From Arcicella rosea (GTDB lineage: Bacteria > Bacteroidota > Bacteroidia > Cytophagales > Spirosomataceae), in assembly GCF_014204325.1 (NCBI RefSeq), contig NZ_JACHKT010000004.1:1-48727 (forward strand): DNA of 48,727 nt. The letters run 5' to 3'. The position numbers and the translations under genes were made by a program. This document shows, one piece after another, positions 1 through 48,727 of this stretch; the first letter of the stretch is position 1; each line of letters starts with the position of its first letter. The notes under the pieces were generated by a model. That model was not told the DNA's origin, made no database searches, and was given only the letters and a program-made list of their open reading frames with translations.

Positions 1-109
1 CTGATAGTGCAATTTATAAAAAATATTTAATCTTAAATCATAGGTTTTTAACACAGCACCTTGATGAAAGAAAAGTAACAAAAGAAAATCAAGAAGTTCC
101 GAAACTCGC

Positions 110-126
110 TCCGCTCAAACAGCGGA
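110..126. other. Small GC-rich hairpin in a gene-free left edge
   Basis: The first 186 bases contain no credible gene. The one structured element is a 6-bp stem (TCCGCT / AGCGGA) around a 5-base loop. It is flanked by a weaker CGAAA/TTTCG pairing. It lies downstream of the gatB stop codon, so it could help end gatB transcription, but there is no T-run typical of a terminator. It could also be a dispersed-repeat remnant. Confidence 0.3.
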
Positions 127-186
127 ATTTCGAAAAATGCTGACGCACAAATTTTAGACAAATACAAGGACTCTAAAATAAATCTG

Positions 187-1644
187 TTATAAATTTTCTA
201 AGGTTTTTTGCAATAAAGCAGTGGTTACTTTAGGATCCGCCGAACCTTTAGATTTCTTCATGATTTCACCCATGAACATACTTAAAAGTCCTTTCTTGCC
301 ATTTTTATATTCTTTTACTTTAGCAGAATTGTTTGCCAAAACCTCATCAACTAACGTTTGAAGTGTATCAGTATTGCTTTGTTGAATCAGATTCTTAGCT
401 TCGGCAATTTGTAGTGGTGTTTTCGCATTATCAGCAATCATTTCAGGAAAAATCTGCTGTGACGCTGTTGAATTACTTACTTTTCCATCATCAACCAGTT
501 GAATCAATTGTGCTAATTGTTCAGGAGTAACGCTTAATTGTCCAATTTCTAAATTATGGTCGTTCAAATATGATTTTACCGTTCCCATAATCCAGTTTGA
601 AACCGCTTTATAGTTTTTTGTAAACTGACAAGTAGCTTCAAAGTATTCGGCTACTTCTCTTGAATCGGTTAAAACGTTTGCATCGTATGCTGGCAAACCA
701 TATTCTTTGGTAAATTTCTCGAAAAGCTCCCACGGAAGTGCTGGCATTTGTTCTTTTACCGACGAAAGCCATTCTTCTGAAATTACTAAAGGCACAAGGT
801 CTGGCTCAGGAAAGTAACGGTAATCATTCATTGATTCTTTCTCACGCATTCCTGAGGTACGTCCAGTGGCTGGGTCAAAACTTCGAGTTTCTTGAATGAT
901 TTTTTCGTTGTTTTCTACGGCATCAATTTGTCTAACAATTTCATATTCAATGGCTTTTTGAATAAAACGCATTGAATTCATATTTTTAATTTCAACTTTT
1001 GTTCCGAAAACTTTACTTCCGACAGGCATCACAGAAATATTCACATCACAACGAAGTGAGCCTTCTTCCATGTTTCCGTCGCAAATGCCTAAGTAACGAA
1101 CCAATTTTCGTACTTCGGTCATAAACGTAGCAGCTTCTTCGGCAGATTTAATTTCGGGTTCAGTTACCATTTCAATCAAAGGCGTTCCAGCACGGTTATA
1201 ATCTAACAAACTATCGCTTGAACCGTCGGTATGCAAAGATTTTCCTGCATCTTCTTCTAAATGAATATGATGAAAACGAACGGTTTTTTCGCCAGTTGAA
1301 AGTTTTACATGAACGCCGCCACCCATACAAATAGGTGTTTTATCTTGAGTAATCTGATAACCCTTTGGAAGATCTGGATAAAAATAATTCTTTCTATCAA
1401 AATATTGATTTTCAGTAATTTGAGAATTACAAGCAATACCCATTCTCATCGCAAATTCAACAGCTTTTTTATTGAGCTTTGGTAAAGTACCGGGGTGTCC
1501 GAGTGTAATGGGCGAAATATGTGTGTTAGGTGAAGCACCAAATGAAGCAGCGTCGGCCGCAAAAATTTTACTCTCAGTTTGTAACTGAGCGTGTACTTCT
1601 AAGCCGATAACGACTTCGTATTTATCTCTTATTTCTTGATTCAC
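187..1644 (-). CDS. gatB: Asp-tRNA(Asn)/Glu-tRNA(Gln) amidotransferase subunit B
   Basis: GatB is the kinase/tRNA-binding subunit of the GatCAB complex. The complex converts Glu-tRNA(Gln) and Asp-tRNA(Asn) to the correctly amidated forms in the cytoplasm. The family motifs are present in order: YEVVIGLEVHAQL at the N-terminus, LGHPGTLP, FDRKNYFYPDLPKGYQ, LDYNRAGTPLIEMVTEPE, and GSLRCDVN. The helical YqeY-like tail follows. The reading frame stays open to an ATG at 1692, but family similarity begins right after a GTG at 1644. I therefore place the start there, giving about 485 aa, the usual GatB length. The extra 16 codons upstream look like leader sequence. No gatA or gatC is visible nearby, which is common in Bacteroidota. 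Confidence 0.95.
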   Translation of the reverse strand: MNQEIRDKYEVVIGLEVHAQLQTESKIFAADAASFGASPNTHISPITLGHPGTLPKLNKKAVEFAMRMGIACNSQITENQYFDRKNYFYPDLPKGYQITQDKTPICMGGGVHVKLSTGEKTVRFHHIHLEEDAGKSLHTDGSSDSLLDYNRAGTPLIEMVTEPEIKSAEEAATFMTEVRKLVRYLGICDGNMEEGSLRCDVNISVMPVGSKVFGTKVEIKNMNSMRFIQKAIEYEIVRQIDAVENNEKIIQETRSFDPATGRTSGMREKESMNDYRYFPEPDLVPLVISEEWLSSVKEQMPALPWELFEKFTKEYGLPAYDANVLTDSREVAEYFEATCQFTKNYKAVSNWIMGTVKSYLNDHNLEIGQLSVTPEQLAQLIQLVDDGKVSNSTASQQIFPEMIADNAKTPLQIAEAKNLIQQSNTDTLQTLVDEVLANNSAKVKEYKNGKKGLLSMFMGEIMKKSKGSADPKVTTALLQKTLENL

Positions 1645-1864
1645 AGAAGGTAAAATTTCAAATTTTAGAATGCAAAGATAATAAAAAGCCAATAGTTAGT
1701 GGCTTTAGTGTAGAGAAGTAAGTGAATACACAGAAAAATATAATTTTTTTCATGTGCTTTTCCAACTGTTTTTAATGTTTTAACGTCTTTGTAATGTAAC
1801 GGTTAGCTCTCTCGTTGTTTGATAAAATTGTTCATAGAGAAACAAACAATGGCAACCATTGAAT

Positions 1865-1889
1865 GAGGTCTGGTGAAGACGCCAGCCTC
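1865..1889 (+). promoter_or_regulatory. Stem-loop in the leader of the sigma factor operon
   Basis: GAGG-T-CTGG pairs with CCAGCCTC, giving 8 base pairs with one bulged T and an 8-base loop. It lies about 60 bases before the TTG start of the sigma factor gene. There is no T-run after it, so it is not an intrinsic terminator. It may be a leader RNA element. No known riboswitch class is recognised. Confidence 0.3.
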
Positions 1890-1950
1890 GGTAAGGAAAA
1901 ATCGCTAATTCACCATTACATAAGCCTCTTTAATTAAATTTTAATAGATT

Positions 1951-2481
1951 TTGGAAAACGAAGAACAGCTCATACAGGCCTGTCTGCAAAATGACCGAAA
2001 CGCCCAACGAAAGCTATACAATGCTTACGCTGGTAGAATGTTGGTGGTCTGTGCTCGCTATACCCAAAATAAAGAAGAGGCTGAGGATGTATTACAAGAA
2101 GCATTTATTAAGATATTTCAGAATTTAAGTAAGTTCAGAGGAGAAAGTACCTTGGGTGCATGGATTAAGCGAATCGTTATTAATGTTGCCATCAATCATA
2201 TTCGTGCGCAACAGCATTTTCAAGGAATGAGTGATGTACAAGAATACGAAAATCAATTTACTGATGGTTTAACAAGTATTGAAGGCATTCATTTCAAAGA
2301 ATTAATTGAAATGATTCGAAAATTACCCAAAGGTTGTCAGTCGGTGTTTAACCTTTATGCCATCGAAGGTTATCAACACAAAGAAATCGCTGAAATGTTA
2401 AATATTACAGAAGGAACATCAAAGTCACAATATGCACGGGCTAAGGCCATTTTACAAAGTCAATTATCCGTAAATAGCTAA
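1951..2481 (+). CDS. RNA polymerase sigma factor, ECF (sigma-70 family)
   Basis: This 176-aa protein has the two-domain layout of ECF sigma factors. Region 2 spans about residues 20-90, with the helix ending EEAEDVLQEAFIKIFQNL and a following W-IKRIVIN stretch. Region 4 spans about residues 120-172 and contains the helix-turn-helix YQHKEIAEMLNITEGTSKSQ. It would direct RNA polymerase to a small regulon, probably envelope related given its neighbours. The start is a TTG, since no ATG fits family length. Its stop codon overlaps the ATG of the next gene (TAATG), so the two are probably translationally coupled. The downstream gene encodes a membrane protein of the kind that usually controls such sigma factors. 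Confidence 0.92.
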   Translation: MENEEQLIQACLQNDRNAQRKLYNAYAGRMLVVCARYTQNKEEAEDVLQEAFIKIFQNLSKFRGESTLGAWIKRIVINVAINHIRAQQHFQGMSDVQEYENQFTDGLTSIEGIHFKELIEMIRKLPKGCQSVFNLYAIEGYQHKEIAEMLNITEGTSKSQYARAKAILQSQLSVNS

Positions 2482-3122
2482 TGATGAACGATTTTACAAA
2501 TAATTCATTTGAGGAACAATGGCAAAATGCCTTTGACGATACCTCTTTGACTCCATCAGATGCCCTTTGGGATAAGATAGAGCAAAGTTTGGATGTTGAG
2601 GTCGGGCCGTCATCGTTACCTCAAACCCCAAAAAATACTTTCCCATTCTATTACTTAGGCAGTGCTTTAGTAGCATTGCTTGGTGTTGGGTATTGGGTTT
2701 TTATCGCCAATACTAGCCTTAATAATGACATTCAGCCTATTCTACAAGAGGAAATCAAGTTAGAAAAACAAACATTGTTGAAAAGTGCTGCACCTACCAT
2801 CAATGAAAAAATTGAGAAAAACATTCAACCTCTAGTCCCTCAATTACCCCTTAAAACAAAGACTCTTCCGATAGAATTATCGGAAGAGCAACCTTTAGAA
2901 ATAGTAGAAGAAGAACCTTTAGAACGCACAAAATTGGCAGATTCTATTGTGCAATTAACACCTTTATCAACCAAAAATGTTACTCGTGAATGGCAACAAC
3001 CTGCTATTGTTTCACCAATGGATGCCACGCCATATTATGAGCCAACAAAACCAAAACCTCAGAAAAAGTCAATTTTTAAAAATGTAAAAGTGTCCGTTGG
3101 CGTAGGAACCTATCAACAATAA
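2481..3122 (+). CDS. Membrane-anchored anti-sigma-like protein, possibly shortened
   Basis: The protein has 213 aa. An N-terminal cytoplasmic segment of about 50 residues (with the motif TPSDALWDKIEQSLD) is followed by one membrane helix at about 53-75 and a Pro/Glu/Lys-rich periplasmic part. This is the layout of Bacteroidota proteins that sit beside ECF sigma factors and are thought to hold them at the membrane. No HxxxCxxC zinc anti-sigma motif is visible. The C-terminus stops abruptly after VKVSVGVGTYQQ, which resembles the first strand of a beta-barrel. A longer ancestor with an outer-membrane-like domain may have been truncated. The start overlaps the sigma stop by one base. Function is inferred from position and topology, not from a recognised family signature. 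Confidence 0.6.
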   Translation: MMNDFTNNSFEEQWQNAFDDTSLTPSDALWDKIEQSLDVEVGPSSLPQTPKNTFPFYYLGSALVALLGVGYWVFIANTSLNNDIQPILQEEIKLEKQTLLKSAAPTINEKIEKNIQPLVPQLPLKTKTLPIELSEEQPLEIVEEEPLERTKLADSIVQLTPLSTKNVTREWQQPAIVSPMDATPYYEPTKPKPQKKSIFKNVKVSVGVGTYQQ

Positions 3123-3127
3123 TTAAC

Positions 3128-3667
3128 ATGAAAAGACTCATTTTATCATCCGTTTTCCTAATTACTTTAGGAGTATTAGCTTGTTCAAGAAATGAAGTAG
3201 AAGTACTTAATTCTTCGCAGAAAGTAAGTGCTGAAACACTTGAAGATTATCTAGTTTTTAGTCATGTAGGCTTAGGTTGGGGCTGCAGAGCTTCTGCTAT
3301 TTATATGATTAATGACGGAAAACTTTATGCTGATACCAGCAATATTTTCTGTAAAGACCAAGAGCAATATCAATTTTCAGGCTTTAAATTGCCCGATAGT
3401 GAATATCAAAAGGTAAAAACTGTAATGAGTGAATATCCTACTGAGCTTTCAAGCCTTGAGAGTAGGACATTTGGTTGTCCGGGTTGTGCAGATGGAGGAA
3501 TGTTATTCTTGCAAAGAAAGGAAAAAGGAAAAACTGTTAAATCTTGGAGAATTGACGATTCTATTTTTTATCGTGAAACAGATGTCATGAATCAGCCTTT
3601 TCCTAAATACTTATCTGTTTTTGGTCAGAAATTAGGAACAGTTTATACAAGTATTAAAGTAAAATAA
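3128..3667 (+). CDS. Hypothetical lipoprotein
   Basis: This 179-aa product begins with a lipoprotein signal peptide (LITLGVLAC, with the lipidated Cys at residue 19). It is therefore likely anchored in the envelope. The mature part contains several cysteines, including a CPGC pair near residue 117 and GWGCRAS near residue 54. These could form disulfides or bind metal. I do not recognise the family. It lies 5 bases after the anti-sigma-like gene and 4 bases before another lipoprotein gene, so it is probably part of the sigma-factor operon and possibly part of its envelope output. Confidence 0.75.
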   Translation: MKRLILSSVFLITLGVLACSRNEVEVLNSSQKVSAETLEDYLVFSHVGLGWGCRASAIYMINDGKLYADTSNIFCKDQEQYQFSGFKLPDSEYQKVKTVMSEYPTELSSLESRTFGCPGCADGGMLFLQRKEKGKTVKSWRIDDSIFYRETDVMNQPFPKYLSVFGQKLGTVYTSIKVK

Positions 3668-3671
3668 AGCC

Positions 3672-4055
3672 ATGAAAGCATTCAGAATTATTTATCCCAT
3701 TCTTGCTTTTGTACTATTTTTTTCTTGCAAGAATAACGATTTACTTGGTGATGAAGAAGCAGACAATTTAAAATTAACTCAGCTATATACTGAAGTAGAA
3801 ACCTTTGCACAAAATAAAGCCTGCGCTGGAGATGACTGTAGAGTAATGGCAATGGGAGCAAAAGCTTGTGGTGGACCTACCAGATTTATTATTTATTCTT
3901 TGTCTAAAACAGACGAGAAAATATTGGCAGAAAAAGTAAAAGCCTATACAGATTTCCAAAAAGAATTGAATACAAAATATAATAGGATTTCTGATTGTGC
4001 CATGCTTTTGCCCCCAAACGTTGATTGTGTAAATGGACTTTGTACTGCTAAATAA
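3672..4055 (+). CDS. Small cysteine-rich hypothetical lipoprotein
   Basis: The protein has 127 aa with a lipoprotein signal (LFFSC, Cys 19). The mature part has spaced cysteines in the pattern C-x4-C, then ACGGP, then SDC, then two more near the C-terminus (DCVNGLC). These probably form disulfides in the periplasm. The combination of CRVMAMGAKACGGP followed by a tyrosine-rich strand is a recurring small-lipoprotein pattern in Bacteroidota, but I cannot name the family with confidence. It is co-directional with the sigma-factor operon, with 4 bases separating it from the previous gene. Confidence 0.72.
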   Translation: MKAFRIIYPILAFVLFFSCKNNDLLGDEEADNLKLTQLYTEVETFAQNKACAGDDCRVMAMGAKACGGPTRFIIYSLSKTDEKILAEKVKAYTDFQKELNTKYNRISDCAMLLPPNVDCVNGLCTAK

Positions 4056-4106
4056 TATTTGTGTTAAAATGTTTAACCTCTTAATGCCTTTTTAGGCCCA
4101 TTGCTC

Positions 4107-5402
4107 ATGAAAAAAAATTTACTTAGGGCAGTCTCATTTTTTTCTTTGTTGATTGCTTTTACTTCTTGTAAAGATAATTGTGTAGAAACCAATACTTACA
4201 GAGGTTACGAATCAGTAATGATTTCATTAAATGAACTCAGAACGAGTGTAAAAACACTAGCCCCACAAGATTTAGTGAATCCCGGAAAGATTTATGTGAA
4301 AGACAACTACTTGTTTATCAACGAAGTAAAAAAAGGTTTTCATATTATCGACAATTCAAATCCTGCTGCACCCAAAGCTATCGCTTTTATACAAGTACTG
4401 GGAAATATTGACATCGCAGTTCAAGGAAATATCCTTTATGCAGATAGTTATACGGATTTCGTTGCCTTCGATATTAGTAATCCTACAGCCATTAAAGAGG
4501 TTTCAAGAGTAAACGAAGTATTTACTTATGGTACTGCTGATGGAATCTCTTGGAGTTATAACGCAACTAATCAAACCATTTATGATTCAAAATGGAAATG
4601 GTACACAACTACACAAGAAGTAGCCTGTGACCCTAAACCATACTATTACCCCGTCACGTATGAATCTTGGGGTTTGTATTCAAGCTTTTCAGCTGGAAGT
4701 GCCAGTAAAGGAACTGCAACAAATGGTGCTGGTGTTGGTGGTTCTACGGCAAGGTTTGCCATCGTGAATAATCATTTATACGCTGTTACTAACGATGAAA
4801 TGAAGCTTTTCAATCTAGCTAATCCTGAAAAACCTGTAAAAGATGCTTCCATTAAATTAGGTTTTGGGATAGAAACCATCTTTCCATATAAAGACAAATT
4901 ATTCTTAGGAACAACGACTGGAATGCAAATTTGGAATAACGAAAACCCAAATAATCCTACTTATTTATCTCGTTTAGACCACGTTCGTGCTTGCGACCCT
5001 GTGGTGGTGGAAGATGACATTGCTTACGTCACCCTTCGTTCAGTCAATAACTTTGCCCGTTGTGGCCCAGCAATAGCGAATCAATTAGATGTTATTGATG
5101 TATCGAATCCTGCTACGCCTGTATTGAAAAAATCTTATGAAATGGAAAGTCCTTATGGTTTAGGAATTGATAACAAGAAGCTTTTTATCTGCGAAGGAAA
5201 AGGCGGTTTGAAGACCTTCAATGCAACCAACCCGATGGATGTTAAGCAAATTCAACATTTCAAAGACATGGATACTTTTGATGTAATTCCGCTGAATGGC
5301 ACTTTAATGCTTATCGGTAAGGACGGTTTGTATCAATACGACTACAGAGATGCCAATAATCTGAAATTATTAAGTAAAATATTGGTCAAAAAAGAAAACT
5401 AA
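4107..5402 (+). CDS. LVIVD-repeat beta-propeller lipoprotein
   Basis: An N-terminal lipoprotein signal (LIAFTSC) is followed by repeated segments such as HIIDNSNPAAPKAIAF, VAFDISNPTAIKEVS, KLFNLANPEKPVKDA and DVIDVSNPATPVLKK. These are LVIVD repeats, which form a beta-propeller on the cell surface or in the periplasm. The exact binding partner is unknown. The ATG at 4107, followed by Lys-Lys, gives a normal signal peptide. A TTG two codons upstream is a less likely start. The gene follows the two small lipoprotein genes and precedes an outer-membrane barrel gene by 15 bases. A surface complex made from the operon's products is plausible but inferred. Confidence 0.85.
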   Translation: MKKNLLRAVSFFSLLIAFTSCKDNCVETNTYRGYESVMISLNELRTSVKTLAPQDLVNPGKIYVKDNYLFINEVKKGFHIIDNSNPAAPKAIAFIQVLGNIDIAVQGNILYADSYTDFVAFDISNPTAIKEVSRVNEVFTYGTADGISWSYNATNQTIYDSKWKWYTTTQEVACDPKPYYYPVTYESWGLYSSFSAGSASKGTATNGAGVGGSTARFAIVNNHLYAVTNDEMKLFNLANPEKPVKDASIKLGFGIETIFPYKDKLFLGTTTGMQIWNNENPNNPTYLSRLDHVRACDPVVVEDDIAYVTLRSVNNFARCGPAIANQLDVIDVSNPATPVLKKSYEMESPYGLGIDNKKLFICEGKGGLKTFNATNPMDVKQIQHFKDMDTFDVIPLNGTLMLIGKDGLYQYDYRDANNLKLLSKILVKKEN

Positions 5403-5417
5403 TAAGCCTTAAAGAAC

Positions 5418-6029
5418 ATGAAAAACAGACTAACCATATTATTTTGCTTCCTTTTCTCAGCGACTTTTGCACAGGAAAAAACAAGTAAAATCGAACGTTT
5501 TTTTCAAAATAAATACGTCAATTACACCGAATTCGGTGGCTTATTTGGCAAATCTTATCAAATCACACAAATGTCGTATGCTACGCCTGTTGATGGCAGA
5601 ACAAATTTTACGATTCAATCTTATAATGGCTATAAAATATTTGACAAGCTTTCTGCTGGGGTAACTGTTGGCGTCGATTGGTTTAATGCCATGCAAATTG
5701 TGCCAATATCGGTCGGTATTAGAAATACTTATGGAAAATCAAATACAAAAAAAGTAAAACCATACATTGGTGTTGATGCTGGCTATGGCTTTACTTGGTT
5801 GAACAATGACGCATCTGATAATCAGACAGCTACTGGAGGTTTAGCAATTAGTCCAGTCCTTGGATTATTAATTCCCACTGGCGGGCAAGCAAATTTTGTG
5901 TTGAGTGTCGGTTATAAGCACAATGCTTTCAAAACCGTAACAAACTCAGGAACGCCAGAATATCCTACTTCCACTACGAAAGAGTATGAATTAAATAGAA
6001 TGGCAGTGAGATTAGGAGTGAATTTCTAG
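5418..6029 (+). CDS. Outer-membrane beta-barrel protein
   Basis: This 203-aa protein has a signal peptide (ILFCFLFSATFA, cut before QEK). Alternating hydrophobic/polar strands with Gly and Tyr follow (YIGVDAGYGFTWL, FVLSVGYKHNAF), ending in an aromatic C-terminal strand, RLGVNF. This is the signature of a small outer-membrane barrel. Partner and transport role are unknown. It is the last gene of the sigma-factor operon. It ends 15 bases from the stop codon of the convergent histidine kinase gene, leaving almost no room for a terminator. Confidence 0.8.
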   Translation: MKNRLTILFCFLFSATFAQEKTSKIERFFQNKYVNYTEFGGLFGKSYQITQMSYATPVDGRTNFTIQSYNGYKIFDKLSAGVTVGVDWFNAMQIVPISVGIRNTYGKSNTKKVKPYIGVDAGYGFTWLNNDASDNQTATGGLAISPVLGLLIPTGGQANFVLSVGYKHNAFKTVTNSGTPEYPTSTTKEYELNRMAVRLGVNF

Positions 6030-6044
6030 CAATTTTCTACTCCC

Positions 6045-7412
6045 TTACAAATGTTCAAATGTTACAATGAATTTTGTGCCTTTCCCAATCAGAGAACTCA
6101 CAGAAATTTCACCGTAATGCAACTTGACAATTTTTTGTGTAAGCGAAAGACCAATGCCATTGCCGTCGGTATATTTTTTGTTTGTTCCTCTGAAAAAGGG
6201 AGTAAAAATTTGGGCGATTTCTTCTTCACAAATACCAATTCCTTCATCTACAAAACAGAGTTTTATTTGTTGTGGATGAACAACAATTGAAATAACACAT
6301 TTTTTATTGTCTGAAAACTTACAGGCGTTTTCGATAAGATTCGCAAACGCCACTTTTAATAAATATTCATTGCCATTCATTGAAAGTTCTTCGTCATTTT
6401 CAACTTCGTTTTCATAAATTATATCCACTAAATAAGTTGGATTTTGGCGTTGTACTTGGTGGCGAGCGTCTAAAAGTACTTCGTCTAAACGAGTTTCTCT
6501 GAAAGAAATCTCAGAAGGGTCATAACTCGCTTTGGCAAAATCTAATAAACTGGTGGCGAGTCTAGCGAGTTTTTGTGCGTCCGTTAAAGTATTTTGAATA
6601 ACGCTTTGATATTCTGTAATACTTCTTTCTTTATTCGTTGAAAGCTCCAACTCAGTAATCATCGATGCAAGGGGCGTTCTTAGTTCATGCGAAATGTTGG
6701 ATACAAATTGTTTTTGAGCATCAAACGATTTTTCCAGACGGTCGAGCATCTCATTGAAAGTACTCGACAATTCCGCTAGTTCATCTCTTCCTTGTGTATT
6801 GTTCAAGCGTAAATCAAGGTTTGAAGCCGTGATTTTCTTTACTTTATTTACAATGACCGTTACGGGCGACAATGCTTTTTTAGAAAAAAAACGACCTGCG
6901 GCATAAATCAGAATGATTGAAGCAATAAAAATAATCAGAATGGTATTTCTAAGGTTCTCTAATTTTTTATAGCCAAATTGGTCATAAGCGGCAGCCATTA
7001 CAATATATTTTTCGCCTTCATTGCTAAAGAGTAAACCTACAACTTGCCAATTTTTTTGATAAAAACGTACTTCATTTTTATGCTTTACTTCGTCAATCAT
7101 TTGCTTAGTTTCTTTCACAAAATCAATATCTAAAGCGTCATGATAGCGTAATTGGAAGTTGGTATCATAAATAGCAACTTCTACTTCATTGATGGTTTCA
7201 CGGTTATTTTTATAAATCGTTTGAAGCGTTTTTGAATCTACTTTTGCCGTAAAAAAAAGATTGGCTTTCGTAATTCCCTCTTTTTTCAAGCGATTGTAAA
7301 ACTCTGTTTCACGATTTTGATAAGCGGAGTAATATACCAAAGCAGCAAAAATCATTAAGATGGCTGCGGTGATTAAAGTAAAAAGTAAACTTAGTTTTTC
7401 TCTGATTGTCAT
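6045..7412 (-). CDS. Sensor histidine kinase
   Basis: The 455-aa protein is a classic inner-membrane sensor kinase. Membrane helices lie at about 10-31 and 156-173, enclosing a periplasmic domain of about 120 residues. A HAMP linker follows at about 175-230. The HisKA motif SNISHELRTPLAS puts the phosphorylated His at residue 242. The ATPase domain carries NLIENACKF (N box), DEGIGI (G1) and GNGIGLSL (G2). Domain order and length match OmpR-linked kinases, including the heavy-metal-sensor type. The signal it senses cannot be read from sequence. The start overlaps the response regulator stop by 4 bases (ATGA), so the pair is one operon with the regulator first. Confidence 0.94.
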   Translation of the reverse strand: MTIREKLSLLFTLITAAILMIFAALVYYSAYQNRETEFYNRLKKEGITKANLFFTAKVDSKTLQTIYKNNRETINEVEVAIYDTNFQLRYHDALDIDFVKETKQMIDEVKHKNEVRFYQKNWQVVGLLFSNEGEKYIVMAAAYDQFGYKKLENLRNTILIIFIASIILIYAAGRFFSKKALSPVTVIVNKVKKITASNLDLRLNNTQGRDELAELSSTFNEMLDRLEKSFDAQKQFVSNISHELRTPLASMITELELSTNKERSITEYQSVIQNTLTDAQKLARLATSLLDFAKASYDPSEISFRETRLDEVLLDARHQVQRQNPTYLVDIIYENEVENDEELSMNGNEYLLKVAFANLIENACKFSDNKKCVISIVVHPQQIKLCFVDEGIGICEEEIAQIFTPFFRGTNKKYTDGNGIGLSLTQKIVKLHYGEISVSSLIGKGTKFIVTFEHL

Positions 7413-8089
7413 TCTGCCTTAAAGATAAAACCCATTCCAGATTTTGTATGAATGAGTTTAGGTTCAAATTCTTTATCAATTTTTTTACGTAAGTAGTTTA
7501 TATACACATCAATAAAATTAGTACCTGTATCAAAATGCGTATCCCAAACTTTATCAGCGATTTCAGTTCTACTCAGAATTCTTTCTGCATTTTGCATCAT
7601 GTATTCTAGTAATTTGAATTCTTTGGGTGTTAAATTAATATCAATGCCAGAACGGCTTACGGTTTTTGTCTGGTTATTTAATTCTAAATTATCATATTTC
7701 AAGATAAATCCTTGATGGTTTGTTTTGCCATTTTGGCGTTTCATCAAAGCCCGAATACGCACGTGCAATTCTCTGAAATCAAAAGGTTTTACCAAGTAAT
7801 CGTCTGCTCCAGCATCGAAACCCTCTACTTTATCATCAGTCGTTCCCAAAGCAGTAAGCATAATAATCAAAGTCTCTGGCTTGGCTGAACGAATATCTTT
7901 ACAAAGTTCTAAACCGTTGAGTTTCGGTAAAATTATATCCGTGATGATTAAATCATAATCATTTTGTAAAGCCAGTTTTCGCCCCATCATACCATCGTAA
8001 GCAAGCGTAACGGTATAATCGTTTTCTTCTAATCCTCGTTTTACCAAAGAGGCAATTCTTTCGTCGTCTTCAATAATGAGAATGTTCAT
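7409..8089 (-). CDS. Response regulator, OmpR family
   Basis: The receiver domain begins MNILIIEDDERI. It carries the phospho-acceptor Asp51 in DLIITDIILP, the conserved Lys in LVKPFDF, and a C-terminal winged-helix DNA-binding domain (LTPKEFKLLEYM and VYINYLRKKID). I place the start at the ATG at 8089 because family similarity begins there. An in-frame ATG 13 codons upstream gives a non-family extension. The gene is translationally coupled to the kinase downstream. Its targets are not evident. The metal-efflux set 9 kb away is one possible target, but nothing in the sequence links them. Confidence 0.94.
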   Translation of the reverse strand: MNILIIEDDERIASLVKRGLEENDYTVTLAYDGMMGRKLALQNDYDLIITDIILPKLNGLELCKDIRSAKPETLIIMLTALGTTDDKVEGFDAGADDYLVKPFDFRELHVRIRALMKRQNGKTNHQGFILKYDNLELNNQTKTVSRSGIDINLTPKEFKLLEYMMQNAERILSRTEIADKVWDTHFDTGTNFIDVYINYLRKKIDKEFEPKLIHTKSGMGFIFKAE

Positions 8090-8471
8090 GATTTTATATT
8101 TGAGGTAATACTTATTCTGTATTGACAAATTTAGATGAATTATTGATTACGATTGTTGTTCGTACATGAATCTAATAAAAATACAATATTACAATTGTGA
8201 TAAAGCCTTTATTCAAACATCTTTTTGATGCAAGAACCGTTTACTCATTTAAGTATTTTTCAAACAAAAAAATTAAAAATCCTTCGTAGAATTTATGCAA
8301 AATACCTTTTAAGGAACAAAAATCTTGATAAGCTTTGTTACCTTTGAGCCTTCCAATGACAAATACTCTTTTTCAAGAAAATAAATTGGATGAAAGCAAT
8401 CAACATGACATTTTAACTGCTTGTCCTCTGATATGTAATAGTGGAAATTAGAGGAAACAATATCTTTACCA
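8090..8471. other. Divergent intergenic region with no gene
   Basis: This stretch of about 380 bases separates the divergent response regulator and DUF4833 genes and must hold both promoters. It is very AT-rich. I see no convincing gene, repeat or RNA. A TATCTTTA box close to TAnnTTTG lies immediately before the DUF4833 start, but it is too close to the start codon to call a promoter with confidence. Confidence 0.4.
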
Positions 8472-9026
8472 ATGCGATTTTCAAAAACAATCATTATTGT
8501 CTCTATTCTATTCGTATTCAATAGTTTAGCTCAAAAAAATAAAACGGTTACTCCAACCGATGTCTTCCCAACGCCTCCTGATACGGATATTCGTTTATTT
8601 TATATTCAGCGAAGTTCTAATTCAAATACGGTAATTTACGATGCCAACCTGACGGCGGATAAAAAACTAAATCCCAAAAATCCAGTGCATACTTATTGGA
8701 TAAAATATAATGAAGGTGGCCGCAAACAAGAATTGAGCAATATTCAGCGAACACTTGCTTATGGTTTATATACCAAAGAAGTTGCTACAGAAAAAGAAAG
8801 CTATGACGGACACTTCTTGGCATATCGTAAAAGAAAATTTGTTGTAAAAATTACTCCACAAGGCGAACCAGTAGCCTTATTCCCCATTAATGGGAAAATG
8901 CAAATTCTTAAAAAAGTCTTTGTAAAAGTTGACGAAAGTGGCATGATGCCTTCGGTGGTGTATGTAGAACTTTGGGGAAAAGACCCTGCAACAGGTAAAG
9001 AAGTTTACGAAAAATTCAAACCATAA
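8472..9026 (+). CDS. DUF4833 family exported protein
   Basis: The protein has 184 aa with an N-terminal signal peptide (IIIVSILFVFNSLAQ). The mature part has the DUF4833 pattern: RLFYIQRSSNSNTVIYDAN near residue 40, a PVHTYWIKY segment, and a lysine-rich C-terminal half ending in a Tyr/Val strand. The family is of unknown function and is found mostly in Bacteroidota. The product is presumably periplasmic. It is 85 bases upstream of nuoD on the same strand. No functional link to respiration is known. Confidence 0.75.
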   Translation: MRFSKTIIIVSILFVFNSLAQKNKTVTPTDVFPTPPDTDIRLFYIQRSSNSNTVIYDANLTADKKLNPKNPVHTYWIKYNEGGRKQELSNIQRTLAYGLYTKEVATEKESYDGHFLAYRKRKFVVKITPQGEPVALFPINGKMQILKKVFVKVDESGMMPSVVYVELWGKDPATGKEVYEKFKP

Positions 9027-9111
9027 AGAAAGTTGTGATTTAGTGAATTGTGAATAGTTTTGTCCTCACATCCGACGTCTCATTTGAAATACTTTCGTAC
9101 TTAACTAAGCT

Positions 9112-10326
9112 ATGAACTCAATCCAATATCAATATAAACCTGAAAACTTTCGGCTTTCTGATCCTAACAAACATCAATTGAAGGATTTAAAATCGGAAGA
9201 AATGATTTTATCACTTGGTCCTCAGCACCCATCAACGCATGGAGTTTTGAGAATGGAAGTGGTTTCTGATGGTGAATTGGTGGTGGATGTTGTGCCACAT
9301 TTGGGTTATTTACATCGCTGTTTTGAAAAACATGCTGAGTCATTACCATTCAATCAAATCATTCCTTATGTAGATAGAATGGATTATTTAGCAGCCATGA
9401 ATTCAGAACATGCTTATGTAATGGGTGTGGAAAAACTCTTAGATTTGGAAGGGAAACTCCCCAAACGCATTGAATATATTCGTGTTTTAGTAGCAGAATT
9501 AAATCGTTTGGCTTCGCACTTTGTCGCTGTGGGTACTTATGGTTTGGATATTGGTGCTTACACTGCTTTTTTGTGGGTAATGCGTGACCGTGAGCATATT
9601 CAACGATTATTAGAATGGATTACTGGAGCAAGAATGCTCTATAATTATATTTGGGTAGGTGGTTTATTTTATGATTTACCCGTAGGTTTTGAAGAACGTT
9701 GTACAGAATTTATCAATTACTTAAAACCTAAAATGGTTGAGTTAAGAGAATTGATTATCGAAAACAAAATCTTCATTCAAAGAACTGCCAATGTTGGCGT
9801 ACTGCCAATGGCTTTGGCAATCAATTATGGTTGTACAGGGCCAGTACTTCGTGGCTCAGGACTAAAAGTAGATTTACGCAAAGTAGATGGCTATTCGGTT
9901 TATCCAGAATTAGATTTTGATATTCCCGTAGGTAAAGGCGAAATGGGAACAGTAGGCGACTGTTGGGATAGAAACTATGTGCGAGTACAAGAATGTGATG
10001 AATCTATCAAGATTATTGAACAATGTTTAATCCAGCTCACGAACGACCATAAACGTACTATCGAATTCAATCCGCAAGCGTTAGTCCCTAAAAAAATTCG
10101 TCCGCAAGCGATGGATTTATATACACGTGCCGAAAACCCCAAAGGAGAATTAGGTTTCTTCTTCCGTACAGATGGACGTTCGGATATTCCTGTTCGTTTA
10201 AAAGCAAGAGCTTGTTCGCTACATAATTTATCAATTATTCCAGAAATCAGCCGTGGAGCGATGTTAGCAGATTTAGTAGCCATCATTGGCTCAATGGATT
10301 TAGTAATGGGCGAAGTAGATAGGTAA
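9112..10326 (+). CDS. nuoD: NADH-quinone oxidoreductase subunit D (solitary copy)
   Basis: NuoD is the 49-kDa subunit of respiratory complex I. It helps form the quinone site in the peripheral arm on the cytoplasmic side. The motif LGPQHPSTHGVLR (residues 35-47) with its quinone-site histidines is present, as are HLGYLHRCFEKHAE, MDYLAAMNSEHAY and the C-terminal GEVDR that ends the family. The 404-aa length is complete. No other nuo gene lies in this window, so the gene is detached from the usual nuo cluster, either as a split cluster or as a second copy. Its TAA stop codon lies within the first bases of the REP-like palindrome that follows. Confidence 0.95.
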   Translation: MNSIQYQYKPENFRLSDPNKHQLKDLKSEEMILSLGPQHPSTHGVLRMEVVSDGELVVDVVPHLGYLHRCFEKHAESLPFNQIIPYVDRMDYLAAMNSEHAYVMGVEKLLDLEGKLPKRIEYIRVLVAELNRLASHFVAVGTYGLDIGAYTAFLWVMRDREHIQRLLEWITGARMLYNYIWVGGLFYDLPVGFEERCTEFINYLKPKMVELRELIIENKIFIQRTANVGVLPMALAINYGCTGPVLRGSGLKVDLRKVDGYSVYPELDFDIPVGKGEMGTVGDCWDRNYVRVQECDESIKIIEQCLIQLTNDHKRTIEFNPQALVPKKIRPQAMDLYTRAENPKGELGFFFRTDGRSDIPVRLKARACSLHNLSIIPEISRGAMLADLVAIIGSMDLVMGEVDR

Positions 10327-10525
10327 CACGGGTTTCCAACCCGTAAAAAACAAGAAGTACAAGTTAAAACTCATAATACAGAACCGTAGCACGGGTTTCC
10401 AACCCGTAAAAAACAAAAAACGAGTTGAAAACTCGTGGTACAGAACCGTAGCACGGGTTTCCAACCTGTTATAAACAAAACACGAGTTGGAAACTCGTTT
10501 TACAGAAGTTTCCAACTCGTGCTAC
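10323..10525. repeat. REP-like palindrome cluster 1 (between nuoD and the 234-aa gene)
   Basis: This cluster has three main units. Each unit pairs a hairpin ACGGGTTtccAACCCGT with a second hairpin ACGAGTTggaAACTCGT, bounded by GTAGCAC and GTGCTAC inverted ends. Clean stems sit at 10328-10344, 10391-10407, 10420-10436, 10453-10469 and 10482-10498. Degenerate arms lie between and after them. The cluster fills the gap between convergent genes and probably doubles as a two-way terminator. The same element recurs at 11681, 15606, 16385 and 16528. Confidence 0.85.
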
Positions 10526-10528
10526 AAT

Positions 10529-11233
10529 TCAAACCTTCAAACCTTTAATTAATTTATATTCTACAGAACTCACCCCATATTGACTTTTCACGGATTCCTT
10601 AATACGTTGAGTCGCCTCAGAAAGCTGTTCAAATTGAGTATTGCGTAAATCAGCACTCACTTTTAGTAATCCATAAGTACTTGCCACAACATTATTAGCT
10701 TGATTGATGGCTGTAATCTTCGCTTGAAGAGTAGGAATCTTGATAACTTCATTGCTAGGGTTATAATTTGCCCCCAAACTGCTAAGAATACTAACGATGT
10801 CGGTGAAATTTTGCGTTTTACTACCATAAGAAAGCTCCGCCTGGCTAATACTGTTCCCATTTTCTCCAGCTTTTCCTTTTGAAACCTTATCCCCTCTGAT
10901 TTTAACGGCAATCGCAGTAATGTCTGATACCTCTTTGGCATTTTTCCCAAGCTTTGCCCTAACTGTAGCCAAAATTGGGCTGATGAGTTTATCTACAGAG
11001 GTAGCTTCTTTAGAGAAATGGTTGAGCCTAGTTTCCACAGCGGCAGAATAATTTGCCTTTTTGCTGATAACATCAGCATTGGTAGTTCTGATAGATTCGA
11101 GCAATAAATCGTATTGCTCGATAGTAGTGTCGGCAGTTGGGGCGAGGTAGCCAACAAAACTTTTTAACTGAGTGGAAATCGTGGATGCGTTCGCAAGTTT
11201 TGCCCCGAAGGTTGCTTCTGTAGTAGATGCCAT
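10529..11233 (-). CDS. 234-aa protein of unknown function, copy 1 (array-linked)
   Basis: I do not recognise a described function. The protein is soluble in appearance: there is no signal peptide or membrane helix, and predicted content is mostly helical. It aligns without gaps over its full length with the 234-aa protein at 43333-44037. The most conserved blocks are the N-terminus TTEATFGAKLANA, the middle SPILATVRA-LGKNAKE and SYGSKTQNF, and the C-terminus QRIKESVKSQYG with EYKL-KGLKV. A Lys/Gly-rich stretch near residues 112-125 (DKVSKGKAGEN) looks like a flexible linker. The gene points away from a tandem array of 21-bp units starting 138 bases upstream. A Type IIG-like enzyme gene begins on the far side of that array. 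REP-like palindromes border the block. Confidence 0.75.
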   Translation of the reverse strand: MASTTEATFGAKLANASTISTQLKSFVGYLAPTADTTIEQYDLLLESIRTTNADVISKKANYSAAVETRLNHFSKEATSVDKLISPILATVRAKLGKNAKEVSDITAIAVKIRGDKVSKGKAGENGNSISQAELSYGSKTQNFTDIVSILSSLGANYNPSNEVIKIPTLQAKITAINQANNVVASTYGLLKVSADLRNTQFEQLSEATQRIKESVKSQYGVSSVEYKLIKGLKV

Positions 11234-11235
11234 GA

Positions 11236-11257
11236 GTAGATTTATTTAAAGGTGAAA
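11236..11257 (-). promoter_or_regulatory. Conserved leader of the 234-aa gene, copy 1
   Basis: On the coding strand, TTTCACCTTTAAAT followed by a loose TCTAC lies 15-25 bases before the ATG. The same block at the same distance precedes the second copy (44041-44062), although the sequence further upstream differs. Conservation of a non-coding stretch between otherwise diverged copies suggests a translation or promoter element. It does not match a -7 TAnnTTTG box well. Confidence 0.45.
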
Positions 11258-11371
11258 TATTTGATAAACTGTAGCATAAATTTATCGATAAAAGCCCTAA
11301 AGTACCAATAAAAAAACGCCTTATTTTTAGTACAAACATTTATTAATCAGTTATATAGATAGTAAAATACT

Positions 11372-11674
11372 CATCTTGTTTGATGAAATAGCCATCTAGT
11401 AAAATGAAATGACCATCTTGTTTGATGAAATAGGCATCTAGTAAAATGAAATGAGCATCTTGTTTGATGGAATAGGCATCTAGTAAAATGAAATACCCAT
11501 CTTGTTTGATGAAATAGCCATCTAGTAAAATGAAATGCTCATCTTGTTTGATGGAATAGGCATCTAGTAAAATGAAATACCCATCTTGTTTGATGAAATA
11601 GGCGTCTAGTAAAATGAAATGAGCATCTTGTTTGATGAAATAGGCATCTAGTAAAATGAAATACCCATCTTGTT
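11372..11674. repeat. Tandem array 1: 14 full 21-bp units in 42-bp pairs
   Basis: Fourteen complete 21-bp units run from 11372 to 11665, and a partial unit ends at about 11674. Two types alternate strictly. Type A begins CATCTTGTTTGATGAA and type B begins CATCTAGTAAAATGAAAT, so the full period is 42 bp. Most variation is in the last three or four bases (agc, agg, gac, gag, acc, gct), apart from a few a/g changes. Each unit has CAT at positions 1-3 and ATG at 12-14, about one helical turn apart. There are no spacers of unique sequence. The array lies between the divergent 234-aa gene and the restriction-modification gene. Confidence 0.9.
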
Positions 11675-11680
11675 GTTTTT

Positions 11681-11737
11681 TTACGTGTTGGAAACCCGTT
11701 GTACAGCTCATCAGTAGCTCGGGTTTCCAACCCGACA
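11681..11737. repeat. REP-like palindrome cluster 2
   Basis: There are two hairpins. The first is an imperfect ACGTGTTggaAACCCGT and the second is CGGGTTtccAACCCG, preceded by GTAGCT in place of the usual GTAGCA. The cluster separates the 21-bp-unit array from the leader of the restriction-modification gene. It is the most diverged copy in the window. Confidence 0.7.
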
Positions 11738-11826
11738 AAAATAAAATCGCTATTCCTTTCCACAACTTCAACTATATTATTCTTGAAACTTCTAACTTTA
11801 CTAATCTTAAACAAGCACAAGATTCT

Positions 11827-14800
11827 ATGATTAAAATTACCCAAAAGTCGTTTTCGACATCTATCAAACCCGCCCTCAAAAATAAAGTCATTGCTACTGA
11901 AAGTTTTCTGCATTTCGAGCAAACACTTGTACAGAAATATGCCCTCTTGAACGAGAAAGAATCGGAAGAAAATCAGAAAAAATTAATGGTTGATTTTTTA
12001 GAAGAAGCCTTCTATACTCCTAATTATCATATCAATACTAAAGGCAGAAACGATACTGTAATTCACAAAGGTAAAAGTCCCAAAGATACAGTAGGGGTAA
12101 TTATTGAAGCCAAGAAAACCCATTCTCTTGAAATGATAAGCGAAGCCAAACCCAATGTGAAGGCTTTGCACGAACTTATCTGGTATTACTTCAACGAAAG
12201 AGAACACAACCACGAAATCTGTCATCTTATCGCTACTGATTTTTATCACTGGTTTATTTTTGATGAGAATGAATTCGATGATAAGTTTTATCAAAATACC
12301 AGCTTCAAAAAACTTTATAAAACTGCCAAAGACCATGAAAAAGGCTCGGCTTGGTTTTATGATGAAGTTAAAAAGCTACTTATTACCAGTGATATTGACT
12401 TATTTTTCAATTATATCGACTTCAAAGACTTAATTGGCAATGAAAAAATCAATAAACTTTCTAAAAGAGCAAAGGCTGAACTGTATAAAATACTCTCGCC
12501 AGAGCATTTACTCAAACTCTCTTTCAGCAACGATAGCAACCAACTCAACCAACGCTTTTATCACGAACTCCTCCATATTATAGGTTTGGAAGAAGCCAAA
12601 GAAGAAAGTTCTAATAAAAAAATCATCAGAAGAGTAAAAGACATCACTCGCCGAAACGAAGGTTCTTTACTCGAAAATACCATTAATGAACTCGAAGTTG
12701 ATAATGTTTTAGGGCAATTGTCTAATCCAGAAGCCTTTGGAAATACGACCGAAGAACAACTTTTTAGCGTTGGTCTCGAACTCTGTATTACTTGGCTCAA
12801 TAGAGTACTTTTCTTAAAACTATTAGAAAGCCAACTCATCAAATACCACAACAACGACTACTCAAAAGCCTTTTTGCATAGTGCTTTGATTCAGGACTTT
12901 GACGTGCTGAGTGAACTCTTCTTTGAAGTGTTGGCTCGCAGAATACACGAACGAAAACTGTCTGTTCAAAAACTCTTTGGGGATATTCCTTACTTGAATA
13001 GTTCGCTCTTTGAACTGACAGAACTGGAACAAAAAGCCCTAAAAGTTAAAGATTTAAAAGACCGACTTACCATTCCTTATTACGACAAAACCGTACTGAA
13101 AGACCCCAATGGCAAACGTTCGGTCACAGGCGAAAAAAATACGCTGGCTTACCTCTTGGCATTTTTAGATGCTTATAGTTTTGGTTCAGAAGATACAGGC
13201 GATAGTATCCAAGACCAACCCAAAGACCTTATTTCCGCTTCGGTGTTGGGCTTAATCTTTGAAAAAATCAATGGCTACCGTGATGGTTCTTTCTTTACGC
13301 CCGGCTTTATTACGATGTATATGTGCCAAGAAACCATTCGTAGAGCAACCGTACAAAAGTTTAACGACCACTATAAACTACAACTCAAAGATTTTGAACA
13401 GCTAAAAGAACATATTGAATTTACCGACAAACAAGTAAGGCAAGAAGCCAATACCCTTATCAATAGCCTCCGCATCTGCGACCCTGCTGTGGGTTCAGGA
13501 CATTTTTTGGTTTCGGCACTCAACGAATTAATCCAAATCAAGTACGACCTCGGCGTATTACAGTACCAACATTCGGGCGATAGAATCAGTAAGGCTTGGC
13601 TCATCAGTATTGATAATGACGAACTCAGAATTGTCGATAAAGAAAACCAAGAGCCTTTTGTATATAATTTCCGCAATCCAGATGCTCAGGCTTTACAAGA
13701 AAGCCTTTTTTTAGAAAAGCAATTACTCATTGAAAATTGTCTTTTCGGGGTGGACATCAACCCCAAATCTGTTAGTATTTGTCAGCTTCGTTTGTGGGTA
13801 GAATTATTGAAAAATGCTTTCTATAAAACTACGCCAGAAGGAAAAAAAGAGTTGGAAACCTTACCCAATATCGACATCAATATCAAAACGGGCAATAGCT
13901 TGGTAAGCAAATACCCCTTAGATACTGATTTGAGCAAAGTACTCAGAAGCATCAAATACAACATCAACCAATACAGAGGTTTTGTACAAGACTATAAAAA
14001 CGCCAGTAGCAAAGAAGAAAAAAGAGGACTCGAACGCATCATTGCCGACATCAAAGGGAATTTCAGAACTGAAATAGCCAAATACAATAATCCTGAAATA
14101 AACAAACTTAATAAACTCAAAGAAGAACTCTATGTACGCTTTGAAGGGAACTCTCTTTTTGGCTCACAACTCAATGCAAAACAAATCGAAGAAAGAGAAA
14201 AACTTGAAGAGAAAATCAATAAACTCGACCAAGAAATCAAAGACAGCATAGATTCGCCCATCTATCGCAACGCTTTTGAATGGCGTTTTGAATTTCCAGA
14301 AGTATTAGACGACACAGGGAATTTTATCGGCTTTGATGTTGTGATTGGTAATCCACCGTATATCAAAGGTGGAGAATTTACAGAGTTGAAACCTTTCCTT
14401 CAAAAAGACTTTCCGAATACTTTCACAGGAAATGCTGATTTGTATGTCTATTTTGTTGAAAGAGGTTTACAAATCTTAAAAAAAGAGCGTTTTTTCAGTT
14501 ATATCATTCCTAATAAATGGATGCGTGCCAGCTATGGATTAAACCTTCGTAAGTATTTAAAAACAAAACAATTACATAAAATTATTGATTTTGGTGATTT
14601 ACCTGTTTTTGAAGAAGCAACTACCTACCCAAGTATTTTTGTACTGAGTAATACTATTCCAAGGCATTTTCTAAGTATTGCTAATGTAACTACTTTAGCA
14701 TTTACAAGTGGTATAGAAAACTATTTGAATGAAGTATCTTTTGAAACATCGCATGAATATTTTGAAGACGAAGGTTGGCTACTATCTGATTTAAACACTC

Positions 14801-15609
14801 AGAAACTTGTTCAAAAACTTAAATCAACAGGAAAGCCACTCTCAAAATTTGTAGAGAATAAAGTGTTTTATGGAATTAAAACAGGCTTGAACGAAGCCTT
14901 TGTAATTGATGCCGATACAAAAGACAGATTAATCGCTGAAGATAAAAGTGCTGCTGAAATTATTAAACCATTTTTGGCAGGCAGAGAAGTAAAAGGCTAT
15001 CAAACACCAAAAGCTGAACAGTTTTTGATATTGTTTGAAAAAGGGTTTACTAATAAAAACAAAGGCGATTTTGAAGGAGAAACGTGGTTAACAAATCAAT
15101 ATCCGTCAATATTCCAATACCTAAAACCATTTGCAAAAAAAGCTTCGGTACGTTCTGATAAAGGAGAATATTGGTGGGAATTAAGAGCTTGTGATTATTA
15201 TAAAGAATTTGAGCAGGACAAAATCATTTATCCAAATATTTGCAGAAAGCCAGAATTTACCTTTGATGTAAACAGACTTTATGCAAACCAAAAGTGTTTT
15301 ATAATTGCCAAAGACGATAAATATTTATTAGGGGTTTTAAATAGTAATGTTATTTACTTTTTATTCAAAAAGCTACTTCCAGAACTAAGAGGAGGATTTT
15401 ATGAACCTAACTATGCTATTTTAAAAGATTTCCCAATTCCAAAACCAGATGCAGAAACAGCCTCTTTAATCATAGAAAAAGTAGAAAGTATCTTAATACA
15501 AAAGCGAGCAAATCCGCAAGCCGACACCAGTGCGATAGAAGCCGAGATAGACGATTTGGTATATAAGCTTTACGATTTAAGCGAAGAAGAAATATCTATC
15601 ATTCAGTAA
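11827..15609 (+). CDS. Type IIG-like restriction-modification enzyme (Eco57I-type N6-adenine methylase)
   Basis: This is a large single-chain protein of 1260 aa from the ATG at 11827. The N-terminal part has a plausible PD-(D/E)xK nuclease core: Asp76 or Asp87 followed by IIEAKK with Glu94 and Lys96. A helical middle leads to a gamma-class N6-adenine methylase with SAM-binding motif DPAVGSGHF near residue 552 and catalytic GNPPY near 842. The C-terminal 250 residues resemble a target-recognition domain. Such enzymes cut and methylate DNA from one polypeptide and defend against phage. The frame is open back to 11656, but that part reads through a REP palindrome and is unlikely to be translated. 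The stop codon lies inside the next REP element. Confidence 0.88.
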   Translation: MIKITQKSFSTSIKPALKNKVIATESFLHFEQTLVQKYALLNEKESEENQKKLMVDFLEEAFYTPNYHINTKGRNDTVIHKGKSPKDTVGVIIEAKKTHSLEMISEAKPNVKALHELIWYYFNEREHNHEICHLIATDFYHWFIFDENEFDDKFYQNTSFKKLYKTAKDHEKGSAWFYDEVKKLLITSDIDLFFNYIDFKDLIGNEKINKLSKRAKAELYKILSPEHLLKLSFSNDSNQLNQRFYHELLHIIGLEEAKEESSNKKIIRRVKDITRRNEGSLLENTINELEVDNVLGQLSNPEAFGNTTEEQLFSVGLELCITWLNRVLFLKLLESQLIKYHNNDYSKAFLHSALIQDFDVLSELFFEVLARRIHERKLSVQKLFGDIPYLNSSLFELTELEQKALKVKDLKDRLTIPYYDKTVLKDPNGKRSVTGEKNTLAYLLAFLDAYSFGSEDTGDSIQDQPKDLISASVLGLIFEKINGYRDGSFFTPGFITMYMCQETIRRATVQKFNDHYKLQLKDFEQLKEHIEFTDKQVRQEANTLINSLRICDPAVGSGHFLVSALNELIQIKYDLGVLQYQHSGDRISKAWLISIDNDELRIVDKENQEPFVYNFRNPDAQALQESLFLEKQLLIENCLFGVDINPKSVSICQLRLWVELLKNAFYKTTPEGKKELETLPNIDINIKTGNSLVSKYPLDTDLSKVLRSIKYNINQYRGFVQDYKNASSKEEKRGLERIIADIKGNFRTEIAKYNNPEINKLNKLKEELYVRFEGNSLFGSQLNAKQIEEREKLEEKINKLDQEIKDSIDSPIYRNAFEWRFEFPEVLDDTGNFIGFDVVIGNPPYIKGGEFTELKPFLQKDFPNTFTGNADLYVYFVERGLQILKKERFFSYIIPNKWMRASYGLNLRKYLKTKQLHKIIDFGDLPVFEEATTYPSIFVLSNTIPRHFLSIANVTTLAFTSGIENYLNEVSFETSHEYFEDEGWLLSDLNTQKLVQKLKSTGKPLSKFVENKVFYGIKTGLNEAFVIDADTKDRLIAEDKSAAEIIKPFLAGREVKGYQTPKAEQFLILFEKGFTNKNKGDFEGETWLTNQYPSIFQYLKPFAKKASVRSDKGEYWWELRACDYYKEFEQDKIIYPNICRKPEFTFDVNRLYANQKCFIIAKDDKYLLGVLNSNVIYFLFKKLLPELRGGFYEPNYAILKDFPIPKPDAETASLIIEKVESILIQKRANPQADTSAIEAEIDDLVYKLYDLSEEEISIIQ

Positions 15610-15722
15610 CACGGGTTTCCAACCCGTAAAAAACAAAAAACGAGTTGAAAACTCGTGCTACAGAACCGTAGCACGGGTTTCTAACCCGACAAAAAACAAA
15701 ACGAGTTGAAAACTCGTGCTAC
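15606..15722. repeat. REP-like palindrome cluster 3
   Basis: Two complete double-hairpin units (ACGGGTTtccAACCCGT plus ACGAGTTgaaAACTCGT, then a copy with one change, GGGTTtctAACCCG) fill the gap between the restriction-modification gene and the transposase gene. The first bases, GTAACACGGG, supply the TAA stop of the upstream gene. Confidence 0.85.
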
Positions 15723-15746
15723 AGAAATATATAACCATCTACGAAT

Positions 15747-16388
15747 ATGAAAAAGCAATTTTACAGAAGAAACTTACCTCATTTACAACCGATAGGCGGA
15801 ACATTTTTTGTTACTTATAACCTTGACGGAAGTATTCCCAAAGCTGTTTCCGACCGTTGGAAAGAAGAGTATGCTCAAGAAAAAGCAAGGATTATACAAA
15901 CTTCAAAAAATATCAATGAAGATTTAGATAAACTTGGCAGACGTGATTTTGGCAAAAGAGATAAATTCTATGATGCTTATCAAGGGGGAAATCATTACTT
16001 AAAAGAAGATGCTTTTGCTAAGATTGTAGCAGAATCTTTACACTTTTGGGATAATAAAAAAATAGAACTTTATGCCTATTGCATCATGTCGAATCATGTA
16101 CACATTGTAGTAAGATTGTATGATGAAACAGAAATTGATTCGCCTTTTTATTTAGAAGACTATATGCACTCTATTAAACGACACTCTGGTTTTGAGTGTA
16201 ATAAGCTTTTAGGAAAACATAGTCCTTTTTGGCAAGATGAAAGTTATGACAGGCTTGTCCGTGACCGAGATGAGTTGCATCGAATTTTGAACTATGTCTT
16301 AAATAATCCAGTAAAAGCAGGCTTGTGTAATACAAAGAAAGACTGGAAATGGTCGTATATCAAAGAGATTTATAATGACATTATGTAG
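15747..16388 (+). CDS. REP-associated tyrosine transposase (RAYT), Y1/HUH family
   Basis: The 213-aa protein has the IS200-like Y1 transposase fold. The HUH metal-binding motif is in SNHVHIVV (His117 and His119). The likely catalytic Tyr167 sits in DESYDRLVRD, and the family tail RILNYVLNNPVKAGL follows. The N-terminus (LPHLQPIGGTFFVTYNL) is typical of RAYTs. These enzymes cut single-stranded DNA at REP hairpins and are thought to spread them through the genome. The gene is bracketed by the very palindromes it would act on, with cluster 3 before it and clusters 4 and 5 after it. It looks intact. Its TAG stop coincides with the first bases of cluster 4. Confidence 0.92.
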   Translation: MKKQFYRRNLPHLQPIGGTFFVTYNLDGSIPKAVSDRWKEEYAQEKARIIQTSKNINEDLDKLGRRDFGKRDKFYDAYQGGNHYLKEDAFAKIVAESLHFWDNKKIELYAYCIMSNHVHIVVRLYDETEIDSPFYLEDYMHSIKRHSGFECNKLLGKHSPFWQDESYDRLVRDRDELHRILNYVLNNPVKAGLCNTKKDWKWSYIKEIYNDIM

Positions 16389-16430
16389 CCGTAAAACGGG
16401 TTTCCAACCCGTCAAAATGCACGAGTTGGA
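16385..16430. repeat. REP-like palindrome cluster 4 (cut short by duplication)
   Basis: It begins GTAGCCGTAAAACGGG and contains the hairpin ACGGGTTtccAACCCGT. The second hairpin is interrupted after ACGAGTTGGA by the start of the duplicated block. Its GTAG provides the TAG stop of the transposase gene. Confidence 0.8.
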
Positions 16431-16531
16431 ACTATATCATCTTAAATAATCCAGTAAAAGCAGGCTTGTGTAATACAAAGAAAGACTGGAAATGGTCGTA
16501 TATCAAAGAGATTTATAATGATATTATGTAG
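16431..16531 (+). pseudogene. Duplicated C-terminal fragment of the RAYT transposase
   Basis: About 100 bases repeat the end of the transposase gene, encoding LNNPVKAGLCNTKKDW onward to a TAG stop. The fragment has no start codon and lacks all catalytic residues. It is a by-product of the local tandem duplication, not a separate gene. Confidence 0.85.
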
Positions 16532-16585
16532 CCGTAAAACGGGTTTCCAACCCGTCAAAATGCACGAGTTGGAAACTCGTGCTAC
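16528..16585. repeat. REP-like palindrome cluster 5
   Basis: This is a complete two-hairpin unit, ACGGGTTtccAACCCGT plus ACGAGTTggaAACTCGT, ending in GTGCTAC. It marks the right edge of the REP-bordered accessory block. The metal-efflux operon starts about 100 bases further on. Confidence 0.85.
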
Positions 16586-16686
16586 CTTCACTTTCTAATG
16601 ATTTTCTAATAATTTTCTAAAACCTCTCTAACTGCCTTTCTCCCCTGAATCCTCCACCTTTGTAACATCAATTAAAGATTTACAAG

Positions 16687-17946
16687 ATGATGCGGCTCCG
16701 AGAAATTTCATTCATTATCACGCTTGTTTTTTTCATGTATAAACCTTCTTCGGCACAAGAAATTTATACTTTACAAAAAGCATTACAAGTGGCAAAAGCA
16801 AACAACCCTTTGCTAAACACTCAGCAACTCAATATCGGCATCAGTGAAGCAGATATTGTAACGGCAAAATTGCGTCCTAATCCAAATTTGAATAATCAAA
16901 CATTGGTACTAACTCGTCCAGCTTCGTATCCAAACAATACCGATTGGTACAATGCACAAAACCGACAAGTATGGTGGCAATTAACGAAGGTGATTCAATT
17001 GCCTTCGCAACGTCAGGCAAAAATAGATTTGGCACAAAAAAGTACAGTACTTTCACAAAAAGCTTTTGGCGAAACCGAAAGAAATGTTTTGCAAGATGTG
17101 GCTTTGAAATGGTTGGATGTTTGGACGGCTCGCAAGCAATTAGACATTTTACAGATTGCTAAAACCAATACGGATAGTTTGGTAAGCATCAATAAAATTC
17201 GATTGGGCAAAGAAGTAATTACGTCAACAGACCTTACTCGTACAGCTTTATTGGCGAATCAATATGCTTTGCAGTTGAAATCGAACGAGCAAATTTATCG
17301 AAATGAATTATCGAATTTAAAATTTATGCTTGGCACACAAGACAATATTGATATTGATACAAAGGATGATTTCACTTTTGTTTTTTCCACCAAATTAGAT
17401 TCGCTTTTACAGCAAGCCTTGAGTAATAGAAGTGATATTCAAGCCTATAAAGCGAGTATTCAAGTGGCAGAAAGTAATATCAAATTACAGAAATCATTGG
17501 CAACGCCACAGCCAACTTTGGGAATGATTTATAATCCACAAAATACAGTTCCATACCTTGGTTTTTTCGGAGCGATAGATTTACCATTTTTCTCAAGAAA
17601 TCAAGGTGAAATCAAAAAGTCGCATTTACAAAAACAACAAGCAGAAAAAGGTTTACAAGCCACGCAAACATTAATACAAACAGAGCTTTCGACAGCTTAT
17701 AATACTTATCAAACTCAGAAACAGAATATAGAACAATTCAAAGATTTGCTCTCGAAGTCAGAAAGTATTCTGAGTAGCGTAAAGTATTCATATTTGCACG
17801 GAGGCACTACAATTGTAGATTATTTGGAAGCCCAAAGAAGTTGGCTTGATACACAACAACAATACTACGATACATTACAACAATATCGCCAGAGCTTTAT
17901 CAAGCTACTTTATGCTTCTGGTTTAATCAATCAAATGGCACAATAA
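16687..17946 (+). CDS. TolC-family outer-membrane efflux channel (CusC/CzcC-like)
   Basis: This 419-aa protein has a signal peptide (IITLVFFMYKPSSAQ) and two copies of the TolC helical repeat, roughly residues 30-210 and 230-415, rich in Gln/Lys/Leu helices. It would form the outer-membrane duct of a tripartite RND pump. Two adjacent ATGs are possible starts (16687 and 16690). The next gene, encoding the adaptor, starts 2 bases after the stop. Together with the pump at 20822 it forms a heavy-metal efflux set. Confidence 0.88.
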   Translation: MMRLREISFIITLVFFMYKPSSAQEIYTLQKALQVAKANNPLLNTQQLNIGISEADIVTAKLRPNPNLNNQTLVLTRPASYPNNTDWYNAQNRQVWWQLTKVIQLPSQRQAKIDLAQKSTVLSQKAFGETERNVLQDVALKWLDVWTARKQLDILQIAKTNTDSLVSINKIRLGKEVITSTDLTRTALLANQYALQLKSNEQIYRNELSNLKFMLGTQDNIDIDTKDDFTFVFSTKLDSLLQQALSNRSDIQAYKASIQVAESNIKLQKSLATPQPTLGMIYNPQNTVPYLGFFGAIDLPFFSRNQGEIKKSHLQKQQAEKGLQATQTLIQTELSTAYNTYQTQKQNIEQFKDLLSKSESILSSVKYSYLHGGTTIVDYLEAQRSWLDTQQQYYDTLQQYRQSFIKLLYASGLINQMAQ

Positions 17947-17948
17947 AG

Positions 17949-18995
17949 ATGAAAAATATAAGCAGCGTACTCCTTTTGTCGGTCGGAATGATGGCTTGCG
18001 GAGGAAAAGAAAATCAGGCAACAAAACCAGTAGATGTATTGCCAAAAGTACAGGAAAACGGCATGAAAATCGTTTTTCCAACTTCAACAAGTATGCAGTT
18101 TTTTGCCACAGAAACTTTGGGGAGTTCTTCGCTCAATGATGAAATTACTGCTCCAGCCAAAGTATCGGCAACGGTGGTTTCTTCACAAGAAGGTGCTTCG
18201 CAAAATATCATTTTGTTTGAAAATGCTGATTTAGCGACCAATTATACTTCGCTGTTACAGCACTTAGAGAATATTCGTCAGCGAGCTACAATCATTCAAC
18301 AAAAGAAAACAATCATTGCTCGTAAAAAAGTAGAAGTAAGTCGTTTTGAAGATTTACAAAAAAATGGAGCAGGAACAGGTAAAGACGTAGCCAATGCACA
18401 AGTAGATTTATTAAGTGCAGAAACAGAATTAGCAATGGTTCAAAACGATTTAGCAAACGAAAAAACTGCCATTATCGAACATGAAACTAAGCTAAAAACA
18501 GGCGGATTTAATCCAGAAGCATTAAGAAAAGCAAGTGCTGGCAAGGCTTTTATTATTTGTGATATTCCTGAAAATCAAATCAGTAAAATCAAAGAAGGAG
18601 GAAATTGCACTTTGCAATTTACGGCTTTTCCGAATGAGAAATTTACAGGAAAAATAGAAGAAGTAGCCGACGTAATTGATGAATCGACGAGAATGGTGAA
18701 ATTGAGAGTAAGCCTCAATAATTCAGAGCAGAAACTAAAAGCAGGAATGTTTGCAACAGTTTTGTTTGGTGTCAGCGAAGGTTCGCATATTAACATCAAT
18801 AAAAATGCGGTGGTGACGGTTCAAGGGAAAACTTATGTTTTTGTAAAAAATGTTAACAATACTTTTGAACGTAGAGAAGTGAATATTGGCAATCAGATTG
18901 GGGATAGAATTGTGGTTTTGAGTGGCTTGCAAAATGGCGAAACGGTGGCTGTTAAAGGAGTAATGCAGTTGAAGGGTTTGAGTTTTGGATATTGA
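17949..18995 (+). CDS. RND efflux periplasmic adaptor, lipoprotein (CusB/CzcB-like)
   Basis: The 348-aa protein carries a lipoprotein signal (LLLSVGMMAC). The membrane-fusion-protein layout follows: a barrel/lipoyl half, a helical hairpin around residues 95-175 (EVSRFEDLQKNGAGTGKDVANAQ), then a second lipoyl and beta-barrel part (GGNCTLQFTAFPNEKFTGKIEEV and LKAGMFATVLFG). It links the inner-membrane pump to the outer-membrane channel. It sits directly after the channel gene. The His/Met-rich N-terminal metal-binding segment seen in some CusB proteins is not obvious. Confidence 0.88.
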   Translation: MKNISSVLLLSVGMMACGGKENQATKPVDVLPKVQENGMKIVFPTSTSMQFFATETLGSSSLNDEITAPAKVSATVVSSQEGASQNIILFENADLATNYTSLLQHLENIRQRATIIQQKKTIIARKKVEVSRFEDLQKNGAGTGKDVANAQVDLLSAETELAMVQNDLANEKTAIIEHETKLKTGGFNPEALRKASAGKAFIICDIPENQISKIKEGGNCTLQFTAFPNEKFTGKIEEVADVIDESTRMVKLRVSLNNSEQKLKAGMFATVLFGVSEGSHININKNAVVTVQGKTYVFVKNVNNTFERREVNIGNQIGDRIVVLSGLQNGETVAVKGVMQLKGLSFGY

Positions 18996-19085
18996 TTTTT
19001 GGGGACTTGAGGATTTTGGACTTGAGGACTTTAAAATGCAAGATTCAAGTTTTTTGGGCTTTGTATTTTGGACTTAAAAGTAAGT
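18996..19085. repeat. Low-complexity GGACTT-rich intergenic island, copy 1
   Basis: The gap between the adaptor and mgtE genes is made of loosely repeated words such as GGACTTGAGGA, TTGGACTTGAGGACTTTA and GCAAGATT. The same words appear at 24858-25000. There is no reading frame or clear hairpin. It may be a decayed dispersed repeat or slippage-generated sequence. Confidence 0.5.
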
Positions 19086-19132
19086 AAGCGACAAAAAGAC
19101 TAATCACCAATTACTAATTACCAATCACTCCG

Positions 19133-20506
19133 ATGAAAGATATTAGAGCAAGAATTTTAAAGGGCGATTTCAGTACTTTATTGAGTTTAGGAATTAACAA
19201 AAACTTTGTTCACCCAAACGATGTCGCCATATTCATTGGCTCTTTGCCTTTGGATATTGCTACGGAATCATTTATTTCTTTACCCAAAAATTCACAAGCT
19301 AAAGTATTTGCTTATCTCAATTTCGACTGGCAAGTACAAATCATCAAAGGAATTTCTAAAGAGAAAGCCTCAGCCATTCTAAATAATTTGCCTTCTGATG
19401 ATAGGTTTGAGTTTTTTTCAAATTTGATTGGTTTAGAGCAATCGTACTTTACTGAATACCTTTCAGAGAAAAACCGAGCTGAAATACATGACTTTTTCGG
19501 TTATCCAGAAAACAGCGTTGCCCGACTTATCAATACAGATTTTTCTACGATTTCAAGACAAATGACCGTTGGCGAAGCGATTGAACATTTGAGAAATCAC
19601 CCAAACGATACCGAAGCCGCCAATGTAATTTATGTGATTGATGAAATAGGAAGATTAGTCGATGATATTCCGATTAGAAAATTGGTTCTGAACGAATCTT
19701 TCAAAACCATTGAAAGTCTTTTAGATGGATTTTGTATAAGCTTGACCATTGACGATGCCAAGGAAATTGCCATTGATAAATTCAAAGAGTACGACCGAGA
19801 TGTATTGCCAGTGGTAACAGCCCACAATATTTTGATTGGAGTACTCACCGCCGACGACGTACTGGATTTTGCGGAACAAAGAGATACAGAAGATATTCAA
19901 AAATTTGGGGGTTTAGAATCATTAGATTTCCCTTATGTAAAAACGCCCATTTTTACGCTTATCAAAAAAAGAGCAGGTTGGCTTATCGTACTTTTTCTCA
20001 GTGAAATGCTTACTGCCTCTGCGATGGGTTATTTTGATGATGAAATTTCAAAAGCCGTAGTTTTAGCCCTCTTTATTCCTTTGATTATTTCAAGTGGAGG
20101 AAATAGTGGTTCACAAGCAGCAACATTGATTATCCGTGCGATGGCTTTGAAAGAAATTACTTTTACCGACTGGTGGTTTGTGATGAAAAGAGAATTTTCA
20201 TCAGGCATTATTCTCGGAATTATTCTTGGAACAATAGGTTTTATCAGAATACTTCTTTGGCAACAATTCCACTGGTTCAATTATACCGAACACTATTTAT
20301 TGGTAGCCACAACGATATTTTTCTCGCTCATAGGTATTGTTATGTGGGGAACTTTAAGTGGCTCAATGATACCGATAGTCTTAAAAAAATTAGGCTTCGA
20401 CCCAGCCACTTCATCAGCACCTTTTGTGGCTACTTTAGTGGATGTAACCGGTCTTGTCATTTATTTCAGCATTGCAGCATTCTTGTTGAAAGGAACGTTG
20501 CTTTAA
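19133..20506 (+). CDS. mgtE: Magnesium transporter MgtE
   Basis: The 457-aa protein has the MgtE layout: an N-terminal superhelical domain (about 1-130), a CBS pair (about 140-265) that senses cytoplasmic Mg2+, and a C-terminal five-helix channel domain. The channel domain contains PLIISSGGNSGSQAATLIIRAMAL, the family's signature pore region. It imports Mg2+ and possibly other divalent cations across the inner membrane. It is unusual to see it placed between the adaptor and pump genes of an RND metal-efflux set. It is followed after 12 bases by a DUF190 gene. Confidence 0.93.
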   Translation: MKDIRARILKGDFSTLLSLGINKNFVHPNDVAIFIGSLPLDIATESFISLPKNSQAKVFAYLNFDWQVQIIKGISKEKASAILNNLPSDDRFEFFSNLIGLEQSYFTEYLSEKNRAEIHDFFGYPENSVARLINTDFSTISRQMTVGEAIEHLRNHPNDTEAANVIYVIDEIGRLVDDIPIRKLVLNESFKTIESLLDGFCISLTIDDAKEIAIDKFKEYDRDVLPVVTAHNILIGVLTADDVLDFAEQRDTEDIQKFGGLESLDFPYVKTPIFTLIKKRAGWLIVLFLSEMLTASAMGYFDDEISKAVVLALFIPLIISSGGNSGSQAATLIIRAMALKEITFTDWWFVMKREFSSGIILGIILGTIGFIRILLWQQFHWFNYTEHYLLVATTIFFSLIGIVMWGTLSGSMIPIVLKKLGFDPATSSAPFVATLVDVTGLVIYFSIAAFLLKGTLL

Positions 20507-20518
20507 CAAAAAAAGGCT

Positions 20519-20821
20519 ATGCTTCAAGCTCAGATTTTTATAGATGAAGATGAACTCTTTGGAACAAAATCCTTGCACGAGTTTATCGTACAATTTCTGA
20601 TTGCCCAGAAAATCAAAGGATTAACGGTTTTTAAAGGTATTTCAGGTTTTGGTTCAAACAAACATTTTAACCGACCGAATGATTTATTCAGTTTCGATGA
20701 AACGCCCATGATGATTACTTTCATTGACGACACCGAGAAAGTAAAGGCTGTGCTGACAGCACTGAGAGTAGAAGTAAAAAGTGGATTTATTATTACGAAC
20801 CAAGTAGAACAGTGGAAATAA
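20519..20821 (+). CDS. DUF190 family small protein (PII-like fold)
   Basis: This 100-aa protein matches DUF190. It opens AQIFIDEDELFG and continues with a helix SLHEFIVQFLIAQKIKGLTVFKGISGFG, then strands with MMITFIDDTEKVKAVL. The family is thought to resemble PII signalling proteins and often accompanies ion-transport genes, so a regulatory role for MgtE or the pump is likely but not shown. It starts 12 bases after mgtE. Its TAA is followed immediately by the ATG of the RND pump gene, so the three are probably cotranscribed. Confidence 0.88.
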   Translation: MLQAQIFIDEDELFGTKSLHEFIVQFLIAQKIKGLTVFKGISGFGSNKHFNRPNDLFSFDETPMMITFIDDTEKVKAVLTALRVEVKSGFIITNQVEQWK

Positions 20822-23800
20822 ATGATTAAGAACTTATTAGTATTCAGCCTTCGTAATCGCTGGATTGTGATTGCGATAAGTACTGTGCTGATGGCGGTAG
20901 GCTATTGGTGCTTTACACAATTGAAAATTGAAGCTTATCCAGACATAGCAGATACTTGTGTGATTGTAGTAGCACAGTACGACGGAAGAGCAGCCGAAGA
21001 AGTTGAACAACAAGTAACAGTACCGATAGAACGTGCCTTACAAAATACGCCCAATGTATTAGACCGTAGAAGTCGTACTATTTTTGGGTTGTCGGTTGTG
21101 CAACTAACCTTTAAAGATGGCACAGACGATTACTTCGCTCGTCAGCAAGTAATTGAGCGTTTGAGTTCGGCATCTTTGCCCGATGGCGTAAATCCAGAAT
21201 TAGCACCAATGAGTACTGCCGTTGGGGAAATCTATCGCTATGTGGTAGAAGCACCAGCGAATTTTAGTCAAACACAATTAAGAGATTTACAAGATTGGGT
21301 CATTAAACCAGCGTTATTACAAGTGCCGGGCATTGCGGATGTGGTAACTTTTGGTGGGCCTTTGAAACAATATCATATCATTACTTCGCCCGAAAAACTA
21401 AGAAAGTATAACCTTACTTTACAAAATGTGACGGATGCGGTAAATGTCAATAACCAAAATACAGGCGGAAATATCTTGGCTCGTGGTGGGCAAGGTTTTG
21501 CAGTTCGTGGCTTAGGAGCAATTAAAACAGAAAGAGACATTCAGAATATCGTGTTGAAATCTGATAATGGAATGCCTGTATTTATCCGTGATGTCGCTAC
21601 TGTTGAGATTACTCCTCCGCCCGCAAGTGGCGTTTTAGGTTACACCGTTACGAAAGAAAAACTGGATGTAAAAAGTGGCGTAGAAGGTATTATTTTGTTA
21701 AGACGTTACGAAAATCCAAGTGAAGTATTGAAGCTTTTGAAAGAAAAAATGGCAGATTTACAAGCCAGTGAATTGCCCGAAGGCGTGCATTTGCGTCCGC
21801 TTTACGACCGCAGTTTCTTGATTGACCATTCTTTAGAAACGGTAGCACATACTTTATTTGAAGGAATTTCAATCGTTGTGATTCTCTTGATATTTTTCTT
21901 AGGAAGTGTCAGAAGTGCCATTGTGGTAGCCCTAACGATTCCGTTTTCGCTTTTGTTTGCGTTTATTTTAATGCGTTTGACGGGCATTCCAGCCAATTTA
22001 CTTTCTTTGGGAGCAATCGACTTTGGAATTATTGTTGACGGAGCTTGTTTGATGGCAGAACATCTCATCCGAAAGTACAGAACTGCCACCATCGAAGAGA
22101 AAAAACAGGGCATTGTTAAAATCACTTTACAAGCAGCACAAGAAGTAGGTCGTGAAATATTTTTCTCAGTTACCATTATCATTTTGGCCTATATGCCCAT
22201 TTTATTGATGACCCGTGTAGAAGGAAAACTGTTTTCGCCGATGGCACTTACTTTGGCTTTTGCCGTAATTGGCTCGATGTTGGCAGCACTTACTATCATT
22301 CCAGTATTGATTTCTTTCAGCTACAAAAAAGCTTTAGCTGATTTTGACAAACCGATGAAAGAACATAAAAATTATGTGCTGGATTTTCTGTCGAAACATT
22401 ACGGAAATGTATTGGATAAATTATTGAATCATTACAAAAGAACCGTAATCATTGGTTTCACCATTGTTGGAACATTCATTTTCTGTGGCATAAAACTCGG
22501 AACGGAATTTTTACCAACCTTGGATGAAGGTTCGATTTTTCTTAGAGGAAATTTCCCTGCGGGAATTACCATTCAAGAAAATGCCAGTTATGCCGCTAAA
22601 ATCAGAAGTACCATTGCTAAGTATCCACAAATTTCATTTGTTATTACACAAACAGGTAGAAATGATGATGGAACAGACCCGTTTCCAGCAAATAGAAACG
22701 AAATTTTGGTTGGTTTAAAAGATTATAGTTTGTGGAGTAAAACCATTTCTAAAAAAGAATTGGTGGATAAAATCAAGACGGATTTACAACAGCAATTGCC
22801 ATCGGTTTCCTTTTCTTCGGGTCAGCCCATCATCGACCAAGTAATGGAAATCGTAACGGGAAGTGCCGCCGATTTGGCAATTTCTGTTGTTGGCGACGAC
22901 TTGAAAATGATGCGACAAAAAGCTGATAGTATTGCCACCATCGTAAAACAAACTGCTGGTGCAGACAACGTAAATATAGAGCAAGAAGGTCCACAAGACC
23001 AATTGGCTATCAATATCAATCGTGAATCTGCGGCTCGTTTTGGAATAAACGTAGCTGATATTCAAAATATGATTGAAGCAGCAATTGGCGGAAAAACGAT
23101 TTCTACTTTGTACGATGGCACAAAACGCTACGACATCGTGATTCGCTTTTTGCCACAGTTCAGAAACTCTATTGATGCCATCAAAGATATTCTTGTGCCT
23201 TCGGTAAATGGTGCTTTAATTCCAATGAGTCAATTAGCAGATATTCATTTTGTAGAAGGACAAACCAATATCTACCGCTACGGAAGTAAAAGAATGGTAA
23301 CTGTGCGGACGAACATCAAAGGCAGAGACCAAGGCAGTTTTGTGAAAGAATTGCAAGATAAAATTGATGCCAAAGTACACGTGCCAAAAGGCTACCAAAT
23401 CATTTATGGCGGACAATACGAAAACCTTGAACGTGCAGGCAAACAATTGGCTTTCACCATTCCTTTAACGATACTTTTGGTGTTTCTTTTCTTGTTTATG
23501 TTGTTCAAGAATTTGCCCAATACTTTAGTTACGATGAGTTGTATTTTATTTGCTTTGGGCGGAGGAATCGTTGCTTTATTGATACGTGGCTATTACTTCA
23601 ACGTTTCGGCTGGCGTAGGGTTTGTAAGTATTTTCGGGATTTCGGTCATGGCAGGCGTATTATTGGTTTCCGCCATTAATCGAGCCAAAGGTGAAAACGG
23701 TACCGAATTACAACACAGTGTGTTGGTATCATCAAAAGAGCAACTGAGAGCTTTATTATCTATATTAGTTGTTGCTATCATTGGTCTTGTACCTGCGGCA

Positions 23801-23959
23801 ATTTCGTCAGGAATTGGTTCAGACGTACAAAGACCATTAGCAACAGTAATCATTGGCGGACTAACCAGTACTTTAATTTTTGCTCCGCTGATTTTGCCTT
23901 CGCTTTATTTATGGGCGGAAAAGAATAGAAAAATTAACAAACAAGAAGAGCAAGAGTAA
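20822..23959 (+). CDS. Heavy-metal efflux RND pump (CusA/CzcA family)
   Basis: The 1045-aa protein is a full-length HME-type RND transporter. It has an N-terminal membrane helix (IVIAISTVLMAVGYWCF), two large periplasmic loops and two sets of six helices. The TM4 motif GAIDFGIIVDGACLMAEH carries the acidic residues for proton relay. ATVIIGGLTSTLIFAPLILPSLYLW closes the protein. It exports monovalent or divalent metal ions with the channel and adaptor encoded upstream. The metal cannot be assigned safely. The gene is followed by a strong terminator at 24019. Confidence 0.93.
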   Translation: MIKNLLVFSLRNRWIVIAISTVLMAVGYWCFTQLKIEAYPDIADTCVIVVAQYDGRAAEEVEQQVTVPIERALQNTPNVLDRRSRTIFGLSVVQLTFKDGTDDYFARQQVIERLSSASLPDGVNPELAPMSTAVGEIYRYVVEAPANFSQTQLRDLQDWVIKPALLQVPGIADVVTFGGPLKQYHIITSPEKLRKYNLTLQNVTDAVNVNNQNTGGNILARGGQGFAVRGLGAIKTERDIQNIVLKSDNGMPVFIRDVATVEITPPPASGVLGYTVTKEKLDVKSGVEGIILLRRYENPSEVLKLLKEKMADLQASELPEGVHLRPLYDRSFLIDHSLETVAHTLFEGISIVVILLIFFLGSVRSAIVVALTIPFSLLFAFILMRLTGIPANLLSLGAIDFGIIVDGACLMAEHLIRKYRTATIEEKKQGIVKITLQAAQEVGREIFFSVTIIILAYMPILLMTRVEGKLFSPMALTLAFAVIGSMLAALTIIPVLISFSYKKALADFDKPMKEHKNYVLDFLSKHYGNVLDKLLNHYKRTVIIGFTIVGTFIFCGIKLGTEFLPTLDEGSIFLRGNFPAGITIQENASYAAKIRSTIAKYPQISFVITQTGRNDDGTDPFPANRNEILVGLKDYSLWSKTISKKELVDKIKTDLQQQLPSVSFSSGQPIIDQVMEIVTGSAADLAISVVGDDLKMMRQKADSIATIVKQTAGADNVNIEQEGPQDQLAININRESAARFGINVADIQNMIEAAIGGKTISTLYDGTKRYDIVIRFLPQFRNSIDAIKDILVPSVNGALIPMSQLADIHFVEGQTNIYRYGSKRMVTVRTNIKGRDQGSFVKELQDKIDAKVHVPKGYQIIYGGQYENLERAGKQLAFTIPLTILLVFLFLFMLFKNLPNTLVTMSCILFALGGGIVALLIRGYYFNVSAGVGFVSIFGISVMAGVLLVSAINRAKGENGTELQHSVLVSSKEQLRALLSILVVAIIGLVPAAISSGIGSDVQRPLATVIIGGLTSTLIFAPLILPSLYLWAEKNRKINKQEEQE

Positions 23960-24018
23960 GCTTTTATGTGAAGTTTTCAGAGATTTTATGTTTATCCTAA
24001 TCTACTTTATATAATACG

Positions 24019-24047
24019 GAGAGTGCTTTCAAAGGCACTCTCTTTTT
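24019..24047 (+). terminator. Terminator after the metal-efflux operon
   Basis: A perfect 8-bp stem (GAGAGTGC / GCACTCTC) with an 8-base loop is followed by five T's. It lies 60 bases after the pump stop codon. Confidence 0.9.
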
Positions 24048-24126
24048 CACACGAATACCTAACCAATAATTTATATAAATCCAATTTAGGTATATTATTC
24101 TATCAAAAACAGAAAAGTATCTAAAC

Positions 24127-24164
24127 AAAAATCCCTCACAATCAACTGATTATGAGGGATTTTT
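24127..24164 (-). terminator. Terminator of tRNA-Met
   Basis: ATCCCTCA pairs with TGAGGGAT, extended inward by AATCA/TGATT with one mismatch and outward by A/T runs. On the minus strand it follows the tRNA 3' end directly and ends in a T-run. Confidence 0.85.
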
Positions 24165-24166
24165 TG

Positions 24167-24240
24167 TGGGCCCACTTGGAATCGAACCAAGCACCTACTG
24201 ATTATGAGTCAGTTGCTCTAACCGAATGAGCTATAGGCCC
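24167..24240 (-). tRNA. tRNA with CAU anticodon, probably elongator tRNA-Met
   Basis: The 74-base gene folds as a cloverleaf. The acceptor stem is GGGCCTA with TGGGCCC. The anticodon stem-loop CTGACTCATAATCAG carries CAU, and the T arm CTTGG-TTCGATT-CCAAG is standard. The discriminator is A, and CCA is not encoded. A CAU anticodon can mean initiator Met, elongator Met or Ile2. The 5' GGGCC pairing excludes initiator type. Elongator Met is favoured over Ile2 by resemblance to Bacteroidota tRNA-Met, though not decisively. Confidence 0.9.
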
Positions 24241-24267
24241 TACAAAGCGTTTGATTTCTTTGTGGTG

Positions 24268-24299
24268 CAAAATTAGATTTTAAAAAGCATTTTTACAAA
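24268..24299 (-). promoter_or_regulatory. Predicted Bacteroidota promoter of tRNA-Met
   Basis: On the minus strand, TTTG, a 20-base spacer and TAATTTTG match the Bacteroidota -33/-7 consensus (TTTG, TAnnTTTG). The -7 box ends 27 bases before the tRNA. The same TAATTTTG precedes tRNA-Arg. Confidence 0.65.
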
Positions 24300-24377
24300 A
24301 TATCTTTTTAAAAATACTTTTAAACCTTTTCAATACTTGTTTATCTAAACGTCGTTTTAAAAATAAAAATCTTAACA

Positions 24378-24794
24378 ATGAAAAGGAAATTAATCTTCGC
24401 AGCGAGCTTATTAGCCGCTACCTTTATCGTAAATGTTCAGACTTCAGTTGCACAAAATGCAGAAGCACCAAATGGTCAACGTCAAGATATGACGCCTGAA
24501 CAAAGAGTTGAAGCTCAGTTAAAAAGATGGACAAAGGCTTTGTCTTTGACTACTGAACAAGTAAATCAAGTTAAACCTTTGTTAACAGAAAGAACGGCGA
24601 AAAGAGAAGCGATTAGAAATGCTTCTGACAGACGTGCAGCGATGCAAGAATTACGTGATTTGACTAAAGCACAAGATGAAAAATTGAAAACAATTTTCAC
24701 GGCTGAACAATTGACAAAATACGCTGAATTACAAGAAGAAATGAGAGGTCGTGGAGGAAATGGCGGTGGTCGTAGAGAAGGCGGTAATAATTAA
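24378..24794 (+). CDS. Periplasmic Spy/CpxP-like protein
   Basis: This 138-aa protein has a signal peptide (LIFAASLLAATFIVNVQTSVAQ) and two LTxxQ-type motifs typical of Spy/CpxP: LTTEQVNQVKPLL near residue 58 and FTAEQLTKYAELQ near 108. The helical middle is rich in Arg, Glu and Lys. The tail is Gly/Arg-rich (MRGRGGNGGGRREGG). Spy-like proteins act as periplasmic chaperones or stress sensors and can be linked to metal stress. It stands alone with its own terminator, separated from the metal pump by a tRNA gene. Confidence 0.75.
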   Translation: MKRKLIFAASLLAATFIVNVQTSVAQNAEAPNGQRQDMTPEQRVEAQLKRWTKALSLTTEQVNQVKPLLTERTAKREAIRNASDRRAAMQELRDLTKAQDEKLKTIFTAEQLTKYAELQEEMRGRGGNGGGRREGGNN

Positions 24795-24820
24795 GATTTT
24801 TAACGACTAAATAATTAAAA

Positions 24821-24853
24821 AAAATAGCGATGCAGCTTTTGTATCGCTATTTT
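24821..24853 (+). terminator. Terminator after the Spy-like gene
   Basis: A-run plus TAGCGAT pairs with ATCGCTA plus T-run, with an 11-base loop, 26 bases after the stop codon. It is bidirectional in form. Confidence 0.85.
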
Positions 24854-24857
24854 TGTT

Positions 24858-25000
24858 TTTAGGACTTTTTTATGGGGACTGGAAGACTTTAGGACTGTAG
24901 GATTGGAAGACGGAAGAAGCAAGATTTGGATATAGACTTTAGGATTAGAGGACTGGAAGACTAAAGAGGCAAGAAACAAGATTTTCGTGAAAGGACTTTA
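24858..25000. repeat. Low-complexity GGACT-rich intergenic island, copy 2
   Basis: This is a run of repeated words: GGACTGGAAGACT, TTTAGGACT, TAGGATTGGAAGAC, AAGCAAGATT. They are shared with the island at 18996-19085. It is purine-rich on the plus strand, with no open frame. It fills the gap between a terminator and the HD phosphohydrolase gene. Confidence 0.5.
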
Positions 25001-25051
25001 TTACTGAAAGTATTCACTAATTCAAAACTCACTCATTCACAACTGAAACAC

Positions 25052-26284
25052 ATGAACAAACGCAAAATCGTTAATGACCCTGTTTATGGGTTTATCAATA
25101 TACCAACCGAGCTAATTTTTGATTTGATTGAACACCCTTACTATCAGCGTTTGCGGAGAATCAAACAATTGGGCATGGCAGAGTATGTGTATCCTGGCGC
25201 TTTGCATACTCGTTTTCACCATGCTTTAGGGGCAATGTATTTGATGAACGAAGCATTAATGACACTTCGCAGTAAAGGACATGAAATTTCAGATGCTGAA
25301 TTAGAAGCAGCACAAATTGCTATTTTATTGCACGATGTCGGTCATGGTCCTTTTTCTCATGTATTAGAATCTGTCATTTTGGATAAAGTACCACATGAGC
25401 ACATTTCATTTTTATTGATGGAAGAATTGAATCGACAATTGGATGGGGCACTTACTTTGGCAATACAAATGTTCACAGGAAATTATGAACGAAAGTTTTT
25501 TACACAATTAATTTCGAGTCAATTAGATGTTGATAGAATGGACTATTTGAACCGAGATAGTTTTTTTACGGGTGTCCGTGAAGGATTTATTGGTGCCGAC
25601 AGAATTCTGAAAATGTTGGATATTGTCGATAATCAATTAGTCGTAGAACAAAAAGGAATTTATTCAATCGAAAACTTCCTGACTGCTCGCCGACTGATGT
25701 ATTGGCAAGTGTATTTGCACAAAACATCTATTTGTGCCGAAACGATGCTGATACAAATTATCACCAGAGCCAGAGAATTAATCAGAGCAGGCGAAGATGT
25801 TTTTGCAACGCCAGCTTTCATGGTTTTCTTGAAAAATGAAGTAAGTTTAGAAGATTTTACTGCCGATATATCTTACCTAGAAGCCTTCGCTGAAATGGAC
25901 GATTATGACATTTGGGCTTGTGTGAAAATTTGGGCAAAACATCCAGATAAATTACTTTCAAACATTAGTAAAATGTTGTTGGATAGGGATTTATTCAAAA
26001 TTCATATTTCGGACGCTCCTATCGAAGCATCTTTTCTTGAAAAAATTCAAATTGATTTACTCAGTAATCCAAGTGTTCAAGAAAGTGATTTGCCTTACTT
26101 AATCATCCAAGGAAATACTTCTAATGCTGCTTATGTATCTGGCAAACAGAACATTAATATCCTGACAAAAGACAAAAGAGTATTAGATATTGCCGAAGCT
26201 TCTGATTTACCAACAATAAAGGCATTAAGTAACATCGTCAAAAAATATTATATATGTTGGGCAAAGAATGTATATTTGCGGTAA
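25052..26284 (+). CDS. HD-domain phosphohydrolase (dNTPase/SAMHD1-like)
   Basis: The 410-aa protein begins with the family opening DPVYGFINIPTELIFDLIEHPYYQRLRRI. The metal site is complete: His in TRFHHALG, the HD pair in ILLHDVGHGPFSH, and a distal Asp in LDVDRMDYLNRD. Relatives hydrolyse dNTPs to nucleoside and triphosphate, or act on other phosphoester substrates. The exact substrate is not determined by sequence. The gene sits 3 bases before the lpxD reading frame, so it is probably cotranscribed with the lipid A genes. That arrangement recurs in Bacteroidota. Confidence 0.88.
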   Translation: MNKRKIVNDPVYGFINIPTELIFDLIEHPYYQRLRRIKQLGMAEYVYPGALHTRFHHALGAMYLMNEALMTLRSKGHEISDAELEAAQIAILLHDVGHGPFSHVLESVILDKVPHEHISFLLMEELNRQLDGALTLAIQMFTGNYERKFFTQLISSQLDVDRMDYLNRDSFFTGVREGFIGADRILKMLDIVDNQLVVEQKGIYSIENFLTARRLMYWQVYLHKTSICAETMLIQIITRARELIRAGEDVFATPAFMVFLKNEVSLEDFTADISYLEAFAEMDDYDIWACVKIWAKHPDKLLSNISKMLLDRDLFKIHISDAPIEASFLEKIQIDLLSNPSVQESDLPYLIIQGNTSNAAYVSGKQNINILTKDKRVLDIAEASDLPTIKALSNIVKKYYICWAKNVYLR

Positions 26285-26338
26285 AATATGTTAGGCGAAG
26301 CCGTCCAAAAACAAACCCCAACGACCACCACCCCAAGA

Positions 26339-27373
26339 ATGGAATTTACCGTTGAACAAATTGCTCTGATGCTAAATGGAGAAGTAAAAGGCAATAAAAG
26401 CCTTAAAGTTAGCCAATTAGCCAAAATAGAAGATGGAACTGAAGGCAGTATTTCCTTCTTAGCGAATCTTAAATACGAGCATTTTTTATATACTACTCAG
26501 GCAACTGCTGTAATTGTTGATAAAACATTTGAGCCAAAAAAGGAATATTCTCCTACTTTAATCTTAGTTGAAAATGCCTATTCTGCCTTTACTACACTTC
26601 TTCAAGAATACCAAAAATTCATCGCAAATCAGAAAAAAGGAATTGAACAGCCCTCTTTCATCAGTAGTTCGGCTACAGTTGGCGAAGGCGAATATATTGG
26701 TGCTTTTAGCTATATTGCTGATAATTGTAAAATTGGTAAAAACGTAAAAATTTATCCTCACGTAACGGTTTTGGAAGCAAGTATTATTGGTGATAATTGC
26801 ACGCTTTATTCGGGTGTGAAAATTTATCCAAATACTCGTATCGGCAATCATTGTACCATTCATGCCAATGCTGTAATTGGTGCAGATGGTTTTGGTTTTG
26901 CTCCGCAAGCTGATGGTACTTATCAAACAATTCCGCAGTTAGGAAATGTAGTATTAGAAGATTATGTAAGTGTTGGTGCAAATGCTACGATTGACCGTGC
27001 CACAATCGGCTCGACTATTATCAGAGAAGGTGTAAAAATTGATAATTTGGTTCAAATTGCACATAACGTAGAAATCGGTAAAAATACAGTAATTGCGGCA
27101 CAAACAGGTATTGCAGGTTCGACAAAAGTAGGTGAAAATTGTATGATTGGCGGACAAGTTGGTATTAATGGACATATCACTTTACCCAATAAAACGATTG
27201 CACTTGGGCAGACGGGCATTTCTAAAGCACCTAATAAGGAAGGAATGATTTTAAGCGGAACTCCAGCCACAGAAAATATAGACTACTTGAAAACACAGGC
27301 TCTTATTCGTAAACTTCCTGCTACAGAAAAACGATTGAGAGAATTAGAAAATAAGTTAAAAAGCAATGAATAA
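26339..27373 (+). CDS. lpxD: UDP-3-O-(3-hydroxyacyl)glucosamine N-acyltransferase
   Basis: LpxD adds the second acyl chain in lipid A synthesis. The N-terminal uridine-binding domain (MEFTVEQIALMLNGEV, then EGSISFLANLKYE) is followed by a left-handed beta-helix of hexapeptide repeats from about residue 100 (IGKNVKIYPHVTV, IGDNCTLYSGV). The catalytic-region sequence NLVQIAHNVEIG is present. I prefer the ATG at 26339, which matches the family N-terminus and gives 344 aa. An upstream ATG at 26288 adds 17 Thr/Pro-rich residues. The stop overlaps the next gene by 8 bases. Confidence 0.93.
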   Translation: MEFTVEQIALMLNGEVKGNKSLKVSQLAKIEDGTEGSISFLANLKYEHFLYTTQATAVIVDKTFEPKKEYSPTLILVENAYSAFTTLLQEYQKFIANQKKGIEQPSFISSSATVGEGEYIGAFSYIADNCKIGKNVKIYPHVTVLEASIIGDNCTLYSGVKIYPNTRIGNHCTIHANAVIGADGFGFAPQADGTYQTIPQLGNVVLEDYVSVGANATIDRATIGSTIIREGVKIDNLVQIAHNVEIGKNTVIAAQTGIAGSTKVGENCMIGGQVGINGHITLPNKTIALGQTGISKAPNKEGMILSGTPATENIDYLKTQALIRKLPATEKRLRELENKLKSNE

Positions 27374-28760
27374 CAAACAGCATACCATCAAGAAATCGGT
27401 TACGATGTCGGGTGTTGGTTTACACACAGGTGTTGTAGCCAATATGACATTTTTGCCAGCTCCTACCAATCATGGATACAAATTTCAAAGAATTGATTTA
27501 CCGAATCAGCCTATCGCTGATGCGGATGTAGATCACGTTGTTGATGTTTCAAGAGGAACAACCATCGAACACAACGGAGCTAGAATTAATACCGTAGAAC
27601 ACGTATTAGCGGCGATGGTAGGCTGTCAGATTGATAATGTTTTGATACAATTGGATGGGCCAGAACCTCCAATTATGGACGGAAGTTCTATCAAATTTGT
27701 AGAAGCTATTTTGGATGCAGGTTTAGAAGAACAAGAAGCACATCGTAAGTTTTTTGAAATCCCATCTGAAATAAGATATAAAGATGCTGAAAGAGGTGTT
27801 GAATTAGCGGCTTTGCCACTAAATGACTACCGCTTAACAGCTATGGTTGACTATAATTCTAAATTCTTAACAAGTCAACATGCTAATTTAACTGCCATCA
27901 GCCAGTTTAATGAAAGCTTTGCTAAATGCCGTACTTTCTGTTTTGTACATGAATTAGAAGCTTTGTACAAAGCAGATTTAATCAAAGGTGGTGATTTATC
28001 AAATGCTATCGTCATTGCTGACCGTGATTATTCTGAAGAAGAACTTAACCATTTAGCAATGGTTTTGGGTAAACCTCAAGTAAGCGTTTCTAAAGAAAAA
28101 GGGATTCTAAATAATTTAGAATTGTATTACAATAATGAAATGGCTCGCCATAAATTATTGGATATGGTGGGTGATTTAGCTTTAGTCGGTCGTCCTATCA
28201 AAGCACAAATTTTAGCAGCACGCCCAGGTCATGCTGCCAATGTTGAACTAGCCAAGAAAATCAAAAAGTTGATGTTGGAAACTGAGAAAAACAAAGTACC
28301 TCAGTATGACCCAAAACAACCTCCAATCTTTACTTTCGAGAGAATCTATCAATTACTTCCTCATCGTTATCCATTCCAAATGGTTGATAAAATCATTTAT
28401 TTAGATGACCAGAGTGTAGTTGGTATCAAGAACGTAACCATGAATGAAAATTATTTCATGGGGCACTTTCCTAACAATCCTGTGATGCCGGGCGTTATGC
28501 GAGTAGAAGCAATGGCACAAACTGGTGGTATTCTTGTACTTAGCTCTGTTCCAGACCCTGAAAATTACTGGCCATATTTGGTTGGTATCGAAAACTGTCG
28601 CTTTAGAAAAAGCGTTGTTCCGGGTGATACTGTCATTTTTAAATGTGATTTACTTGCCCCTATCAGAAGAGGTATTGCCAAAATGCACGGTGTAGCTTAT
28701 GTGGGCGGACAAGTAGTTTGTGAAGCTGACATGACAGCAAGCTTAGTAAGAAAGAGTTAA
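27366..28760 (+). CDS. lpxC-fabZ: Bifunctional LpxC deacetylase / FabZ dehydratase
   Basis: This 464-aa fusion is characteristic of Bacteroidota. The LpxC half (about 1-310) is the zinc-dependent deacetylase that commits to lipid A. It has the VGLHTG motif, the zinc histidine in NTVEHVLAAM and the second zinc site HKLLDMVGDLAL. The FabZ half (about 320-464) is the 3-hydroxyacyl-ACP dehydratase, with LLPHRYPFQMVDKI and the catalytic segment NPVMPGVMRVEAMAQ. The fusion ties lipid A commitment to fatty-acid supply. The gene overlaps lpxD. A strong hairpin separates it from lpxA. Confidence 0.95.
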   Translation: MNNKQHTIKKSVTMSGVGLHTGVVANMTFLPAPTNHGYKFQRIDLPNQPIADADVDHVVDVSRGTTIEHNGARINTVEHVLAAMVGCQIDNVLIQLDGPEPPIMDGSSIKFVEAILDAGLEEQEAHRKFFEIPSEIRYKDAERGVELAALPLNDYRLTAMVDYNSKFLTSQHANLTAISQFNESFAKCRTFCFVHELEALYKADLIKGGDLSNAIVIADRDYSEEELNHLAMVLGKPQVSVSKEKGILNNLELYYNNEMARHKLLDMVGDLALVGRPIKAQILAARPGHAANVELAKKIKKLMLETEKNKVPQYDPKQPPIFTFERIYQLLPHRYPFQMVDKIIYLDDQSVVGIKNVTMNENYFMGHFPNNPVMPGVMRVEAMAQTGGILVLSSVPDPENYWPYLVGIENCRFRKSVVPGDTVIFKCDLLAPIRRGIAKMHGVAYVGGQVVCEADMTASLVRKS

Positions 28761-28766
28761 TTATCA

Positions 28767-28800
28767 CGAAAAAATGTTGAGATACATCAACATTTTTTCG
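28767..28800 (+). terminator. Perfect 14-bp hairpin between lpxC-fabZ and lpxA
   Basis: CGAAAAAATGTTGA pairs perfectly with TCAACATTTTTTCG around a 6-base loop. The T-run inside the right arm allows intrinsic termination. It lies inside an apparent operon, so it may reduce lpxA expression relative to upstream genes or stabilise the upstream message. Confidence 0.7.
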
Positions 28801-28820
28801 TTGTTATCAATAACAAAAAT

Positions 28821-29597
28821 ATGACACAACCCTTAGCCTACATACATCCCGACGCCAAACTTGCTCAGAATGTGGTCGTTGAACCTTTTACAGTGATTCA
28901 TCAAAATGTGGAAATTGGTGAAGGTAGCTGGATTGGCTCAAACGTAACGATTTTCCCTGGTGCAAGAATTGGTAAAAATTGTCGTATTTTTCCGGGTGCC
29001 GTAATATCTGCTATTCCACAAGATTTAAAATTTCAAGGCGAAGAAACCCTTGCCATCATAGGTGATAACACTACAATTCGTGAATGTGTAACCCTCAACA
29101 GAGGTACTGTTGATAAGTATAAAACCCAAATTGGTAAAAATTGCTTAATTATGGCTTATTGCCATATTGCTCATGATTGTATCATCGGCGACAATGTAAT
29201 AATTGCCAACAACGTACAAATGGCTGGACACGTAGAAGTGGGAGATTTCGCTCGTTTTGGCGGTACTGCTGCTGTTCATCAGTTTGTAAAAATTGGAAAA
29301 CATGTAATGATTTCGGGTGGAGCTTTAGTTAGAAAAGATATTCCTCCTTATACAAAATCTGCTCGTGAGCCGCTTGGTTATGTAGGTGTTAACTCGGTTG
29401 GGTTAAGAAGAAGTGGTTTTTCTGAAGAACAAATCTCGCAAATTCAAGAAGCATACAGGTATATTTATTTAAAAAACTTAAATACTTCTGATGCTTTAAC
29501 GCAAATTGAAATCAATCTTCCTGCTTCTTCTGAACGTGATGAAATTGTCAACTTCATCCGTAATTCTGAAAGAGGTATCATGAAAGGACTTTCTTAA
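28821..29597 (+). CDS. lpxA: Acyl-ACP--UDP-N-acetylglucosamine O-acyltransferase
   Basis: LpxA carries out the first acylation of UDP-GlcNAc in lipid A synthesis, in the cytoplasm. The 258-aa protein shows hexapeptide repeats (IHPDAKLAQNVVVEPF, IGEGSWIGSNVTIFPG) and the catalytic His region MAYCHIAHDCIIGD. The motif GGTAAVHQFVKIGKHVMISGG is also present, with a helical C-terminal part. Length is normal. The gene completes the lpxD, lpxC-fabZ, lpxA order. Confidence 0.95.
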   Translation: MTQPLAYIHPDAKLAQNVVVEPFTVIHQNVEIGEGSWIGSNVTIFPGARIGKNCRIFPGAVISAIPQDLKFQGEETLAIIGDNTTIRECVTLNRGTVDKYKTQIGKNCLIMAYCHIAHDCIIGDNVIIANNVQMAGHVEVGDFARFGGTAAVHQFVKIGKHVMISGGALVRKDIPPYTKSAREPLGYVGVNSVGLRRSGFSEEQISQIQEAYRYIYLKNLNTSDALTQIEINLPASSERDEIVNFIRNSERGIMKGLS

Positions 29598-29606
29598 TAT
29601 TCTTCA

Positions 29607-29649
29607 AAAGGTTGATACTGAATATTTTAAATATTCAGTATCAACCTTT
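29607..29649 (+). terminator. Terminator after lpxA
   Basis: An 18-bp perfect stem runs from AAAGGTTGATACTGAATA to its complement around a short AT loop, starting 10 bases after the lpxA stop. It is A/T-flanked on both sides. Confidence 0.85.
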
Positions 29650-29672
29650 AAAATTTAATCAGCACAGGTAAA

Positions 29673-30293
29673 TTGCACATCATCACTCAAAATCTTGGTA
29701 AAAAATTCAGAAATGAATGGATTTTCAGAAATGTAAATCTGACCTTTCATGCTGGAAATTCCTATACTTTTACGGGTGCGAATGGTAGTGGAAAATCTAC
29801 CTTACTTCAAGTACTTTCGGGCTTTATGCCTCATAGCGAAGGAACGATTAGTTTTCAAGATGACGATAAAACCCTTGAAGTCGATAGTTTCTATCAACAC
29901 ATTAGCATCACTGCTCCTTACTTAGAACTTATCGAAGACTTCACTTTAAGCGAGCTTCTAGCCTTTCATATCAAGTTTAAACCATTAAGAGACGGACTTA
30001 CTATCAGTCAATTCATTGACTTTATAGAATTACCGCAGGCTAAAAACAAAGAGATAAAGTATTTCTCGTCTGGAATGAAGCAAAGAGTAAAATTAGGACT
30101 CTCTTTCTTGTCTGATTGCGAGATTCTGATGCTTGACGAACCAACTTCTAATCTTGATAACAACGCTTGCAGCTGGTACTTAAAAAATGTACAAGAATAC
30201 GCCAAACAACGCTTGTTATTCATTTGCTCTAATCAACCTGCTGAATATGAATTTTGTGATAACATTTACAATATTCATGATTTTAAGCAATAA
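29673..30293 (+). CDS. ABC transporter ATP-binding protein
   Basis: The 206-aa nucleotide-binding protein has Walker A GANGSGKST (near residue 37), a variant signature FSSGMKQRVKLGL and Walker B CEILMLDEPTSNLD. The start appears to be a TTG at 29673. No permease gene lies beside it, so its transport partner is unknown. The size and sequence suit small export-type ATPases. Its stop codon is one base from the stop of the convergent Fic gene, so the two transcripts may overlap. Confidence 0.85.
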   Translation: MHIITQNLGKKFRNEWIFRNVNLTFHAGNSYTFTGANGSGKSTLLQVLSGFMPHSEGTISFQDDDKTLEVDSFYQHISITAPYLELIEDFTLSELLAFHIKFKPLRDGLTISQFIDFIELPQAKNKEIKYFSSGMKQRVKLGLSFLSDCEILMLDEPTSNLDNNACSWYLKNVQEYAKQRLLFICSNQPAEYEFCDNIYNIHDFKQ

Positions 30294-30294
30294 T

Positions 30295-31188
30295 CTACTC
30301 GAATGCTATTTCAAAATACTGAAGAATAGCTTTGTAATTATCCTGAGCGGTAAAACAAGTATCTAACAAATATTCTTTTATATGATTCCATTCTTGCAAA
30401 CCTCTGTAATAGAAAAACTTTAGGTCTTCATCTATAATAAACGGTACAATATTATTGGCAAGACATTCTTTAAACATAATCAATCGACCAACACGTCCAT
30501 TGCCATCTTGAAAGGGATGAATAACTTCAAACTGATAATGAAAGTCAATAATATCTTTTAAAGTTTTCTTTTCGATGTTGTGATAAGCAGCAAGTAGTTC
30601 TTTCATTTTTGTAGCAACCTCTTTAGGTGGACAAGTTTCATTACCCCCAACTTCGTTTGGTAATTTTTTGTATTCCCCAACGTTAAACCAATCTTTTCTA
30701 CTATCAGAAGTCCCTGATTTTAAAAGAAAATGTAACTCTTTAATGAAAGATTCAGCTAGTTTGACTTTTGCTTTGTCAATGATTAAATCAATACAGCGAA
30801 AGTGGTTGGTGGTTTCTATGATGTCATCAACATTTATACTTTCTTGAGATGCTCCAATAGTATTGGTTTCAAAAATATATCTAGTTTGGTCGTGTGTCAG
30901 CCTACTTCCTTCAATACGATTTGAATTATAGGTCAAGTCAATCTGTGTACGATGGTAAATACCCCCATTGAGCTTCATATCCTTTTGCTCTTTGAGATGA
31001 TTGAGTAAGGGATTATCACTAAATTTCTTCCTATTCCCCTTTTCGGGGATAGTAGCATCATTTAGAATATTCCAAGTTTTACCTGTTAAGAAAGCTCCTT
31101 GAATTCTTCCTGTAGCACAGTAATTTCGAACAGTCCTTTCTGGAATATTCCATTTTTTTGCAAATTCACTTACTGAAATATAATTCAT
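30295..31188 (-). CDS. Fic family protein with N-terminal helix-turn-helix
   Basis: The 297-aa protein has three parts. Residues 1-50 form a MerR/excisionase-like helix-turn-helix (SVSEFAKKWNIPERTVRNYC). An inhibitory-helix motif SNRIEG (89-94) fits the (S/T)xxxE(G/N) rule, suggesting self-inhibition. The Fic core HPFQDGNGRVGR (224-235) is complete, so AMP transfer to a protein target is expected. The target is unknown. The gene's own promoter contains a palindrome family that the helix-turn-helix could bind, implying autoregulation. It could be a toxin-like or housekeeping class II Fic enzyme. Confidence 0.88.
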   Translation of the reverse strand: MNYISVSEFAKKWNIPERTVRNYCATGRIQGAFLTGKTWNILNDATIPEKGNRKKFSDNPLLNHLKEQKDMKLNGGIYHRTQIDLTYNSNRIEGSRLTHDQTRYIFETNTIGASQESINVDDIIETTNHFRCIDLIIDKAKVKLAESFIKELHFLLKSGTSDSRKDWFNVGEYKKLPNEVGGNETCPPKEVATKMKELLAAYHNIEKKTLKDIIDFHYQFEVIHPFQDGNGRVGRLIMFKECLANNIVPFIIDEDLKFFYYRGLQEWNHIKEYLLDTCFTAQDNYKAILQYFEIAFE

Positions 31189-31204
31189 AATTGCTCTTAT
31201 TATA

Positions 31205-31265
31205 TGCCGTTATCGGCAAATATACCGCAAAAAACATACTTTATTAGATTTATCTTGCCGATAAC
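31205..31265 (-). promoter_or_regulatory. Candidate operator of the fic gene
   Basis: A near-palindrome TGCCGttatCGGCA (31205-31218) and a 10-base inverted copy TGCCGATAAC (209-218 on the minus strand, 256-265 on the plus strand) flank the start region of the fic promoter. The repeats are just upstream of the gene encoding a DNA-binding Fic protein. Confidence 0.55.
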
Positions 31266-31321
31266 AGTAACAATATTGCCATATTAAAACTTTTTCACAA
31301 AGTGTACCTCAACAAAAAACG

Positions 31322-31352
31322 AAACCCTTAACATTTTAAATGCTAAGGGTTT
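31322..31352 (-). terminator. Terminator of tRNA-Arg
   Basis: AACCCTTA pairs with TAAGGGTT. An inner CATTT/AAATG pairing comes after one mismatch, and T-rich sequence follows on the minus strand. It lies 15 bases after the tRNA 3' end. Confidence 0.8.
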
Positions 31353-31366
31353 ATTCTGATTATTTG

Positions 31367-31438
31367 TGGCCCCGGAAGGAATCGAACCTTCATCTTAGGT
31401 ACCGGAAACCTACATTCTATCCATTGAACTACGGAGCC
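31367..31438 (-). tRNA. tRNA-Arg (anticodon CCG)
   Basis: This is a 72-base cloverleaf. The acceptor stem is GGCTCCG with CGGGGCC, including a T-G pair. The anticodon loop TTCCGGT closes on TAGGT/ACCTA, and the T loop is TTCGATT. The discriminator is A and CCA is not encoded. The anticodon CCG decodes CGG. Confidence 0.92.
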
Positions 31439-31461
31439 GAGAGCCTTGAATTGGATAGTCG

Positions 31462-31469
31462 CAAAATTA
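31462..31469 (-). promoter_or_regulatory. Predicted -7 box of tRNA-Arg promoter
   Basis: TAATTTTG on the minus strand, 23 bases before the tRNA, equals the TAnnTTTG consensus and the box of tRNA-Met. It overlaps the last bases of the pseudouridine synthase gene. A -33 TTTG at ideal spacing is not obvious. Confidence 0.45.
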
Positions 31470-32186
31470 CGAAAACTTCTCTAACTGCTTTACCAAAACC
31501 TCAAAATCTTTCGGATAAGGAGCTTCTACCTTTATAATCTCATCATTCAATAATCTGAAGGTCAAAGAACGAGAGTGCAAGGCTACTCTTTTCATCAAAG
31601 GGAGTTCGTCTGTATCTTTTTTCAGATTAAATTTTCTTTTTAAATCAGATAAGTAAATAAACTCTCCGCCATACGTTGGGTCACAAACAATTGGTGCTTT
31701 CAAACATACCAAATGAATCCTGATTTGGTGCATTCTACCCGTTACAGGCATACATTCTACCAAAGTATGGTTACGATATACTTTAATCGTATTGAAGATT
31801 GTTTCAGCCTCTTTTCCCTTCTGACGGTCAATCATTACTTGTGTTCCATCTCTTTTCTGAGCGATGGGCAAATAGACTGAAATCATCTCAAAATCATTGG
31901 CCCCATTCACGACAGCATGATAGCGTTTTTCTACCTGACGGTGTTCAAACTGCATGGCTAAATGACGGTACGCCGCAGGATTTTTGGCAATTGCCAAAGC
32001 ACCCGAAGTTTCTTTATCCAAACGGTGAGCCAACTGGGCATCGTCTGAGTACTCTTTTGCCAGTCGCAAAATACTCTGCGAATTATCAGCCTGACGTTCG
32101 TCTAATGAAGCAATGTATGGAGGTTTGTTGATAACAATATAATCGTCGTTCTCAAATATAATTAAGTCCTTGAAATTCAGTCGCAT
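31467..32186 (-). CDS. RluA-family pseudouridine synthase
   Basis: The enzyme isomerises uridine to pseudouridine in rRNA or tRNA. The catalytic motif AHRLDKETSG (Asp57 in HRLD) is present, preceded by VINKPPYIAS and followed by VTGRMHQIRIHL. There is no N-terminal S4 domain, and length is about 239 aa from the ATG at 32186. An alternative start at 32222 adds 12 residues of non-family sequence. Substrate site cannot be assigned. The gene is followed by tRNA-Arg on the same strand. Confidence 0.9.
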   Translation of the reverse strand: MRLNFKDLIIFENDDYIVINKPPYIASLDERQADNSQSILRLAKEYSDDAQLAHRLDKETSGALAIAKNPAAYRHLAMQFEHRQVEKRYHAVVNGANDFEMISVYLPIAQKRDGTQVMIDRQKGKEAETIFNTIKVYRNHTLVECMPVTGRMHQIRIHLVCLKAPIVCDPTYGGEFIYLSDLKRKFNLKKDTDELPLMKRVALHSRSLTFRLLNDEIIKVEAPYPKDFEVLVKQLEKFS

Positions 32187-32239
32187 GGTAATCTTTTTGT
32201 CTTTAAGCCTGCAATTTACCAAAATAGTTTCACATTAGC

Positions 32240-33124
32240 TTATTCATTTTGTTGCTCGATTACCTTGATGAGTTGAAGCAAAGTAGCTTGGCGAGCCTCA
32301 TCTGCTTCTGGATACGCCATTTCTAAAGCCTTGATATGGTGTAAAATAATACTGCTGACAATCAATCGCATATTCTTTTTATCATCTGCTGGCACAACAT
32401 ACCAAGGAGCATGTTTGGCGGCAGTTTGGTTCACCATCTCCTCATAAACCTCTTGATAATCATTCCAAAATTCACGTTCTTTTACATCGCCTTCTTCAAA
32501 TTTCCAGTTTTTAGTTGGGTCTTTAATACGTTCAATCAGGCGTTCAGCTTGTACTTTTTTTGATACATTCAGAAAGAATTTTAGCACAACAGTTCCGTTT
32601 CTATTCAAATATTTTTCATAATTACGAATATCCTCATAGCGATGCTCCCATACTTTATCCAAATCTTTGGTAAGCTCTAAAGGAAGTCTTTCACTTTTTA
32701 ATAAAATATCAGGATGTACTTTTACCACCAATAACTCTTCGTAGTACGAACGATTATGAAAAACCATTTTTCCTCTTTCTGGCATTTTCACCATATTTCG
32801 CCACATAAAATCATGGTTTAATTCTTCCTGAGTTGGTCTTTTAAAACTATGTACTGAAATTCCAGCAGGATTAATGCCAGAAAGTACAGCTTTGATAGTT
32901 CCATCTTTCCCCGCCGCATCCGAAGCCTGAAAAATCATCAACATCGCATAACGGTCATCAGCATACATCAAACTTTGGCGTTTATCAATTACCTCTTTTA
33001 TCTCCGCCATCATCAACTCATACTCCTCCGCAGATTCATAAAAATCTTTAACTTTAGTGACTGAGTTTTTGATTTTAAACTTCTTTTCACCGTTGTACTC
33101 AAAGTCTTTGATGTCTATTTTCAT
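32240..33124 (-). CDS. Polyphosphate kinase 2 (PPK2) family phosphotransferase
   Basis: PPK2 enzymes move phosphate between polyphosphate and nucleotides. The protein has the P-loop QASDAAGKDGTIKAVL, the following GINPAGISVHSFKRPTQEE, the FHNRSYYEELLVVKVHP segment and the lid KNWKFEEGDVKEREFW. The ATG at 33124 gives 294 aa, the usual PPK2 size, while the frame is open 49 codons further through a palindromic repeat. Preference for AMP, ADP or GDP is not clear from sequence. Confidence 0.9.
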   Translation of the reverse strand: MKIDIKDFEYNGEKKFKIKNSVTKVKDFYESAEEYELMMAEIKEVIDKRQSLMYADDRYAMLMIFQASDAAGKDGTIKAVLSGINPAGISVHSFKRPTQEELNHDFMWRNMVKMPERGKMVFHNRSYYEELLVVKVHPDILLKSERLPLELTKDLDKVWEHRYEDIRNYEKYLNRNGTVVLKFFLNVSKKVQAERLIERIKDPTKNWKFEEGDVKEREFWNDYQEVYEEMVNQTAAKHAPWYVVPADDKKNMRLIVSSIILHHIKALEMAYPEADEARQATLLQLIKVIEQQNE

Positions 33125-33169
33125 GATTTGATTGCTTTTGGGGAGAGAGATAATATTTTTGCTTTCGCC

Positions 33170-33246
33170 GTGGGCTGTGTCTTCACAGCCCACAATAATT
33201 GTTTTGCTAATTATAGAACTATGGGCTGCGAGGACACAATCCATAG
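33170..33246. repeat. Second REP-like family: double hairpin between ppk2 and uvrA
   Basis: A perfect 10-bp hairpin (GTGGGCTGTG / CACAGCCCAC, 33170-33193) is followed by a weaker one (CTATGG / CCATAG, 33219-33246). The second repeats GGGCTG...GACACA words of the first. The sequence differs from the REP family of 10323-16585. It looks like a separate dispersed palindrome family. Confidence 0.6.
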
Positions 33247-33281
33247 CGAACACTCCAAATTCAAAACTCAAAACTCCACAC

Positions 33282-36119
33282 TCAACTAAGCTCCTCTTTC
33301 AAAAACCTCGCCGTATGGCTGCCTTTTACTTTCGCTACTTGCTCCGGTGTGCCTTCGGCAATGATTTGTCCGCCTTTTTGACCACCTTCTGGACCAACAT
33401 CAATGATATGGTCTGATACTTTGATAACATCTAAATTATGTTCGATAATCAACACAGTATTGCCTTTATCCGCCAAACGGTCGAGTACTTCCAATAACGC
33501 TTTAATATCTTGAAAATGTAAACCCGTAGTTGGTTCATCCAAAATATACATGGTTTTGCCTGTATCTCTTTTTGAAAGTTCTTCGGCTAATTTTACTCTT
33601 TGTGCCTCGCCACCCGAAAGTGTCGTCGCTTGCTGACCAATCGTAATATATCCCAAACCTACTTCTTTCAACATTTGTACTTTTCTGGCAATTTTTGGCT
33701 GATTTTCAAAGTATTCTACGGCTTGTTCTACGGTCATGTCCAGTACGTCTGCAATAGATTTTCCTTTGAAACGTACTTCTAAAGTCTCACGATTGAAACG
33801 TTTTCCTTTGCAAGTTTCGCAAGCTACGTGTACGTCTGGCAAAAATTCCATTTCTATTTTCTTCATGCCCGCTCCTTCACAATCCTCGCAACGTCCGCCT
33901 TTTACGTTAAAACTAAAACGTCCAGCTTTGTAGCCTCTAATTTTTGACTCTGGCAATTCGGCAAAAAGTGTACGAATGTCTGTAAACATTCCTGTATAAG
34001 TAGCAGGATTTGAACGTGGCGTTCTACCAATAGGCGACTGATCCACTTCTATTACTTTATCCAAATGCTCTAAACCTTCTACCGATTTATGCGGCATCGG
34101 TTCACGTTTGGCATTGAAAAAATGACGATTCAAAATCGGGTACATGGTATCGTGAATCAAAGAAGATTTCCCAGAACCACTTACGCCCGTTACCGAAATC
34201 ATTTTTCCGAGCGGTAATTTCAGCGTGACATTTTTTAAATTATTGCCTGTTGCTCCTTTGATAATCAAGAAATTACCATTCCCTTTTCTGCGTTGTTTGG
34301 GCACTTCTATCCCAATTTCTCCGCTCAGAAATTTTGCTGTCGTTGAATTATTCTTTAAAAATTCTTCAGGCGTTCCTTGTCCAACAATCGAACCTCCATG
34401 ACGACCAGCTCCCGGTCCAATATCCACCACATAATCAGAAGCCAACATCATGTCTTTATCATGTTCAACTACTAAAATTGAATTGCCCAAATCTCGCAAA
34501 TCTTTCAAGGCTTGAATCAATTTTACGTTGTCTCGCTGATGCAAACCAATACTTGGCTCGTCCATGATGTACAAAACGTTGGTCAATTGCGTACCGATTT
34601 GCGTTGCCAAACGGATACGCTGTGCTTCGCCACCCGACAAAGTTCTTAGTGAACGATTGAGCGTTAAGTACTCCAATCCAATGCCTGTTAGGAAACCAAT
34701 TCTTTTTCTGATTTCTTTCAAAATTTCTTTGGCAATCACATTTTGGCGTTCGTTCATGCGGTCTTCTAAACCTACAAACCATTCCGCCAATTCAGCGATG
34801 TCTAATTCTGCTAATTGGGCAATATTTTTTTTGTCAATCTTAAAATGAAGCGATTCTTTTTTCAAACGTAGCCCTTTACAATCTGGACAAGTATTCACGA
34901 CCATAAAGTCTTTCAACCACTCTTGAATTTTTTCTGAACCTGTTTCTTGCTGACGTTTCAAGAAAACAATAATGCCTTCGTACTTGGTATTCCAATCTGT
35001 TCCTTCGTATTTTTTTGAAGGAACTGGCACAGGTTCGTCTGTGCCATACAACATGATTTTGATGGCTTCTTCTGGAAATTTCTCCAAGGGAGTCGTCAAA
35101 TTTACTTTGTATGGTTTTAGCAATACTTCTAATTGCTTGAAAATCCACATATCACGGTACTCGCCCAAAGGTGCAATTGCTCCTTTGCTGATACTAAGGC
35201 TTTTATCGGGCAAAATAGATTCTTCTGTAATTTCTTCTACTTTTCCCAATCCCTGACAAGTAGGACACCAGCCATAAGGTGAGTTGAAAGAGAAATTATT
35301 CGGTGAAGGTTCGTCGTAAGAAATACCCGAAATCGGGTCCATCAAATACTTTGAAAAATTTCGTACTTCTCCTTTTTCATCACGAGTCATCATCAAACCT
35401 TTTCCTTGATTCAAGGCTGTTTGAACGGATTGCGACAAACGAAAACGTTCTTCTGTTTTTACGATAATTCTATCAACAACAATTTCAATATCGTGAATTT
35501 TGAAACGGTCGAGTTGCATTTTTGGCTGAATGTCCATCACTACGCCATCGACTCTTACTTTGGTATAACCCAATTTGGCAATTTGTACGAAGAGTTCACG
35601 GTAATGACCTTTTCTACCTTTTACGACTGGAGCCAAAAGAATCAATTTCTGATTTTGATAATCTTGCAAGATTACTTCAATGATTTGGTCGATAGACTGC
35701 TTAATCATTCTTTCGCCCGTTACGTAGCTAAACGCCTCCGCTGCACGAGCAAACAATAAACGCATGAAATCGTAAATTTCCGTAACTGTACCAACCGTAG
35801 AGCGAGGGTTTTTAGAAGTAGTTTTTTGTTCAATAGAAATTACGGGCGAAAGTCCATTGATTTTATCCACATCGGGGCGTTCCATATTACCCAAAAAGCT
35901 ACGAGCATAAGCTGAAAAGCTTTCCATATAACGACGCTGCCCTTCGGCATAAATGGTATCAAAAGCCAAAGAAGACTTTCCAGAACCAGAAATTCCAGTG
36001 AAGACTACAAGTTTATTGCGAGGAATGATTAAATCAATATTTTTAAGGTTATGTTCTCTTGCACCGAGAATCTCAATTTGTTCGTAACCTGTAATATCAG
36101 AATGTTTGTTGTCGGGCAT
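33282..36119 (-). CDS. uvrA: Excinuclease ABC subunit A
   Basis: UvrA is the damage-sensing ATPase of nucleotide excision repair. It shows two ABC modules, each with Walker A ([11 protein letters not shown] near the N-terminus and [13 protein letters not shown] in the second half). The signatures are [12 protein letters not shown] and [12 protein letters not shown]. The zinc modules are [16 protein letters not shown] and [16 protein letters not shown]. The ATG at 36119 gives 945 aa, the standard UvrA length. The frame stays open 22 codons further upstream, but that part reads through leader sequence. Confidence 0.96.
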
Positions 36120-36173
36120 AATTGTTGAAAATCGTGATATAAATTTAACACGGAATACAAGAGTAAAGTTACC

Positions 36174-36201
36174 AAAAAAGCCCATGTTTTTGGCATGGGC
36201 T
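36174..36201 (-). terminator. Terminator upstream of uvrA
   Basis: AGCCCATG pairs with CATGGGCT across a 7-base loop, and on the minus strand a run of six T's follows. It ends transcription of the gene pair at 36252-37204 before uvrA. Confidence 0.85.
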
Positions 36202-36251
36202 GAAGTTCATTAGTGTTTTATTCTGTTGGAAAAGTATTTTGACTTGGCATT

Positions 36252-36644
36252 TTATTTAGCCTTAATAGCATGACTTGATTGAAATTTTTTATGCAACCGC
36301 CAAGCCGGGGAATCTTTATCCTGTTCAGTAATAATTTGAGGGTCATTGGAAAAAACCATATTCTCTAATTCCCAAAGGTTTTCTTTCTTTTCATTTAAGT
36401 TTCCGATAAAATCTATCATAAGTAATTCATCTTGCGATGAAAGATTCTTCTTATCAAAAATTTGTTCTTTCAGCGTATTTCCAATAAATTTTTCTAATTG
36501 CTTTATCTTTTCTAAATTTTCAATTTCAGAGGTATAAATAACATTCCAATCTTTTAAGATTCGAGCAAATAGAGTATTCCCTTCATTACTTTCGTACTGT
36601 GAATGAAGTTCTTTGCTTATTTTAGATTTTAATAATGTCTCCAT
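36252..36644 (-). CDS. Hypothetical protein, partner of the putative ADP-ribosyltransferase
   Basis: The 130-aa protein is charged and helical, rich in Glu, Lys, Leu and Asn. It has no signal peptide, membrane helix or recognised domain. The body is mostly amphipathic helices (EIENLEKIKQLEKFIGNTL). The gene starts 2 bases after the ADP-ribosyltransferase stop codon and shares its transcript, which ends at the terminator at 36174. In such tight pairs the small second gene is often an antitoxin or immunity protein, but that is inference from position. It could equally be an accessory or target protein. Confidence 0.65.
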   Translation of the reverse strand: METLLKSKISKELHSQYESNEGNTLFARILKDWNVIYTSEIENLEKIKQLEKFIGNTLKEQIFDKKNLSSQDELLMIDFIGNLNEKKENLWELENMVFSNDPQIITEQDKDSPAWRLHKKFQSSHAIKAK

Positions 36645-36646
36645 AC

Positions 36647-37204
36647 TTATATTTCTTTAATGGTAATAAAGTATGATGTTGAATCTTTAGTCGGTTCATC
36701 TACTCTTATTACCTCAAATGTTGAATTATTCTTAAGAAGTACTTCTCTCTCTATTGAATGTTTTGCTATACTTTCAATCTCTTTCCCATGTTTACATAAA
36801 ATTTCAAACATTACATTGTACTTACCTCGACAATACTCATAGGCTATACTTCTCCTTTTGCTTGTTGATAAAAAAGAATATTCCGAAATCGTTTCTTTAT
36901 TATTATACTTCAAAATATATAATTCAAGCTCCGATTTTGTTAATTCACATCCTCTATATACATATCCATAATAGTTAGGAAGTTTGTCTAAACATTCATT
37001 CAGGAGTATCCCTAATTCAGGTATATCTTTACCTTTACTTTCTCTTAGTTTTTCATTTAAGCTTTCATATCCATCATCTGAATATTTAAAAATGATTGCT
37101 TTTTCATAAATAGATAATTCGAGATATTCCTTCAGTCGGTCTGTCCCAATAATTTCTGTCACTTCAAAAGGTAGAAATTCTTTAGCGTATTCTTCGGCAG
37201 TCAT
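36647..37204 (-). CDS. Putative NAD-dependent ADP-ribosyltransferase (R-S-E type)
   Basis: The 185-aa protein carries the three-part signature of arginine-type ADP-ribosyltransferases. These are an Arg on the first strand (GYVYRGCEL, Arg84), the FLSTS motif (111-115) and the ExE motif in SIEREVLL (Glu152 and Glu154). It would transfer ADP-ribose from NAD to a protein. I see no secretion signal, so it acts in the cytoplasm or is delivered by another system. The ATG at 37204 begins MTAEEYAKEF. The frame is open to 37321, but that extension overlaps the upstream gene. The local sequence is more AT-rich than uvrA and the CNNM gene, which hints at transfer. Confidence 0.75.
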   Translation of the reverse strand: MTAEEYAKEFLPFEVTEIIGTDRLKEYLELSIYEKAIIFKYSDDGYESLNEKLRESKGKDIPELGILLNECLDKLPNYYGYVYRGCELTKSELELYILKYNNKETISEYSFLSTSKRRSIAYEYCRGKYNVMFEILCKHGKEIESIAKHSIEREVLLKNNSTFEVIRVDEPTKDSTSYFITIKEI

Positions 37205-37310
37205 ATACAAATATAAGCTGATAAGGTAATAAAACAAACATAAGTCAATGAATTGATAATCATTGGAATAAAGAATAAATACTCCTCTTTTATACTCTTT
37301 TGCAATTTGT

Positions 37311-38588
37311 TCAACTTTCAAGGTTTGTCTTTACCAAAACCTTATCCAACTTAGCTCCATCCATATCAATAATTTCAAAAATAAGATTTTGCCAAACGAT
37401 GGTATCGCCTTGTCTTGGGATTTGTCCAAGCTCATTCAACAGTAAGCCTGCCAAAGTATTAAAAGGATATTCGCTGATGTATTCGCTCAGCTCAAAATAT
37501 TGAAGAAAATCAGCTAAAGGATATTGTCCATCAACCAACCAAGTACCATCTGCACGCTGGTCGAGGCGATAACCTTCATGGTCGAAATCGGAAACGTTTC
37601 CTACCAAAGCTTCCAGTAAATCATTCAGCGTAACAATTCCTTGCGTTTGTCCATATTCGTCAATCACTATACCGTAGTGAACTCTACTATCTTTAAAACG
37701 TTGCAAAGCCTGATAAGCCGAAGCAGTTTCCATGATAAACTGCGGTGCTTGTAAGTAAGATTGTAAATTAAAATCGGCCTGACTAAGTGGTAAAAACAAA
37801 TCTTTCAGTCTAGCAATGCCAATGATATGGTCTTTGTCTTTATCATAAACAGGATAAAGCGAATGCAATTCTTCGCTAATTACTTCAACAATTTTCTCGA
37901 CAGAATAGGATGCTTTAATAAAAACCAAATCATTACGGTGCGTCATCAAAGACGAAACTTTTCTATCGCCCAAACTAAAAACTCTGCCTACAATATCTTG
38001 TTCAATTTCATGTACTTCACCGCTGTCTGCACCTTCCTGAACAATTGCCTTAATCTCTTCTTCGGTTACTTTACTATCGGTAGAAGGCTTGATATTCAGA
38101 ATTTTAATCAGTAAATCAGAAGAAAAAGTAAGCAACCAAACAAAAGGAGCAGTAAGGGTAGAAATCATATTCATCGGACGAGCAACGGCTTTGGCGATAA
38201 ATTCTGGATTGGTTAATCCGATTCGTTTCGGTACTAATTCACCAAAAACTAAAGAGAAGTACGTAATTAATAACACGACAATTGCAACCGCTATACTATG
38301 CTGATAAGGAACAAGCAAAGCAAAACGAGCCACAAAAGCTTCAATATCATTGGTTACTTTTTCTCCACTATAAATACCCGTTAAAATACCAATTAAAGTA
38401 ATCCCGATTTGAACGGTAGAAAAGAATCTATTGGGGTCATTGGCAATTTCTAAAGCAATTTTTGCATTGCTATCTCCTTTTTTGGCAGAAGCATCCAAGC
38501 GAGCTTTTCGTGAGGAAACCAATGCTATTTCGGACATCGAGAAAATACCATTGATTAATATTAAAATAAATATAATGAAGAGTTCCAT
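37311..38588 (-). CDS. CNNM/CorC-type transporter (hemolysin C family)
   Basis: This 425-aa inner-membrane protein has a DUF21 transmembrane domain (about 1-190, opening LFIIFILILINGIFSMSEIALVSSRKA). A CBS pair follows (about 205-320, with VFSLGDRKVSSLMTHRNDLVFI). The C-terminal CorC_HlyC domain covers about 340-425 (DGTWLVDGQYPLADF). The family is linked to Mg2+ or Co2+ export, and the name hemolysin is historical. Domain order and length are complete. It is the second divalent-cation protein in the window, after MgtE, but is not beside it. Confidence 0.9.
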   Translation of the reverse strand: MELFIIFILILINGIFSMSEIALVSSRKARLDASAKKGDSNAKIALEIANDPNRFFSTVQIGITLIGILTGIYSGEKVTNDIEAFVARFALLVPYQHSIAVAIVVLLITYFSLVFGELVPKRIGLTNPEFIAKAVARPMNMISTLTAPFVWLLTFSSDLLIKILNIKPSTDSKVTEEEIKAIVQEGADSGEVHEIEQDIVGRVFSLGDRKVSSLMTHRNDLVFIKASYSVEKIVEVISEELHSLYPVYDKDKDHIIGIARLKDLFLPLSQADFNLQSYLQAPQFIMETASAYQALQRFKDSRVHYGIVIDEYGQTQGIVTLNDLLEALVGNVSDFDHEGYRLDQRADGTWLVDGQYPLADFLQYFELSEYISEYPFNTLAGLLLNELGQIPRQGDTIVWQNLIFEIIDMDGAKLDKVLVKTNLES

Positions 38589-38762
38589 AATTTGGGAAGT
38601 AGGTTCAAGGCATTCGCTTGAAAGCCAGCGTGTGGTATATATCCTTCTAATTTAAAGATTAAAAGACAAATTTATGCGGAATGTGGTAAATATCGGTTGA
38701 TTCCTTTTATGAAATACTTTTTTACTCACAAAATTCATTGAATAAGTTTGCATCTATAAAAT

Positions 38763-38799
38763 AATAAGGCTTGAAAACATAAAGTTCCCAAGCCTTATT
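38763..38799 (-). terminator. Terminator after the M16 protease gene
   Basis: AATAAGGCTTG pairs with CAAGCCTTATT (11 bp) around a 15-base loop, directly after the stop codon of the protease on the minus strand. Confidence 0.85.
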
Positions 38800-38819
38800 T
38801 CCTATGAAAAATCTTAATC

Positions 38820-41630
38820 TTACTTCTTCTCTGGCAATAAAATTACTTTAATCTGATTGTCAGCAAAGTACTTTTTAGCTGCCGTTTTGGTACTTTCTAC
38901 CGTTACTTTTTTCAAGGCTTCTTCTTCTTTCAAAATGTATTTTACATCATCGCCTTCTTGATATTGAGATTGTAAATAATTTACCCAAAAACCATTATCA
39001 CGCAATTGTGTTTCTGTTTGACGTTTAGTTTCTGCTTTGAATTTATCAATATCTGTTTGTTCAGCACCTTTTTCTTTTACTTTTTGAATTTCAGCCAAAG
39101 TACGGTTTACCAATTTCTCTACATTTTCTGGTGCACAACCAAAAGCAATGCGGAAAGTGTAACGTTTCGCTGGAATTTTAGCCGTACTGCCACTAACGCC
39201 AACTCCATAAACGCCCGATTCTTCTTCTCTGAGGGTTTCAGTCAATTTAATTTCTAATACTTCCGATAAAGCTTCTACTTGAGTTTCACTTTCCGTTGTA
39301 CCATCGAAATCACCAGCCCAAACCAAAGTTACTCTTGCTTTCGGTTCTGTGCCTTTGTAAACCGTCTTTTCAATTTTTCCTTTTGGTGAACGAATTCCTA
39401 AATCTTTATACGTTTCTTTGCGTTTTGTTGATGGCAAAGCACCTAAGTATTTTTCAAGTAAAGGTTTAATTTCTTCGTTTTTGAAATTTCCAACAAAGAA
39501 GAAAGTAAAATCAGAAGCATCTGCAAAGCGTTCTTTATAAATCTGGAAAGCACGATTGGCATCTATTTTATCCATTCTTTCACTGGTCATTGGGGCATTT
39601 CTTGGTGCATGATTACTTAAAATTGCATTAAGTGAATCACCATATACTTTTTCAGGCGTCAAAGTTTTTTGCTGACTAATCAAATTATCACGCTGATTTG
39701 CTAAAAAGCCTTTTACCACATCAGCATCAAAACGAGGTTGTGTGAAGTAACTATACAACATTTGTAAAGCCGTTTCAAAATCTTTTGGACTACTTGAACC
39801 TGTAATATTCTCGCTCGTTCCTGTAATATATGGACTGATTCTGGCTACTTTTCCAGTCATCATTTTACGAAGATTCACGGTTGAAAATTCACCCAAACCA
39901 CCAAGCGACGCAACTGTAGAGGCTACTCTTGCATTGTCGGCATCTTTATCTCCGTACAAATTAGTTCCCCCAAAACTATATCCACCAATCAAGATTTCAT
40001 CATTTTTAAAATCTGTTGGTTTCAAAACAGCTTTTACGCCGTTGGCAAAAGTAAACTCTGTAAGTCCTACTTCTGGAATTTGTTTGGTAGCAATTACTTT
40101 AGAGCCTGTTGGTAATTTCGCAATCAAAGGTTTATCAACGGTTTGGTCAACATAAGCTGTTACGTCTTTTCCAGTTCCATTCAACCATTCTCTGATTTGT
40201 GCTTCAGTAGGCAAAGTAGCTTTGTCTTTTTCTGGAGCCATCAAAATCACCGCACGGTTATCATCTGTAATTAATAAATTTCCTAAAGCATTTACTTCTT
40301 CAAGCTTTACTCTTTCTAAATATTGCTTGGTAAATTCATAACTAAATTCTGTTGAAGTGAGGTTTTCATCTTCCAAGAAAGCACCCACTAAACCTTCAAT
40401 CAATCCTTCTGAATCTGTTTTGTCTTTTTCTTTGAAAGCTTGTTCTTGTCCAACCATGTATTGTGTTTTAGCTCTTTGTAATTCAGAAGCTGTAAAACCA
40501 AATTTCTTTGCACGAGCAACTTCTTCCAAAATCGCTTTCAAACCCTTTTCAACATTTCCACCTTTGGCTACAACTACAGAATTGAAAGCATCCAAATTAC
40601 CTAAAAAACCGCCATAACCCGCATAACCAAACTGAAAGGGAGGATCTGCTTTTTGTGTAAGTTCCTGAATACGAGCCGAAAGCATTTGATTGAACAATGA
40701 ACGAACCATTCCATCACGACGGTCTTGATAAGTAACGTCTTTGCGTTTTTCTTGTTTGTGCATAATCTGCACAATTGTGTTGGGTTGTTCTGGGTCGGTA
40801 ATAATGGCTACATCTGTTCCACCACTAAGTTCTATTCTGTATTTTGTTCTTGGCTTTTCGTTGATAGGATTCTGAATACCGCTAAATTTTTCGATAATCA
40901 TTTTCTCCACCATCGCTACATCTACATCACCAACAACAGCAACCGCTTCTAAATTTGGTCGATAAAAATCTTGATGGAATTGTTTCAATACATCATATTT
41001 GAAATTCTTCAAGATGTCATCTTTCCCAATCGGCAAGCGTTTGGCGTATTGCGAATTTTTAAGAATAATCGGAAAAAATTTATCTCGCATACGTGCTTGC
41101 GCTCCTTTTCCTGTACGAGATTCTTCCAAAACTACTCCTCTTTCTTTATCAATTTCCGACGCTTCAAGCGTAGCATTGTGTGCCCAATCTTCCAGAATTT
41201 GCATTCCTTTTTTGAATACTTCGATAGAATCTGTCGGAACTGGCAACATATAAACCGTTTCATCGAAACCAGTATAAGCATTCAAATCTGCCCCAAAACG
41301 AACACCCGATTTTTGAAGGAAATTAACTAATTCGTTTTTAGGAAAGTTTTTAGTGCCATTAAAATTCATGTGTTCCATGAAGTGTGCCAAGCCTTGTTGT
41401 TCATCATTTTCCAAAATAGAACCCGCTTTTACCATCAAACGCAATTGAGCCCTATTTTTGGGTTCAGCGTTTTTCATGATATAATACTTGAGACCATTTG
41501 GAAGGATTCCCGTTTTTACCTTAGGATCCATCGGAAGGAGTTTTTTGCTCAAATCTTCTTGAGCCATCACCGAAAAGCTTGAGATAAAACTCAACGCTAC
41601 CACAGCGATAAGGGTAGTAACTTTTTTCAT
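38820..41630 (-). CDS. M16 family zinc metalloprotease, exported
   Basis: The 936-aa protein has a signal peptide (TTLIAVVALSFISSFSVMAQ). Its catalytic M16 domain carries the inverted zinc motif HFMEH (residues 83-87) and the distal Glu in the ERGVVLEESR segment. Further M16 domains follow, as in insulinase and pitrilysin relatives that clamp peptide substrates. It probably degrades peptides in the periplasm. Length is normal for the two-half periplasmic type. The gene is monocistronic, with a hairpin (CTCTC/GAGAG) in its 5' leader near 41643-41663 and a terminator after it. Confidence 0.92.
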   Translation of the reverse strand: MKKVTTLIAVVALSFISSFSVMAQEDLSKKLLPMDPKVKTGILPNGLKYYIMKNAEPKNRAQLRLMVKAGSILENDEQQGLAHFMEHMNFNGTKNFPKNELVNFLQKSGVRFGADLNAYTGFDETVYMLPVPTDSIEVFKKGMQILEDWAHNATLEASEIDKERGVVLEESRTGKGAQARMRDKFFPIILKNSQYAKRLPIGKDDILKNFKYDVLKQFHQDFYRPNLEAVAVVGDVDVAMVEKMIIEKFSGIQNPINEKPRTKYRIELSGGTDVAIITDPEQPNTIVQIMHKQEKRKDVTYQDRRDGMVRSLFNQMLSARIQELTQKADPPFQFGYAGYGGFLGNLDAFNSVVVAKGGNVEKGLKAILEEVARAKKFGFTASELQRAKTQYMVGQEQAFKEKDKTDSEGLIEGLVGAFLEDENLTSTEFSYEFTKQYLERVKLEEVNALGNLLITDDNRAVILMAPEKDKATLPTEAQIREWLNGTGKDVTAYVDQTVDKPLIAKLPTGSKVIATKQIPEVGLTEFTFANGVKAVLKPTDFKNDEILIGGYSFGGTNLYGDKDADNARVASTVASLGGLGEFSTVNLRKMMTGKVARISPYITGTSENITGSSSPKDFETALQMLYSYFTQPRFDADVVKGFLANQRDNLISQQKTLTPEKVYGDSLNAILSNHAPRNAPMTSERMDKIDANRAFQIYKERFADASDFTFFFVGNFKNEEIKPLLEKYLGALPSTKRKETYKDLGIRSPKGKIEKTVYKGTEPKARVTLVWAGDFDGTTESETQVEALSEVLEIKLTETLREEESGVYGVGVSGSTAKIPAKRYTFRIAFGCAPENVEKLVNRTLAEIQKVKEKGAEQTDIDKFKAETKRQTETQLRDNGFWVNYLQSQYQEGDDVKYILKEEEALKKVTVESTKTAAKKYFADNQIKVILLPEKK

Positions 41631-41787
41631 GCTAATAGAGGACTCTCAGACCCCACCGAGAGGAAGTTTGTTTAAGTTTGTTGTATCTTGGGGTGATATA
41701 AATATCAGATACAAAGTAGATTACTTTAATAATAATGCAAGATAACATTCCTAAAATGAATAACGGGAATGATTAATCAAAATTATA

Positions 41788-41818
41788 CTTGAGTGCATTG
41801 TTAAAAACTGTTTCTTTG
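41788..41818 (+). promoter_or_regulatory. Predicted Bacteroidota promoter of eutB
   Basis: CTTG, a 19-base spacer and TTTCTTTG nearly match the -33 TTTG and -7 TAnnTTTG boxes. The -7 box ends 22 bases before the eutB ATG. Confidence 0.5.
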
Positions 41819-41840
41819 TACAAGTAAATGACAATTCATT

Positions 41841-43217
41841 ATGTATCAAGCCAACATCCGAAACAGAAACTATCATTTTCATAACCTAAAAACCTTGATG
41901 GCAAAGGCTAGTCCTTTGCGTTCGGGCGATGAATTGGCTGGCGTTGCAGCAAGTACTGCCGAGGAAAGAGTAGCGGCACAAATGGCTTTGGCAGATGTTC
42001 CTTTAAAAACTTTTCTTACCGAACACCTCATTCCTTATGAAGAAGATGAAATTACTCGTTTGATTATTGATACGCATGATGAAAAAGCATTTGCACCAAT
42101 CAGTCATTTAACCGTAGGTGATTTTAGGAATTTTTTATTGGAAGAAAGTACTGATACGCTTGTACTTCAAGCTTTACAAAAAGGGTTAACACCCGAAATG
42201 GTAGCGGCAGTAAGTAAATTAATGCGTATTCAAGATTTGGTAACTGTTGCCTCAAAATGTGAAGTAATAACCCAATTTCGCAACACAATTGGCTTGAAAG
42301 GACACTTTTCTACTCGCCTTCAACCTAATCATCCAACAGATGATTTTAAAGGAATCGCTGCAAGTATGATTGACGGGCTTTTCTATGGAAGTGGCGATGC
42401 TGTAATTGGTATAAATCCTGCTACTGACAATGTCCCAACCGTTATTCGTTTACTCGAAATGTTGGATGCCGTTCGTCAACGTTTTGATATTCCGATGCAA
42501 TCTTGCATTTTGAGCCATATTACCACCACGATAAAAGCCATTGAACAAAATGCACCTGTCGATTTAGTTTTTCAATCAATTGGCGGAACAGAGGCAACCA
42601 ATACTTCTTTTGGTGTCAATCTGAATATTTTACAAGAAGGTTATGAAGCGGGACTTTCGCTAAAAAGAGGAACTGTAGGAAATAATCTGATGTATTTTGA
42701 AACGGGACAAGGAAGTTCACTTTCTGCCAATGCACATCATGGACTCGACCAACAAACGTGTGAAACTCGTGCTTATGCTGTGGCTAGGCATTTTAATCCT
42801 TTGTTGGTCAATACCGTTGTGGGTTTTATTGGGCCAGAGTACTTATATAATGGCAAACAGATTATCAGAGCAGGTTTAGAAGACCATTTTTGTGGAAAAC
42901 TCTTGGGCTTGCCAATGGGCGTTGACGTTTGTTACACCAATCATGCCGAAGCCGACCAAGACGACATGGATACTTTACTTACTTTGTTGGCAACGGCAGG
43001 TTGTAATTTCATCATGGGCGTTCCTGGTGCAGACGATGTAATGCTTCATTATCAAAGTACTTCTTTTCATGATGCACTTTATGTAAGACATTTATTAGGC
43101 TTACGCCCCGCCCCAGAGTTTGAAGCATGGTTAATGAAAATGAATATTTTTGATGATAAAATGAGTTTAAAAACGGGGAATCAGCAACTCCTAAATGCAA
43201 TGTTTAGATTAGAGTAA
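41841..43217 (+). CDS. eutB: Ethanolamine ammonia-lyase large subunit
   Basis: EutB is the catalytic barrel of the B12-dependent enzyme that splits ethanolamine to acetaldehyde and ammonia. The 458-aa protein is full length, with family segments GHFSTRLQPNHPTDD, GDAVIGINPATDN, FQSIGGTEATNTSFGVN, YFETGQGSSLSANAHHGLDQ and GVDVCYTNHAEADQDD. It needs the small subunit EutC to bind adenosylcobalamin. No eutC follows. Instead there is a terminator and then the second array cassette. Either eutC lies elsewhere or the cassette split the pair. Confidence 0.94.
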   Translation: MYQANIRNRNYHFHNLKTLMAKASPLRSGDELAGVAASTAEERVAAQMALADVPLKTFLTEHLIPYEEDEITRLIIDTHDEKAFAPISHLTVGDFRNFLLEESTDTLVLQALQKGLTPEMVAAVSKLMRIQDLVTVASKCEVITQFRNTIGLKGHFSTRLQPNHPTDDFKGIAASMIDGLFYGSGDAVIGINPATDNVPTVIRLLEMLDAVRQRFDIPMQSCILSHITTTIKAIEQNAPVDLVFQSIGGTEATNTSFGVNLNILQEGYEAGLSLKRGTVGNNLMYFETGQGSSLSANAHHGLDQQTCETRAYAVARHFNPLLVNTVVGFIGPEYLYNGKQIIRAGLEDHFCGKLLGLPMGVDVCYTNHAEADQDDMDTLLTLLATAGCNFIMGVPGADDVMLHYQSTSFHDALYVRHLLGLRPAPEFEAWLMKMNIFDDKMSLKTGNQQLLNAMFRLE

Positions 43218-43257
43218 TTTATGCTAGGCAATAAAAAGCCAATGTCGATATTCATAA

Positions 43258-43286
43258 AAAAGCCACCAATAACATTGATGGCTTTT
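43258..43286. terminator. Two-way terminator between eutB and the second 234-aa gene
   Basis: AAAAGCCACCAAT pairs with ATTGATGGCTTTT (13 bp, one mismatch) around a 3-base loop, with A- and T-runs on either side. It serves the two convergent genes. Confidence 0.88.
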
Positions 43287-43332
43287 AAAACTTACAGGAT
43301 GTTCAACCCTCATTGTCAACCGTAATATGTAA

Positions 43333-44037
43333 TCAGACCTTCAAACCTTTCACTAATTTATATTCAACTGACGCTACCCCATATTGACTTTTTACAGATT
43401 CTTTGATGCGTTGCGTAACTTCAGACAACTTTTCATAATAAGTATTACGCTGGTCAGATACTGTTTTCAATGAACCAAGCGTAGTGGCAACATTGATATT
43501 AGCCGTGTTGATTGCATCAAGCTTGGCTTGTAAAGTAATCAGCTTTACATTTTCATTAGCAGGATTATAAGCAGTTCCTAAACTGACTAAAATACTGATT
43601 ATATCTGAAAAATTCTGGGTTTTGCTTCCATAAGAAAGCTCTGACTGGCTTATGGTATTAACACTTTCTCCTTCTTTTGCTTTAGGACTATTCTTTCCTC
43701 TAATTTTCTCGGCGATAGCAGAAATATCAGATAGCTCTTTGGCATTTTTCCCTAGTGAAGCCCTAACTGTAGCCAAAATTGGACTAATCAGTTTGGCGAC
43801 AGAATTTGTTTCGTTGGCAAATAATTTAAGCCTTGTTTCTACTGCGGAAGAGTAACTGGCTCTCTGGGTAATAACCTTAGTATTTTCGGTTTTAGTGGAA
43901 GCAATTAAAGCATCGTAAGCCTCAATTGTAATTTCGGATGTTGGAGCAATATAACCTGTAAAACCTTTTAAGTGTGTTGAAATGGTGATTGCGTTAGCAA
44001 GTTTTGCACCGAAGGTAGCCTCTGTTGTTGTTGCCAT
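43333..44037 (-). CDS. 234-aa protein of unknown function, copy 2 (array-linked)
   Basis: This is a full-length, gap-free paralogue of the product of 10529-11233. It shares TTEATFGAKLANA at the N-terminus, SPILATVRASLGKNAKE and SYGSKTQNF in the middle, and the highly conserved QRIKESVKSQYG tail. It is probably helical and cytoplasmic, with a Lys/Pro/Glu linker near residues 112-124 (GKNSPKAKEGES). Like copy 1 it points away from a tandem array of 21-bp units starting about 137 bases upstream. A defence-type operon begins on the far side of the array. The paralogue and architecture together make a recurring cassette. Function is not known to me. Confidence 0.75.
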   Translation of the reverse strand: MATTTEATFGAKLANAITISTHLKGFTGYIAPTSEITIEAYDALIASTKTENTKVITQRASYSSAVETRLKLFANETNSVAKLISPILATVRASLGKNAKELSDISAIAEKIRGKNSPKAKEGESVNTISQSELSYGSKTQNFSDIISILVSLGTAYNPANENVKLITLQAKLDAINTANINVATTLGSLKTVSDQRNTYYEKLSEVTQRIKESVKSQYGVASVEYKLVKGLKV

Positions 44038-44040
44038 TGG

Positions 44041-44062
44041 TAGAATGATTTAAAGGTGGAAA
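44041..44062 (-). promoter_or_regulatory. Conserved leader of the 234-aa gene, copy 2
   Basis: TTTCCACCTTTAAATCA, then TCTAC, lies 15-25 bases before the ATG on the coding strand. It matches the block before copy 1 in sequence and distance. The region between it and the array is not conserved. Confidence 0.45.
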
Positions 44063-44173
44063 GATTAATTTATCACTACATAAAGTTAACAAAAGAGCAA
44101 ATTACTTCTACCGATTATGGCATTTTTATTTCACAAATAATTGGTAATTATCCAATTATATAAATGAAGAAGG

Positions 44174-44383
44174 CATACCACAAAATATTATTAGCATATC
44201 ACTAAATCAAAGCCTCATATATAAAGATGGAATTAGCATATCACTAAATGAAAGACTCGTATATAAAGATGTAATTGGCATATCACTAAATGAAAGACTC
44301 GTATATAAAGATGCAATTGGCATATCACTAAATAAAAGCCTCGTATATAAAGATTAAATTGGCATGTCACTAAATCAAAACCA
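44174..44383. repeat. Tandem array 2: 21-bp units in 42-bp pairs, different sequence from array 1
   Basis: One degenerate unit (44174-44194) is followed by nine clear 21-bp units from 44195 to 44383. Two types alternate: CATATCACTAAATGAAAGAC and CGTATATAAAGATGTAAT, giving a 42-bp period. A further decayed unit fits at 44153-44173. CAT or CGT at positions 1-3 and ATG at 12-14 recur, as in array 1, although the rest of the sequence differs. The array lies between the divergent 234-aa gene and the TIR gene. It has stop codons in its frames and is not coding. Confidence 0.9.
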
Positions 44384-44526
44384 CCTTTAACCTTTTTGTA
44401 AAGCCTTGACAGACATTGCTTTTACCGTTTAATAAAATTAAGACTTCCTTCAAGTTTTTGTTTTTTAATTTCAGTAACTTGGATTTAATTAAATCAAATA
44501 GATAAGTAGCTACTAATAAATTGAAT

Positions 44527-45951
44527 ATGTTTGAATATATCATTACAGCCATTCAGCAAGAAAAGTGCATATTGGTTTTAGGTCCAGAGCTTTATCATTT
44601 TGAAGGAAAAAGTTTTGATACTTCTATCAAGGAAGCTTATGATCAATATTATGAGCAATTACCTCCTCGGGAAAAAGAAAAATTAGGCAATCAAAAGATT
44701 GAGTTTGTCAATTATCCATTTTTAATGGAGGAATTGATGAGTCATAATTCCGAAATGGCTGAAATCCATATTCACAATTTTGTTAGAGTGTATTTTAGAC
44801 AAAGAATAGAGTGGATGGACTATTATAAGCAAATTGCTGCATTACCCATTCCTTTAATAATTTCTTTGTTGCCTGATGATAATCTTCAAAATGCTTTCAA
44901 TGAAGTATATCCTGATTCTTTTGATGTAAGTAGTTACTCTCGTAAAAATGAAAATTTAGCACAGATTAATGAAAAGCCCACTTCAAAAAAACCACTTATC
45001 TACAAGCTTTTGGGTGATATGGCAAACAATAACTATGATGTCAATTTTACTTTTACAGATTGGTTTAGTTATTTCAAAAATATTTTTGGTAAAAAGCCCT
45101 TACCTGTTGAAATACTTTCCTTATTGAATGAGAATCCTGTCATTATCTTTCTGGGGGTTCGTTTTGAAAAATGGTATGTTCAGTTACTCATTAGGCTTTT
45201 AGTTTCTGATGAAAGCGGAAAGCTAAGAATGGGCAATCGTTTTTCATTTTCTCACATAGTCGAACAAGGCTTAGAAACGCTGGTTTGGAATCGATTTTCT
45301 TTAAATGCAGAACAAGCAAACCCCATAGATTTTTTAAATAGTATTTATAAACAATGTAAAGACAAAGGAATGTTAAGAGTAGCTGAACCCACAAAGGAAA
45401 AAATAAACGCAACAGTTTTTATTTCTTATAACCATCAAAATACAGCCATTGCCGAAAGAGTAAAAACAGATTTAGAGGCTTATGGCATCAAAGTATTAAT
45501 AGACCAAGATAACCCTGTTGGCTTTTCTATTCCAAAATTTATTGATAGAGAAATGGCTAAATGTGATTTGGTTTTGCCATTGATTTCAAAAACTTTCATG
45601 ACTTCTGCATGGGTGGCAATAGAATCACTCACCACAATCTGGGCAAATAAAAAAGTATTGCCCTGTGATGTAGATGATGCTTTATTTGACGGAAAGTTTA
45701 TTGATGAGGCATTTGATTTAGTTGAAGAAAAAAAACAGGCCATTGGAAAACGTATTAATGACAGAAGAAGTAAAGGTTTTGATTCACGAGATTTAACGGA
45801 TATTGAAGAAAGGCTGTTGGACTTAAAAAATAACCTTGCTAAAATTATTAAATTCTTCCAGAATACAAATAGAGCAAACCTACGTGAAGGTAATTATGAC
45901 GAAGGCTTTGCACAAGTAATTAAATCTATCAAAAAGCAAATTGCCTCCTAA
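44527..45951 (+). CDS. SIR2-like (degenerate) plus TIR domain protein
   Basis: The 474-aa protein has two parts. Residues 1-280 follow the SIR2-like order: ILVLGPELY near 15 (in place of a Gly-rich NAD loop), IISLLPDD near 112 (in place of TxNYD), LIYKLLGD near 157 and VIIFLGVRFEKW near 205. The usual NADase residues seem to be missing. Residues 294-445 form a TIR domain (VFISYNHQNTAIAERVKTDLEAYG), with candidate catalytic Glu366 in AWVAIESL. TIR domains in bacterial immunity often destroy NAD or make signalling nucleotides. A TTG two codons upstream is an alternative start. The gene is followed after 1 base by a STAND NTPase gene. Confidence 0.82.
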   Translation: MFEYIITAIQQEKCILVLGPELYHFEGKSFDTSIKEAYDQYYEQLPPREKEKLGNQKIEFVNYPFLMEELMSHNSEMAEIHIHNFVRVYFRQRIEWMDYYKQIAALPIPLIISLLPDDNLQNAFNEVYPDSFDVSSYSRKNENLAQINEKPTSKKPLIYKLLGDMANNNYDVNFTFTDWFSYFKNIFGKKPLPVEILSLLNENPVIIFLGVRFEKWYVQLLIRLLVSDESGKLRMGNRFSFSHIVEQGLETLVWNRFSLNAEQANPIDFLNSIYKQCKDKGMLRVAEPTKEKINATVFISYNHQNTAIAERVKTDLEAYGIKVLIDQDNPVGFSIPKFIDREMAKCDLVLPLISKTFMTSAWVAIESLTTIWANKKVLPCDVDDALFDGKFIDEAFDLVEEKKQAIGKRINDRRSKGFDSRDLTDIEERLLDLKNNLAKIIKFFQNTNRANLREGNYDEGFAQVIKSIKKQIAS

Positions 45952-45952
45952 T

Positions 45953-47791
45953 ATGAATGAAGAACAGGCTATCGAAGTATATCGTTATCCGGGGGTAACA
46001 CCATTTTCAACCGAGCATAAAGAGTTGTTGATGGGGAGAGAAAAGGACATTGAGGCATTTTATCAATTATTGACACTGAAACAATTGATAATTCTATATG
46101 GTAAAAGTGGCTACGGAAAAAGTTCTTTAATTAATGCAGGAGTAATCCCCAAATTAGTAGAAGCTGAAACAAACAAGAGTGTTTACTTTAATATTAGACT
46201 ATATGCTAAAAACAAAGAGAAAAAAGAGCCAAGTCCTATTGAAAAACTCCTTGAAAAATTGAAGGAGAATGTACTAGAACAGTCTTTTCTGCATCATGCT
46301 AAAATCAATATAACAGATGAGTTTCAATTATGGTATTGGCTAAAAAATCATCAATATGCCTCTAATGATGCAGCTATTATTTTATTTTTTGACCAATTTG
46401 AAGAATTATTTAGCTATGATAAAAAAGAAGAAATCATTCCATTTGCTGAACTCTTAGGCAAAATGCTCTTTCAAGATTTACCACACGATTTTTTAGAGGA
46501 TGCCTACCAAGAATTATGGAAAGCCAAAGAAAAAGAGACAAACCCAGAACGTTTACAAGCATTAGATAATGACATTAGTCTATTATACAAAAAGCCAAAT
46601 ATCAAATTGGTTTTTTCTTTACGTTCAGATAGATTATCCTTATTAAATCAGCTAACAGACTATCTTCCTAATCTTCAACAAAACTATTATGAACTAAACC
46701 CCATTTCAGAAAATGCCGCTCGTTTAGCTATTACACAGCCAGCCCAAATTATTAATGAAAAATTTACTACGCCTGAATTTGTTTTTGAAAAAGAAGTAGT
46801 AGAAACTATTATTAAAAGGGTAAAGAATACACATGATGGTAAAATAGATACGGCTACCTTACAAATTATCTGCCGTTTTATTGAAGAACAAAAAGTGTGG
46901 AAAGAAAAAAAACTGAGCATTACAGGGGATGTATTAGGAGACATAACAAATATTTTTAAAAACTTTTATCAAACAAGCCTCAGTAAACTCAACAAAGAAG
47001 AAAAAGCCATAGCCAGCCAAACGATTGAAGAAAAGTTTATCCAAAATAACCAGCGTATTCCTTTTGCAGGCGACCACCTCAAGCAAGAGTATCATTTGAG
47101 CCAAACGGTATTAGATGAATTAGAAAAAAGCACCCTACTCCGCAAAGAAAGAGACACCGCTGGACGCTTTATCTATGAAATTGGACATGATACTTTGATT
47201 GAACCGATTTATGAATTTGCTGAGCAAAGAAAAATTGCACAGCAATTAAAAATACAGGAATTAGAGAAAAAACAATTAGCTATTGAAATTCAAAACAAGC
47301 ATAAAGAATTAGAATATCAGCGACTGCAAGAAGAAATAAGCAAGCGGCAAGCAATACAGATTCGACAAGAACTTGAAGCTCAAAAATTGCAACAAGAACT
47401 TGATAAACAGAAGCAAAAAGAACAAGAGCTTAAAAATCAAAAGCTACAACAAGAGTTAGATTCGAGAAAAAAAATTACTAAAATATATCTTAGTGTAGGA
47501 GTTCTATTTTTATTTTTAATAGTTTGGATATACAACTTGTGGCGAACAACTGAATCAGAAAAAGAAAAGGTAGAACAAGCAAAAGAAAATGCCCAAAAAA
47601 CGTTATACCAACTTTATTACCAACAAGCCAAAACTGTAAAAGACAATGGCGATAATATTTTGCGAAATAAAGATGTTGAAACTGCCCGATATTATTATGA
47701 CTCTGCCAATGTAATATTGGAAAAAATACCCGAAACCGATAGCATAGCCACAGAGCTGAAAAGTGAACTACAAAAATTATTAAAGAAATGA
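45953..47791 (+). CDS. nSTAND-type NTPase with coiled coil and membrane helix
   Basis: The 612-aa protein opens with the nSTAND1-like YRYPGVTPFSTEHKELLMGRE. Walker A is GKSGYGKSS (50-58) and Walker B is IILFFDQFEELF (142-153). A winged-helix region (IGHDTLIEPIYEFAEQRK) follows, then a long Gln/Glu/Lys coiled coil (about 425-505). One membrane helix (about 510-531) leads to a tail of about 80 residues. STAND proteins act as switches that assemble when a sensor detects a trigger. In single-chain relatives this helix is followed by a linker and WD40 repeats. Here those are a separate gene overlapping by 4 bases. The upstream TIR gene is the likely effector. Confidence 0.85.
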   Translation: MNEEQAIEVYRYPGVTPFSTEHKELLMGREKDIEAFYQLLTLKQLIILYGKSGYGKSSLINAGVIPKLVEAETNKSVYFNIRLYAKNKEKKEPSPIEKLLEKLKENVLEQSFLHHAKINITDEFQLWYWLKNHQYASNDAAIILFFDQFEELFSYDKKEEIIPFAELLGKMLFQDLPHDFLEDAYQELWKAKEKETNPERLQALDNDISLLYKKPNIKLVFSLRSDRLSLLNQLTDYLPNLQQNYYELNPISENAARLAITQPAQIINEKFTTPEFVFEKEVVETIIKRVKNTHDGKIDTATLQIICRFIEEQKVWKEKKLSITGDVLGDITNIFKNFYQTSLSKLNKEEKAIASQTIEEKFIQNNQRIPFAGDHLKQEYHLSQTVLDELEKSTLLRKERDTAGRFIYEIGHDTLIEPIYEFAEQRKIAQQLKIQELEKKQLAIEIQNKHKELEYQRLQEEISKRQAIQIRQELEAQKLQQELDKQKQKEQELKNQKLQQELDSRKKITKIYLSVGVLFLFLIVWIYNLWRTTESEKEKVEQAKENAQKTLYQLYYQQAKTVKDNGDNILRNKDVETARYYYDSANVILEKIPETDSIATELKSELQKLLKK

Positions 47792-48727
47792 GAATAGCCT
47801 TGACACTCATAAGCATATTGCTCAATATCGCAACATTGGCACAAAAGACAGACCAAAAGCCAAATGAAATTAGCTTTGAACAAAAAATACAAATAGCTGA
47901 TAAGCTTTTTAAAGAAGGTAAAACCATAGAAGCCATACAAAGCTATAATATAGCCCGTATTTTGGCTGGGACTGATAATGCTAAACATACAATTGTGGAC
48001 AAGAGCATTGAAGCTGTATTTAAAGCCATAGAAAAACAAAAAGAGGAAGCAAAACAAAATGAGCGGAAAGCCAGATTAGCAGAAGCTATTGCAAAGGAAA
48101 GTGAACAAAAAGCTAAAATAGCGACTAATAACGCCAATGCTCTTTACTTGACATCTGAAGCAGAAAAAATAAACCCTATACAAGGCTTACGTTTAACAGA
48201 AAAAGCCCTTACTAAAACCAAAGATACTAATCTCATTAAAACCATTAAACAAGCTAATAAGACTATCTTTAACCAAAGTAATACTCATCAGTGGAGAGAG
48301 AAAAATAGGTTTGACGATATTTTTAGTTTGGGCTCAGATAAAATTATTGCTTTTTCCCAAAATAGTAAATGGTTCATAGCGAAAGATATGAATCAAAATG
48401 CCAAAGTCTGGTCATTGGAACAAGAAAAACAAGCTGACTTTTTAAATAAAGAGAAAAATATTCGTTCTGCTACTTTTTCCCCAGATAGTAAATGGCTCGT
48501 AACAGAAGATGTGAATCTAAATGCCAAAGTCTGGTCGTTGGAAAAGGAAATACAAACTGACTTTTTTAAGGAAAGGGTATTTTCTGCTACTTTTTCCCCA
48601 GATAGCAAATGGCTCATAACAGAAGATATGAGTCTATATGACAAAGTCTGGTTAGTGGAAAAAGGGAAACAAACTGACTTTTTAAATGAAGAAAAAAAGA
48701 TATTTTCTGCTACTTTTTCCCCAGATA
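47788..48727 (+). CDS. Exported WD40-like repeat protein (cut by the window end)
   Basis: The frame starts at ATG 47788, overlapping the STAND stop (ATGA), and runs to the window edge. It has a signal peptide (MRIALTLISILLNIATLAQ), a TPR-like stretch (ADKLFKEGKTIEAIQSYNIA), a Lys/Glu coiled coil, and a linker ALYLTSEAEKINPIQGLRL that matches the segment preceding WD40 repeats in single-chain nSTAND proteins. Propeller repeats of 39-41 residues follow, each with SATFSPDSKWL and KVWSLE. At least three are seen before the end. Adjacent repeats are very similar at DNA level. It is probably the sensor part of the operon. Confidence 0.85.
   Translation, partial: MRIALTLISILLNIATLAQKTDQKPNEISFEQKIQIADKLFKEGKTIEAIQSYNIARILAGTDNAKHTIVDKSIEAVFKAIEKQKEEAKQNERKARLAEAIAKESEQKAKIATNNANALYLTSEAEKINPIQGLRLTEKALTKTKDTNLIKTIKQANKTIFNQSNTHQWREKNRFDDIFSLGSDKIIAFSQNSKWFIAKDMNQNAKVWSLEQEKQADFLNKEKNIRSATFSPDSKWLVTEDVNLNAKVWSLEKEIQTDFFKERVFSATFSPDSKWLITEDMSLYDKVWLVEKGKQTDFLNEEKKIFSATFSPD

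Follow-up and report, generated by a model that had tools for sequence, protein, structure and literature searches.

What kind of unit is formed by a small protein gene, an array of short direct repeats beside it and a defence gene beyond the array, and how far does this arrangement extend? The window studied here, a stretch of 48,727 nt analysed as a whole, poses the question twice. Gene 1 (10529..11233, minus strand) is an intact open reading frame whose translation is the 234-aa protein P0001, and its paralogue gene 2 (43333..44037, minus strand) encodes P0002, also of 234 aa and 69% identical to P0001. Array 1 (11365..11674), located 131 bp 5' of gene 1, is made of 15 head-to-tail units of 21 bp with a 42-bp A/B alternation; Tandem Repeats Finder reports a period of 42, 7.4 copies, 90% match and 0% indels, and at 21-bp resolution all 14 of its 14 spacings are exactly 21. 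Array 2 (44190..44379), 152 bp 5' of gene 2, has 10 units of 21 bp with a 42-bp alternation (period 42, 4.5 copies by the same program). In both arrays the 42-bp period corresponds to two related 21-bp units, and the motif of array 2 has a similarity of 0.67 to that of array 1, as compared with a mean of 0.45 in a permuted-column null.

An earlier note on this DNA had described two such arrangements of gene, array and defence gene, and both are confirmed by the open reading frames and by Tandem Repeats Finder, which lengthens array 1 from the 303 bp given there to 310 bp. The large plus-strand restriction-modification gene reported beside array 1 codes for a type IIG enzyme 3' of the array (11827..15609, plus strand; PDLC03612, E 2.7e-275), and the TIR/STAND operon reported beside the second array consists of a TIR_2/SIR2_2 gene followed by an nSTAND1 gene, 3' of array 2 (44521..47791, plus strand; domain matches). 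The open reading frame of the type IIG enzyme is listed from 11656, a position within array 1, and contains an in-frame ATG at 11827; the latter is the likelier start, which places it some 150 bp away from the array.

The association of gene and array is found well beyond the window. Among 87 homologue loci, 72 show a period of ~21, 42 or 63 in one of their two 450-bp flanks, whereas in a control set of 527 single 450-bp blocks located more than 1.5 kb away self-similarity was detected in 11 at any lag and in at least 4 at 21, 42 or 63. The two occurrences in the window are thus beyond chance, as had been argued, and most homologues do have the 21- or 42-bp array for which the earlier note suggested searching. 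The remaining 15 loci have no array at the threshold applied; three of the 15 have one flank too short, and at one of them, L022, another program found an array. Two loci (L042 and L045) have a period of 22. With a stricter extraction, an array was recovered in 62 of 82 loci, 53 of them downstream and nine upstream of the gene. The upstream position, initially taken as part of the layout, is true of the 234-aa subfamily, while in the majority of proteins, of ~245 aa, the array is mostly downstream. The home genome itself (5.3 Mb in 77 contigs, the window being the start of contig C4) encodes six further, more distant members of ~245 aa, each followed closely on its 3' side by a 42-bp array.

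The units of these arrays share, in the sense of the gene, a weak common skeleton, roughly GCA-N-TTAGAA-N-TAT-N-GC, and their sequences are otherwise locus-specific. A degenerate motif aligned over 62 arrays reached a best score of 436 against 229–246 in ten permuted nulls, with 62 seeds tried on the real arrays and 10 on each permuted null. Their register is rigid despite the variable bases: across 24 arrays of seven types, 306 of 308 steps measure exactly 21 bp. Protein divergence and motif divergence are correlated (Mantel r 0.456, 0 of 999 permutations, 59 arrays), so that the array motif co-diversifies with the protein, something that shared ancestry of linked DNA could explain too. Within genomes, orthogonality between the arrays of paralogues was not seen (0.477 for 15 pairs versus 0.480 for 1184 other pairs). 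Dyad symmetry is absent from the units, 26 of 62 arrays scoring above their null (0.470 on average, versus 0.473 for the null), which rules out a palindromic operator. A CRISPR array is ruled out as well, since the units abut at 21-bp spacing and have no spacers.

The proteins encoded beside these arrays form an unnamed family of Bacteroidota with a predicted all-helical, duplicated fold. The AF2 model of P0001 (pLDDT 92, pTM 0.81) is all-helical and internally duplicated, and in an alignment of 77 proteins (A3) both halves contain a Y-x-P motif. The net charge of the proteins has a median of +8 (range -6 to +15), with a median of +5 in the C-terminal 30 residues. P0001 has no Pfam or NCBIfam match above cut-off; for the family, searches by sequence gave nothing solid in Pfam, NCBIfam, PHROGs or PDB, and Foldseek gave no PDB or BFVD (viral) match at E<=0.001 and no recognised DNA-binding fold. 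The family profile matches 29 of 247 genomes of the class and P0001 as sole query finds matches in 5 of 99 relatives, the home genome being counted in both figures. A scan of named genomes provided 50 loci, nearly all labelled Bacteroidota, the three exceptions carrying the label Neisseriaceae (two loci on one contig of a metagenome-assembled genome, MAG) or Ignavibacteriales (one locus, also in a MAG). Two family members had no tblastn match in 72,556 plasmid records (E 1e-5; E 1e-3), and the phage collection and a set of viral contigs selected by pattern yielded none either.

Arrays also exist as solo elements, away from any gene of the family. In the home genome, array 1 has six solo arrays of its own type and array 2 has one; a joined query with eight arrays retrieved at least one relative for each of the other array types, the weakest being that of the L015 type (75% over 91 bp). 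Same-type solo arrays occur in all three genomes tested, home genome included, with three extra sites (one of only 97 bp) in one of the two other genomes and one extra site in the other. None of 35 home-genome arrays (21 solo and 14 further ones) overlaps an open reading frame extending more than 200 bp beyond the array, all being intergenic. Tallied by eye, four of the 21 solo arrays run along the preceding gene and 11 against it, four lie between convergent genes and two between divergent genes, and they therefore have no fixed sense relative to transcription. The 120-bp flanks of five array types contain no consistent leader, tail or terminal repeats, the few high-scoring pairs being REP elements or residual units. 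Of the long tandem arrays in an 800-kb portion of the home genome, 14 of 17 are of the 21-bp class; in an equal length from a congener devoid of the gene the figure is 3 of 19. Scaled to 5.3 Mb, the former figure implies that the home genome may hold roughly 90 such arrays. Further examples in the home genome are located at L142:5300-5510, L193:3035-3305, L206:17831-18313 and L220:18963-19325. Arrays of 21/42 bp were also observed in the gene-free congener G007 (L252:15516-15930 and L243:7915-8043), where they perhaps belong to another protein family; their presence there indicates that the array class is not exclusive to the P0001 family.

Do the arrays, then, mark defence genes? In the home genome, 8 of 29 arrays (8 cis and 21 solo) flank defence-type genes, a raw count obtained by scanning 25 of the 40 genes flanking solo arrays, some of them picked for their defence-like look. 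Six of these eight arrays lie 5' of the gene. Besides the type IIG enzyme and the TIR/SIR2 and nSTAND pair of the window, the matches are to Ppl (E 1.9e-26), Septu PtuA/PtuB (E 3.9e-114 and 3.3e-76), PifA (E 1e-52, over part of the protein only), HEC-02A/B (E 1.9e-104 and 3.2e-26), PD-T4-5 (E 2e-18) and Kiwa KwaA (E 1.2e-59). Four other matches were left out of the eight by judgement: a UvrD-type helicase resembling GajB (2.6e-26), a methyltransferase resembling mad2 (8.7e-14), a patatin (2.7e-8) and a TIR-like second gene (2.8e-6). A possible ninth case, outside the count, is L016, with a methylase/endonuclease pair by appearance. The proximity to defence genes noted earlier holds for the two loci of the window and for six further arrays, but does not define the cassette, since the other six gene-plus-array cassettes of the home genome, read by eye, have for the most part metabolic or other genes as neighbours. 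Scans covering several genomes do not establish such proximity as a rule either: among cassette-adjacent genes of the home and other genomes (80 of the 89 listed), 25 listed PADLOC families (of 98) match 1 of 80 genes each, and genes farther away match PADLOC too, with up to 2 of 90 per listed family (90 of 217, picked by hand), these being per-family figures and not per-gene counts. The data hint at a link with defence, one that involves the arrays more than the gene.

Within the genus, gene and arrays are absent together: the family is present in one of eight genomes, and the seven congeners have neither the family gene (0 of 7) nor any of eight array types (0 of 7), three of the seven having a completeness of 90% or more and a contamination of 5% or less, while the same eight array types do match the home genome. 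At the argD locus, BLAST coordinates place 1862 bp between the conserved genes in the home genome versus 591–1144 bp in all seven congeners, four of which were aligned, all without the family gene. By this comparison of sequences with empty sites, one insertion of gene plus array is shown, at argD, the only site at which the comparison was informative; the genes flanking the solo array of contig C24 are non-adjacent in relatives. In addition, a unit of ~1.2 kb, 96.5% identical, occupies different sites in two genomes. A scan for attC-like palindromes at loci outside the window found them at 6 of 78 loci (two of these near-duplicates) versus 1 of 78 shuffled ones, and 0.93 Mb of the home genome contain two attC-like matches. 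Some cassettes may therefore be carried by integrons, as far as such palindromes can tell. Imperfect palindromes of this type were seen at L076:5001-5129, L024:2696-2822 and L094:5428-5613; of these, the one at L076 alone was observed directly at the border of the unit.

Arrays of similar period stand next to genes of other families. Like the P0001 family, DUF6261 (PF19775) proteins have ~240 aa and a predicted helix order of short-long-short occurring twice (with a pTM of only 0.55). At three of six DUF6261 loci the gene is preceded on its 5' side by an array with a period of 41 or 20/41, as in L104 (gene 1315-2022, array 991-1201), L107 and L108, and the other three show none; solo arrays of the L104 type occur on contigs C29 and C28. 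DUF6261 was detected in 3 of 198 genomes of the phylum, home genome counted. Its kinship with the P0001 family is unproven at the sequence level: P0001 and P0002 give no match at E<=1, below the family gathering score of 27 bits, 6 of the 77 family members match it weakly (best E 0.0021), and profile comparison yields a probability of 8.9%. A second family of the home genome (L205:8658-9278 and L190:6881-7405) has arrays of the 21-bp class 251 and 321 bp 5' of the gene. The L205 protein has an fn3-like tail with a weak fn3 match (E 0.0045), and the L190 copy carries a stop within the region of similarity. Two of the 14 arrays of this class counted above in the 800-kb portion of the home genome stand 5' of genes of this weak-fn3 family, suggesting that the array class may serve several protein families.

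To account for these observations we tentatively propose, at slightly less than an even chance, a system of Bacteroidota composed of a protein and a phased array, in which the protein binds the array and modulates adjacent accessory genes. Among the roles put forward in the earlier note, the evidence most favours binding of the array, itself putative, together with organisation of DNA. The protein would bind the units as double-stranded DNA, with one module per two helical turns, and its copies would follow one another head to tail along a single face of the helix, the arrangement to be expected when an asymmetric site recurs rigidly every two turns. Binding to the double strand is favoured by units without dyads or RNA structure and by solo arrays lying in either direction, and binding to DNA by the exact phasing, the co-diversification, the same-type arrays in trans and the joint presence or absence of gene and array. 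The protein would thereby coat arrays in cis and in trans and may bring them together. More speculatively, the coated array might modulate neighbouring genes that are often horizontally acquired, defence operons included, most likely by silencing or insulation, and gene and array might persist as a mobile accessory unit. The patchy presence of the family argues against an essential role in chromosome organisation. A broader version, about which we are distinctly more doubtful, is that each of three families (that of P0001, DUF6261 and the one with a weak fn3-like tail) reads arrays of its own, phased at 21 bp, as pairs of protein and satellite, the coated arrays tying together or controlling scattered accessory loci, prominently anti-phage ones.

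Several of the same facts lend themselves to a quite different account in which the array is a selfish satellite that spreads between intergenic sites, for instance via circles arising by recombination between units, with the protein aiding its spread or persistence and the defence genes marking only variable regions that tolerate insertions. The patchy distribution in the class (29 of 247 genomes) and the genus (1 of 8), the gain at argD, the nearly identical unit at different sites in two genomes and the many solo copies, with 35 of 35 checked arrays intergenic, all suit it; nevertheless, Pfam and NCBIfam scans of the family reveal no nuclease, recombinase or transposase domain, the five array types examined share no leader, tail or terminal repeats, and no transposition was seen, so we regard this account as unlikely, though deserving attention. 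The arrays might instead act as hotspots of recombination or insertion, where repeats of the same type exchange homologously and capture accessory genes, the protein protecting them or promoting the exchange. The defence-type genes flanking 8 of 29 arrays and the excess of attC-like palindromes over shuffled loci are in line with this; the former, however, is the raw count mentioned above, and the empty-site comparison concerns a single locus, which leaves hotspots a rather improbable explanation.

The two remaining accounts involve expression of the arrays themselves. Transcribed repeats bound by the protein, loosely in the manner of type III toxin-antitoxin or sponge RNAs, would fit the position of most cis arrays directly downstream of the gene (53 of 62) and their mostly uniform orientation, the forward fit to the skeleton being better than the reversed one in 48 of 53 downstream arrays, although upstream arrays show no preference (4 of 9). 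By contrast, of the 15 solo arrays whose neighbouring genes share a direction, 11 run antisense to the gene before them, fold z-scores are about 0 on both strands of the 62 arrays, with no RNA-fold excess, and Rfam matches in the window are limited to two tRNAs; we consider an RNA role very unlikely. Type III toxin-antitoxin systems in particular were rejected because the repeats are not structured and the array lies 3' of the gene in those 53 of 62 cases, even if it is 5' in the window. Still less credible, to the point of being negligible, is that the arrays encode repeat peptides of 7 or 14 residues. It is true that 21 and 42 are divisible by three, that one or more frames are open in 51 of 62 arrays, that four of seven home-genome types keep one frame open in every array of the type, and that array 1 has one, open in 5 of the 7 arrays of its type. 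Yet open frames are expected whenever a short stop-free unit is repeated, and two loci have a period of 22; as a general account, coding is refuted by the 11 of 62 arrays without open frame, by array 2, which has stops in all six frames, and by three DUF6261-type arrays (period 41), which also lack one.

The proposed pairing of a binding protein with a phased array can be set beside several known systems. RAYT transposases are HUH enzymes whose genes are accompanied by cognate palindromes, the REP sequences, in cis and, in many copies, in trans. The P0001 family resembles them in having a gene with cognate repeats in cis and in trans, but RAYT/REP is ruled out by the absence of an HUH/Y1 domain from the family and by the non-palindromic units. 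The initiators of iteron plasmid replication are encoded beside directly repeated sites spaced about two helical turns, a further likeness; by contrast, the P0001 family has several types per genome next to chromosomal-type genes, is predicted to be all-helical, without recognised winged helix, and has no match in the plasmid collection. A plasmid iteron/Rep or partition system was therefore discarded (0 matches for two family members in 72,556 records). Closer in genomic setting is BrickBuilt, a minisatellite/MITE of Porphyromonas gingivalis with dispersed intergenic tandem arrays of a 23-nt unit that has conserved and variable positions, and with a leader and a tail ending in inverted repeats, for which the accessible portion of the paper names no partner protein (PMC4596501). 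As far as this portion goes, BrickBuilt and the 21-bp arrays share a unit of roughly two helical turns and an intergenic location in Bacteroidota genomes, while the latter differ by their near-exact 21-bp register, their linked protein family and the lack of a common leader or tail. The TAACTGA heptamer repeats, according to the part of their description available, are intergenic direct repeats found in some Bacteroidetes too, with a 7-bp unit mostly just 5' of start codons in the main species and with S1, Csp or Csr proteins as proposed binders (PMC4679880); compared with what is described there, the 21-bp arrays have a longer unit and a gene linked to each array. Among open-licence papers we found no description of a system of gene plus 21-bp array. 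A small helical protein encoded beside its own array, with matching arrays scattered elsewhere and sometimes near anti-phage genes, suggests a protein-and-repeat system of an undescribed kind on the bacterial chromosome.

If the protein does read the array, chosen chromosomal sites would be marked with phased repeats in a modular manner that spreads horizontally, with several distinct protein-array pairs coexisting within one genome. This would offer a new handle on the control or collection of accessory and defence genes, would explain one class of minisatellites dispersed over bacterial genomes and might supply DNA-tethering modules for laboratory use.

The window contains other repeats as well. 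REP-like repeats of the GGGTTTCCAACCCGT type occur at 10323-10507, 15606-15726 and 16297-16574, around a Y1 transposase gene (Y1_Tnp, 15747-16388) whose 3' end carries an almost perfect duplication of 143 bp, and similar REP sequences are found beside some 21-bp arrays. Behind the nSTAND gene lies an array of 123-bp units (48350-48727 of the window), which continues for ~2 kb beyond it (L018:98-2074) and perhaps represents repeats of a coding region.
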